NCBI GenBank assembly: GCA_027577595.1
Contig: JANBRJ010000101.1
Location: 1 to 59,078 of the forward strand
Direction of reading: 5' to 3'
Source of the DNA: Coemansia sp. RSA 487
Taxonomy: Eukaryota; Kickxellomycota; Kickxellomycetes; Kickxellales; Kickxellaceae
Length of the DNA stretch: 59,078 nucleotides
Both the position numbers and the translations under genes were made by a program. The notes under the pieces were generated by a model. That model did no database searches. It was given only the letters and a program-made list of their open reading frames with translations, and was not told where the DNA came from. Positions 1 to 59,078 of this stretch are shown piece after piece. The stretch's first letter is position 1; the number at the start of each line of letters is the position of its first letter.

Positions 1-1822
1 TTGTCTTTCTCATTAGCACTTCAATAATGATCTCTTTGATATTCAGCATGTTCCTTTTTAAGACCAAGCTGCTGACTTTACAATTAAAAACTCTTGGTAC
101 TGGTCCTCTAAAGACATGTATTGAGCAGGTAATTATCTACCATGCATCTGTCATCCATCTATAACGTACACAATGCTTGATCAATTGATTTGGTTATAAT
201 ATGTTATTTTTCCAATTGTCTGGTGCTTTAATGCATTCACCGCTTTGCGTATTAAAAATAAAGACATGCATTGAAATCTGTGGTTGTTACAATTCTGTTA
301 TCTGAGTAGCCAGAGATCAAAGGATTGATATTCTCCTTATGCATATCTTTCTATGTCGGGCTAGATGCTCTACATCCTATTTCTATTTCCAACAATTTGT
401 ACTTTTTTATCCCCTGTTATACAATTACATATAGTCTCCGAATTAGATGTTGACCATGATTTAATAATGCTCAGCACATTAGTTGTTTTTTACAAATGTT
501 TCTCTGTTCGCTTTTATAATTTGCCCAAAATTACTTTGTTTTTTGTATAATAAAACTAAACTCTATTCATCATAAGCAATGACTACAAAAATATAAAATT
601 GTACCTGCTTAAGTGTAATATGGTAAGCAATCAATTTTTTGGTAACTAGTTTGTTATTATATATTTCGCCTTTCCAAGTGCTAGGGTGTATAAACCCTGG
701 GCATCTATCTGTCTCTGTTTCATCTTAAAGGACACTGACTCATTAGGGTATTTTATTCACAATAATGCCTCTAGAAAACTAACTAATTTGCCTCTTCCAT
801 GTTCCTATACTGCTCCTGTTAAGTAGCCCAAGTAAAACATAACGCGTATGATTTCATTGGGCATATAAACACTAGTTTCAAGGACTACCACATAAATGCT
901 AAATGCTGAAATCTGAACAAATCAATTTGCGAGCTGCTTGAACGATTGACAAATAAAACTAACATGATATTGAAATAGAAAAAACTAAGTGCGTAAAACA
1001 GTTTGTGAAAAGGTAAAGAATAAAGACCAAGCAGCTAAACTGGTAAAGAAAAGTATATTAGTTTTAGCCCGGAAACTTTACAAAATATAATAAAATAGGA
1101 GGACCTATGATTCACCGAAATCTTCCTTGGCATCCGATTCAACTTTCAGCAATGCTCACTGAAAGCAAGTCTTCATTTCCCTCTGGTCACTGAAGATCGG
1201 CACATATCCCATGTTCTATGGTTTGATTGTGCAGATTTATTACAACTTCCGGTGCTTTTCAATCACCAGAAGTCGATTTAATGTAGCGAGGCAGATTTGG
1301 TGGGCCAAATTCTCAGTGGTATTATATTTTATAGTTTAAGGTGTCCTCCAAAGAGAAAAAGAGACATGAACAACACTTTGGGGGTTGTTTCTTTTGTTGA
1401 CATTTATGTGGATATGTCAGCCCGTGCCAATTAACATGGAAATGCTAAGCGTGTCAAGACAACATAATTCCGTTGAAAGCTGAGTGTATTACGCTCAGAT
1501 CATGTTTTCTAAAATGTTAACATGCCATATATAAATTATTTGAAGGGGATGAGTACTTACCATCATGTAAGTGGTCTCAAAGCCTCATACATTTACGTAT
1601 TTTCAAATTGGATCTTCCAGAAGTTTGAACTGTCTGAGAGAGCTGAAACAAGGGGAAGAAGTGTCTGATTGGACCAGATGAAGATAAGGATTTGAGTTAG
1701 AGCAAAGGTTGATCATTCTTTTCTTTTCCATGCATCTTTTTTATTTTTGAATTTGTCTAAGTTATACATTTCCTGAATTTTATAAGCAATCCTTGAAAAG
1801 GTAGCCTCACTGATTTATAGTC
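1..1822. other. AT-rich intergenic region, no gene recognised
   Basis: No open frame here looks like protein; the longest is about 60 residues and low in complexity. I see no tRNA box A/B pair, no terminal inverted repeats and no clear transposase motifs. The last ~150 bases must hold the promoter and 5' UTR of the alanyl-tRNA editing gene at 1823. An upstream gene may end to the left of the window. Confidence 0.5.
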
Positions 1823-4103
1823 ATGGAAAAAGTTGGCAGGACTATCAAGCCCGTAGGGCTTCTTGCTTGTCAAATACAGCCGTATCTTAAATTCATTGAA
1901 ACAAGAGTTGCTGTCTGCAGTTCGATACCAAACGATGATAATCTTTACGAAATGGAACTCGAGGATACAGGCAAGTACTAACCAAGTATGATTCCAGCTG
2001 GTTGATCTTGAATTTTCTTGGCAAAAAAATTGGTATACTGGTATATACTGCGATAACTAATGTTTTTTAGCCTGGTTCTATTTATATTCGCTGCATCTAG
2101 TTATTTTCCCTGAAGGAGGTGGGCAGGTTAGTATTTGCTTATGATATTGTGGCGAAAGCGGATTTGTCTGAAAAGTGAGTAGAAGCTGGCGCATTACTAA
2201 CGCAATGCCTTTGGAGTTCAGCTACACGCTTCTAAAAATAGCCATCTGATACGGGCAATATAAATGGTGTTGAGGTCAAGTACTGCAGACGGGAAGGCCT
2301 GCGCGCTATTCACTATACTGTTGAGCCCATTGATGTGGGTACAATCGTAAGCGTCGAAGTTGATTTTAGACGTCGCCTGGATCACATGCAGCAGCATTCT
2401 GGCCAGCATCTTTTGAGCGCAGTGCTCTATAACGAGTACCGTTTAGCCACAGTTTCGTGGGCCCTTGGTGGAACAGTATCTCACGTGGAGTTGGAGACTG
2501 CTAAGGACTTTAAGCTTTCGTTGGAATTACTATGTAGCATCGAAAAAAAGTGCAACAGTATGATTTTTGACGGACTTGAAGTAAGAGTAACCGAGCATGA
2601 TCAGAATAATCCAGAAATATGCCCAAGTTCCTTGCCAGAGGACTATGTGGATGGCGTTGTGCGCTTCATCGAAATCGTCAAAGATGGTTCCATCTTGGAT
2701 CAAAACGCGTAAGTACAAAAGGAAACGAACATATGTAGGCTGAAGCGCAGTATTGCCTTTGTGTGATATTCTAGAATGTTTTGGCAGCTTTTCTTGCCCT
2801 TGCTTACAATAGCTGCACGGAACAAACGAGGAGCTGTTTTAATTTGGTGAGGCATTTGCAAAGAAAAAAGCCTCCCTTCTCTGAGGCGTTTTTGTATGTG
2901 CATAAGCGCTTCTTACCAGAGTACTTGGTTCCATTCGCAGTGGTTGCTAGAAATAGAAAGTTCGATGCTTCGTTTCTTGGCACTGCCACACATTGTCCAT
3001 AACCACAAGACCGTTGTCGGGTGTGGCTAGCAATGTATTTTTTTCTAGAATCAGCCAAATGCATCGGGCTAATTGTATGTGGCGGCTTGGGTCATTCGGC
3101 AAGTATTGTTCAGGGATGGCCGAAAAGTGAAATGTTGCTTTCTTTTACTGTCTTGGGGAGCGCGAGGAATTCCTGGAGAACATTCTGCTAGTAGTCAAAT
3201 CAGCTGTGACCATATCAGGCAAATTGTGTGACAGAGTAAAGTCTGTTGTACCTTTTTTTTAATTCATTTGGGTATATCAAACCGACAAGATTGCTTATCA
3301 TCCTCCCCCTTGTCCCACTTTTTAATTGCGCTGCTGCGGAGAAGGTATGTTTCTCAAGAACTATAGCAACATATTCGCTACGATAGTGCTGGAACTTCGG
3401 AATTTACACGAGTATGGTCGATTCCAATACTAACACTATTGCCTAAATGATTTTGTTTGCCTTCACGATTATTCCATGTAGGTGTTGTGGAACACATGTA
3501 ACAAACACGTCTCAGCTTCAGGTGCTAAAGCTCGCAGGGACTGATCGGATTCGGGGTGGAAATACACGGCTGTTTTTCTACGTAGGAGATCGTGTGTGTA
3601 GCTATGCACAGAGATCAATTGATCGCGACAGGCGCCTTACTGAGCTGCTTTCATGTCCGCCAGAGCTTCAATGCGATGCAGTAGATCGTCTTGTACGTCA
3701 GACAAAGCAGCAAATGAAATCATTAAAAATGTTGCGAAGGGCAATGGCGCCTCTTGTAGCCAAGGATTTGCGCGAACAGCTTGTAAACGCAGATGACGAC
3801 GGCGAAAATCGAGCTGTAGTTTATCACTGCGAGGATGGCGACGGGCCATTTGCATCCAGCATAGCTAATGAGCTAGTAAAATCAATGAAAGAGTTCAGCA
3901 CCAGCTGGGTAGGAGCTGTTTCAGCTGGTACTAAAGCAGAGGGTGGTCAGCTTGTGCTTGTCGGTAGTAGCATAGATACCATCAACGCCGCACTTTCTCG
4001 CATTGCTCTAGTTGTTGGAGATTGTAAAGGTGGGTTTGTGCACGGGCTGTGGCAGGGCAAAGTTGGTTCATTTAGTAAACTTACAAAGGCGATCTTGCAT
4101 TAA
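1823..4103 (+). CDS. Alanyl-tRNA editing protein (AARSD1/AlaX type), four exons
   Basis: Trans-editing factor that hydrolyses Ser-tRNA(Ala), related to the editing domain of alanyl-tRNA synthetase. Proposed model: exons 1823-1970, 2101-2126, 2242-2708 and 3482-4103, giving 420 aa, close to animal AARSD1 and yeast YNL040W. Seen directly: FPEGGGQ, spelled by the 26-nt exon 2, then PSDTG, then the zinc/catalytic motif HMQQHSGQHLLSA in exon 3. The second metal motif CCGTH is made only when exon 3 (ending gc) joins exon 4 (starting g), which supports that junction. Exon 1 ends in a GC donor (GCAAGT) and joining it restores DTVIFPEGGGQ. The 773-nt last intron is long for this window and has a TACTAAC branch-like site at 3428-3434. 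The ATG at 1823 is chosen because the frame runs directly into the family N-terminus. Confidence 0.88.
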
Positions 4104-5819
4104 CTGAGCTTCAAGGTTTGCTCACTTTCTACCAAATCAAGAACACAAGCATGTGAAACTGGCATATCCGTCAAATGACTGTAAACAAAGGTGTGATTTC
4201 TTTTCCATATAAACATAGAAGCACAGTCAATATATGGAATTAAATGGATATGCTCTATTCACGCAATGCTTGAGCATGTCTGTGTACCTGTGTGGGGTGA
4301 AAATAGCTTTACAGCTGCTACTCCCCCACAAACCTAGACAGTCGGGTAGTGCCCAGGCACTTGAACGTGTTGGTAAAATAAGAAAGGTGGAGAAGCGAGA
4401 CAAAATGGATGGCTGCGGCAAAAGAATGCAATCAAGAAAACTTTATCAAACGCCATAGCATGCACAAAACAACACAAATACGAGTGCGTTCCTCATTGTT
4501 GATGCTTGCTACTGCCGTTGTTGCGATCAAACACATGTTGCTCCACCTTTCTGAGCACGCATTTAAAAGTTGAAATAAAATACAATAAAACAAATTTAAG
4601 ACACATTAATATCTCTGAGTTCGTGTCTTCTCTTCTATAAAAGAGGTGTGGAGAATCAGGAAAAAAGTGAATGGGTATTACTACTGTATTAGCGAGACTG
4701 ATTCAGTGCGTATAAATGGCAGATGCGGCTAACGCACCCACTTTTTTTACTTTACGGATTTGATAAAATAAAACCGAAAGAGGCGCATCTGTTGGTAGCC
4801 AGCCACATGAAACCATTTCATTCGGGAATTTGAGTTTGTTGAATTAAGCTTTTCATGAGCATAAAAAAGAATCAAGCTTTTCGGTATATACTGAAAAGCT
4901 CAGCTGTTATTTTATTTTACATAAAAGAACAGACGCAATTCAGTTTGGCTTAACACGGTAAAAGCCAAGTAGACCCATTGCATTATTTGTTCCTTAATAC
5001 GAATTTTAGACAGGGAATCCAACATGCTATAGGCTACACAAACAAACAAACAAACAACCAAGAAAAAGAAGGCGAGTCTTACCAATGTCCTGCAAAAGCT
5101 TGAAACTCGTGGAAATTCCGGAAAAAAGGCTAATATTGAAATTATGCATGCTGCATGCAAGGGTAGGAAAATATGAGAAAAAGTCCGACCGCTGTTCTGA
5201 AAACCAAACCAAAGTCCGAATAAAGGATACAAAAGTCAGCGTGATCACCCCTTTCGCATGTCGTAATGGCTTTGCTGAACAGAACTAGATGAGAACGCGC
5301 CGCAACAACTATTTTTCAACAAGGGAGGTATGTCGCCCACCTGTCTTGCCCACCTTTTATTGAACATTCTTTCCCCCTCCCTCCTTTATCAATGTAAGAA
5401 AAATAGCAAATGTAAATGTGGCCATGCTGCAATAAATAACGCAAGCTCACTGCCTTACCGACCCTCCCCCTCCTTGGCCAGCCTGTCCAGACGAAAGCTA
5501 GATCTATCGAGTAGGCCCTCTCCCTTTTTATATAAATGCCAACTGCAGTCAGTTCCTTGTTTCCTTCTCCAAGCTAAACTGTCTAATTTTCTTTCTTTAT
5601 ATCTCCACAAACATCTACAAACACCCGGGTCCTTTCTGTTTCCTTGCTTGCACATACCGGTGTTTTTTTGGTTCCTACTATCAACGTCCATCTACTTGCT
5701 GCTTTTGGTATAGCTCTATTTCTTTTGTGTGGGTGTCTAACACAGGAAAGGTATAAAAACCTTACTGTTTACTCTTCGTTTTATTTGTCCCCCTCTGATT
5801 TGTTGGTCTAGCACACGCA
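4104..5819. promoter_or_regulatory. Intergenic region with the H+-ATPase promoter
   Basis: A 1.7-kb gap. Nothing coding is recognised up to about 5000. The last 500 bases are pyrimidine-rich, as usual for strongly expressed fungal genes, with TATA-like sites TATATAAA at 5529-5536 and TATAAAAA at 5752-5759. A short tetranucleotide repeat, (AAAC)n, lies at about 5039-5056. The great length of this promoter region fits a highly expressed gene with much upstream control, but no factor site was identified. Confidence 0.5.
5529..5759 (+). promoter_or_regulatory. TATA-like boxes of the H+-ATPase gene
   Basis: TATATAAA at 5529-5536 and TATAAAAA at 5752-5759. The second is only 60 bp from the start codon and would give a very short leader; the first would give about 250 nt. 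Both are on the coding strand in a C/T-rich context. Confidence 0.45.
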
Positions 5820-8582
5820 ATGGGCATCAACGAGAAGGTTGCTGACGAAAAGAAGGCAGCTGAGTTCGAGGACCACCAGCACGTCGAGGTCAGCGAAGAG
5901 TTGCCTCCAGAGCTGGAGGCTTTGCTACACACAGAGCCGCTCAAGGGGTTGTCGCCCAGTGAGGTCTCTGAGCGCCTTGAACAGTTTGGCAAGAATGAGA
6001 TTGCGGAGAAAAAGAAAAACCCGTTGATCAAATTTCTTTCCTACTTTACTGGCGCAATTGCCTATCTCATAGAGCTTGCCTTTATATTATCTGGCGTTGT
6101 TGAGGACTGGGCTGACTTTGGTATTATTGGCGCCTTGCTGGTAATCAACGCGCTTATCGGCTTCATTGAGGAGTCAAAGGCTGATGCCGCGCTGGATGCT
6201 CTTAAAAACACCCTTGCACTAAAGTCACGTGTGTATCGCGACGGAAAGCTGGTTGAGATAGAGTCAAACATGCTTGTTCCTGGCGATATTATTGCTGTGC
6301 GTCTGGGTGACATTATTCCTGCGGACGCCAGATTGCTGGGCATAAGCGTCGATGGCTCAGAATCTGAGGTCAATCTGCAGGTCGACCAATCTGCACTTAC
6401 TGGAGAGTCGCTTCCTGTCGAGAAAAAGAAAGGGGACACAATATACTCTTCGTCAATCTGCAAGCAAGGGCAAATGTTGGCTGTGGTCACGAAAACCGGA
6501 GCAAACACCTTTATCGGCCGCGCTGCAAACCTTATTTCGATCACAAACGAGCAAGGTCATTTCCAAAAAATCGTCAACCAGATTGGTAATTTCCTTGTTA
6601 TTATCACGTGCACCATGGTTGTAATAATCTTCATCTACTTGATTGTGCGCCGGAAGCAGGAGGTGGACAAGCTGACCAAAGACGACATTTTTGACGTGTT
6701 GCGCGATGTGCTAGTGCTGACAGTTGCAGCGATTCCAGTCGGTCTACCAACAGTCATGTCTGTAACCATGGCTGTTGGCGCAAAGCAGCTTGCGGCAAAA
6801 CAGGTGATTGTAAAGCGCTTGACGGCTGTGGAAGAAATGGCATCAGTCTCTGTGCTTTGTTCGGATAAGACTGGAACACTGACGCTTAACAAGCTGACCT
6901 TTGACGAGCCATATCTTAAGCCTGGGTTTACAAAGGAGGACCTGCTGCTCTACTCGTATCTTGCTTCCGAGCCTGGTGCCAACGACCCAATCGAGCTTGC
7001 TGTGCGCACTGCAGCAAAGCGGGATGTTCCTTTGCTTTCAGACTGCACTGGCCACGTTATACCAGGGTTCAAAGTGACGTCTTTTGTGCCATTCAATCCT
7101 TCAACAAAGTTGACCCAGGCGACGGTTATTGACCACCACGCGAAGGAGACATTCAAGGTTGCTAAAGGTGCACCGCAGGTGATTGTTAAGCTTGTCGGTG
7201 GGGATAATGAAGCTACACACGCGGTTAACTTGCTTGCTCGCCGCGGTCTTCGCGCACTAGGTGTTGCACGCACTATTCCTGGAAGTCTTGACGAGTGGCA
7301 ACTGATAGGCATGATATCTTTGCTCGATCCACCTCGCCCAGACTCTGGAGAGACAATTCGCCGTTGCGAGGAAATGGGTGTTGTTGTCAAGATGGTTACT
7401 GGCGACCAGCTGATCATCGCCAAAGAAGTTGCAGCTCGCCTGGGGATGGACTGCGCAATTCTTGATGCAAACAGTCTTACCGATCCTGATGCCACGGAGG
7501 AGCAGCTTGCCGACCGCTGCCTACACGCCGACGGGTTTGCCCAGGTAATTCCTGAGCACAAGTATCGAGTAGTGGAGCTTCTTCAGTCAAAGGGGCTGCT
7601 TGTTGGTATGACTGGCGATGGCGTGAACGATGCACCTGCTCTGAAAAAGGCGAATGTCGGAATTGCAGTGCACGATTGCACGGATGCGGCGCGCTCGGCT
7701 GCCGATATTGTTCTGCTTGCGCCTGGTCTGTCTACCATCGTCGATGGAATCCTTACATCGCGTGCGATTTTCCAGCGTATGCGTTCATATGCGCTCTATC
7801 GTATCACGTCCACTGTGCACTTCCTCATCTTCTTCTTTATCATTACCCTGGCGTTCCGCTGGCAGATGAAGGCTATTCTACTTATCTTCATAGCCGTGCT
7901 CAACGACGCGGCTACTTTGGTTATTTCCGTTGACAATGCCCAGATCTCGCGGCGTCCTGACAAATGGAGAATCGGCCAGCTTATCACGCTCTCAGTGATT
8001 CTGGGCTGTTTCCTGACGGCTCTTTCGTTTTCTGTGTTCTTTATTGCGCGTGATGTCTTCCATATCCCCGATGACGCAGGAAAGCAGTCGGACGACGACA
8101 CAAAGGACGGACGAATGGAAACAATCATATATCTAAATGTTTCGTCGGCTCCACACTTTACAATATTCTCGACGCGCCTTGCTGGCTTCTTCTGGGAGAA
8201 CCTGCCGTCGCTGACATTTACGGCAGCAATTTTAGCGACTCAGGTGTTTGCCATGTTCATCTCCATCTTTGGAATCCACAAGCTCACAACGCCAATTGGT
8301 GGTGGCTGGGGCGTATCTCTCCTTGCTGTCTCTCTGGCTTATTTCGTCGTCCTTGACCTGGTCAAGGTCTTTGTATTCCGTATCTGGAGCTTTGAGCTCA
8401 CAGTCAAGCTGTGGCCTACTCGCGCTCGCAAGGAGAGGCTACGTCAAAAGAAGGAGCGCCAAGAAATTGAGAGGCGTGTGAACACAAATGTTGACAAGGT
8501 GCGCAGGGTATGCAGAGTCATATATGCTGCTAGTCTCCTCGAGAAGGCTGCGCTGAAAGAGCTTCCAACAAAGTCCTACTAG
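5820..8582 (+). CDS. PMA1: Plasma-membrane H+-ATPase (P3A-type, PMA1 family)
   Basis: Pumps protons out of the cell using ATP and builds the membrane potential that drives nutrient uptake. 920 aa, single exon, the usual length for fungal Pma1 (about 918). Seen in order: acidic N-terminus; paired helices around residues 75-125; actuator loop with LTGES; the phosphorylation site CSDKTGTLT (Asp near residue 348); nucleotide-binding domain with KGAPQ; hinge MTGDGVNDAPALKKA near 597; six further membrane spans; and a basic C-terminal tail ending TKSY that corresponds to the autoinhibitory domain. All core catalytic motifs are intact. The start is the first ATG of the frame and gives the expected acidic head. 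A TATA-like box lies 60 bp upstream. It is followed 361 bp later by SET1 on the same strand. Confidence 0.97.
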   Translation: MGINEKVADEKKAAEFEDHQHVEVSEELPPELEALLHTEPLKGLSPSEVSERLEQFGKNEIAEKKKNPLIKFLSYFTGAIAYLIELAFILSGVVEDWADFGIIGALLVINALIGFIEESKADAALDALKNTLALKSRVYRDGKLVEIESNMLVPGDIIAVRLGDIIPADARLLGISVDGSESEVNLQVDQSALTGESLPVEKKKGDTIYSSSICKQGQMLAVVTKTGANTFIGRAANLISITNEQGHFQKIVNQIGNFLVIITCTMVVIIFIYLIVRRKQEVDKLTKDDIFDVLRDVLVLTVAAIPVGLPTVMSVTMAVGAKQLAAKQVIVKRLTAVEEMASVSVLCSDKTGTLTLNKLTFDEPYLKPGFTKEDLLLYSYLASEPGANDPIELAVRTAAKRDVPLLSDCTGHVIPGFKVTSFVPFNPSTKLTQATVIDHHAKETFKVAKGAPQVIVKLVGGDNEATHAVNLLARRGLRALGVARTIPGSLDEWQLIGMISLLDPPRPDSGETIRRCEEMGVVVKMVTGDQLIIAKEVAARLGMDCAILDANSLTDPDATEEQLADRCLHADGFAQVIPEHKYRVVELLQSKGLLVGMTGDGVNDAPALKKANVGIAVHDCTDAARSAADIVLLAPGLSTIVDGILTSRAIFQRMRSYALYRITSTVHFLIFFFIITLAFRWQMKAILLIFIAVLNDAATLVISVDNAQISRRPDKWRIGQLITLSVILGCFLTALSFSVFFIARDVFHIPDDAGKQSDDDTKDGRMETIIYLNVSSAPHFTIFSTRLAGFFWENLPSLTFTAAILATQVFAMFISIFGIHKLTTPIGGGWGVSLLAVSLAYFVVLDLVKVFVFRIWSFELTVKLWPTRARKERLRQKKERQEIERRVNTNVDKVRRVCRVIYAASLLEKAALKELPTKSY

Positions 8583-8943
8583 TACATGCATCCATAAAAG
8601 AAGGATGTCGCGCGTTAGATAGTACACAGGATGCGTATTATTTCGAACGATGCAATTTTCACTGTTTTTCTTTTCTTTAATTTGTTTTAGTTCTGTTCAA
8701 GAAAAATCTCCTGGATTTATTTTGAAAATAAAACAATGTGAGGGTCAGGAAAGGTCCTAACCCAATGCTGCTATTGGCAAGCATGCCAACCCTGCAATTT
8801 TCTTGCACTTTAATGTATTCGCCACTCTGTGCGCGAAAAATAGCTTCTTTTGCTTCTTTCATTTTGATTTTATTTTCCCCTCTTGCTGCATTGCTTGTTT
8901 AATTTGTCATTAAATTCTTCTGAATATACTAATACACTGTGCT
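8583..8943. promoter_or_regulatory. Short intergenic region between PMA1 and SET1
   Basis: 361 bp, AT-rich, which must hold the H+-ATPase 3' UTR and polyadenylation signals and the SET1 promoter. AATAAA-like stretches occur near 8725-8735 (aaaataaaac). No other feature is seen. Confidence 0.4.
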
Positions 8944-11900
8944 ATGAGTGCTGGTGGATTCCGGTCCTTTGACGTGCCAAAGTTGAATCCAGAGCCAACA
9001 AAAGGTGAGCTTGCTAAAAAAGTCAATCGCGAACTACACTCCCAGGCGTACAAATGTGTACACAGACAAGTTTATAGACTTGTCTTTTTGAAATGGGCTG
9101 CAAGCTAACCTGCGTGTTTCATCCTCTGCTTTTGCTTCGAATTCCTACTGACAAATTTAGTAGCAAATGGAATCACCGAGAGCTCGACGACTGCGCACTC
9201 TAGTTTCGGGGATTACAGCAGCAACACAACATCAAAACAAACACCCTTTAGCTACGCTGAAGGCCTCCTACCATCAGATGGTCGAGACCCACGTAGACGT
9301 GGGCGATATAAGGCATGGCGAGAAAAGCAAGAGAATGGCAACGACCACTGGGTCTTGCGCATGCCATTGATAGAGCATGACGGCACGTCTGTAAATAAGA
9401 GCCTAAAGTGTTATATAGTCGCATCAGGAATGTCCCCGTTGATTACAACAGACAAACTCCGATCCCATTTCGTGACATTCGGAGCTGTTGGCGGAGTACG
9501 GTTAGGGTATGACCCATCAACTGGTGTGAGCCTTGGGATTGCTCGAATCGAGTTTATTGCCTCACAAGGCGCACCAAATCCACGATTTGCAGCCAGCGAC
9601 GCGATTCGGAACGGACATATTGTTCAGATCGGTGAACCGCCAGCAATCCTTGCGTTTGATTGTAACAACTACTTTAAGGAGCTTACAGACATCCAACTGA
9701 GCAAGATGCATAGCAGAAAGGAATCTACTGTTGCTTCTACAAATGCTTCGATCGCAAAGTCATCAGATCTCGCCTCTACGCGTAAACCAGAATCAGCATC
9801 ATCCCGTTCAAAAAGCAGAGACATCATGAGCCGTGCCCACAGCCCATGTACCACACGTCGATTTGCAGTACGGGTGCCCCGCTCGAGTATCTCTTTCTCA
9901 CAGAACACGGAAGAAAGCGTTTGGCGATATTTTGAACGATTTAGACCCACATGCGTTGTGAGAAACGAGGGATATTGGGTTGTGTTGTTTACATCTGAAA
10001 GAGATGCACACCGGTGTCAGCGGCTAACTGATAGACAGAGGTTTTCTGGACGCATTATTGACGTTGAGATTTATGAGCCGAGCGACAATACCAAGCTTAT
10101 GGATCTAGAGCGGATTTCAAAAACCCTAGAAACAAATCAGCAGTTGCCAGAGGACAGTAGCCAACCTGCTGAAAAACCCAAGCACATTTCAGGACAAGAG
10201 TCGCGGCAATTTGAACGTAGTGATCCTATGCTATACGAATTTGTGCAAGAGTTGTTGCTACGGGAAATTTCAGAGTCATTTATTCAGGATCTGAAAAAGC
10301 GGCATTTGCGCGCGTCTATATCTAGCTTTATCCGCCCAGGTAGGGATAGACATGCTGGTAGCGCATCCCAGACCGAGAAGCATAGCGTTGAGCAAAGAAG
10401 CAGTGCAAAAAAGCCAATGGACACAGCCACGCTCCTTAAACGAATGTCTGCCAATAGCATCGGACGAGGCGAGCGCCCTATAAAAATTAACTCGATTTTA
10501 TCCGAGTTGCCAAGCTTTAGACGCGGGTCGAAAGGCGTGTTGGCATCCAAAAAGTCCAAAGCCTCCAAGATATCAAAACACAACGTGTACAGTAGCGACT
10601 CTAAGAGCATCAGAAGTGGCGAAGATGATAGCGATGATATATCAGGAAAAAGCCTTGACAAAGCAGAAGAAACATACGGGTCTTCGTTACGGACCGGAAA
10701 AACCACCATCACGGCGAAATCGGCTAGAAAGCGTGGACTGTATGAGGCTGCGGAATTGTTGAACAAACCTACGAAGAAACAATCAAGGACAAATGCCTAT
10801 GATATCGACAGCTACAATGACAGGGGCGTGCGAGAACCAACAGTGGCTGGTATTACCGAACAAAGCGACTCTGATGATGTTGGCTACAGCGACTCTGAAT
10901 ATCTATCTTCAGACTTTGGCCATTCTAGCAGGCGCACAAAGTTGGATATCCAGGGAACAACAGCTACCGCTAAGCGCAGCAGGCACAGCAGCCATGTGCT
11001 GGCCCATCAATCGCAACCCGGAACGCCTGCCGAGCTTGGGTCCACTACCAGCGAACAAGCGGAAGAACGCATAGTTCCGGATGTACCTCTGAACGAGACA
11101 GGATGCGCACGTACCGAAGGTTTCTCTTGTATAGACCCAACAGCAAAGGATATATATCTGTCGCAATTGCACTCGCAGTTACATTGGGCGGCCAGCTTTT
11201 TCGGCGGGACAGATGCAGCAGTGGCTTCGCGGCTGCGTGGGGTTTCTGAACAAAAGAGTGTCAACACCAATGGGCGAGATGGTAGGTCCGGGGAGAGTTC
11301 GGTCCGAAAGGGTCGGAGAAGTGTGTCCAGCACAGGCGACACCGGCTTTTACCATTCACTATCACAAGCAAGCATGGGTTCGTCGTCATCGCGCACGCAT
11401 CGTGCGGCCAACAGAAAGCTGCGGGCAGAGTTCAGCATGGGGATCCGACATATGGGCGAGAGTGTAGGTCCTGGGCTGAGCGGTAGCATCGATGGTAGCG
11501 GCAGTGGGGTTGGCATCGATGCAGGCGGCAGCAGCAGCGCGAACGGAGGATCTGATCTTTTGCGCTTTAACCAGCTCGAATCACGGACGAAAAGGCTGCG
11601 ATTCTCGAAGAGTGCGATTCACGACTGGGGGCTGTTTGCGTCGGAACAAATCTTCCAAAGCGAGTTTGTGATTGAGTATATCGGCGAGCGCATCCGTTCA
11701 CAGCTGGCCGACTTGCGTGAAGAGCAATATGAGCGCGAGGGTATTGGCAGCAGCTATCTGTTCCGTGTGGATGACGAAATAGTGGTTGATGCTACCAAGT
11801 GCGGAAACGTAGCGCGTTTTGTCAACCACAGTTGCGAGCCAAACTGCATTGCAAAGACAATTGTGGCTGATGGAACAAAGAGGATTGTCATATATGCCAG

Positions 11901-12012
11901 CCATGATATTCAGGTAGGCGAGGAGATAACGTATGACTACAAGTTCCCATCTGAGGATGTGAAGATTCCATGTCTCTGTGGCACGACAAACTGCCGTGGC
12001 TATCTCAACTGA
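8944..12012 (+). CDS. SET1: SET1-type histone H3 lysine-4 methyltransferase
   Basis: Catalytic subunit of COMPASS, methylating H3K4 in the nucleus. Proposed exons 8944-9004 and 9161-12012 (156-nt GT-AG intron), 970 aa. The joined frame stays open through the junction and adds an N-terminus to the long exon. Seen: an RRM-like fold around residues 100-190 ([10 protein letters not shown] and LGIARIEFI); a second RRM-like region starting FAVRVPRSS; a long Ser-rich disordered middle; then the SET domain at the C-terminus ([39 protein letters not shown]) and post-[16 protein letters not shown] ending at the stop. This domain order and the extreme C-terminal post-SET are diagnostic of Set1/KMT2. The catalytic Asn-His and Tyr motifs are intact. 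The upstream exon is inferred; the SET portion is certain. Confidence 0.95.
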
Positions 12013-12868
12013 GCAGTTGTGGGATTGTGGCTGATCTGCCACCAGTGTCTTAGGCTGTATCGGCTTTCCAGCTGTGGCAGATGGAGAAGGAAATTGTGGC
12101 AAAAAGCTCTGTGCGGTTCTGAAAACAGAAAATGTACGTGGCTGGTAGATTTTTCTGAAATTTATCTGTTTTTCGATGCCCGGAATGCGGTGTTTTGAGC
12201 AAGTCAACAAATAAACATATGCATGGGCAGACGAGTATTTGACAGCATGTGTTGTTTTCTGCTTTCAAAAAAGAAGGCAGAAGGTGTTTCTTTGAAAAGA
12301 TGCGTCACATATAAATACCAAACAATCCCAGTAAGCAAGGGTTGCTGTTTGAACACCATAAAGAAAGCGCATCCACCACTACAAAGCAGTGGCCACCCAC
12401 CACTTGTGCGGTGGGGCACAAGCGAGAAATGGCCAAAATGAATCATCACTTTATACACAATGGTGTGTTTTTTTTGAGAAGGGATCAAAAACGCAGTATG
12501 GCAAAACATTGGTGTAGTTGGTTTTTCTTTCCTTGTTTTCGTTTTCTTGTTTTTCGTCACCGATACTCCTTTTATTTCGTATTTCTCGATTTGTTTTTTA
12601 GAAACCCTTTTCTTTGGACGCGGGAATCGCTGTGTATACTACCACTGCATTTTAGAGCACCTATACACGAGGAGGTCGTTGCACATTGGTTTTTGGCAAT
12701 GAGGTAGGTGGGAAGGCTTTGTCGTCGGAAAAGACAGGCAATGGCAACCACTATTATCCGTGGTGCACGGATCAGTCGGCGCTTGAATTAACAACGTAAT
12801 ATATGGTGTACTTGTCCTGAGTATTGTGTAGCGAGCGTCTGCGCCACACACCATACAAGAACCTGGAC
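12013..12868. other. Intergenic region, SET1 to PFKFB
   Basis: About 860 bp with T-rich runs and a CATATAAATA motif near 12309. It should contain the SET1 3' end and the PFKFB promoter. No gene, RNA or repeat was recognised. Confidence 0.4.
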
Positions 12869-15391
12869 ATGTCGGAGGACACGAGCCAGATGGTATTCGA
12901 CACGCCGCGCTTTGCAAACACAGTCCCATTCTTCCGCTTTCAGCGATTTGGAGGTAAGTAATCCGGACTGGTTTGGCAGCGGTTGTATCTACAAAAATGC
13001 TTTGGGTGGGAGTGTAGTTTCCGTTTCTATAGAAAAGTGCCATTTTGATGTCTCTTTCTTTCCTATCTCTTTTTCCACTTGCTTACCCGTGATTCGGAAG
13101 GCAAGCCGTGTGCCCTGTTTGTTTTATGCAGTTGCACTCGCCCTGCTTTTTTCTTTTTGGCACGGCGAAGGCCGCACCCCACATGCCACGCGACACGCAT
13201 ATGCTGTGGCGTAAGCTGTGCACGTGCATGCCAGGCGATGCTTGGGCACCAAGAAACTCCCAGCTTCATGTTTTGCTGGTGTTGGTTGGGTCAAGTGGTG
13301 TTTCCATATCTGATTTCAGCACAGGTTGGTTTGCTTGATGGGCACACTGATTGCAGATTGAGGACTGATGTAGAGGGGCAAGGGAAAAAGATATTGCTGT
13401 GTTGACTTACCAATGGTAGCACTGCACCACTGCGCATGTTCGCTGAATCGTCGTTGTTGGTCTATTTTTTACCCTCTTTTTCTTCCCCACTGCCTTTTTT
13501 CGGTTCTTTTCATCGTTGCTACTAATATGTCCTCGTTCTACGATCCTCCCCCATTGTCTCTCTCTCTTTCTCTTTTCCAAACTAACTGCTTGCATTTCCC
13601 TCTACTTTTATCCACCATATAAATATCCCCGATACGTATATGCTTACGCTAGGCCATAGCGATGCACGCACAGACAGCGACCACAAGCTGGTTGTAGTGA
13701 TGGTTGGGCTTCCCGCGCGCGGGAAAAGCTATATTGTCAAAAAACTAAAGCGGTATCTTTCTTGGCTTGGCTTCCAGACAAAGATATTCAATGTCGGTGA
13801 CCGCCGGCGCCTGGCTGGGCCCATCGACGACTACGACGAGGGCTCTGAAAACGCAAGCGTTTTGCGACGCAAACAGAATACCGGACTCGAGAATAATACG
13901 AATGACAGAAGAGAATGCTCCGATTGCAACGGCAAAACAGAGATAGAAAAGGATGAGTCCACTACAGACCAACAGCCAGTCGAATCATGCAATAAGTGTG
14001 CTACACACCATTCGTCGACTTTCTTTGACCCAAATAACAAAAAAGCAAAGCAGATTCGCGAGCAGGTCGCTATGGATGTTTTCGAGGATCTGCTGCGTTG
14101 GCTGCAAGCTGGCGGCCAGATTGCCATTCACGACGCGACAAATTCGACAATTGAACGCAGAAATGCGCTTATCAACCGTCTCAAGACCGAGTCCGATGTC
14201 AATCTTCTCTTTGTTGAGAGCATATGCACCGACAAGGACATTATCAACCGCAACATAAAGCTAAAGACACAGAGCCCCGACTACGTTGGCATCGATCCGG
14301 AGGTCGCAGAAGCAGACTTTCGCGCTCGCCTGCGCAACTACGAGCGTGCATACAAATCGATTGGTACGGCCGAAGAGAAGTTCGAAGTTCAATATTGCAA
14401 GATCATTGATGTTGGCAAAAAAGTTATTGCATACAACATCCAAGGGTTTCTCGAGAGCCAAGTGGTGTTTTACTTGATGAACATGAATCTGGAGCCCCGC
14501 GTGATATATATCACACGCCACGGAGAGAGCGAGGATAATCTAGCAGGCCGCATTGGCGGTGACACGTCGCTAGCACCCAGGGGCACGCGCTATGCAGCAG
14601 CCCTTGCCCGGTTTATTGACCGTCGTCGCTCTGAGTTTACTAGTGAGGTCGAGGCGCAGAACCGGAAGCTCGCCCATTTTATGGCAGGAAATTCATCGAG
14701 CGGGAACAGCAGTGAGCTGGAAAGCGTAGCCTCGCACGAAAGTAGTGCTAGTAGCACCGCGCAATATCCTTCAGAATCGCCAGCAATGCAAAGGCACGTG
14801 CAACCGGACTTTGAAATATGGACATCGATGCTCAAGCGCACCATGGAAACTGCTGAGGATTTTGATCCCGAGTGTTATCGGATTAAGAATATTAGGTCAC
14901 TTAACGAGATATATGCAGGCAAGTTTGAGGGCATGACGTACGAAGAAATAGCAAGGGATTACCCCGAGGAATATGAGGCGCGCCAGCTGGACAAGTTCTT
15001 TTACCGATACCCAGGAATCGGAGGCGAATCCTACGCCGACGTTGTTCTGCGCCTGCAGCAGGTAATTGTTGAGCTGGAGCGCATTCGGCATTCTGTGCTA
15101 ATTGTTACCCACAGGGCCATGGCACGTACACTTCTCTCGTACTTTATGGATATACCGACAACACATATGCCCGAGATGGACCTTCCACTGGAATATGTAT
15201 ACGCTTGCGAGCCACGGCCCTTTGGAAATTTCCTCCGCGTATGGAGGTACAGCCATCAGATTGACGATTTTGAAGAAATTGACCCGACTTTGGTGCTAAA
15301 AATTCGATACCCAAAGGTCCTTATACCTGGCCAAGCTGCATCAACGCTTCTGCCCTCACCTGCTGAAACAACCTACTCAAGCAAGCACTAG
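12869..15391 (+). CDS. 6-phosphofructo-2-kinase/fructose-2,6-bisphosphatase
   Basis: Bifunctional cytosolic enzyme making and destroying fructose-2,6-bisphosphate, the switch between glycolysis and gluconeogenesis. Main exon 13653-15391 carries the P-loop kinase (VGLPARGKSYIVKKL, FNVGDRRR, HDATNST) and the C-terminal histidine-phosphatase domain (TRHGESEDN, LNEIYAG, VTHRAM). Both phosphatase histidines and the glutamate are present, so both activities are plausible, unlike yeast Pfk26, where the phosphatase is lost. I infer a first exon 12869-12953 (28 codons) spliced over a 699-nt intron with GTAAGT donor and a CTAAC branch-like site. The phase-1 join gives FGGHSDARTDSDHKLVV; the total is 607 aa. 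If that exon is wrong, translation would start at 13640. A charged, Cys-containing insertion sits between the kinase motifs at roughly residues 90-150. Confidence 0.93.
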
Positions 15392-15764
15392 ACACCATCC
15401 ACCTTACTTTGGTTATATTTGTCCTGTTCAATACCTACACCTCTCCCCATTTAATGTTCAAATATTATGACACTCCAAATTTCAGGACTAGTGAGTCTGG
15501 ACACAAAATTCTCCTCTGACACATGTGCCTCTTTGATCTTTCTGTTGACAGGCCAGAGTATGATGCAAGTGGTACTGCTTTTTTCTTTTTAGAAAAGGTT
15601 TGCGCAAGATAGCGCCTCCTTTTTGGACCCGATTTAACTGGCTTGGTTGCACAGAGTATTGGTTTGGATATTTCTTCTGTTTTGCTTTCCCTTTCTTCCC
15701 ATTTCTATTGTATTATAATTCCCTTTTATTGTCGCTTCGAATTTCGAATTCACATATTAGAAAA
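15392..15764. other. Intergenic region and 5' leader of the exchanger
   Basis: 373 bp. The frame of the next gene stays open upstream to 15600, but the extra 55 residues are Phe/Tyr-rich, hydrophobic and unlike a signal sequence, so I treat 15600-15764 as 5' UTR. Confidence 0.45.
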
Positions 15765-18700
15765 ATGGTGTGCATACCTGCACAATCATTGTTGTTGTTG
15801 CTGCTGCTGTTGCCATCGCTTTCTGCAGACTTGCAAAAGTCTGCAGGTATTTCTACCGCAGACTCTGTTTCCATATACAGCCCTGCAGTATATGCGCCCA
15901 AAGCCAGTGCGATCGGCAGCAAAAATGACACTGCTGCTCAGTTGTATAGCACTAAATGGCGCATGGCGCATGTTATTTCTCTGGTGCCCGATCCAAGCTC
16001 TAACACGGTTACCAGCTTTACACCGATCCACACCACGCGCAAAAACAGCGGCCATAAACAATGTCACAAAGCAATTCAGCAGCAGCCGCGGAATTGCAGC
16101 TATATTAGAGACAAATGCTCTGGTTACGGCGACGGCATGTTCAACTACGTAGAACTCTACTATTGCAGCTATTCGGGCTGGCACATGACGTTTCTAGTAA
16201 TATTGCTCGTGTGGCTATCTCTGCTGTTTATCTGGCTAGGCGTTTCAGCATCGGAATATTTTTCTCCAAATATAAGCACCTTGGCGAAGCTTTTGCGCCT
16301 CCCAGAGAGTCTGGCTGGAGTAACATTGCTTGCAGTTGGTAATGGTGCGCCTGATATGTTTTCTACCTTTAGCGCCGTTCGCGCGGGTAGTGGTGCGCTG
16401 GCAATCGGTCAACTTGTCGGGAGCGCTTCGTTTATCGTTGGCGTTGTTTTAAGCGCAACTACATTTGTGTCCCCCGTTTACCGCGTGAGCAGCATACCAT
16501 ACCTGCGGGAGTTGTTCTTTTTCACAGCTACCATAGGCATGGTGGCAGCAATAGTACTTGCTGAAAAGCTTACTCAGAGCATGGCTGCGTGTATGGTTGG
16601 GCTGTATACAATGTATGTCATTACGGTTGTACTGACCACATATTACGAGGAAAAATGCCAATACACGCAGCTGCAGATCCACACAGAGGACGCTAACAAC
16701 TCCATTTGCCAACAGCTACCAGAGAGTACTTCCATAACAAACAGCTCGGCTGAAGCTCGGCCATGGCGCACAAATATTGCAGGACATAGTGCTAGCATGC
16801 TTCTAGAGCCGTTGTGGAGCCGCAGTACCACATCTCTATCTTCCGGAGCAAGAAGACAGCAATGGCAACAGCGAAGGATAACCACCAGCGCTACACACAC
16901 AAACTTGGCAGGTAAAGATATGTGGGCGTTGGACACGCTACAAGGAAGCGCCTCTGTCAGAGCACTCGGAGAGTTTCTAAGTCAGCATCGGAAATCCTTG
17001 CTTGCTGCTGCCGAGTGCAGCGAGATACTTGACGAAGCCCACTGTGCAATTGCTTCTGTAGACAGCTTGGGGTTATCGGGCAACTCAAACGAGTCTACTT
17101 TTCTGCAGAACGAACAAGCCGATCGTAATCCGGCATACGGTAGCACAAATGCCACAGTGCCTACCGCAATGATGACAAACCACACACAAGAACCTACCTG
17201 CGCACATGAGGACGGGATGATATTGCCATCACCTCACGCATTCCCACTCCCACCTTCATGGAACAATTATACAATGGGGAATGTTGGTTCTAGAACAGAT
17301 GGTCGTGGTGCCTGTGCTATAGAAAGCGTGAATTCTGCTCAAGAGACATCGCCAGAAAATAGTACTCAGTGGTTCGAAAGTGACACAACACCCTCGAAAT
17401 ACTTGCATATTGTTTCGCTTGGAGGACCATCGCAAAAACAAGCACAGAACTCACCGACAGTACCTGGAACTAAAAGAACCTCATTATCGCCGCTTTCGAC
17501 CCATGCTAGCCATGTAAGTCCAGATGAAAGCATACAAATGAGCTACGATCCACATTCTCCTCTAGACCACCACACTAATAGGTCGCCAATACCACATGCC
17601 GACGATGCAAGTAACGCATCAGCGTCTATAATTCTGCCAAGTACACCACAATCATTCCATGCTGCTTTAGCCATCACAGATGGAGATGGTCCACCATGTA
17701 TTTGGCCACCGCCATCATCCTCAATTTCGGTCGATATGGCCGGCCAGCAGTGCGGCCGCGGTGCTGCGATTGCACGAGCATGCATTCCTACTCTGCACTA
17801 TTGGCACTCTGGGGCATCTATAAAGCTAAAGGCATTTATTGCCTTTAGCGCCATACCTGTGTTCCTTTTGACACTGACTGTACCTGTTCTCGTATTCGCG
17901 TCTGACGATGACGACGAAAATAATAGTACACCCAATTCTATCCGACACACGTCTCAAGAGTGCACCGATCAGGATTTACTCGGATGCAATGATACTGGAG
18001 CTAGCTCGGGCACTCAAAGAATTTGCACCCAGCAAGAGCAGAATTTTGGTGATTCCCACCCCATATCCGACAGCTCCTCCATTGCTCGCATTTCACACGA
18101 ACAGTCTCCATCTACATCTCTGCTTGTGTGTGCAACATCAATCCCAGAAGCATCAGATGAACAAAGTCAGAAAAAACCCTACTCATCCTCTTTTCAGGCA
18201 GACAGTCTCGCTTTGGCGAATATCAAGTGGGCAGAGGAGGTTGCATCGTATTTGCGGTCTGTTGTTTCTGTCGTGTTTCTATGCCATGCTCTCTATTATA
18301 GCGGCTATCTGGCTCCCACTATCGACAAACAAACGCAAAACACACTGAGCATTGGGCTTGCAGCTATCTCAATGGCCGGAAACTACCTGCTGCGGCGGTT
18401 CTCGTTTAGTACATATTGGCTACAAATCGCTCTTCCATGTTTTGCGGGATTTGCATGTGGACTTGTTTGGGTGTCCATTATTGCCGATGAGATTGTATCT
18501 ATTACGCAGGCGCTTGGTCTTGTGCTTGGGTTGAGCGAGGAGATTCTTGGCTTGACAGTCGTCGGGTTTGGAAATAGCCTTGGAGATTTGGTAACTAATT
18601 TGACACTGACCCGGATGGGCTACCCAATGATGGCAGTCAGTGCTTGCTTTGGAGGGCCGATGTTGTATATTTTGCTTGGTATTGGCGTAGCAGCATGCGG

Positions 18701-18914
18701 GGTCATGGCAGGTTCTGGTCCTATAGGCGACACGTATTGGCTTCCAATTACATCACCAACTGTGCTTGTCAGTACTGCGTGTCTTATTATTAATTCGATG
18801 CTATTCTTGATTGCTGTACCACTGCAAGGGTTCCGGATTACGCGTACAGTAGGAATTGCTGCATTTTTGGTTTATACGGTGGGAATGGGACTCAACATTT
18901 ATCTAGAGCTGTAG
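15765..18914 (+). CDS. Na+/Ca2+ exchanger family protein (NCLX/CCX-like)
   Basis: Cation/Ca2+ exchanger of the SLC8B1 (NCLX) branch, expected in an internal membrane or the mitochondrial membrane. Start chosen at 15765 (AAAAATGG context) because it begins with a clean signal peptide, a Leu-rich core encoded by a TTG/CTG run. 1049 aa. Two halves: an N-terminal set of helices with the alpha-1 repeat LAVGNGAPDMFSTF (near residue 190), and a C-terminal set with alpha-2 VGFGNSLGDLVTNLTL (near 930). These Asn/Asp residues bind the cations in this family. Between them lies a very long Ser/Thr-rich, apparently disordered cytosolic loop (roughly residues 290-660) plus a second polar loop near 710-815. 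The closest named fungal relatives I know are YDL206W-like proteins. The substrate, Ca2+ against Na+, Li+ or H+, cannot be read from sequence. Confidence 0.88.
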   Translation: MVCIPAQSLLLLLLLLPSLSADLQKSAGISTADSVSIYSPAVYAPKASAIGSKNDTAAQLYSTKWRMAHVISLVPDPSSNTVTSFTPIHTTRKNSGHKQCHKAIQQQPRNCSYIRDKCSGYGDGMFNYVELYYCSYSGWHMTFLVILLVWLSLLFIWLGVSASEYFSPNISTLAKLLRLPESLAGVTLLAVGNGAPDMFSTFSAVRAGSGALAIGQLVGSASFIVGVVLSATTFVSPVYRVSSIPYLRELFFFTATIGMVAAIVLAEKLTQSMAACMVGLYTMYVITVVLTTYYEEKCQYTQLQIHTEDANNSICQQLPESTSITNSSAEARPWRTNIAGHSASMLLEPLWSRSTTSLSSGARRQQWQQRRITTSATHTNLAGKDMWALDTLQGSASVRALGEFLSQHRKSLLAAAECSEILDEAHCAIASVDSLGLSGNSNESTFLQNEQADRNPAYGSTNATVPTAMMTNHTQEPTCAHEDGMILPSPHAFPLPPSWNNYTMGNVGSRTDGRGACAIESVNSAQETSPENSTQWFESDTTPSKYLHIVSLGGPSQKQAQNSPTVPGTKRTSLSPLSTHASHVSPDESIQMSYDPHSPLDHHTNRSPIPHADDASNASASIILPSTPQSFHAALAITDGDGPPCIWPPPSSSISVDMAGQQCGRGAAIARACIPTLHYWHSGASIKLKAFIAFSAIPVFLLTLTVPVLVFASDDDDENNSTPNSIRHTSQECTDQDLLGCNDTGASSGTQRICTQQEQNFGDSHPISDSSSIARISHEQSPSTSLLVCATSIPEASDEQSQKKPYSSSFQADSLALANIKWAEEVASYLRSVVSVVFLCHALYYSGYLAPTIDKQTQNTLSIGLAAISMAGNYLLRRFSFSTYWLQIALPCFAGFACGLVWVSIIADEIVSITQALGLVLGLSEEILGLTVVGFGNSLGDLVTNLTLTRMGYPMMAVSACFGGPMLYILLGIGVAACGVMAGSGPIGDTYWLPITSPTVLVSTACLIINSMLFLIAVPLQGFRITRTVGIAAFLVYTVGMGLNIYLEL

Positions 18915-19517
18915 TAGCTGTGTTAAAAAAAAGGCAACTGCTGCATGTATAGCTCTCACAAAGCTACTGTATACCTTTTTTGGCTTTTGCACTTTTATCA
19001 GTTTAACCAAGAAATCAATGTTATATACCTTTGCTTGCTTGAATATAACCGCATTCTTCAGCGCAGTATATTTATCTCAGGCCCGACGTAAGTATACTTG
19101 GAGAACAGTCGAGTGAATTTTAATTACCGGCGTTTTTCCTTTTGGGATCACTTTTAAAGGTTACTACAGTTCAAGCGTATACGGCGGCAGATTTACTGCA
19201 TGGGACTCATTTTGAAGCTTTGACAAGCTTAATCTGTCGCGTATAGCTGTGGTTGGGGCGTGGTAAAAAAACTGTGAAAACACAGTACGTATACAGTGGA
19301 GCTATATTCACCACAAGCTTTCGCAACTAAGCTGCAACATAGCACGTAATAATAACAAATACAAAGACAATGAATATTTATCTTCAGCCAGCTCCCGAGA
19401 GTATAAAAGCGCCTGCAAATCCTGCTTCTTGTCTTCAAGTTACAACAACATCAAACTCACACATACTCATTCAAGCCATTGTATTCAATCGACTACTCCA
19501 ACAGCAAGCTAATCGAA
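18915..19517. promoter_or_regulatory. Intergenic region with TATA box for the Gly-Tyr-rich gene
   Basis: 603 bp. A strong TATA box, TATAAAAG, is at 19402-19409, 109 bp before the next start codon, a layout typical of inducible or very highly expressed fungal genes. Nothing else was recognised. Confidence 0.5.
19402..19409 (+). promoter_or_regulatory. TATA box of the Gly-Tyr-rich secreted protein gene
   Basis: TATAAAAG, a perfect TATA box, 109 bp before the ATG at 19518 and preceded by GC-containing sequence, the expected distance for a short 5' leader. Confidence 0.6.
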
Positions 19518-19940
19518 ATGAAATCCTTCGCTACTATTGCTACTTTGATCGCTGCAACCGCCTCCACTGTCGCTGCACAGGCTGGTGCCCAGCATATGGG
19601 CGCATCGTCACCACAGGGCGCCATGGGACCTCAGATGGGCCCTCAGATGGGCCCTCAGATGGGGTCTCAGATGGGTGGTATGGGACCTCAGATGGGCGCC
19701 GAGGGTGAGTCCCGTGCTGCTTCCGCTCCCAACGCAGGTCCTGCTGGCAGCCCTGCTGGATCCCGCGGAAAGGGAATGTGGGCCTATCCCTACTATGGTG
19801 GATATGGTGGCTACGGCGGCTATGGCGGATACGGCTACCCCTACTACGGTGGCTACGGTGGTTATGGTGGATATGGTGGATATGGTGGCTACGGTGGCTA
19901 CGGCTACCCCTACTACGGTGGCTACGGCGGCTGGTACTAG
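19518..19940 (+). CDS. Small secreted Gly-Tyr-rich repeat protein
   Basis: 140 aa, single exon, start at the ATG giving a textbook signal peptide (MKSFATIATLIAATASTVAA). The mature part has three zones: PQMG repeats at about residues 36-62, a short Ala/Ser/Pro linker to about 85, then about 50 residues made almost only of GYGG and PYYGGYGG units ending in GGWY. No domain family is recognised. The composition is similar to glycine-tyrosine-rich wall, silk-like or antimicrobial YGG peptides, but this is resemblance only. It has no cysteines after the signal peptide. A perfect TATA box 109 bp upstream suggests strong regulated expression. The + frame is preferred because only it combines signal peptide, clean repeats and a stop. 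Confidence 0.8.
   Translation: MKSFATIATLIAATASTVAAQAGAQHMGASSPQGAMGPQMGPQMGPQMGSQMGGMGPQMGAEGESRAASAPNAGPAGSPAGSRGKGMWAYPYYGGYGGYGGYGGYGYPYYGGYGGYGGYGGYGGYGGYGYPYYGGYGGWY
19628..19936 (+). repeat. Tandem short repeats inside the Gly-Tyr-rich gene
   Basis: Two kinds of in-frame coding repeat. Near 19628-19700 a 12-nt unit, CCTCAGATGGGC, recurs and gives PQMG. From 19791 to 19936, 6- to 9-nt GGTTATGGTGGA-like units recur and give GYGG. A near-identical block encoding YPYYGGYGG occurs three times. Such repeats change number easily by slippage. Confidence 0.8.
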
Positions 19941-20715
19941 GTGCCATTTTCAGCAACAATAATATTATTTGCTGCAGCTCCTACACTAATTTATCCGTAT
20001 TAATGATCTATTTGTTAAGTGCCCACTAGGCGTTTGTTGAGAAAGGGTTTATCAATATATTCTTATCTCTTTGCTGTGCTTTGCAAAAGTGATTGTGTCG
20101 AATAAGAAGGGGATATACGCACCAAATGGTGAGAGGTTTGCAGTGGTAATAATTCATTTTGCGATCCAAGAAAAGTTGTTTGCACAGGCGCGTGGCATAT
20201 GCGTCAGTGCAAAACGGGAAAACACACGAGAAAACACAAATGACTAGTACTAATTCATAGACTTTTCTTGATGTGTGCCAGCACTGCAGTTGGGTTCTTG
20301 TTCAAGGTAGTGGTGGTATTTCTTCAGATTGCTGGGTTTTGTTAGGATCAGTGTTAACTAACCGCATTGAAAGCACAGACAGAAACCGAGATGCCAATCC
20401 ATTTTTAGTGTGAGATAATAGACATGTAGCGAACAGCTTTCTCCACAAAGAGCTAAGTTTGCGCCTCTTGCTTCCAAGCGTAAATATAGCGCCAGCTGAC
20501 GCAAACGACTTTTCTTGGAATGCAAAATGGCTATCGCTATCGAAAACCTTTGAGCATTCGACGCGTATAATACGTCCTTATTCAGCGCAATTATTTTTGC
20601 AAAACACAGTATCTCAGTTAAAAATGATATAGAAGAAAAGCAAATTGCAACATGTTAAAAAAGTAATTATCCAAAAAGAACCAAACAGGGCTGCTGCTGG
20701 CTGCTGGCAGAGCGA
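19941..20715. other. Convergent intergenic region
   Basis: 775 bp between the 3' ends of the Gly-Tyr-rich gene (+) and a chitin synthase (-), so both sides are 3' UTR. No coding frame, RNA gene or repeat was recognised. Confidence 0.45.
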
Positions 20716-23700
20716 CTAGTTTCCTTGTTGGCGTTTCTCCAGCTCTTGTGCAATGCATTGGTTGATAAAATCGCGGCGAGACTTCTCTTCGTCCACAGAC
20801 ATGCCAAAGTTTGCCATGATCTGCTGGCGAACCTGCTTTTTGGTGATGGTCATCAAGTCCGTCGTGGCGATAATCTCATTAACTCGCGCGGCTACATGCT
20901 CGTCAGTAACTCCCGAGGGCCATTGTTGCTGATGTTTCTGGTACTGTCCTTGAGCTCCAGCTGGCGATCCAGGGGGAGAAACAAAATCAGCAAGCACGCT
21001 TGGTCCAACGTCGAGCTGGCTAAGCATTGCTGTCGACTGGTCAGCTCCTCCACTTGCCATGAGTGCGGGGCTGTTGTTGTAGGACGACATCAGGTACGGC
21101 TGCGAACCGGCCATTGACAGAGCCATGTTGTTTGCAACCATTGGCGAATATGCAGCGGAGAGGCGTTGATCTGGCATACCAGCTCCCTGCGGGAAGATAA
21201 ACCCACCTGCGCTGACTTGGCTGAGGCGTGGATCCATATGCGCACTTGGCATCGGCATTTGAATTTGGCCAGCTCCAGACACTCCCATGGAGCCGCTCAT
21301 TGCGGTCATTTCATAAGCATTGGGCGGCATGGCACCTGAATTCATATAGTCGAATGTACCGGCATTGTTGACAGAGATGTTGTTGTTAGCCATTGCGCTG
21401 TAGCCATAGCCGTTATCGTAATAGACAGAGTTTGTTCCATAGTTGGATGCAGCATACCCTGCCATCGACTTGGGAATATTCCCTGTGGCCGATCCAGGCC
21501 GGTTTGGCATTGCAGCGGCGCCACTGAAGCGCGAACCGGTTTCGGATGCGGCGTACTGAGACTTTGGTTCTTCCAACAGATCCTGCTCATACTCTGACCA
21601 TTTGCGCATCGGAATGGTTGACTTGTCAAACTTTTCGTTATCGACAGTATAGACATGCTTGCGCCCAGACTCTCCAACAACCACACGCGTGTTTCCCCAT
21701 GAAAAGTCGTCGAAATGCCAGAATGCGTAGATCGGAATAAGGAAGGAAAACAGCGGAATTGCGATCAGATACACGATCATCCAACCGATATGTTGCCACT
21801 GACGCTTCAAGATAAAGATGAGTGCCTGCATGCCATATATAGCCGCCAAGAGGTACAACGAGATGTAGGAGGTTGTCGAGTCGGGGTTCGTCAGCTGGTA
21901 GATTAGGTATGCCAGGTAAACCAGTGTCGCAGGCATAATGACTGTGGTTATAAGATCGATAAACACAACAAACCGCATCGAGAAGCAGCAGAAGCCGCAT
22001 AGCCGCGGAAGCAGTATCAGCTCAAAAAGGTTGTGCACAGTCGAGTTGATCCAGCGACGACGTTGCGACAAAAGAACGCTGAGCTGATCTGGCGCATTGG
22101 TCATGCACTTTGCAGAATGGTTGAACTTGTTCTTGTAGAACGGATGGTGCTTGAGGATAAGCGTGGTCAGGTATCGATCTTCACCAAGGTGCAATAGATT
22201 CTTCTCGTGGAGCGTATCGACGCGGTTTATCGAGTAGTCGTCGATTACCTGGTTTGAAATGAGCAGTGGCTTTACTGTTCCTTGAGCCCCATCAGGGCTG
22301 CGCAGACGATACATGCTAAAACAACCAGGCAAGCAAGTAACAGATCCAAACAGCGACTCGAATGCCTTTGTCAGATGATGAGAAATAAAGTACTCATAGA
22401 CTTGCATCATCGTGATCCATGAGTCTTTGGAATTAGCAAGCGTAGTTTCGCCACAGATTCCGATAATCTTGGTGTCATGGTTCATCGAGCCCACCAAGCG
22501 CGCAAGGGAATCGGGGAAAACGACGGTGTCAGCATCAATCATAAGCACAAACTCGTACAAGGACGGGTCGACACCAATGACATTCTTAATTTGGTGGCAG
22601 ATTTCGAGCTCCATCGGAGTCATAGGTAGGTCAAAGAATACCTTGTTCAAGAAGCGCATCAGTAGAATCTGGGTGTCGCGTTTGCCACGGTTTCCTGGCC
22701 GCGTGCGCTCTTGGGGCGTGCCGCACTTGACAACAACCAAGTATGGTACAACATGGCCCTTGAACTCGTAAAGACCAGAGTAAATCTTGCCCATGTTGTG
22801 TTCCTTTGACCCTTCGCCAAGCGCAATGTAGCTTAGCGCCTCCGGCTCTTGGTCGCTGCTAACACCCAAAATATCCAGCACAATGCGAGGGGTTGGCCTG
22901 TCGTTTCCGGAGCCCATGATCATTCCGTCGCACACAATAAATATAAGCTTGCGCTTGTCGTCATATTTGAGCTGGGCAAGCGAATCGATTGTGTGCTTCA
23001 GGGAATCCTCGCCTTCGGTGTAGCAGGGGACATTGCAGATCACAAAGTTTGTTCCGGGCTCGGGATCGCGCCGGGTGCCAAACTGCAGAGCAGCAACAAA
23101 CTTGACAAAGATGATAAGCACGAGTGCAATCGAACCCGCAAGCAAAAGGTAGTTGGCCGCATAGCATCTTGCAGACTTGCGCATGTCGACCTTGCCAACA
23201 TAAAAGGCGCCGCGCAAGCACTGGGTGTGCAGTGCCTTCGAGTTCAGGTCGTTGGCAAAGTATCTATCCCACATATCGCTAATGTCGCTACCCGGATACT
23301 GATCAAACATGGTGACGACGTCATTATCAAGGAAGGTGCGCTTAAAGCTGCTGGAGTTGCTCTGTCCCTCGGGAACAACAACAAAGTTGGGTCCATCTGA
23401 ACCTATGTAGTCCGAAAGATCGTATATCTGTCCATGGATAATACAGCGACGAAGATTGTGTCCTTCCGCGTTTTTGGAGTTTCCGTTACCTTCCTTTTTT
23501 AGCTCCTTTGGATCAACAGCGATATGCCCCTTTGAGTGGTTCTCGCGCATCAGTCTCATAAGACGAAACTGATAGTAGTTGTACCCCTCTGCGCTCGGAT
23601 GGCGCCACCAGCGATGGTCGTGGTAGAACCCGGCCGAGTAGAGATCGGGTTTGTACTGGAAGCTGAGTCGGGGATCGAGACCCTCGAACGGACAAACAAA

Positions 23701-26700
23701 CGAAAGCTGGTACGGAAATTTTTCCGACAGGTCCATTCCAAGGTAGTTGTGCTTCGATAGGTAATCAAAACTAACCTGCATATGGTTAAAGTCTTTGATA
23801 TCGAAAACCTCGCCTCGTATCGCAATAAGCGCATCCTTATCGGTGTTGTGCGATCCTAGCTCTGCGGCGGAATACACATGCTGCTTTGGACACAGAATAA
23901 GCCCAAGCCCAACAATCCAGAAGACCACAAACACGCAGCTCCAGAAAATGATCAAACACAGAGCAACCTTTTCACGCCAAGCAATGCGCTGGTCGTGGCG
24001 CTTGATCCGCCCGCACCACCCCAATAAAGATGACGGAATAAGCCAGGTGCAGAGCCACACAAAAGCAAGCCAGATCTTGCGTTCGGTTGATGCAGGGGAT
24101 TCAGGCTCATCGTCCGCGTCCTTCTGCGCAGCAGCAGCAGCAGCAGCAGCATCCGCGGTGCCCTTTTTGATAGATCCGGACCGACTTCCAGAGCGTGGCG
24201 ATGTATTGGTGGCGTACCTCGCGTTGAAGTCGCGGTCACTCAGAATGTCAGAAGCCCCGTCACGCATGCCCATATCGTGGTAGGCGTCATCGTCCGAATA
24301 GTACGATCTTACGTCCCCACCACCGCCAAACATGCGTCCCTTGAGCGTGCGTACATGCTGAGCTGCCGCATCCGGGCCGGCAGCCATCCGGCCTGGAGGC
24401 TGTGCATTGAGCATAAGGTTGGCCTCGGACTGGTCGCCATAGCTAGCGGCCGATAAGTCCATGCCGTCGACGATCGGGCTCATTTCGCCGGCATGCTGCT
24501 GGAGGTCTTTGGACTCCTTGTAGCCAGCACGCTGATTGTCCATATCCATGCGCTCCATGCCGCGAATTGGATCATCAAGGCGTCTCCAGGCAGCAAAGCT
24601 TAGAAACACCTTTGTTCTACCAATCGCCATGTCCGCGTCTGGAAGCTGAAGCGCAGTTTTCAGCGCAGTGGCTCTTGTGTAGTCGTCGGTTATCGACGAC
24701 GCATCTGGAACGTACTCCTCAATAACCATCTTGTAGCGTTGGCAAATGTCAGCTACGCCAAGGACTGCTGAGTATTCAGCGGTCTTTCGGGCGGCCATTG
24801 CGCTTAGATCTAGACCACTGGTCTGTGCCTGGATGCGTCGAGGGTCGACGGACCGAGGCCGCCCTTGGTCATTGGGCTTTATGCAGAGCACAAACCAGGG
24901 GAGCGTCTCGTCAATGGTCATGATCATCTCGTTCAGAGCACGCTGGAGCTGCGTGGCAACACAGTCAACCTTTGCAAAGTGAGAGGCGCTTCTTGTGTTT
25001 GGTCTTTTCATTGTCGGCGCACGCGTTGGCACCGAGGGCGCTTGTGCTTGTACGATTGCTTTTTCATCCTTGGGGTGAACCTCTGTAGCAAGCGTCTTGC
25101 TTGAGAAAAGACCGCCAACAAAGCTATTGTCGGTGCCGGGGTTTGTGGTAGAGCCGTCGCCGCGGAATACCGAAACAAAGTCAGAGCTAAGCTGATCAAG
25201 GTTCTTCTCGACAAAGTCGTCGATGGTGTATGTGACGCTGCCCCAGAAATGGGAGATGGCGAAGCTGTTCAGCTCGTTCTTGCTTTCGCTGGGAGAATAG
25301 TAGGGGTTGGCATCGCCAATCCGCTTGTCGTGCATTCGGTTGAACGCCTTAAGAAGCTGGCTACTAGCCTCGCGCTCGGGGACGTTGGCATCGAACTCGC
25401 GCTGGGCCGACGAGCCTCTCCTCTTATTCTTCTTTTTGTCGACCTGCAGGTACTCGGCGGCCTGACGGTCCATAACAGCAAACAGCCCAGACCTTGGCTT
25501 CATAAACAGATCAAGGCAAACGGAGCGGTCAGTGAACGACACAGCAGGCATAGCAGCCGCAACACCTTCGTCTGCATATTCGCTGTTTCCTGCCTCGAAT
25601 ATCTGGTGGAACAAAAAGTGATGCAGGCGCTCGTTGGCATAGTTGCTGCAGAACTGCTCGTAGCTATTTTGGCGGGCAACATGCCATCCAGGAAAATCTA
25701 CAAGGCCAATAAAGTTCTGGTATTCGTTATCGTCCTTGCAAAGTTTGGAGTTGAGGAATTCGACAAGCCAGTTGAAGAGCAGCGAGTAGAGCGAGCGGGC
25801 AAGGTCGTCTCTGCGAGCTGCCGCACCGTCGGCATCCAGATACACGGTAAACTTGTCGCTTCCGATCTGCTTCGTCTTGATAGAGAAAAGAGACACCAAG
25901 GTATCAGCGGGGAGGCCAAGCAGAGAGGCCACATGGTCGGCTACGTCCTGGTTGCGCACAGTCGCAGCGCTTTCCTCGCCGTTCTTCTGATACTGGAACT
26001 GCAGATTCCCAAGTGAAAGGATGGACGCCAGAACGGAAAATATGTGGCGGCGGTACTTCTGGTTGAGACCAACGTTGCCCATGGCGTCGACGAGCTCCTG
26101 GAAGCGATCGGCATCGCTAAAGTCGGCAATGCGCTGCACCGTGCCCGGGCGGCTGAGGTACTCAAATGCAGGGTGCATAAGGCCATAGTCGGGCCGGTCC
26201 TCGGCGGCGGCGCCGTTTGCCAGGTAGTAGAAGACGTGGAAGCTGCGCTCCCCCTGCGGAACATGGGTCACGCGGCTCTTTTCCAGGAGGTACGTGAGCG
26301 TCTTTGCGCCGACGGTACGGCCGCGATGGTCAAACTGGATCTCGATATACGACCCCAGGCGGGAGCCGTTGTTGTGCGCGGCTGTCTTTGCATGCGTGAA
26401 TGCCTCAAGAACAATGTCGGCATTCTGTATACGCGCGTAGAGGCGCGAGTCCTTCTTGGAGTGGGCGCGTATCAGCGACAGGAAGCGGGTGACCAGCCGG
26501 CGCTGCTCCGTCTTTCCACTGCCCGAAGCACCGCTAAAGAACACAGACAGATGTTCCAAAAGAAAAAGACAGCGGCAGAACACATGCATCTTAGCAAAAG
26601 TGGCTTATTCTTCAAGCATTATGGACAGCAAAAGCCTACGGATATTTCGGGGTTGCAAGTGTATTCTGGTTGTGCTACTTACAGGAACGTGATGCTTTGG

Positions 26701-27011
26701 TTGAGGTTTGTACGCCGCATGTGGATATACGCCTGCTCAGCAGCCCTGAAGATGTGCGGCGGCAGGTTTTCGCGCGTAGCCGAGGTGTTTCTGTAGTCAT
26801 CGATGTACTGCAGCGCATGCTCGTCAGACGCAAGCTCCAGGGTCTCGTTGGGATTCAAGGCAATAACCAGACGGTCGCCGATGTTTGTGTAGGGCTGGCA
26901 GCTTGGGCGCTGCTCAAAGCGCTTGATGAGGGTGTTGTCGATGTCGGCGCTGGTGCGAGAGGCTGCGTCGCTGCCAGAGAGACGCAAATCGTCGTCGCTG
27001 CGAGTCTGCAT
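20716..27011 (-). CDS. Myosin-motor chitin synthase, copy A (class V/VII type)
   Basis: Polymerises cell-wall chitin from UDP-GlcNAc at growth tips. Exons 27011-26683 and 26533-20716 (149-nt intron), 2048 aa. Order: myosin motor (about 40-690) with P-loop GASGSGKTE at 111-119, switch I-like NNGSRLGSY and switch II DFPGWH; polar linker with a poly-Ala run; two membrane spans (about 930-1000); a cytochrome-b5-like segment; then a GT2 chitin synthase core with DADTVVFPD, EDRYL and QRRRW (near 1597), further membrane helices, and a C-terminal DEK_C-like domain. The donor is GTAAGT; joining ...SITF with L-GASGSGKTE rebuilds the P-loop, which fixes the splice. The start is the ATG at 27011; an in-frame ATG at 27041 is possible. 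Copy B lies directly upstream in the same direction, so the pair is a tandem duplication. Confidence 0.95.
24127..24151 (-). repeat. GCA trinucleotide run in chitin synthase copy A
   Basis: About seven GCA units on the + strand, read on the - strand as a poly-Ala stretch in the polar linker between motor and synthase parts. Copy B has no matching run. Confidence 0.85.
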
Positions 27012-27785
27012 TGTCCGAAAAGTGCTGTTTAAAAAGAACAAACGACAATATCAGAAAATGTCTCAAGAGCAAATGTTGTGTTTCGGTGAAGTCTGTGGCA
27101 CAGCAGCTACTGAACAATCAAGGAACTGTATTTACTGCTGCCCCCACACAATAGCAGAATATCCGGAAGTGTGGTAGGACCCTTTCTCCTTCTATTGTTG
27201 GGTGCGGTGGTGTTTCTAGGAGGAAGAAAGAGGGGAGAGGCGAAGCGCGAGGAAACAGAGCGCGGTCAGCGATTGACAGAACAAAGACGCAGAGGCACTT
27301 TATAACACAGAACCTTTGGCTCAGCTCGCTGCAAACAAGGAAAGAGTTATATATATGAAATGTAAACGTGTGCCAGAAGCAGAAAACAAATACTCTTCCA
27401 GATTGTGGAAAATAAAAGGGGAAAAAGAAGACAAACTGTCAACAGAAGAAAGATGCATGCACGAAAGTGAAAAATCTGCTCAAAACACAGAAAGGCAAGC
27501 AGTGTGTTAGCTAGTTGTGTTGTTGATGGCGATCGGCCACCCCTCTCACTCACCCATTGGCCGCTCTATTTTTGGGATGTGCTTTTGGTATCTTTTTTGG
27601 GGGACAAAAGAAAGAGGAAAATAACATGACACAGGGCTTGTTGTGTCTATGCCAAATGCTGGTGGCAAGTTCCAAAAGCGCATGCAAAACATAATCAATT
27701 GTTCATTTGCGGATGTAAATTTAGAGGGAAAGAACGTATACTTGAAAGAAAGCTATTAATAGGAAAGAAAGAAAATGGAACCAGA
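27012..27785. other. Intergenic region between the two chitin synthase genes
   Basis: 774 bp: promoter of copy A and 3' end of copy B. It is purine-rich on the + strand (many GAAAG and GAGGAA runs). A 64-codon frame at 27316-27510 (+) is Lys/Glu-rich low complexity without support as a gene. Confidence 0.45.
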
Positions 27786-30700
27786 TCAAAGTCGCTCGCT
27801 CAGGACTTCATCTATGCAGAGATTGATAAACGACTTGCGTGCATTGAGCTCCTCCTGGTCCATGTTGCATTCCTGCGCGACCTGCTGGCGGACCTGTTTT
27901 TTGGTGACAAGCATAAGGTCGACTGTGCTGAGAATGCGCCGCACAGATTGCATAAGGACTTCGTTGGGCATCCCAGATGGGAACTGAACCAGCGGCCCAC
28001 TCTCGGCAGCGGGGCCATGGATAGCTTGGGCCGGCAGAGGTGGCGGCTGCATTGACATCGGCATCGGCTGCCCCTGGACATCCGGCATGTTGTAGCGGGG
28101 ATTGCTGGCGAAGCCCATGCCAGCGACAGACCCGTCGCACGGAATGTCACCGCCGGCCATGCTCATCGGGATGTTGACGTGTGGGTTGTGCGCGATCTGC
28201 ATGTTGGCGCCGGCTCCCTGGTGGTACCCGTAGTTCCCGGCGCCATACACCGAGCCAGCCGCAGAGCCTGGGCGTGGCGGACCAAAGTACATGCTTGCGC
28301 GGCTGCTCATCTCGCTGCGCAGGTCATCCATGTTGTGTGCCTTTTCCAGGCCGCCACACATGATTTCCTGCTCGTAGTCGTCCCACTTGCGCAGCGGTAT
28401 TGTCGCTGGATCGAACTCTTCAACCTCAGCAATGTACTTTGCTTTCTTGCCGTCGCTAACAACCATGCGTGTGTTGCCCCAGGAGAAGTCGTCAAAGTGC
28501 CAGAACGCATAGATGGGGATGAAGAACGAAAACACGGGCATCGCCAGGAGATACACGATCATCCACCCGATGTGCTGCCACTGGCGCTTGAACACAAACA
28601 GCAGCGCCTGCAGGCCATACACCGCGGCTAGGAGATACACCGACACAAGCGGCGTGTCAGATGTGCTCACGGCAAGCTGGTAGATGAGATATCCCAGGTA
28701 CACGACCGTTGCCGGCATGACGACTGTCGACACCAGGTCAATAAACACAATGAAGCGCATCGAGAAGCAGCAGAACCCGCACAGCCGAGGCAAAAACACA
28801 AGCTCAAGCAAGTTGTGCACAGTTGAGTTGATCCAGCGGCGGCGCTGGGACAAAAGCACCTGCCATGTGTCTGGGGCATTTGTCTTGCACTGTGCGTCCG
28901 AGGTAAACTTCATCTTGTAGTACGGGTGGTGTTTGAGCATCAGCGTGGTCAGGTACCGGTCCTCGCCCAGATGCAGCAGGTTCTTCTTGTGCAGCGTGTC
29001 GACGTTGTTCTCCGAATAGTCCTTGACGATGCTGTTCGACACAAGCAGCGGGTAGTTTGACTCTGGCGCTCTGATGCGGTACATGCAGAAGCAGCCAGGC
29101 AAGCAGGTAACCGAGCCAAACAGCGACTCGAATGCCTTGCTGAGATGATGCGAAATGTAATACTCGTAGACCTGGATCATTGTGATCCAGGTGTCCTTTT
29201 CGTTGGCAAGCTGCGTCTCGCCGCAGATGCCCATCAGCTTCGAGTCGTGCAGCATGCAGGAGACCATGCGGTTGAGCGAGTCGGGGAACACATACGTGTC
29301 GGCGTCGACCATCATGATGAACTCGTAGAACGCAGGGTTGACGCCAATCACGTTCTTGATCTGGTGGTAGATCTCCAGCTCCAGCGGCGACATTGGCAGG
29401 TTGAAGTGCACATTGTTGAAGAAGCGCATCAGGATGATCTGCGAGTCGCGCTTCCCGCGGTTGCCCTGGCGCATGCGCTCTCGCGGGGTTCCGCACTTGA
29501 CGACGACAACGTAGGGCACAACGTGTCCGGCTGCCTCGAACAGCCCCGAGTACACCTTGCCCATGTTGTGCTGCCTGGTACCCTCGCCGAGCGAGAGGAA
29601 GCTCAGCGGCTCTGGGTCAATGTCGGGGTCGGACCCCAGTATGTCGAGCGCAATGCGCGGAGTCGGCCTGTCATTGCCCGACCCAACAATCATTCCGTCG
29701 CATATGACAAACAGCAGCTTGCGCTTGTCGTCGTAGTGGAGCGTAGCTAGTGACTCCAGCGTAGACTGCAGCCCTTCCTCGCCCTCCGTGTAGCAGGGCA
29801 CGTTGCAAATGATAAACTTGTCATGCTCTTCGGGCTCACGGCGGCTCCCCAGCTGCAATGCAGCCAGGAACTTGAAGAAGATGATGCTTGTAAGTGCAAC
29901 CGAGCTTGCAAGGAGAACGTAGTTTGCAAAGTAGCACTGGAACGACTTTCTCTTGTCGACGACGCCAACATAAAATGCGCCGCGCAGGCACTGGTAGTGC
30001 AGCCTGCGCGCAACCGGCCGCTTGGCAAAGTAGCGGTTCCACTTGTCGGTGATGTCCTGGCCAGGATGCATCTGGAACATGTTGTGCACGCCGTCATCCA
30101 GAAACATGCGCGAGCTGGTCTCGTTGGCTCTTCCATCCGGCGCAACAACAAACGGTGCCCCACGGCGCTGGATGTACTCGGAGAGGTCGAAAACCTCGTT
30201 GTTGATTATGGACCAGTACCTCCTCATTCCACTAGGCAGGCCGATGCCCTTTCCCTCCATTTCGACGCGCTGGGGCTCGGTCGCGATCTTGCCACGGTAG
30301 TAGTTATCACGCATGATCCGCATGAGACGGTACTGGTAGTAGTTGTAGCCACCCTCGACCATTTCAGGATGGCGCCAGAAGCGGTGGTCGTGCAGCCACG
30401 CCTCTGTGTACGGCCCTGGCTTTGGCGACAACGCCAGGCGTGGGTCAAGGCCTGGGAATGGACAGACAAAGGACAACTGGAGCGGGAACTTGTCGCTCAT
30501 GTCACTGCCCGGATAGTTGTTGTCGACAAGATACTTGCTGTTGACGCCCATATGATTGAACCCCTCTATGTCAAACACCTCGCCACGGATTGCTATCAGA
30601 GCATCGTCCGCCGTGTTATGGCCGCGCATCTCCTCGATTGTGTGCACATGCTGCTTTGGACATATGAGCAAACCAAGGACCGCGATCCAGAAAATAATCA

Positions 30701-33594
30701 CACAGCAGCAGAGAAAGATCAGCGCGCAAAGCGCAACCTTTTCGCGCCATGCAACGCGCTGGTCTCTCCGCTTGAGTTTGGCACAGCATGACAGGAACGG
30801 CGACGGCATCCACCAGGTGAACAGCCATACGAGAACAAGCCAGTACTTCCGCGAAGGGGCCATCTTTTTTGATGCGTCCTCGGCTTCCTTCTCTTCTTCA
30901 ACGACCGGGCTCTCTACGCGGTCGACCTTCAGATCGCCCTCCTTTCCGCTTGGGCGGTCAGACTGCGTGTCGTCAAAGGTCTTTTCATCGTCGCCCGCTG
31001 TTGACGCCCTGCTGCCAGGCTGTCTATCGCCGTGTGCCAGGTTTATCTGCGCCTGGTGCTCCTGGAAGGCTGCAGTGTAGTCAAGAAGGCTTGCGATATC
31101 ATCCTCGTCCTGCGCAGCGTTCTCTGGGAACAACTCTATTCCGTCGTCCTCGTATACAGACTGCAGGTCTTCGGCTGGCGTTGGACTTGACTTACCCGCC
31201 TTTATGCCCGCAACAAGCAGACGCTCACGCTCGCGAAGCGGATCCTCGAGCTGGCGCCAGGCATTAAAGCTCAGAAACGCCTTCTTTTTTCCGATTGCCA
31301 TGTCGCTGTCATCCCAGCCCATTGCACGACGCAGGGCCTCACAGCGCTCGACCGAGCTGGTCTTCTCCTTTGTCCGCACATACTTCTTTATGGCAACATT
31401 ATAGCGCGAGACAAGGTCGTCATGCAGCAATGACGCAGTGAACTCGACGTTTTTGGCGCGGGCTATATCCACGAGCCCGGCAGATGCAAGCTGCCTTTGG
31501 ACGTGCTCCTTTTCCCAGGTGCGAGCCTCTTGCTGGTCGTTAGGGTTGATGCAGTAGACAAACCACGGCAGCGTTTCGTCCAGAGAGGAAATAAGCTGCG
31601 TCAGCGCACGCTGGTACTGCGAGACAACACACGTAATCTTGCGCTTCTTCTGGGCTTTGGGCTGGCTCGTCCACGGCGCGCGCAGCGGCATCATTGACTG
31701 CTGGGCGTTGATGATAGCACTCTCCAGGCGCGGATGGCCCTCGACAACTATCATACGGTCATCGAGCATGCGTGCCATAAACGGGTTGATTGTTGCTGGG
31801 GAATCGCCCATCGAGATGCCGCGGAACAGCGTGTAGAAGTCGACACCAAGATAGTCGATGTTGTTGTCAGCGAACTGGCTGATCGAGTAGCTAACCGTGC
31901 AGGCAAAGTGGCGAATGCCAAACTCACCCTGGCGTCGGGATTTCGAGTACCAGGGCTCGGACCCTGGCTTGGTCTTGCCAGAGTGCTGGTGCGCGTCATC
32001 GAAAAGCTCGATTAGTTTTGCATCTCCTTCGCTTCCGCTTTTGGAGTTGCGGTTCTTTTCCTTCTTGCTGGCCTTGGTGAACTTGTCCATGACGAACAGG
32101 AGGCCGCTGCCCGATTTCATAAACAAGTCGAGACAGCCGGTGTTGTCTCTGTGGGTGGCAGAGCTGAGTATATGGTCAACACCCTCCAACACGTATTCCT
32201 CCTTGCCCACATCGAAAATGTGGTGGTTCATGAAGTGGTGGATGCGCTCGTTTGCATAATTGTAAATGAACTGCTCGTAGTGGTTGCGCTTCTGGCACTG
32301 AAATCCGGGAAGGTCCAAAAGCCCAATGTGGCTGCTGTAGACGCCCTGGTCGCAGATCAGCTTGCTGTTTATCTTCTCAAGCAGCCAGCTAAACAGAAGC
32401 GAGTAGAGGTGACGGGCTAGCGCATCGCAGCGAGAGCGTGATCCTTGCGAGTCTAGGAACACAGTGCACAGCTCGCGACCAATCATTTTAGTGTGGTATG
32501 TCACGGCCTGCTGTAGGCTTGCCGAGTCCACACCCAGAAGCAGCGCGACATGGTCCAGCAGATCCACGTTTTTGATGTAGGCCGCCTCGGCAACAGTTGC
32601 ATCTTTTTGGTTTTCGAGCTGCAGATCCCCCAGGCCGAGGATCGCAGCAAGGACCTGGAAGATGCACTCTTGGTACTTTTCGCGGATCCCCAGCGAATGC
32701 ATGGCTGAGCGAAGGTCCTCAAACTGCATGGCGTCGTCAACGCCAGGGAGACGTTGGATCGTGCCAGGGCGATTGAGGTACTCGTAGCTTGATTGGGTCA
32801 GCCCAAAGAGGGAGCGCTCGTCCGACTTCACGCCGTGGACAAGGTAGTGGAAAACGTGGTAGTTTCTCTCGTTGTCAGGGACGCTGGTTACGCGGTTGCG
32901 ATCAAGCATGTAGTCGCAGTACTTTGCGCCGGCAATGCGCCCAAGCTCGTCAAACTGGAGCTCTGTGTAAATCCCAACTCGGGAGGCATTGGGATGGCTG
33001 GTGGTCTTTGCATTCCCAAACGCCTCGAGAACAATCTCAGCTTCGATGATCTTGTCGAATACCTGCGTGTCTCTCCTCGCATGCGGACGAAGAAAAGACA
33101 GCATGCGTATGGCAAGACGCTTGGCCTCAGATTTCCCCGTGCCTGTCTCGCCACTACAAAATGTGCAGCCATTTAGCCAAAACAAAAAATCAGCAATTAA
33201 AACGATCCTGCAAATAGCCAATGGGATAAAAATGTGTGCTCTCGATTATGCTATACACAGGCACTTACGAAAATACCAGCGATTGGTTTAGCCCCGTTTG
33301 TCTCATATGGAGGTAGGCATTCGCAGCAACACCAAACACATGTGGAGCCACGCCTCTACGCTTTCCAGAGGTGTTGCGATAATCCTCTGCGTAAACAGCA
33401 GCAGCCGCATCGCTCTGAGACTCGAGAGCCTCGTAGGGATTGACCGATACTAGGAATCGAGTACCCAAGTAGGTGAATGTTTGCGGTTCGGGGTTTGTCG
33501 AAAACCTTGCTTCGAGCTTGTTTGCAAGCTCTTCGGCGGAAAGCGACACGCCATCATTGTAGCGAGCTACGTCGTCGCTTGATGATGGCTCCAT
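27786..33594 (-). CDS. Myosin-motor chitin synthase, copy B (class V/VII type)
   Basis: Paralogue of copy A with the same plan. Exons 33594-33269 and 33153-27786 (115-nt intron), 1897 aa. Motor with P-loop GETGTGKSE at 110-118, switch I NASRVGIYTEL and switch II DLPGFQ; membrane spans; cytochrome-b5-like segment (IAIRGEVFDIEGFNHM); GT2 core with DADTYVFPD, EDRYL and QRRRW (near 1545); terminal DEK_C-like domain. The intron cuts the gene at the same codon position and phase as in copy A, immediately before the P-loop, proving common descent by duplication. The ATG at 33594 is the first in frame. The motor-synthase linker is shorter than in copy A. In ascomycetes the class V and VII genes are usually divergent neighbours; here they are head-to-tail. 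Confidence 0.95.
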
Positions 33595-34585
33595 CACAAA
33601 TGAGAGAGAAAAAACGTGTTTTTTAAATTAAAGATATATAATATGAAATAATTTTTTGTACGTATTTTCTAAATGTGGAATCCAAATGACAATGAAATAA
33701 AGCTAGAGGTTCTTGCAAAATGAAAGGATATATGAAAGAGAAATATAATTTAGCAACATAAAAGTTTGTCAGGCTTTCAGCATTAAACATATTTTCCCTT
33801 TGTCATATGGAGCAGTCTCCAGACAGAGATAAGGCTAAACAGACCACGTTGTCCGTGTTTCAAAATACGAATACACTTGTGATTCCTACCTCCACATAGT
33901 AAAACCGCCTAATACGTTGTGGGTGGCATAACGGCCAGTGTTGGCGATTTTATTCTTTTAGTTGCTTTCTGTATTGTGAATTCCACAATGTAGCGGTGCT
34001 ACAACCAGATAATAGTTCTTTTTGCCATATGATGCGGAGTACAAATGTTTTACATTTGAAGCCGGAAGAGAACAGCATGTAACCAACGCGTTTATTTATT
34101 TGTTTTCTATAGAGTACGTAAGGACAGCCTTGTCGCTTTGTAAGAAATGCTTACTTGGTCTTCCCCACAAATCATAAATATATATATTACCTCATGCGCT
34201 TCAAAATATGAGCTATACAGGATGTTCTTTATGCTGCAATTCTTGGGCAGTTTGCGGGGGAGAATGTGTGTGGGGGACGTGTTGACATAATTTACGACCT
34301 TTAAAAGTAATTGTTATTGCTCGATGAGCCTTTTTATACAAAAAATGCTCACGTTCGTGCAATTGCTGTTGGTCATTTTCTGTCTAAAACATATGCCCGC
34401 GTGTGTCCATCTGCTTGATGATCACACAAGAAATGGCATATGCTCTACAATCCACAATGCATCTTGTAAAAAACATGCAAAAAATATCCACCCGCACACA
34501 CACGAGAAATCTAACGACATGTCTAGTTGTTCGTGATACATCGAGGAAGAGAAAGAGTGAAAGGAAAAGATATTAGGATAACCAT
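33595..34585. other. Intergenic region upstream of chitin synthase copy B
   Basis: 991 bp, AT-rich. It holds the copy B promoter and the 3' end of the next gene on the same strand. Nothing coding, no inverted repeats at its ends and no RNA gene were recognised. Confidence 0.45.
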
Positions 34586-36168
34586 CTAGGACGTCGAAAC
34601 AGCAGCGCTTTGTGGCTGTACCACAGCCAAACCATCATCTTGCGATGTGCCTGGATCCTTGTAATTGCCATCACTTAGGTGCGATACGGGCGATTTGTTA
34701 GTTTTTTCCTCTGCTGGAATGGACATTGCTGGAATCGCCGTGATCTTCATGTTAAGCTCAGAGGAGCTGCTGTGCGTGGGGCCACCTGGTGGACTGTCAA
34801 TACTAGCTCTTTGAGAGCCGTCGTTCGATGTAGCAAGGACAGTGTCTGCAGCTGTACTTGAGGAACTATGATCGTCCTCAGACATACTAAAAGTTGCGTT
34901 GCTGAGCAGGCGTGCGGCCAGCAGCGAGGATGCCGTCTCCGCGAGTTCCATATTGGCAGCAACCTCTGCTGCTGCTGCCATCTCTATGATACCCACTGCA
35001 GAGAAATGTGCTTGCTCCTTTCCAACGTATTTGTCGTCAGATGAAAAACTTCCAGAAGAAGCGCTTTTTCTCGATTTCCTTTGAGACGCACGCGATGTGC
35101 TTTTTATTTCACATTGCGCATTTTCTTTTGCCTTTGGGAGCGATTCCACCTTCTTTCGAGACAGCTTGTTGTTGCCTTTGGTCTGAGCAGACTCCCTGTT
35201 TTGAGCTGCTTTTTGCCGCGACATGTTCATTTGTATCGTCCCATGGATGATATCATGGTTTCCCTTGAGTATAAATGTAGGACTCGCAACAAGCTGGCCG
35301 AACGAATACTAAATATGGCTTGAAATAAATACACATATTACACGGCGTATGCGATAAGGCTATTAGCGGTTATAATGGGGATATAGGGTGTTTGTGCTAA
35401 TGCGCCACAGCTAAAACGTCAACTTACCATTAGCTTGCCTCCAAACTTTCGTATCCAGCCGCGCAGCTTGCTAGGATGCACTGCCACCTCGGCCTGTTTC
35501 TTGTACGAGTACTCCTTGTACTCCTGATCCACAGTGATAATCGACAGGCGACACGATGCATTGGATATGGTGTTTAAACTACGCGGCCGCTGTTTTGGAA
35601 TATAGCTGTCTAGCGTGTGTGGATACGGCAGGCATTTTATGCTGCTAGCGGGTCTTTTGGCATATGTCGTCAACACTGGCTCACTCCACTCTCTGCGCAA
35701 CATTGGTGAATACGATACGTGTGTATCCTGTAGGGGCAGCTGGTTTGGATCCAAAGTCGTGCCACTCCTGTCGAGTCTGTTTCTTTGCGCACTACTTGTC
35801 TCGGGTGCTTTGTCATTTATGTAATTTCCATGCCCAGCATTGGCGGTCTCTGCGTCTGGAAGTCCGGGCGCAACAACCATGCGCAGGTTTGATGGCACAC
35901 GAGGCGTTGTGCTCATGACAAGCGATTTGTGGCTATGGAGTGGGCGTGGGAGTGCTGACGATAATGCCGAAGGCTGTGCACTGGGTTCTTTCAACGGGGA
36001 AGACACCGTCATGTCTGTGGCCGATGTTGAGACGGCCTGTTGCGTAGCACTATTGTTCATTTCCTTCGTTTCATCCGGTGTATTGGAGTGCGTGGCGTCC
36101 GTAGCATTGCTGCCCTTGTCAACGAGTGCAGCATCGCCTGGAGTTGGTTCTGGCTGTGGCTGCCTCAT
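34586..36168 (-). CDS. Disordered protein with a short conserved-looking core (unknown function)
   Basis: Two exons, 36168-35428 and 35308-34586, joined in phase 0 over a 119-nt intron (GTAAGT donor, TTTAG acceptor), about 487 aa. The junction is supported because the frame is open on both sides and reads KFGGKLM then YSFGQLVASPTF. Most of the protein is Ser/Thr/Pro-rich and likely disordered. The only ordered-looking part, split by the intron, has regularly spaced glycines: PSKLRGWIRKFGGKL, then SFGQLVAS, ILKGNHD and IHGTIQ. This faintly resembles the CsbD-like fold, with PSK..G and later G spacing, but I would not call it without a profile search. The start at 36168 is uncertain, since the frame is open upstream to 36225 and an extra exon is possible. 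No function is assigned. Confidence 0.6.
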
Positions 36169-37382
36169 CAGAGGAAATAAAAGCAAAAACCTGGGAGTGC
36201 CGCAACTAAATGCAAAGACAATCAATCGCCAGACTTTTGCTAGTCAAGGCGTATATTCTCGATAGAAGACGAGTTTCTTACAAGCCACAAGATAAGGCTG
36301 TGGCTTTGGATGGGTAAAATGGAGACGAAATTGAGTATACAAGTACAGAAAGGTCGATAAAGAAAAGCCAAAAGGGTTCCTAGTAGGCAAAGAAAGGTAG
36401 GAGTAAAATGACTATAAAGCCAGCAAAAAAGAAGAGAAAAGTAAAAAAAGTAACAGAATGACGGAGGATATCCAAAATTAACAGTGGTTTATTTTTGCAG
36501 CACTTTGCCCCATTTTTGCAGTTTGCGGAGATGTAAGCTACGCTCCAGCGAAATGTTGCGCGGATTCAGCCCAGAGCAAGGATGGCTTCCAAAGGGAACG
36601 GCAGACCCCAACTCCCATCCATGTGCCCACACTGGTTGCTACTGCCTTCTTCGAGCCACCAAAGTTATTTTTCTTTTTGTGGGAAAGAAAAACTCAAACA
36701 TCCATGATCCCAACCATTTCCGGCCTGGCGGCATTGACATGTTATCAGTGCTCTTTTTTGGACACTATCACAGCAGTGAAATGGATGAAACAAAGCAACA
36801 CCTTATCTACAGTTTTTTGTAAAGTCAAGTTCTGACTCTGCTTCGTGGTGGAGGTACATCTACTGGCATAATTGCCAGTTTGGTAAATTCTTAGGTTGAT
36901 CTATACTAGCCACAAAAGCTTTGAGGCAAATCACCAACGGTAAAAGAAATTATTGTGCATCAGCAACTGGTCAATAGCTTGCAAATTCTTGTATTGCACA
37001 GAGTGGATTTTAGATGTGCTTATATATCCCAAGCGCAGGTTATAACTTGGTTGCTTCTGCCATATTTGTATTACTAGAGAAGGCAAGCTATGTACAAAGC
37101 TTGGTATGTAAGTATGTAAGGCGCAGCATCGTTGTCTGAGTTTGCCAATATTTCAACAAACGATAGAAGAAAAAACTCTTATAACGGAGTCTGGCTTTAA
37201 ATTTCCATTGTGGATATTGCTACTGCATTTTATCCACAATTGAACTTGCGCCTCGAATAAATGCCAGCACTGGCTTTTTCTCTTCGAGTTCTTTTCTCTT
37301 TACTTTTTGGCTTTTTTGTTTCAAGAAATAAAAAAAACACGCATTTAAAATACCAGCTTGCTCTGGATATCCTACGAGTATA
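36169..37382. other. Divergent intergenic region
   Basis: 1.2 kb between the starts of a - strand gene and a + strand gene, so it should carry two promoters. Purine-rich near 36360-36460. A 112-codon frame at 36484-36822 has no recognisable features and is not called. Confidence 0.4.
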
Positions 37383-38771
37383 ATGCAGGAAGGATATGTG
37401 CACGTTGCTGATATTCCGAGCATCAAGGACGGTGAAATCAATTCCAACATAGCTCCTAATCCCGATACCACCCTTGGAGCAGGGCTTGGTCTTTCACAGC
37501 ATCCAAAGCAATGGGAAAAGGTGGACTTTGTTGCGCCAGCAGATATGCGCGCCATAGAGGCTACCGATAAGCATCCGAATGGGGTATATGCTTGGATGGT
37601 TATATTTGCATGTTTCATTTCGCTGATGCTATCGATTGGTATAAACGACACCTACGGTGTTTATCAGCAACACTACCAGCTCGACGAATTCCCTAATGCT
37701 ACCACGGCGCTCATATCGTGGATCGGGACAGTACAGTTTCTCGTTATGTGTATCGGCGGTGTGTTTTCAGGCTTTCTCTGTGAACACTTTGACACGCGCA
37801 TCCTCAACGCGATCGGAGCAGTTGTAATGGGGGCTGCTTTTATTGCTGGTTCATACTGTAAAACTGTTGGAATGCTAATGGTCACACAGGGGTTTCTCTA
37901 TGGGTTTGGTGCCTCATTCCCTTTCATTGCAGGAACGTCAATACCCTCGCAATGGTTCACAAAGTACCGTGGGTTTGCCACAGGGCTTGCGTTGTCTGGA
38001 AGTGGAGTTGGTGGGATGTGGATGACCTCGGCTACCCAGTCTCTTATTGACTCGCTTGGCCGGCCATGGGCAATGCGAGTAACAGGAATCATTGCCATGG
38101 CTGCCGTTCTGGCTGTTAGTCCCTGGATGCGGGTGCGTCTTGTGCCTAGCAAAAGCGAGAAGCTGATAGACTGGTCGCTTTTAAAGGATTTTCGATTTAG
38201 CGTGTTCATGGGAGCGCTGGTGTTTTCGATTGCTGCATATTTTGGCCCATTCTATCAGGTGCCGTCATACAGTGTCGTCGTTCTCAAAAAGTCACAGAGC
38301 TGGGGATCAAACATGGATACACTAATGAATGGGCTGAGTGTTCTGGGCCGTCTATCGGTAGGGCTCTTGTCAGACTTTGTTGGGCCACTGAACTTACTTA
38401 TTGTAAACTCCGCTCTCGCTGCGTTTAGCATCCTTGTATTCTGGGTTCCGTTTGAATCCGTGAGTATGTTGCTTGCAACGGTGTTTCTGTTTGGATTCTC
38501 GATCGGGGGTATCGTATCAGTGATTCCGGTTGTTGCGGCAGAGATATTTGGCTTGGCACGCCTGCCATCTATTATCGGTCTTTTGTTCATCGGATATTTT
38601 GCTGGCGGGCTTCTAGGAGTCCCACCCATGAGCGCACTTTTAGACAACGTTGGCCACCGGACCGACTATACCAGCTCAATATGGTACATGGGCGTGTTGC
38701 CTTTGTGCTCCTTGACCTTGCTAGTAGTTATGAGACTCTTAATAACACGCAGGTTAAGAGCCAGGGTATAA
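37383..38771 (+). CDS. MFS transporter, monocarboxylate-porter-like (MCH family)
   Basis: Plasma- or vacuolar-membrane carrier of the major facilitator superfamily. 462 aa, single exon. A soluble N-terminus of about 65 residues is followed by PNGVYAWMVIFACF, a hallmark start of TM1 in fungal Mch/MCT proteins, and about 12 helices. TM1 ends in GINDTYGVYQQHY; loop 2-3 carries GVFSGFLCEHFDTR, like the MFS motif A region; TM5 has GSGVGGMWM. The central loop between TM6 and TM7 is short (residues ~265-280), and motif-A-like RLSVGLLSDFVG occurs in the second half. The substrate is unknown; yeast relatives are orphan or riboflavin transporters, so 'monocarboxylate' is only the family name. Confidence 0.88.
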   Translation: MQEGYVHVADIPSIKDGEINSNIAPNPDTTLGAGLGLSQHPKQWEKVDFVAPADMRAIEATDKHPNGVYAWMVIFACFISLMLSIGINDTYGVYQQHYQLDEFPNATTALISWIGTVQFLVMCIGGVFSGFLCEHFDTRILNAIGAVVMGAAFIAGSYCKTVGMLMVTQGFLYGFGASFPFIAGTSIPSQWFTKYRGFATGLALSGSGVGGMWMTSATQSLIDSLGRPWAMRVTGIIAMAAVLAVSPWMRVRLVPSKSEKLIDWSLLKDFRFSVFMGALVFSIAAYFGPFYQVPSYSVVVLKKSQSWGSNMDTLMNGLSVLGRLSVGLLSDFVGPLNLLIVNSALAAFSILVFWVPFESVSMLLATVFLFGFSIGGIVSVIPVVAAEIFGLARLPSIIGLLFIGYFAGGLLGVPPMSALLDNVGHRTDYTSSIWYMGVLPLCSLTLLVVMRLLITRRLRARV

Positions 38772-39061
38772 GCGGTGCTGGCGTACGTATGAAGATCACC
38801 AAATGCTTTCATTTCTGGAACCTGCTTTTCTGGTTATATTATCGATGCCTGAGTATCATGTATACATACTGCGCCACCTTTAAGGATAATAACTATTAGC
38901 ATCTGGCTAAATGGAACTAAAAAAGAACAGACTTTTTTTTAACAGAAAGTAAATTGCGTGAATAATAGATAAGCTAAAAAAGATGCAGAGAAACGGGCTT
39001 ATCCATTTGCAATTGTATCAAAGTTGAAAAGAGAACATTTTGTGAAATTACACTGCTACTA
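38772..39061. other. 3' flank of MFS gene up to the transposon
   Basis: 290 bp, AT-rich, ending in TA (39060-39061), which serves as target dinucleotide for the Tc1/mariner element that begins at 39062. Confidence 0.5.
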
Positions 39062-40046
39062 CAGTGGTGTGCCAATGTTTTTCACGTATAATGTATGAAT
39101 CTTGTCTGCAAAGGAGTGTTTCCTTGTTATTGTGTGTTGAGTATCTTGTTAATTCCCTGGAAAATATGTTTCAAAATTCCCCACAAATTTTCAATCGGTC
39201 TGAGGTTAGGAAAATTCGCTAGCCATGTTGCTTTTTAATATGTTGCAACCGACGATATCCACAGGAAGTATTTGATATATGCATATGAGCATTGTCTTCT
39301 ACAGCTGTTGGGAGACTGCTGCTTTTCATTAAAGTTTCCGGCTGATGCTTATATGCTTCTTCATTTAATACCTCACTAGTCACTGGCTTTTCTCTGAAAA
39401 CAACAAAGTCAGTATACCCGCTGTAAAGGACGCCACCTTACACGTCAAGAGAACGGCCACCTAGTTTGGTGGTGCTAACCATATTATATCTATCAAGCTC
39501 AGTTTTTATATTGCTTTAGGGTGCTTGACTGACCCAGGCTGAGCTGAAATGTGCTTTCATCAGCGAATATAAGATGTTTCATCTGTTTATCGATAATACA
39601 TGGCTTCTTCCCTACTACCCTAGAAAAAATGCCTTCATCGTTCAGAATCTTTCCAACGTACTAGTGACAAATATCGAAGTCTAAATCTCTTACGATTTGG
39701 TTGTTTGCTATACAAGGTTCTGTCATTGCTGTATTCACAATGAAATGTCTTGTATATTCATCAAAATGCTTGATCAAGGTTTATATAGTTCGCACAAACA
39801 AGCCTAAATATTCAGCCATTATTTGAAGATAAAGGCATTGACCCTTCTTGATAACTTATTTTCTAATAGATAATGGACAAGTCATGGTTTATATAGTTTA
39901 CAAGAATCCAGACAAACGATAAGAGAAGAAAGCTGCAAAAGTCATTTTAGAAGAATTCCAAAGAAAATATTAATCAAGGTTACATAGAAAACAAAAACAT
40001 TTGCTCCATATTGTCTAAAAGGGGGGAAAACATCGGCTCACCACTG
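39062..40046 (-). mobile_element. Decayed Tc1/mariner DNA transposon with both terminal inverted repeats
   Basis: 985 bp. Left end CAGTGGTGTGCCAATGTTTT follows a TA; the right end read inward is CAGTGGTGAGCCGATGTTTT. The first 24 bases match at 20 positions. On the right the TA (40048-40049) is one base away. Between them the - strand keeps pieces of a transposase: DEGIFSRVVGKKP and LIFADESTFQL near 39540-39650, GGVLYSGYTDFVVF near 39410-39440, VEDNAHMHIS near 39275-39305, and WLANFPNLRPIENLWG near 39180-39230. These hold the three acidic residues, spaced as DD34E once one lost base near 39232 is allowed for. There are several stops and frame changes, so it is dead. It is too short for a full element; the N-terminal DNA-binding part is mostly gone. 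Confidence 0.88.
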
Positions 40047-40079
40047 CTACTATTTCCAGCAAGCTTACGCGCACCGACC

Positions 40080-41400
40080 TTACCAGTACTTGAGTGTATC
40101 CTTTGCCAGCTCATACGACCAGAAGCTCACACCAATGGCAGGCGCAACCTTCAAATAGTTGGGAACAAGGCCACGATAGAGCCCAAGTATGCCTTCGGAC
40201 TTTATCATTTGCTTGACAGCATCAAATGTGTTGGTGTACTTGTAGTTGATTCCAGACATGGTAGTGACCTGCATACGCCGACGCAAGACATCAAATGGGT
40301 ATGTTATTGTTTGCGCACAGCAGCCAGCAAGGGCACCGCAGATGAGCTTGCGTGTGCCGGACGGAGACGCCTCGCCTGGCGGGGTAAAAAATTTGCGGAG
40401 AACCTCGTAGCACTGGAAGTTCAGGGCAATGTACGGAGCGACTCCAGCAAGCGTGGGGCCAAAGCCACGGTATGTTGCACGGATGCCGCCCTCAGATTTG
40501 TAGATTTTGGCGAACGTCTCGACAATGCCGGGCATCTTTGGGATGATAGGGCGACCGTCGGCACCCTTGGGGAGCTTGTCAATATTCTCCAGAGCGTGTG
40601 CAGTCTGGACGCTGATCCGCGTGCGCACAATGTCCAGCGGATATGTAGCGGCTACAGATGCAATCCCTGCACCTGCACCAGCTGTTAGTCGCCGCTTTGT
40701 GTCGAGTTCGGTCTTGCCCTCCTCCATCAGAAGCCGCTTGAGTTGCTCATACGTGGCAAATTGGACAGCTGAGTAGGGAACGATGCGCACAACATTTGTC
40801 CCATTCCCACGCATGTAACCAGCAGCCCCCTCCTCGCGCCATATTTTAGCCAACGTTCCAAATACGCCCTTGTAGTTCGAGTTTGCACCGGTTGATTGAA
40901 TCTACAGAACATTGTGTTCCAGAGAGTGCGCAAAATATAGTCGTAAACACTGCATTTAGCATCCCTGTACACAACCAAACGTCCGCAAGCCCTCGTTTGT
41001 TGGTGTTTCGCCAAGAACGATAATGATAAAGAATAACAATAATAACACCCATTCTGCTCTCTGTATACTTTCTCGATAAAGTAGACGCATCGCATACGTT
41101 TTTAAATGGAATCATAGCAGTAGGGCAATGCGGAGATCAGAGCTGCTGCTAGAGTATACAAACAAAGCAGCATAGCTACAACATATGCACACGTACCTGG
41201 AAAAGAATCTTCATACGCTCAAGTGGACTGACAACGGTACGCGAGGTAGCACCTGAAATGCCTCCAGCAATTAGGTGCTTGAGCCAGGTAACGTCATTGT
41301 TGCCAAACCAATATCGCGAGCTCCATACAGGCGCAGGAGCGGGTGTAGGCTTCTGGGAGGAAGCGTGCTCCGAGGGCACCAACACTGTGGATTCACCCAT
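40080..41400 (-). CDS. Mitochondrial carrier (SLC25; YPR011c-like)
   Basis: Inner-membrane solute carrier. Exons 41400-41197 and 40901-40080 (295-nt intron, GTACGT donor), joined in phase 0 as ILFQ-IQSTGANSNYKG, 341 aa. Three carrier repeats with the signature Px[DE]xx[KR]: SPLERMK, YPLDIVR and YPFDVLR, each followed by the G-rich second-half motif. The stretch YMRGNGTNVVRIVPYSAVQF matches the group containing yeast YPR011c (adenosine 5'-phosphosulfate and PAPS carrier) and CoA carriers, so a nucleotide-type substrate is likely but not proven. The ATG at 41400 is the first in frame. The Tc1/mariner relic starts 33 bp beyond the stop codon, so the mRNA 3' end may lie inside it. Confidence 0.92.
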
Positions 41401-42001
41401 TTTATGCAACAGCGTAAAAGGCTATGTTTGTTAAAGGTCAACGATACGCGGGTACTATAAAGTTGTACTTTATTCTCAGCCAGATACAGCGACCACGAAA
41501 AGCAGCAGGAAACACGACCAGCGTAATGTAATATAAAAAACAAGAATAGAGCTTTTGAGATAAGAAGCAGGAAAAAAAAAGCAAAAAAAGCATGAGGAAA
41601 AAAAGCGATATCCATGGATTTAATTTGAAATTTTGGCGCTGCCAGTGGGAAAGATTCTTTCGCCTTTGCAGAAGCTTTTTCGTTGAAATTTAAAAAGGCA
41701 GAAAGAGCTGGCCATTGGTGAGGATGCATCCAAAGGAATATTTACCGACCAAAAACTTCAATTATTAACACAACAACGGTTTTTAGGTGAATCCGGGCTC
41801 ATCAGCTCATCAGCTCCACCACAAAAAATATTGACCATTTGGTTATTTTTGATTAGATCCAACATGATTGAGAACTTTCTGGTTTTTCTGATCAAGCCAA
41901 AAAAAAGTGCTGTGAAAAATACTTTTTCTATTCTCTCTTTTACATTTGATAATTACATTTTTAGACGCAAATAATCAGAATAACAACAAAAGACACACGA
42001 A
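41401..42001. promoter_or_regulatory. Divergent promoter region, carrier gene and MAK11
   Basis: 601 bp between two start codons pointing away from each other. AT-rich with A-runs near 41570-41610 and T-rich stretches before the + strand gene. No specific site was recognised. Confidence 0.45.
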
Positions 42002-43099
42002 ATGGCGACGGGTCAGCGAAAGCGTACCAAGGTTGACAAGAGCAGCAGAACGTCATCAACAGACTCCCCCACAGCAGATAGTGGGTTGCCTGTGTTGCCA
42101 GAGAACGAGCCAGCAGAAGAAGCGTTCCTTATTTCCGCAGGCACATACGAGCGTATCCTATATGGTCTTGAGGGGCGCTTCGTAGGAGAGCAGCTAACAC
42201 TCAAGCCGTTGTTTATTTTCCCGGCACACATTGGCTGCATCAAGTCTGTTTCAATTGGTGGTCGCTTCCTGGCGTCTGGAAGCACAGATGAGATCGTTCG
42301 ACTGTACGATCTGAAAAAACGCGTAGAGCTTGGTTCGCTTCACGAGCATAAGGGGTCGATAACTTCACTTCATTTCCATGGTCACAGCCACCTTCTGTCA
42401 GCCAGCGAAGATGGGGCTATATGTATCTTCCGCACTAAGGACTGGGAGCCCCTCAAGGTGCTCAAGGGCCACAAGGGCCCTATTAACGACATTGCCATCC
42501 ATCCGTCGGGAAAACTAGCGCTGTCTGTTTCGCAGGACCGCACGGTCATTGTTTGGAATCTTCTCACTGGCCAGCGCGCTAGCCGCACGAAGACACCCCA
42601 GCCCGGAGAGCTTGTTGTTTGGAATCCGTCCGGCTCATTTTATGCGATTGCCTATGCCACCGAGATCCAGATTTACAATGTTGGACAGGCAGAGCCCACA
42701 TCAACCATATTCTCGCGCCAGCGCATCCTTTCCGTGCTTGCGGTGGCGTACAAAGGCACTGACTATGTGGTTTCAGGCTGCCAGGACAAGCGTATCCGCA
42801 TATACGCCATCGACGGCACGGAACTTGCATCGGCCCAATGTCATGACAATCGAATTAAGGGCCTAAGCAGTGTGGATATGATTTTCCCGGATGGCTCAAT
42901 CAAAAGTGTTGTGGTGTCGATTTCTTCCGATGGCCGCATCAAGGTCTGGCGTTTGGCTGATATAATCGAGCCTGTGCTCAAGTCAGCAAAGGGTGCCTCT
43001 GCAAGCGACGCCCTGGATCTCAAGATTGAGCCTCTAGCAACGTACAACGCCGATGTTCGTCTAACATGTGTATCTACCTCAAACAACCCTTTCTCGTGA
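42002..43099 (+). CDS. MAK11: WD40 protein MAK11 / PAK1IP1 (60S ribosome assembly)
   Basis: Nucleolar factor for pre-60S assembly. 365 aa, single exon, starting in context cgaaATGG. A Lys/Ser-rich N-terminus is followed by SAGTYERILYGLEG, the family's first strand, and then WD repeats: ASGSTDEIVRLYDL, SASEDGAICIFRTKDWEPLKVLKGHKGP, SVSQDRTVIVWNL, SGCQDKRIRIYAI and SISSDGRIKVWRL. The second and third repeats contain the KDWEPLKVLKGHKG region that is typical of Mak11/PAK1IP1. It lacks a long basic C-terminal tail seen in yeast Mak11. It converges on MEX67 with 142 bp between stops. Confidence 0.88.
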   Translation: MATGQRKRTKVDKSSRTSSTDSPTADSGLPVLPENEPAEEAFLISAGTYERILYGLEGRFVGEQLTLKPLFIFPAHIGCIKSVSIGGRFLASGSTDEIVRLYDLKKRVELGSLHEHKGSITSLHFHGHSHLLSASEDGAICIFRTKDWEPLKVLKGHKGPINDIAIHPSGKLALSVSQDRTVIVWNLLTGQRASRTKTPQPGELVVWNPSGSFYAIAYATEIQIYNVGQAEPTSTIFSRQRILSVLAVAYKGTDYVVSGCQDKRIRIYAIDGTELASAQCHDNRIKGLSSVDMIFPDGSIKSVVVSISSDGRIKVWRLADIIEPVLKSAKGASASDALDLKIEPLATYNADVRLTCVSTSNNPFS

Positions 43100-43241
43100 A
43101 CAGGTGCATTGCATTTCTCGTTTGCAAATGTTGACTAAACATATATATTCCATCTATGCGAGCATGCTCTTCACAGCTCACAATAAAAATAAATAAGATC
43201 ACGGGTCCGGCACAGATCGGTTCTGATAAAAAGCTATATGT

Positions 43242-45229
43242 TTATTGAAAGGCATCCGCGGGCAATGAGCCACGGACCTGGGGGAATTCTGAAATAGCCA
43301 GTTGGTAGTTCCAACCATAGTTTTCAAGATACTTCAAGGTCCACTCGGCAGTCAGACCAGTTTGCTCCTGCAACACCCTAGCCATTTCTTGTTGTTCTGG
43401 CGCAAGATCGCTGCCAATAATGCCTGCAGGGGCAGAAGCGCCGTCTTGTGATGAACCCCAGCTGTGGAATCCATTATATCTCCTAATGGTTAGCATGTCA
43501 TTGACTATTATACATGGGCTTCCGGCTGTTGCGGCCGTAGACCCAGGTGGAGATGGTGCAAGGACGAATGTCCGATCAAACGAAAGTACGTTTTGCGATG
43601 TGTTTTCTGTGAACTCTCCGTGAACAACCACCATGGCCAAAACCTGTGGCGGAGACCCGGCACTGGGTACATGCGTCTCCCATGCCTCAAAGCTGAATTT
43701 TTGAGCCTCCTTGACTGGGTGATGTGTGGCAGGAAGCTGCAGTATTGCCTGCATCACTGCTGCGTGTCCAGATGCCAGAGTACTGATCCTCTTCTGGTGC
43801 GACTTCATGCGGGTCATGTTCCTACTTATGCGAATGTATGTCGAAAAATCGATATGCTTCTGGCTATTCGGGTTGTTTCGTGCAAATGTGCTTGTAGGCT
43901 GTGTCGAGTCCACCATCAGTGAAAATTGGGCAGCCGGGGCATAGATGTCAGCCAAACTCGCACGATTCCCATCATAAAGAGCGAAAAAACCTGGGACAAA
44001 AGCATTTACCAGGTCGCTGATACCCTGGTTTTCGGCAAATACGTGTTCTGCGGGAAATGGCATCTGCTTTGGTGCCACACTGCTGTTTGAATCAACGCTA
44101 GGCTGTCCGGGATGCGAAAGAGGTGCTACGGGGCTCGCGTCAAGCATGCTTATTGTGGGGAAGCGCGCCTGTACCTTTTCAAGGTAGTTTGCAGCACCAT
44201 TAGGCTGACTGAGCTCAATGTCGCATACTGGGTTTCCAATAAGTATAATCTCTGAAAGGCGGGCCAGAGGAACCGTGGACCCAATTGATGACAAGCAATC
44301 AAGTTCCCGCATATCAGAGATCAAGTTGTTCATCAGCGATAAGTTTTTCAGGTCCGGAAAATGGGCACCAATGTCAGCAATTGGTTTCAGCGAGTGAAAT
44401 CCGTTGTCTGCCAAGTTTATGGTCTCTAGATTCGGATACATCTGAGAGGCAATAACCAGAATTGCTTTAAATATTTTGCCATCGCGAGAAGGATCGGCGC
44501 CAAGAGCGGTAATTATACTGTCCTGCGAAAGTGATGATAGATCGAGGGAGTTGCTTTGTGTATTCGCTCGTGTTTGGAGAAGAGTCATTAAACGGTCCTT
44601 GATGATGGCGCTGTCGTTGCTAGTGCTGGTATTGCTTACGCTACCTGCGCCTCCTGCATTATTCGCACCATCGCCAAACGCGTTTCGAGTGTTTGCGCCC
44701 GACCGGAACTTTACGGGGTGCGTTCTGAGCTGGAGAGACAGCTTATTGCCAGAAAACCAAATGCCGTTAAGCTTAAGCAGGTCCTGGGCAATATCTCGGC
44801 TCGACATTGATATGTACATGATGTCGCCTATGTAGTTGATATTTTCAATATTGACCGGGCGTCCTACTTTGTTGTCTAGAAACTTAACCAGCGCGGCTTC
44901 GGTGTCACCTCGCCACCCCTTAATCGACACCTGCACCGGCCCGTCAGCAGCGCCAAATGCAGGTGATCCAGAAAACGACGCACTACTTTCACCTTTAATA
45001 ATTTTGAATACTGGTTAGCTTTTGGAATAGGAACATATGCACGATCTTGCACAGTGCAGATAGTAATAATAACAGGTTATATGGAAAGCAATACCTACTT
45101 GTTTGTGGAATTTCCAAAAGCTCCGTTTGCACTGTTTCCGCTAGATAAGAAGCCGTGTCCTGGATTTCCCCTTCCGCGACCTCGACCACGGCCTCTACCA
45201 CGATTATTTTGATTGAAGAACTGGCTCAT
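43242..45229 (-). CDS. MEX67: mRNA export receptor Mex67/NXF1
   Basis: Carries mRNA through nuclear pores as a dimer with Mtr2. Exons 45229-45099 and 44982-43242 (116-nt intron, GTAGGT donor), 623 aa. Order: RGRGRG-rich N-terminus (exon 1); RNA-binding fold with KGWRGDTEAALVKFL and MYISMSSRDIAQDLLKLNGI; leucine-rich repeats (LETINLADNGFHSLKPIADIG... LKNLSLMNNLISDM); NTF2-like domain (LVNAFVPGFFALYDGNR... LADIYAP... VVHGEF); and the C-terminal TAP-C/UBA-like domain with TGLTAEWTLKYLENYGWNY, which binds FG nucleoporins. The acceptor could also be 3 nt upstream (AG at 44987-44986), adding one Ser. All four domains expected of the family are present. Confidence 0.93.
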
Positions 45230-45543
45230 TTTGCAAAGTAAATGTTCTTGTGTCGACTCGGTTCGAAAAACGCGAAATTAAGTGAATAGCGCTTTTTCCC
45301 GTAAGAGTATGTAGAAATAGAAGAAGGGAATTGAGATAAATCAATGAGCGCGGCTTTACAGTAGCCAAGAGAACAAAAACACTTTATTTGAAATGTTCAA
45401 AAGAAAAAGGGAGAAAGAGAGAAAGAACAGTTGTAATTGGCAAAGGAGAAACGAAATTGATATCATTTTAAAAAGCGAGGCCACTGATTTTACTGTAAAA
45501 TGGATCTAATTAATGTCTTGAGGAAATGCCCATCTTGTTAGGC
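45230..45543. other. Short intergenic region
   Basis: 314 bp upstream of MEX67, AT-rich with GAAAGA runs. It must hold the MEX67 promoter; nothing else was recognised. Confidence 0.4.
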
Positions 45544-45960
45544 CTATGGCGCTATCTTGTGGGTTGGTGGTTGTGTGCTCCGGAGTGTGCCGCAGTGCAC
45601 AAGTTCGCCATTGATGATAAGATCCGGGTGCGTGGCGGGGTCCTCAAGGAAGCGCAGCGCAGCCTTGTACTTTTTGACGGTAACTACAATAGCTGAGATG
45701 GTGGACACTGCAAGCATCAGAGTTATGAGGATAACCCAGTCACTTGTCAGTCTGGTGCGCGTGTTCCCGGACATAATGCAAGTCGCAACAATAAAGGCTA
45801 CCCACAACAGAATTAGAAGTGACATGGCGGACTGTAGAGCTAGCGTTATCCGGAACCGTCTGCGCGTGAGGCGAATGCGCATCGCACGCATGACTTCAAC
45901 GTCAACCATCGTGAAAGGATGAGATGGTGTCTGCTTCTCAGGTCTGTTACTCGTTTGCAT
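45544..45960 (-). CDS. Small two-helix membrane protein, unknown
   Basis: 138 aa, single exon. Basic N-terminal half with RIRLTRRRFRITL, then two hydrophobic helices (about residues 40-63 and 73-97) separated by a short Arg/Thr loop, then a polar tail with KKYKAALRFLEDPATHP. No known family is recognised. The basic residues before helix 1 suggest the N-terminus faces the cytosol. No intron is visible. The coding call rests on the length of the frame, the two-helix pattern and a good ATG; a random frame of this character is possible. Confidence 0.6.
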   Translation of the reverse strand: MQTSNRPEKQTPSHPFTMVDVEVMRAMRIRLTRRRFRITLALQSAMSLLILLWVAFIVATCIMSGNTRTRLTSDWVILITLMLAVSTISAIVVTVKKYKAALRFLEDPATHPDLIINGELVHCGTLRSTQPPTHKIAP

Positions 45961-47297
45961 ATTACTTAATGGTTTGGATGTCTAAAAAAAAGTCGGCTAC
46001 CGGTCAGCTAGAGCTAAAAAAGGATTCGAGATGTTTGATAAAAAAAAACCTCTAATAAAGCAACACATTTCCTGTGCCATGATACAGCGTGGACAGCGGC
46101 ACTAATATCTCAAAACGGCGACATAGGCATTGAAATTGCATGTATAGTCAACCCGACACATGTCGGTTTCACCACCTACTTTCTTAATATGTAGTTAATG
46201 TTTTTTTATTCGCACACGAATCTTTTACTCACTCTTGCCTTATAGATTGGCAAAGCTTGAAAGTGATTGTTTTAGAATATTTCTTGCTGTTATCTGGATA
46301 TAGGCGTCGCACCTCTACTGTTAAAGTGTTTCCTTTTTATCCGCTCGTAACACAATTGCAAAAAAGAAATGTTGGCATGAGAAACATGCCCTGGTTACTG
46401 CATTTCAGTTGCTGCTACTGCGCTAGCGTCTTTTGATTTCGGGCAAACACAGGAAATAAAAGAAATGGAGGCTTTCTGCTGCGCTCTTCCTTTTTTAATC
46501 TTCTCCACTCCTAATAACTATGTTATCCGTTATTGCAATTAATTTCAGATCCAAAAGGTTGGGATGACGACACAAACTTTTAGCATCAGCCCATCAATGG
46601 CTTTCATATTCTGTGAGAGCTCTGCGATATTATATCGCTGCAAGGGCCTCCTGGTAAATAAATAAAGTGGATGGTGCTAGTTCTGTCTCCAATGGGTGCA
46701 TATAAATTACGAACCATTACCAATATATTGGCGTAGAGTGAAGCTTGTGGCGGAGAAAGGTGGATGTTTCCAACGATGCTAGCGGATTTTGCTTTTGCGT
46801 GATGATTTTTTTTGAGAATCATGTGTTGCAGCTATGCATGGGATAAGGTTCTGTACATGCGCGTACACCCAAGAAACATGACAGCGTCTGCCACTGCCAG
46901 CGCTGCTGTAAGTATGTGTGTGCTGCGCCAACAACCTTTTTCATTCTGCTTTCTGTTTTTTCTTTACTCTTGTATTATTTATTTTCCTTTCTTTCTTAGA
47001 CAACCTTTGGCTACGCTTCCCGATACACCCACTACATCCGTCCTTATTGTTACATTCAGTGTCTGTGGATACGCAGCAATTTTCATCCTTTTCTACTAGC
47101 ACTTTGTTTACGTTGTCAGTTTCCAGCTGCTTTTCTTATTTGTTTTGACTCTCTGCCTTGAACTGCTTCTTAAAAAGCTTTTTTTTTTTTACCGTCGTAT
47201 AACCGGCAGCCCAGGTTTTCTTGCAGTGGTCGCTGTGTCGTAGCTTCTTTTATAACAGGTCCAGCCATCAATACATAGCGTGTAGTATACCACCAAT
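45961..47297. other. Intergenic region, 1.3 kb
   Basis: Divergent region between the small membrane protein (-) and the RING-H2 gene (+), with T-rich tracts near 46930-47000 and a long T-run at 47180-47190. No frame looks coding; no tRNA or repeat was recognised. Confidence 0.4.
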
Positions 47298-49901
47298 ATG
47301 CCAAGCAAAGAGTCCCTTCCGATCCACAGCAAAGGAAGCGATACCCCACAACATACACGCGCCATGGAAAAGATGCCAGAAAAAACAACCACCGCGTCCG
47401 AAGTAAGCACGGATGGTCTACATGACACAAAAAACACGCGCAAAATGGCCCCTAACAATGAAGTAAAAGAAGACGGATCAGCAGATACTACGGACCAGTC
47501 ATTCAAATCTGCACGCCAGTCGCTAGCATCGCTACAGCAGACACGGGCGCAGCAAATACCAGTATCACAGTCTACTCCATCTCAACAGCAAGAAGCTCCA
47601 TCGCGCGGTCCTTTGCAACGGCTTTACCGTGGCCTAGCAAGGCTACCGCCACTAAAACGGATATCTGCGCTGTTTAAAATGATACTGGTGTCTGTTCAGG
47701 TAAGTTGGTCTCCGTTGAAATAAACTGCATGACATCAGCACAGTTGTTTAATTAAATTTACTTGGCTTGGCGTTCCTGGGCAGAGCCAGCGGGTGCACAG
47801 TACAAGCAGGGTGCACGCAATTTCAATGGATCTGCGGATCTGCGGATCTGCTCTTGGTTTGTCTGAGTTTACTATGGATGGTGTGGATAAATAGTGCAGT
47901 TCAAATGCTAAACAGACACTGGTGCTGTTTTGAACAAAATCATACATGTATGTATATATTGTAGCTTGTACTCGGCATTGTTGCTCTTGGCGTAACCGCA
48001 CATGCACATGAAGCGTCACAGAGCAATCTGCTGCGAGATTTTGTCATATTGTATGTGGTCTGGTCCATTTTGTTTTTGCCGCTTTTCATCGGATATATTG
48101 CCCGAGCTGACAGCGACAGCTGGGCAGATTCGTCGTCAAAACGGATGTTTAAAGGGTAAGTTCCTACAAAAAGCCATTGCGTCTGCCAAATCCTCCGCAT
48201 TTTCTTTGCTTTATCCGCCGCACGTGCGTATGCAGGGTTGGTTGCGATTGCTGCCACATGCCTTGTATATTTACAAGGAACTGGCCCATCGTAGACACAG
48301 CACTGCTGTCTATCTAGTCTATTGTGCTGCCAAGGCTGAGCACATCCTTTGCTCCGGCTCGTGCCTACCTACTAACGTTAGAATGTTGGGGCGAATGAGG
48401 AAAGCATTGACGGGCACACCAGAGGTGCGGCGAATTTTCCCTCGTAAGTTAACAGACAAGCCTTTACATCGCCCCAAAAAAATACAATTGAAGCTTGCCA
48501 TCTGCATCAACAAGACATGCCTTTGTATGTTTGGCTGAGCACGCAATCCCTCTTTGCTCATTCTTTGGCTTTATCTTCCCTGTCTGGATCGCATCATTTA
48601 CTCGGTGATCCAGATATTCGCGCTTACTCATTTTGCCCCACCCTGCATTGTAATGCTGGACATGCTCCACAGCCTGCTTTCTATTTTCCGAGAAAACCAG
48701 CGCACCTGCTTTACGGATGACTCAGCTCTCCGCGGCTAAAACAAGCACGGTTCTGCGCTAAATAATGCTGTTTGCGCATCAGTCTGCGCCGTTTTTCTAA
48801 CCACCGAGCCTTTATGGCGTTTTTGGGGATATCCTGATTCTTTTTGTGTCTTTCTGTAGTATCTACGAGATTCTCAATATCAGCTCATTGGCCCTGTTTT
48901 TCCTTGGCAACTATTGCGTCTTTGCGAAAGACGCAGTGTCTGCGGGTGAGCAATTGCTTCACCAAACCGCAATAGTATATATAGTTTACGGATACGTCTT
49001 TTTCCTCCTCCCGGGCGCCTTTATCATACTTTTACTCTTTGTTTTTATACTGTTCTTTACACTATCACGATCCTTCAGAATGAGAGTCCGCGGAAAGAAG
49101 GGCGCCGGGTTTGCCCAGATCTCGCAGATCCCACTTGTCAAATACGTTGACCCAAACCATCATCATCACAACCCCATTGCAACGTCTTTTTCGTCGCCAC
49201 CCTCGTTACATGGTGTACGTCTGTCAATGAATGCGCAGGATATGGTCGCATTAGCCGAGGGAGATATCCGCCATGGCGATGCTGACAATTCTGATTCTAG
49301 TCCCGCGGCTGCAAATGTCAGACCCTTCCGCACACACCAGCCCGACGCAGCGCAATCGTCTGCTTCGCTGCACTCTGATACAAGCAGACGTGGACGCCAT
49401 AGCATCACACACGTTCATCTGCTCAGCCCGTTTGTGCGTCTTGCACACCGTCTGACGCGAAACAAACGCCAGCGCGCTGCTGAGCTGTCTCTGTATAAAA
49501 AGCAGCTGAAAGGACCAGTCCCAGAATTCTCACCTCACGATGCAGAAGATAGCATGTGTGCGATATGCCTGAACGACTACGAAGACGGCGACATTCTTCG
49601 GCTGCTGCCTTGCAAGCACCACATGCACCAGGCTTGCGTAGATGAATGGCTACACATAAACAGATCCTGTCCTCTCTGTAAGCGAGAGGTGATTGGCGAG
49701 GGGGCAGCTCAGCCGAGTGGTCCATTGGAGCCTGTTCCAGTAGACTCGATTGAGCTCCAACAGCAGACAACATCCAACGCTGGTACTCGCTTACCTCATG
49801 AATGCAGCTCTGACCAGCCTTTTGATGCATCGTCGACATCCGAAAGCAGAGCAGGTCCTGCTGCAATGGAATTACCCGCTCCAGTGTCTAGCATGGCGTA
49901 G
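47298..49901 (+). CDS. Multi-exon membrane RING-H2 E3 ubiquitin ligase
   Basis: Predicted membrane-bound ubiquitin ligase. Exons I can support: 47298-47699, 47965-48155, 48382-48443 and a last exon from about 48860 or 48870 to 49901. A fourth small exon near 48540-48604 is needed for phase, but its edges are unsure. Joining exons 1 and 2 makes a full helix, [19 protein letters not shown]. Further helices are [21 protein letters not shown], one in the uncertain exon, and two in the last exon (near [12 protein letters not shown] and the [21 protein letters not shown] region). After a disordered loop comes the RING-H2 finger CAIC...CKHHMHQAC...CPLC, with all eight metal ligands. The long soluble N-terminus is Gln/Ser-rich. 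Such proteins work in ER, Golgi or endosomal quality control; no orthologue is named. Confidence 0.85.
47828..47851 (+). repeat. Three tandem GGATCTGC units
   Basis: Three exact head-to-tail copies of an 8-bp unit, inside the first intron of the RING-H2 gene. Eight is not a multiple of three, as expected of non-coding DNA, which supports the intron call. Confidence 0.8.
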
Positions 49902-50222
49902 AATACACAATGCACAAACGCCGTATGGAAACATGTATCTCTTTAAGCGACAGCCGCAACATCATAATACCTTTTTAGTATAATATAATTTTTGTATATA
50001 AAGCAAATTAAATCAGCTTGATCAATTTTTTTTTCATCCAAGACATCACATCTTGAAAAAAATTCAGAGGCAAGAATACACCGTCAAAATTGGCACTACT
50101 ATCCTCAGTGAGAGCGATTCGATCTCTTTTCTTTTTCTTTGCTCTACACTTTAAAGCTTTTTTTTTTAAAAAAAAATATATACAATAGCCCACTTCCTGC
50201 TGTCAAAGGTCAGAAGAGTAAA
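49902..50222. other. Short intergenic region before UTP12
   Basis: 321 bp, strongly AT-rich, with T- and A-runs at 50025-50035 and 50158-50175. The UTP12 frame is open back to 50139, but those codons come from an A/T-run and lie before the conserved start. Confidence 0.45.
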
Positions 50223-53132
50223 ATGGTGAAAACGTATTTGCGCTATGAGGCACGTCGCGCTTTTGGTGTTATTAGCAGTCCAACTGGGAATGCTGTGTTT
50301 GACGAGACTGGAAAGCTCTCGATCACACCGGCCCTGGAAGATGTGGTTGTTTGGGATATCAAGAAAGGCACGCAGGTTGCGCGATGGAGTGACAGTGACA
50401 ACAAGTCTGAAGTGACATGCCTGCGCCGCAGCCCAAACGGCAAAGACTATGCTGTTGGGTACTCTGATGGATCAGTTCGCTTGTTTGACATTGGCAGCCA
50501 TACAGTAAAGGTTGTATTGAACGGCCACCGCGGAAGGATATCTGCGCTGCAGTTCGACCCGACGGGCACAGTTCTTGCGTCAGGCTCCCGCGATACAGAT
50601 CTCATTCTGTGGGATATCATTGGAGAGACTGGACTGTATCGACTCCGCGGACACAAGGACGAGATAACCGATATTGTCTTTGTTGGAAACGCCAAAAACA
50701 CAGCGTCTGCGCTCAACGCTAGCTCCGAGGGATATATTGTAACAAGCAGCAAGGACACACTGGTTAAGCTGTGGGATCTTCGTGCACGGCATTGCATTCA
50801 GACGCTGGTTTCCCATCGCAGCGAAGTCTGGTCGATGGCAGCAAGCCCCGATGGCCGTCTTCTTGTCACAGGCACTTCAGATGCCGAGCTTCGTGTCTGG
50901 GCTATAGATATAGAGAAGCTTGATCGGAAAACAACAGAACAGATCGAAATATCTACTGATTCTGTGTCGAAGGCCTGGGAAGCAATTTCTGAGTACGGAT
51001 CCATTCAGCGTGCAAGCAGGGATCGTGCAATAAAGCTGATGTTCCATGCGTCCGGGCAATACATGGCATGCCTTGGCGCAGACAAACAGCTTGAGGTGTT
51101 CCGCGCGCGAACCCATGCCGAGATCAAAAAGAAAATGACTCGTCGCCAGAAACGGAGCCGCGAAAAGCGCAAGAAGGACAAGACAGAAGGATACAATGGC
51201 GAACCACAGGCCAATAACAGCGACGAAAGTGATGGTGAGGATGGCGACGCCATGGCTATAACAGCTGCCGACGAGCTGTCGCCATTTAAGCTTGTTCGCA
51301 CCAGCGCAAAGACAGGATCGTTCGACTTTAACCCCGCAGAAGCCGATGCAAGCACTCTACACAGACACGCCTGTCTTCAGATCCTTGTTTCGCAGAACAA
51401 CAACGCACTGTATCTGTGGTCTGTGCCTATTCCTCCACCCGGAAAAACTACAAAGCAGGCGAATCTGGCTGATCCGTCAATCGTGTGCGCCGTCGAGATG
51501 CCTGGACACCGCTCGGAGCCACGTGCACTTGCCCTCAGCTCGGACAATGAGCTGATAGCCTCAGCGGCCAACAAGTCTTTGCGAGTGTGGAATGCACAGA
51601 CGGGCTCGTGCATCCGTACACTTGAATGCGGAACAGCACTCTGTGCGTCGTTTCTGCCTGGGGACCAGTTTATTGTTGTAGGGACAAAGGAGGGTAACAT
51701 TGAACTTTTTGATATTCCTTCTGCGTCGCTTGTCGAGACGTTTGAAGCACACGAAGGCAATGCATGTTGGTCGATTGATGTACGCCCAGATAAAAAGGGC
51801 CTAGTCTCTGGCGGCGCAGACAAGTGTGTCAAATTTTGGGACTTTGAGCTAGTGCGTGATCAGCAGCAGAACACCGCAACCGTCGTCAGTCGTCGCCGTA
51901 TGACTCTCGAGCACGTAAAGACGCTCCAAATGTCCGACGATGTTCTGGCAGTTAGATGCTCGCCTGACTCGCGCCTTCTTGCTGTCTCGCTGCTGGACAC
52001 AACCATCAAGGTGTTCTATGCAGACACACTAAAGTTCTTCCTGTCGCTTTATGGACACAAACTTCCTGCTGTTTCGTTGGATATCTCGTCCGACTCAACT
52101 CTTTTGGTGACGGGTTCAGCCGACAAGAGCGTCAAGCTCTGGGGACTGGATTTTGGCGACTGCCACCGCTCAATCCTTGCGCACCAGGAGCCAGTGACGG
52201 CGGTACGTTTTGTGTGGGGGACCCACTATTTCTTTTCTGCCGGAAAGGACAAGCTTGTTCAGCAATGGGATGGTGACAACTTTCAGCGAATCCAAAAGCT
52301 GGAAGGCAACCATGGCGACGTGTGGGCGCTGGCTCTAGCCAAACATGGCAACTACGCTGTTTCATCTGGCCAAGACCGCTCTATTCGGATATGGGACAAG
52401 ACTGAAGAGCCGCTCTTCCTTGAGGAAGAGCGTGAACGTGAGCTTGAGGAAATGTACGACCGTGGGCTGGAAGAAAGCCTGGACCGCTCAGAGCAGATTG
52501 GCGGCGAAGATGATGACGGTGCCGAGGAGACCGAGCGCGCTGGAAAGGCGACCATGGAGACACTAAAGGCAGGCGAGCGTATAATGGAGGCCCTGGATCT
52601 TGCCGACAAAGAACGGCGCAAATGGGAGGAGTACGAGGAACAAAAGCGCAAAATGTTGCATCTCACCCCAGTTCCTCCCGAATCAAACCCCATCTTGCGC
52701 TTTGAAAGCATCAGCCCCGAAGCATACGTGCTGCGCACAATCGAGCGCGTACGTTCTGCCGAGCTTGACGATGCGCTGCTTGTACTTCCATTTACTCGTG
52801 TGCTTTCGCTCATGACCTACATTAACATCTGGGCACAGCGCGAATGGAACACGCCGCTTGTATGCCGCATTCTGTTCTTCTTGCTTAAGACACACCAGAA
52901 CCAGGTAGTGGCAACGCGCACAATGCGCAGCCAGCTTAATTCAATCCGCCGGCACCTGCGGGCAGGCGTATGTTTGCAGCGGAACCAAATTGGGTTCAAT
53001 CTTGCTGCGCTTCGCGCGTTGCGTTCCGAATGGGAAGCGACTGCCACAGCAGACTTTTTCGGTGAGGAGGAAATACAAAACATACTAGACAGTCAGCTCA
53101 AGAAGCGCAAATTTACTGGACTGAAGGCCTGA
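50223..53132 (+). CDS. UTP12: SSU processome WD40 protein Utp12/Dip2 (WDR3)
   Basis: Part of the UTP-B subcomplex of the U3 snoRNP, needed for 18S rRNA processing in the nucleolus. 969 aa, single exon; yeast Dip2 is 943. The start is MVKTYLRYE, matching the family's first residues, not the in-frame ATG 84 bp upstream. About a dozen WD repeats form two propellers: for example GTQVARWSDSDN, GSVRLFDIGSHTVKVVLNGHRGRISALQFDPTG, TSSKDTLVKLWDLRARHCIQTL, GTSDAELRVW, and in the second half SGGADKCVKFWDFE, TGSADKSVKLWGLDFGDCHRSI, SSGQDRSIRIWD. A KKxKRR-rich insert lies near residues 300-340. The final ~200 residues are the helical Utp12 domain (LLVLPFTRVLSLMTYI..., QNQVVATRTMRSQL). Confidence 0.96.
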   Translation: MVKTYLRYEARRAFGVISSPTGNAVFDETGKLSITPALEDVVVWDIKKGTQVARWSDSDNKSEVTCLRRSPNGKDYAVGYSDGSVRLFDIGSHTVKVVLNGHRGRISALQFDPTGTVLASGSRDTDLILWDIIGETGLYRLRGHKDEITDIVFVGNAKNTASALNASSEGYIVTSSKDTLVKLWDLRARHCIQTLVSHRSEVWSMAASPDGRLLVTGTSDAELRVWAIDIEKLDRKTTEQIEISTDSVSKAWEAISEYGSIQRASRDRAIKLMFHASGQYMACLGADKQLEVFRARTHAEIKKKMTRRQKRSREKRKKDKTEGYNGEPQANNSDESDGEDGDAMAITAADELSPFKLVRTSAKTGSFDFNPAEADASTLHRHACLQILVSQNNNALYLWSVPIPPPGKTTKQANLADPSIVCAVEMPGHRSEPRALALSSDNELIASAANKSLRVWNAQTGSCIRTLECGTALCASFLPGDQFIVVGTKEGNIELFDIPSASLVETFEAHEGNACWSIDVRPDKKGLVSGGADKCVKFWDFELVRDQQQNTATVVSRRRMTLEHVKTLQMSDDVLAVRCSPDSRLLAVSLLDTTIKVFYADTLKFFLSLYGHKLPAVSLDISSDSTLLVTGSADKSVKLWGLDFGDCHRSILAHQEPVTAVRFVWGTHYFFSAGKDKLVQQWDGDNFQRIQKLEGNHGDVWALALAKHGNYAVSSGQDRSIRIWDKTEEPLFLEEERERELEEMYDRGLEESLDRSEQIGGEDDDGAEETERAGKATMETLKAGERIMEALDLADKERRKWEEYEEQKRKMLHLTPVPPESNPILRFESISPEAYVLRTIERVRSAELDDALLVLPFTRVLSLMTYINIWAQREWNTPLVCRILFFLLKTHQNQVVATRTMRSQLNSIRRHLRAGVCLQRNQIGFNLAALRALRSEWEATATADFFGEEEIQNILDSQLKKRKFTGLKA

Positions 53133-53270
53133 TCCATCCACCACCTTTAAAAGTCAGTGCCTGAGGAGGGTTTTCTTTTCTTTTTTTTAAAGCTGAAATG
53201 ATATAAAGAAATGAATAAAAAGGAAGCAATGTTGAAATGCTGGTAACGTCGAACATCCAGAACAGATCCA

Positions 53271-53744
53271 TCAGCGGAAGTGGATCTCGCTGTGATCAAC
53301 GTTGTAGGCTTCACGTTCGACCCTTGCGCGCTCGAGATGCTTCTCTCCAGAAGTGGTGGCCCCGGCTTTGCACTGGACGAATCCGATCATGCCATACGCA
53401 TTTGCGCGGTACAAGCTTGCGCTCTTTTTATTATACGTCTGTAAAAATGCGTCACGAATGTGCTGCCGCTTCTCCTCGGGGTTATCTTCAACGAGCGTGG
53501 TATTTATATAGTTCTGGGGATTTAGCTCGCCATCTGTGGAGATATGAACGCTGGCAGCAACTGGCTCCCCTGTCTTGGGATCGCGGTGTCCGAGTCCGTG
53601 TCCGATATAACGAGGGTCATTCCAATCGGCAATAAGAGGATATCCTCCAGCTTCAGAAAGCCCATTCTCTTTGTCAATGTCTGATGCCGCCTTAATCCCC
53701 GTGCCAGCTCCGGTGCCAACTATCTTGATAGGGCCTGCGCTCAT
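53271..53744 (-). CDS. Hypothetical soluble protein, 157 aa
   Basis: Single exon, start MSAGPIKIVGTG. Balanced, globular-looking composition with charged helices near the C-terminus (EDNPEEKRQHIRDAFLQTYN), no signal peptide, no membrane span and one Cys. I do not recognise a family. The protein-like composition and the absence of low complexity argue for a real gene. It converges with UTP12 (138 bp between stops) and lies 318 bp beyond the Fanzor stop codon on the same strand. Confidence 0.65.
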   Translation of the reverse strand: MSAGPIKIVGTGAGTGIKAASDIDKENGLSEAGGYPLIADWNDPRYIGHGLGHRDPKTGEPVAASVHISTDGELNPQNYINTTLVEDNPEEKRQHIRDAFLQTYNKKSASLYRANAYGMIGFVQCKAGATTSGEKHLERARVEREAYNVDHSEIHFR

Positions 53745-54002
53745 GAGCTTTTTACTTTGCAGTCACTTGTGTCCAATATAAAAACAACAGTTAAAGAACG
53801 TTCTGGCAAACGTAGCAAGAAAAGAATAATTGTAGAAACAAAAGAAGCTGCTTCCTTGAAAGCCTAAGATGCGCACCCGTTTGTGAGAAAAAAATATTGA
53901 TCATATGTTTTAGCCCAACAATGCTTGGTGCCACCAATGCCGATGACCTCCGATTGCCACTAACATGTGATAACCAAAGCCTTGTATCTGGCATTAATTT
54001 CC
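53745..54002. other. Intergenic DNA between the orphan gene and the Fanzor hairpins
   Basis: 258 bp holding the promoter of the 157-aa gene. If the Fanzor mobile unit ends at the hairpins, this is its flanking target DNA and the source of the guide; that is inference only. Confidence 0.35.
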
Positions 54003-54044
54003 GCCCAGAACGGTTCTGGGCAGCTGGAGTGCTATAGCACCCAG
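54003..54044 (-). ncRNA. Candidate Fanzor guide-RNA scaffold: two adjacent hairpins
   Basis: Immediately 3' of the Fanzor gene (18 bp past its stop codon) lie two strong inverted repeats. The first, 54003-54021, is GCCCAGAAC-G-GTTCTGGGC, folding as a 7-bp stem with loop ACGGT. The second, 54024-54044, is a stem of CTGG/CCAG plus GTGC/GCAC with a TATA loop and one bulged A. In TnpB and Fanzor systems the guide RNA is made from the gene's 3' end and element end, with stem-loops next to the guide. Position and strand fit; I have no transcript or conservation data, so a simple terminator-like or element-end structure is possible. Confidence 0.35.
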
Positions 54045-54062
54045 GGAAAAATATGGTTGATG

Positions 54063-56315
54063 TTAAGACTGCTGCTGCGATGTCGCTGAGCGGAGCTTCA
54101 TTCTGGGCTGCAATGTCGCTGAACGGGGCTTTTTTCTGGGCTGCGTAGAGCCACTGGAAGGCCTTTTGGCGCCTCTCGCGGGTTTCTTGGTCTTCTTTGC
54201 TGGCGGAAGAGTGGTGCCACGCCTAAAACGCTCAGGCTTCTTGTGTGTTTGGCGCAGACTATGGAGGGTATGCCTGAAATTCAATACAGCAGCAAGATCT
54301 CTGTTCCAAAACCGAGCAACAGGCGCTTTCCCGAGATAGCTAGCAGGCTTTATGCTATCTGCCACGTACTCCACACATTTTTTGTTTTGACACATTAGGA
54401 GTCCATGGCAAATAACATACTCACGCCTATTCTCTTTCGGGTAGGGCCTTGGGTTTGGAACCAGCTCTTCAGGATGCACAAGCCTGTCTTCGCAACAACC
54501 AGGGCAGAAAGTCGAGGAACGGAATTCGTCCAACAGGTACACTTTGAACCCATGCGTTCGCAACATCCTACGCATGCCTACACCCTGGATGGGCTCATGG
54601 TACTTGCACATGCCAGCAGACCAATTCCCAAGAACCAGGACAGGATCAGGGCCAAACTGTTCATGGATAAGGTTGGCAAGGACATGGTCTGCCCTTTGGT
54701 TGTTAAGGTAGGCTGCCAGACGCAGCTGCCGATGAAGCGGTTTCTTGTTCATTGTGCTGTTTGTCTGTGTGCAGGAATAGAACTTGCTCAGAAGGGGCCA
54801 CACCTCAGCCTGGACCTCAATGAACCTCTTGAACTCATCAGGGTCGACAGTGGTGCATGAAACCTCAGCCAGACGCTGCTCTGCCTTGATGATGGCATTA
54901 TCAGGGTACATCTTCTTGGCTGCTTCAAGGATCTTGCGGAACTTGGTAGAGCGAGTGAGCTTGGCCTTGTGATTGCGCGTAAACCGGAATAGCCATGGGT
55001 TCCCAATGGAGCTGTACTCATGCATGCAGAACAGAAGGTCCCTCCTGCCTGGGTCGATTAGCACACAGTTACCTTCCATTGCACACAGCTTGTCTTGGTC
55101 GATTGATTCAATGTATTCAAACTCGAATTTGTCTTTGTCCTTGCCCTTCTTGGTCTTTGGTATCTTGGTCATGGCAGTACTGGCAGATTCAGGTGTCTTG
55201 ATGTCGCTGGTCTGGTCTGTGCTGTTGTTGGTTTTCTTCTTGACCTTGCACTTCTTGAAAATAGAGACTGACACACCGTCTGTCTGAACTGAGCCTTCAA
55301 ACACCTTGCCACCCTGTTTGCTCTTGATTGCCCGGCAGTTTATGTCAAGGACCTCACCCCAAAGGCCATTCGTAAGCTTCTGTCCCTTCTTAGTGCCACC
55401 AAGAAACCACTGACAAAGGATAGTCTTATCAATGTGGACATGGCATGGGATCCACTGTGTGCGAAGTGGCATGCATTGGAAGCTACGGGGCTTGTTTTGC
55501 TGGAAGAAGCGAGCCAGAAGAAAGAAGGTTTTGACGTGCTTGGCAGGGTCGCACTTGATGTCATAGTAGAGACCCTTTTCGCTAGGCGCATTATTTTCGT
55601 AGACGTAGAGTACTGATTGAAGTTCCTTGACCCGTTCGTAAATGTGTGCATCTAGTTCAGATTCAACAATCTTGCCACGCTCAACACATTTCTTGGCCTT
55701 GTCTGCTGGCCCCCACACCTTGGCTCTTAGGGTATCGCTAATAGTATCAGCTGATATGCCAGCAGCCTTGAGTTCGATCCGCTTGGCAAGTGCTTCGGCT
55801 TTAGACCTACAGAGCATGTTGACAGCTCCACGTAGGCGGTTTCCAAGGTTATTTTTAACAGATACGAGGAACGCAGTATGTATCTTTTGGGCTTCATACC
55901 CAACAACTTGAGCCATGTATGGCTGTTTTTGTTGCTTGATATGTGACGCCTGTGCATATGTATCCCAATGTTTTGCTATAAGGGTTCGAAACTCTGCTGT
56001 ATCTGGCTGGTCGCTTTGTGCTTCTGCTTTAGATTTCTTTGTCTTTTTCCGCGCACTGCCAACAGCCCTGGTTTTTCCACCATTGACTTTCAAGATGACC
56101 TCCCTGAAAAAGGGAACACAGACATAGCGGTCGAGCTTGAAATCAATGTCCTCATGAAGCTCGTTTATAAATATCCAGCGAGAAAGGTTATAAGAATGGC
56201 GGGTGTTGTAGTTTGTTGTTTTGACAAGCTTTCGAAGAGGCGGTTGGTACTTGCGACGCCAGCTGACAGCCTGCAAAGGAACCTTGACAACACACACCTC
56301 GTCGTTGCGTGCCAT
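54063..56315 (-). CDS. Fanzor: eukaryotic TnpB-like RNA-guided DNA endonuclease (Fanzor1-like)
   Basis: Homologue of the IS200/IS605 TnpB nucleases found in fungi, protists and giant viruses; characterised members cut DNA with a guide RNA from the element end. 750 aa, single uninterrupted exon from MARNDEV. A long N-terminal region (1-400, with a lysine-rich insert at 355-397) is followed by a RuvC fold: motif I CVLIDPGRRDLLF with Asp421; motif II region VLVLGNWSAG without the usual Glu; then YLLDEFRSSTFCPGCC, where Glu597 fits the 'rearranged' catalytic Glu described for Fanzors; zinc ligands Cys604, 607, 642 and 647; motif III FWNRDLAAVLNF with Asp673. The tail (691-745) is rich in Lys/Arg/Pro and looks like a nuclear localisation signal. 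All three catalytic acidic residues are present. The lack of introns, where most neighbours have them, fits a mobile origin. Element ends are not defined. Confidence 0.9.
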   Translation of the reverse strand: MARNDEVCVVKVPLQAVSWRRKYQPPLRKLVKTTNYNTRHSYNLSRWIFINELHEDIDFKLDRYVCVPFFREVILKVNGGKTRAVGSARKKTKKSKAEAQSDQPDTAEFRTLIAKHWDTYAQASHIKQQKQPYMAQVVGYEAQKIHTAFLVSVKNNLGNRLRGAVNMLCRSKAEALAKRIELKAAGISADTISDTLRAKVWGPADKAKKCVERGKIVESELDAHIYERVKELQSVLYVYENNAPSEKGLYYDIKCDPAKHVKTFFLLARFFQQNKPRSFQCMPLRTQWIPCHVHIDKTILCQWFLGGTKKGQKLTNGLWGEVLDINCRAIKSKQGGKVFEGSVQTDGVSVSIFKKCKVKKKTNNSTDQTSDIKTPESASTAMTKIPKTKKGKDKDKFEFEYIESIDQDKLCAMEGNCVLIDPGRRDLLFCMHEYSSIGNPWLFRFTRNHKAKLTRSTKFRKILEAAKKMYPDNAIIKAEQRLAEVSCTTVDPDEFKRFIEVQAEVWPLLSKFYSCTQTNSTMNKKPLHRQLRLAAYLNNQRADHVLANLIHEQFGPDPVLVLGNWSAGMCKYHEPIQGVGMRRMLRTHGFKVYLLDEFRSSTFCPGCCEDRLVHPEELVPNPRPYPKENRREYVICHGLLMCQNKKCVEYVADSIKPASYLGKAPVARFWNRDLAAVLNFRHTLHSLRQTHKKPERFRRGTTLPPAKKTKKPARGAKRPSSGSTQPRKKPRSATLQPRMKLRSATSQQQS
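54078..54143 (-). repeat. 33-bp tandem duplication in the Fanzor C-terminal tail
   Basis: Two adjacent 33-bp units, 54078-54110 and 54111-54143, differing at a few bases. They encode the repeated basic tail QPRKKPRSATL and QPRMKLRSATS just before the stop codon, so the frame is kept. Confidence 0.85.
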
Positions 56316-57064
56316 CGGAGATGTGTGTGTTGAAATAAAAGGAAAAGATGAGGTTAAAGTGAGTTTTTGTAGGTTTAGTAACTAATAAGAAAATGTAGCT
56401 GCAATACAAGGAAAAGGACTTTTTCTCTACTCTGTAGTTATTTCCTAGGGGAAATAGCTTTTTTTTTCTTGTGATAGGAAGGCAAGTTCTCTCCCATCCG
56501 TTTTTTCGTTTCTCGATTATTTTTTGTAGATATATCTCTTTTTATCAGATTGTATTTATTTTTTGCGGCACATGTATCAAGGGGAAGCATATGCAACATG
56601 GCGGAGGCACGAATGCCCTCAACAAACACACTTTCCTTTTCAACGCTTCTTTCTCTTTCTTGTTTTTAACTGTTATCAACGCTGTTCGTTTTCTGTCTGT
56701 TCTAAGCATTACCTATTTGCTCTTCAGATATTAGCTCTTCCTTCTATTTCCGTTAACTGATGTTTGCTTGCTCTCTTTTGTAACTAGCATCTTTTATGCA
56801 TTCTTATTTTTTGTCTTTTTTCTTTGATCTTTCCATGTCGTTTGTTTTGCAAGTTAATAAATATAATCTATATCACACTTCAAGCAAGAGTAAGTCACAC
56901 TAGCAGCGTCTACACAGGACAACCACACAAACGCTACAACTTCATTTGTTAAAAGGTGCAACAAAGAAAGCAACATATACAGAGCACAGCTACTGAGCTA
57001 GCATCTGGTGGTGGGTGGTGTGCTGGCTAGAAAAGCTGGTGGAGTTTCCGTATGAGCGATAGTA
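56316..57064. promoter_or_regulatory. Region upstream of Fanzor
   Basis: 749 bp, T-rich, presumably the Fanzor promoter and the other element end. A near-palindrome, ATTTCC-TAGG-GGAAAT, is at 56445-56460, but I found no match to the hairpins on the other side and no terminal inverted repeat or target duplication bracketing the gene. The TA at 57063-57064 is the target site of the MITE that follows. Confidence 0.4.
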
Positions 57065-57267
57065 CAGCGGTGAGCCGGCGTTTATTCTGCTCAACCTTTA
57101 AATATTAGCTCATTCTCTCCAGTTCCTTGTCTTTTGTAAACCAATAAAAGACAGCAGCGCATACTTGCTGTTTCTACAAACATTGCATGTTTATCATATC
57201 TTTGCCATGTCGCAGTTAAAAGAAACAATAAATATACTGAAAGTGAAATAACATTGGCTCACCACTG
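57065..57267. mobile_element. MITE sharing its inverted repeats with the Tc1/mariner relic
   Basis: 203 bp with TA on both sides (57063-57064 and 57268-57269). Left end CAGCGGTGAGCCGGCGTT; right end read inward CAGTGGTGAGCCAATGTT: 14 of 18 bases match, and the four differences are all C/T or G/A transitions. The same repeat, CAGTGGTG[A/T]GCC[A/G]ATGTT, ends the transposase relic at 39062-40046. The inside is AT-rich and non-coding. So it is a non-autonomous derivative, mobilised in the past by that transposon family. Confidence 0.85.
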
Positions 57268-57359
57268 TATTTACATTGTGAAAACCCATCGTTTGCATTG
57301 TGTAGTGTAAGCGGTGCTCAAGAAGTTATTTATTTATTATGCGGTATAAAGCTGAATAT

Positions 57360-57831
57360 CTACACAAGCAGAGCTACCAACAGTATTGCAACAACAAAAA
57401 GCTTGGTAACAGAGACGTGACTACTTGCTGCATTCACATGTAGACCTCTACACGTGTATCTTCTATGATTCATACATACGGTTGTGGCATTGAATGTGTA
57501 CACGTCTTTGTCCATCCTTGTACAAACAACCTCGCCTGCTGCTTTGAAATACTTCATAAACTCGGTATTGTGCTCCGTTTTGCAGTAGCACTGCATCAAC
57601 AGCCGCTGCTGCTTGCTGGCAAATTGATGGCAAGATGTGATCTCCTGGCCAGATTTTAAATTATACAGTTCGGGATTCATAATGTCTTGTGATAGGATAT
57701 GATAAATATCAAAAAAAAACGGAAAATGTATAACGCGACTAAATTTTCTTGCTTGGAAGAAGCAATGCAGATAGTAACAAGAGAGAAAATGAAAGTTGAA
57801 AGGAGTGGGATACGTTTTGGAGTTTGAGCAT
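57360..57831 (-). CDS. Putative GPI-anchored cysteine-rich surface protein
   Basis: Unknown small secreted protein. Supported part: SCHQFASKQQRLLMQCYC... through six cysteines to SSHVSVTKLFVVAILLVALLV, a C-terminal hydrophobic run directly before the stop, typical of a GPI-anchor signal. A matching signal peptide (MLKLQNVSHSFQLSFSLLLL) starts at 57831 in another frame. A 67-nt intron, 57752-57686, with a GC donor (GCAAGA) and CAAG acceptor joins them in phase to give 134 aa. A GC donor is also inferred in the AARSD1-like gene. Without the splice a single frame of 188 aa from 57926 exists, but its N-terminus is low-complexity Phe/His/Tyr. The cysteines are arranged C-(18)-CxC-...-C-...-C-...-C. 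Family not recognised. Confidence 0.6.
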
Positions 57832-58725
57832 TGATAAAGGAAGGTGCAAACAAAGCCTACTATATGCGTATGAATAAATGGAAAGTAAGGAACATGCACT
57901 TTTGATAGCGTGTTTGCGAGGATCAAACATTAGGAATTGTACATGTCTTAAGCCTTACAAATACTGAGTAATATTATTTTCAAAACAGGCCAATAACAAC
58001 CCGGAATGAGCATACGTATTATTATTTCACAGACTCACTGAAAACTAGAAATTCATGGCCAGAAAATGATGGACTTGTAATGTGTGATCTGCGTTTATTA
58101 AAATATTTGATTATAACCGGCAAATTATAAAGCAAAAGCGCTTTTGGAAGAAAAATAGCTTCCAAAAAAGAGACAACTTTGCACCTGTACTTGTTGCCAT
58201 AAACTGACGATTGGGACATGCTTGGAAGGCTACAATATATCTTATTTTTAGCTCATTGTAAATTTCTTTTACCAACACAATGAACCTTGTGGAACAGAAA
58301 TCAAGATTTCTGATTATGAATATTTTTAAACAAGCAGGTTGGGTACTTGTGGATTTTTCTTTGCCTTTCTTTTCAAAAATTACTGGCACAAAGATGTTGG
58401 GAAAAGGGGAGGGAGGGAGAACGAGAGAGCACCAATATGCGTATAATTACTGCTTCTACTCAGAACGCCAGCTTCGTTGTCACTTTGCGCGTTCTAACAA
58501 ACAAATTGTATTTATACGGCACCTTCTGGCCTGCAAACGAGGCTGTTACGTTTCATTCATTGCGCATATTTCCCCATTTACTTTCTCATATTTCCACCCA
58601 TTTGTCATATCTCCTTGTCTCGCATTTCATAGCCTACAAACATATAGTCGCGCATCGCATTTCTATTAGCATTGTTCTCCATTTACCGAAACACCGCTTG
58701 TTGACACACAGCAGTTATCGTCATC
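57832..58725. promoter_or_regulatory. Divergent intergenic region before the SOD-like gene
   Basis: 894 bp, AT-rich, between two genes for secreted proteins that point away from each other. Sequence near 58390-58430 is G-rich (ggggagggaggg), then pyrimidine-rich to 58720. No coding frame is supported. Confidence 0.4.
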
Positions 58726-59078
58726 ATGAAGCTACCAGCAGTTCTAGTCACTCTTGCCGCAGCATTTATGACTGTGGCAGCAACAACATCGCCACTTGTG
58801 GCCCGCACTGTCAACTCAGGCACTGTTGACTGGGCCGAGGCTGACCCTAAGAGCAGCAGCGCCAGTGGCGAGTTTATCTTCCGCCCAGACTCCAAAAACG
58901 GTCTCTATATCTATGTCAGCGCCAGTGGGCTGGACAAAGGTGCCAAGTATCCTTTCCACATCCACACCAACTTTGTTCCAACTAATGGAAACTGCACAGG
59001 AACTGGTGGCCACTTTAACCCGAATAACGTTGATACCACGAGCGGCAAGTACAAGTGTAACCCATCCGATATTAAGGG
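58726..59078 (+). CDS. Secreted Cu-only superoxide dismutase-like protein (5' part)
   Basis: Runs off the right edge; 117 codons seen. Signal peptide MKLPAVLVTLAAAFMTVAA, then a Cu/Zn-SOD-like beta fold: GEFIFRPDSKNGLYIYVSASGL, copper ligands FHIHTN (HxH), and GNCTGTGGHFNP with the bridging-type His and a Cys for the disulfide. In ordinary Cu/Zn SODs two more zinc-binding histidines follow GGHFNP within about 20 residues; here the next 20 (NNVDTTSGKYKCNPSDIK) contain no His. This matches fungal extracellular Cu-only SODs such as Candida Sod5, which detoxify superoxide at the cell surface. The rest, possibly with a GPI signal, lies outside the window. Confidence 0.88.
   Translation, partial: MKLPAVLVTLAAAFMTVAATTSPLVARTVNSGTVDWAEADPKSSSASGEFIFRPDSKNGLYIYVSASGLDKGAKYPFHIHTNFVPTNGNCTGTGGHFNPNNVDTTSGKYKCNPSDIK

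Follow-up and report, generated by a model that had tools for sequence, protein, structure and literature searches.

An intact gene for a very probable Fanzor1 RNA-guided nuclease among ordinary genes of Coemansia sp. RSA 487

An uninterrupted open reading frame of Coemansia sp. RSA 487, located on the minus strand near one end of the window (the whole 59,078-nucleotide stretch of DNA that was analyzed), is very probably a Fanzor1 gene whose product works as an RNA-guided nuclease, as judged from its sequence and that of its relatives. The frame runs from ATG to the stop codon over 750 residues with no internal stop in the translation, and the plus-strand frame over the same positions, 54063-56315, contains many stops. 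The initial annotation, in which the strand was absent, had described an intact Fanzor in a fungal genome, encoded by a 750-residue frame with neither a stop nor a frame break; its coordinates are correct, and the protein can be specified as a Fanzor1 by the matches among PDB chains and the alignment of all the catalytic residues. The features of the gene and its 3′ flank are compiled in Table 1.

Table 1. Positions in the window of the Fanzor1 reading frame and of its assigned, predicted, or candidate features.
Feature	Position	Strand	Remark
Fanzor1 ORF, 750 aa, single unbroken frame	54063..56315	-	PpFz1 E 5.5e-97, SpuFz1 E 3.2e-37
TDG motif, Fanzor1 wedge domain, residues 345-347	55275..55283	-	invariant in three-sequence alignment
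Asp421, predicted RuvC-I catalytic aspartate in DPG	55053..55055	-	aligned with SpuFz1 Asp383
Glu597, predicted shifted RuvC-II glutamate	54525..54527	-	aligned with SpuFz1 Glu541
Cys4 zinc site C604, C607, C642, C647	54375..54506	-	four Cys invariant with PpFz1 and SpuFz1
Asp673, predicted RuvC-III catalytic aspartate in WNRD	54297..54299	-	aligned with SpuFz1 Asp606
C-terminal extension, residues 700-750, Lys/Arg-rich	54066..54218	-	beyond PpFz1-aligned part
Candidate omega-RNA scaffold, two adjacent hairpins	54000..54050	-	-27.2 kcal/mol, just 3′ of stop

In a single-sequence search of all PDB chains, the best match by far was PpFz1 from Parasitella parasitica (PDB entry IDs, 9cf0-9cf3; E-value, 5.5e-97; aligned blocks, residues 7-517 and 528-699), followed by SpuFz1 from Spizellomyces punctatus (PDB entry ID, 8gkh; E-value, 3.2e-37), and no further molecule appeared up to an E-value of 1. 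A chance resemblance is out of question because of the value obtained for PpFz1. The window protein is identical to PpFz1 in 37% of the aligned columns and to SpuFz1 in 31% of the part that aligns. A three-sequence profile additionally retrieved the much more distant relative GtFz1 from Guillardia theta (PDB entry ID, 9cer; E-value, 1.4e-13), and no PDB chain outside Fanzor1 up to an E-value of 0.1. TnpB, Cas12, and Fanzor2, which have the RuvC and zinc-ribbon plan in common with the window protein according to the literature, gave no match among the PDB chains searched, either with the single sequence (to an E-value of 1) or with the profile (to 0.1). The family assignment is based on this ranking of scores among PDB chains. 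The profile comparison suggested along with the initial annotation was made against PDB chains, which were matched exclusively by way of Fanzor1, and against Pfam, NCBIfam, and PHROGs, from which no family was obtained: the protein reached no family up to an E-value of 1 in Pfam and PHROGs, and the sole match in NCBIfam, to acylphosphatase (E-value, 0.16), is far under its cut-off. Because no Pfam family reached an E-value of 1, the zinc ribbon is recognized by its cysteines and the alignment, not by a Pfam profile; OrfB_Zn_ribbon (pfam07282) gave no match to this value despite the presence of all four Cys, its profile possibly being too distant. No relative was found in phage records or in three contig scans, two of IMG/VR and one of prokaryote genomes, which used a few peptide patterns (6, 2, and 2) and can miss relatives.

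The numbering of Asp421, Glu597, and Asp673 in the initial annotation is correct, the first residue of IDPGRRD being 420, that of DEFRSS 596, and that of NRDLAAVLN 671. A single-sequence structure prediction had a mean pLDDT of only 34.3, and the active site was therefore judged by alignment alone. For this purpose, the numbering of the SpuFz1 chain in PDB was converted to that of the protein by an offset of 394, derived from the chain length of 1032 and a protein length that we take to be 638. With this offset, all three catalytic residues of SpuFz1 fall exactly on their published numbers, D383, E541, and D606 (PMC11423790), and they are matched one to one by Asp421, Glu597, and Asp673 of the window protein. 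The active-site alignment proposed as a check with the initial annotation is thereby passed. The Cys4 site that had been noted is present too, with the spacings C604-x2-C607 and C642-x4-C647, and at none of its four positions do the aligned window protein, PpFz1, and SpuFz1 differ. Six residues separate Glu597 from C604, the first zinc Cys. In PMC10711439, DPG together with a Glu six residues ahead of the zinc motif is described as a molecular fingerprint of Fanzors, and TDG in the wedge domain as a characteristic of Fanzor1; the fingerprint is found here as D421-P-G and E597 located six residues ahead of C604. The consensus of Bao and Jurka, D-X(125-275)-[TS][TS]-x-x-C4 zinc-X(5-50)-RD (PMC3627910), is also found, when counted by hand, as D421, 178 residues, S600-S601, two residues, C604/C607/C642/C647, 24 residues, and R672-D673.

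The window protein shares with PpFz1 the order of the motifs, the RuvC triad, the zinc site, and the DPGRRD and WNRD sequences. Compared with PpFz1, it has in addition a basic insertion at around residues 355-400, some ten extra residues following the zinc site, and a basic tail of 51 residues. On the other hand, residues 986-1095 of the PpFz1 chain (~110 residues between the two aligned blocks), which include the FRI, have no counterpart in the window protein, where residues 517-528 bridge the gap. The FRI is a cyclophilin-binding RuvC insertion of about 100 amino acids in PpFz1, reported only in Parasitella and Rhizopus in PMC11423790, in which PpFz1 is termed a notable exception. The absence of the FRI is the common state of Fanzor1 and no oddity. 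The third catalytic residue, Asn in GtFz1 (PMC11423790), is Asp in the window protein. The C-terminal tail is absent from the PpFz1 and SpuFz1 chains, both of which stop at most 5 residues past the aligned part, and is encoded in part by a 33-bp tandem repeat (54074-54144). The nuclear-localisation-like tail of the initial annotation is present as a stretch of 51 residues rich in Lys and Arg, and from this composition we infer that it may serve in nuclear localisation. In every respect tested, the window protein is a clean addition to the described Fanzor1 family and not a novel variant.

By its relatedness, the product of the ORF is probably an active Fanzor1, and its binding of a guide RNA and cutting of DNA are proposed by analogy with solved and tested relatives, among which PpFz1 is reported to cleave in vitro and SpuFz1 to perform RNA-guided cleavage (PMC11423790). 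The protein would bind a short structured omega-RNA whose template lies immediately 3′ of the gene, and about 15 nt at the variable 3′ end of this RNA would act as the guide. The REC and wedge domains would then recognize a short target-adjacent motif, and the RuvC site composed of Asp421, Glu597, and Asp673 would cut the DNA.

On the coding strand, base pairing starts about 18 nt past the stop codon and forms two adjacent hairpins (8 and 10 pairs), which are a candidate for the scaffold of such an omega-RNA, and no more than that. Folding of this region gave a z-score of -4.6, with none of 200 shuffles reaching an energy as low, for a region picked after the hairpins had been seen. When the 320 nt that follow each of 14 genes were compared, a set that includes the Fanzor gene itself and some flanks running into neighbouring genes, the most stable 60-nt stretch was found in the Fanzor flank (-27.2 kcal/mol), the next one being that of SET1 (-24.2 kcal/mol). 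In a GC-corrected scan of 5900 80-nt segments on both strands, the hairpin site ranked 25 and its complementary strand 12; because the complementary strand ranks above the coding strand, the stability leaves the strand undecided. The entire 318-nt 3′ flank is unexceptional (z-score, -1.5; 9 of 100 shuffles as stable), and nowhere in the window was the gathering score of an Rfam family reached. The omega-RNA of S. punctatus derives from the region that separates the stop codon from the right inverted repeat and has 88-90 nt, with 14-15 variable nucleotides at its 3′ end (PMC10432273), and that of PpFz1 contains two stem loops in a length of 75 nt (PMC11423790).

Another hairpin, the basal part of which consists of about 21 pairs including G-U ones, is formed within the coding sequence at the zinc site (54341-54420, minus strand). 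It ranked first of the 5900 segments for its GC content (z-score, -5.5), and its stability was reached by 0 of 400 synonymous shuffles for the region fixed afterwards. When equally stable segments anywhere in the Fanzor gene were counted, they occurred in 15 of 150 synonymous shuffles (115 of 150 for the WDR3 control), and on this gene-wide count the hairpin was set aside as a functional RNA.

The codon use and GC3 (0.553) of the Fanzor1 ORF are inside the range of a host set of 12 other window genes (GC3, 0.45 to 0.73), chosen as long uninterrupted ORFs with Pfam domains. The surroundings are composed of ordinary genes, as had been noted initially; a Pfam scan of 20 window ORFs, 6 of which gave no match, identified a WDR3/Utp12-type protein, a Cu/Zn superoxide dismutase, two myosin-motor chitin synthases, a SET-domain protein, an NXF1-like protein, and others. 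The description of the Fanzor gene as intronless is true and uninformative, since several genes around it also consist of one long ORF. Among them are both chitin synthases and WDR3, whose two propellers and Utp12 domain are encoded without interruption, so that an intronless Fanzor gene is ordinary here. The two myosin-motor chitin synthase genes are arranged in tandem on the minus strand (20716-26589 and 27786-33221), encoding 1957 and 1811 residues in one uninterrupted frame each, and their fusion of myosin motor and chitin synthase with a DEK_C domain identifies the genome as fungal. A tandem repeat rich in TAYGGNGGN units at 19784-19927 would translate as a Gly/Tyr-rich stretch; the frame in this repeat region (19407-19940) has no Pfam match.

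It is most likely that the Fanzor1 gene would have entered the genome as the cargo of a DNA transposon, the ends of which are now unrecognizable or lack clear inverted repeats. The alternatives considered below concern the present status of the gene in the genome and are compatible with its Fanzor1 identity and mechanism. The first of them, that a recently moved and still mobile non-autonomous element carries only the Fanzor1 gene, is possible, if on the doubtful side. It has precedents in the Spu-1 elements and in the MuDR-like elements of Rhizopus, Phycomyces, and Mucor, and would agree with the fully intact ORF and with the frequent location of fungal Fanzor1 genes within multi-copy elements (PMC3627910, PMC10432273). 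The element that carries SpuFz1 is present in multiple copies and has inverted repeats of 30 nt (PMC10432273), whereas none were found around the window gene. The Fanzor gene occupies an interval of ~3.6 kb between a 157-aa ORF (53271-53744) and a 188-aa ORF (57360-57926), both without a Pfam match. The best flanking ungapped inverted repeat, with 11-bp arms at 53830-53840 and 57169-57179, had an equal or better counterpart in 21% of 200 shuffles, as had the best gapped one in 10% of 300; both were rejected as transposon ends and speak against a still mobile element. With wider flanks, the best ungapped arm was equalled or exceeded in 67% of 60 shuffles and the gapped one in 35% of 100, and leaving out the short element at 57063-57269 again gave 10% of 300 shuffles in the gapped search. 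The gapped test is able to see such ends, because for each of two elements whose ends had been located independently of it, 1 of 300 shuffles did as well.

Also against a still mobile element, no second or ghost copy of the Fanzor gene was detected by blastn and tblastn elsewhere in the 59-kb window, where the best DNA match, of 27 bp, falls on one end of the short 57063-57269 element. No transposase was matched by six further ORFs of the interval (104-151 aa, each overlapping the Fanzor gene partly or wholly), which gave TetR_C as the one sub-threshold match (E-value, 0.026), and no recombinase, such as the one of IS607, was present among the Pfam families of the 20 window ORFs and these six ORFs (the best 25 families in the case of two WD40 proteins). 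The suggestion in the initial annotation of recent movement or host use finds no support, with one copy visible; recent movement in particular is unsupported because neither flanking inverted repeats above chance nor a transposase match was obtained.

The short element at 57063-57269 is 207 bp long, precedes the Fanzor start codon by ~750 bp, and has the inverted ends TACAGYGGTGAGCC...GGCTCACCACTGTA; the TA at their outer edge would be compatible with the target site of Tc1/mariner-type elements. Ends of the type TACAGTGGTGAGCC (57063 and 57256) were rejected as the right end of a Fanzor element, since the two copies pair with each other and delimit a separate short element, and the only match of this type between WDR3 and the Fanzor stop codon (up to 7 mismatches in 20), at 53443, is in the wrong orientation. 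A decayed element of ~1 kb (39060-40048), located between genes for an MFS protein and a mitochondrial carrier, has nearly identical ends, with the final TA missing on the right. A short frame within it reads like what we take to be a Tc1 transposase motif, PIENLWGILK, and two pieces of this element gave no Pfam match. The 157-aa ORF (minus strand), which separates WDR3 from the Fanzor gene, has host-like codon use.

Domestication of the Fanzor1, in which the host keeps the gene for cellular use after the transposon has lost its ends, appears unlikely; the intact ORF, the host-like codon use, the ordinary gene neighbourhood, and the lack of recognizable transposon ends or a transposase would be consistent with it, but missing ends are also expected of elements without inverted repeats. 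It is similarly improbable that the gene was recently silenced through the loss of its expression or of a working guide RNA with the frame left intact, as the 750 codons without a stop or frameshift and the retention of all the compared catalytic and zinc residues argue against such a loss, even if the failure to find transposon ends would suit it. Least expected is a stand-alone Fanzor1 retained by the host for cellular use, having its own omega-RNA hairpins and lacking transposon ends and the FRI, which, if true, might, for instance, cut incoming or repeated DNA.

The preferred reading, a probably active Fanzor1 that would have arrived as transposon cargo, has its setting in earlier surveys, in which Fanzor1 genes were listed in 2013 for Rhizopus, Mucor, Phycomyces, Spizellomyces, and Allomyces (PMC3627910) and again for early-diverging fungi in 2023 (Saito et al., PMC10432273). 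Because of these listings, the picture of Fanzors is unchanged by the window gene alone. No literature naming Fanzor together with Zoopagomycota or Mucoromycota was found, and papers may use genus names instead. Fanzors are compact programmable nucleases of eukaryotes, the natural role of which is unsettled, and the window protein, being intact, 37% identical to the closest solved Fanzor, devoid of the FRI, and accompanied by a candidate guide scaffold, would be a reasonable choice for an activity assay.
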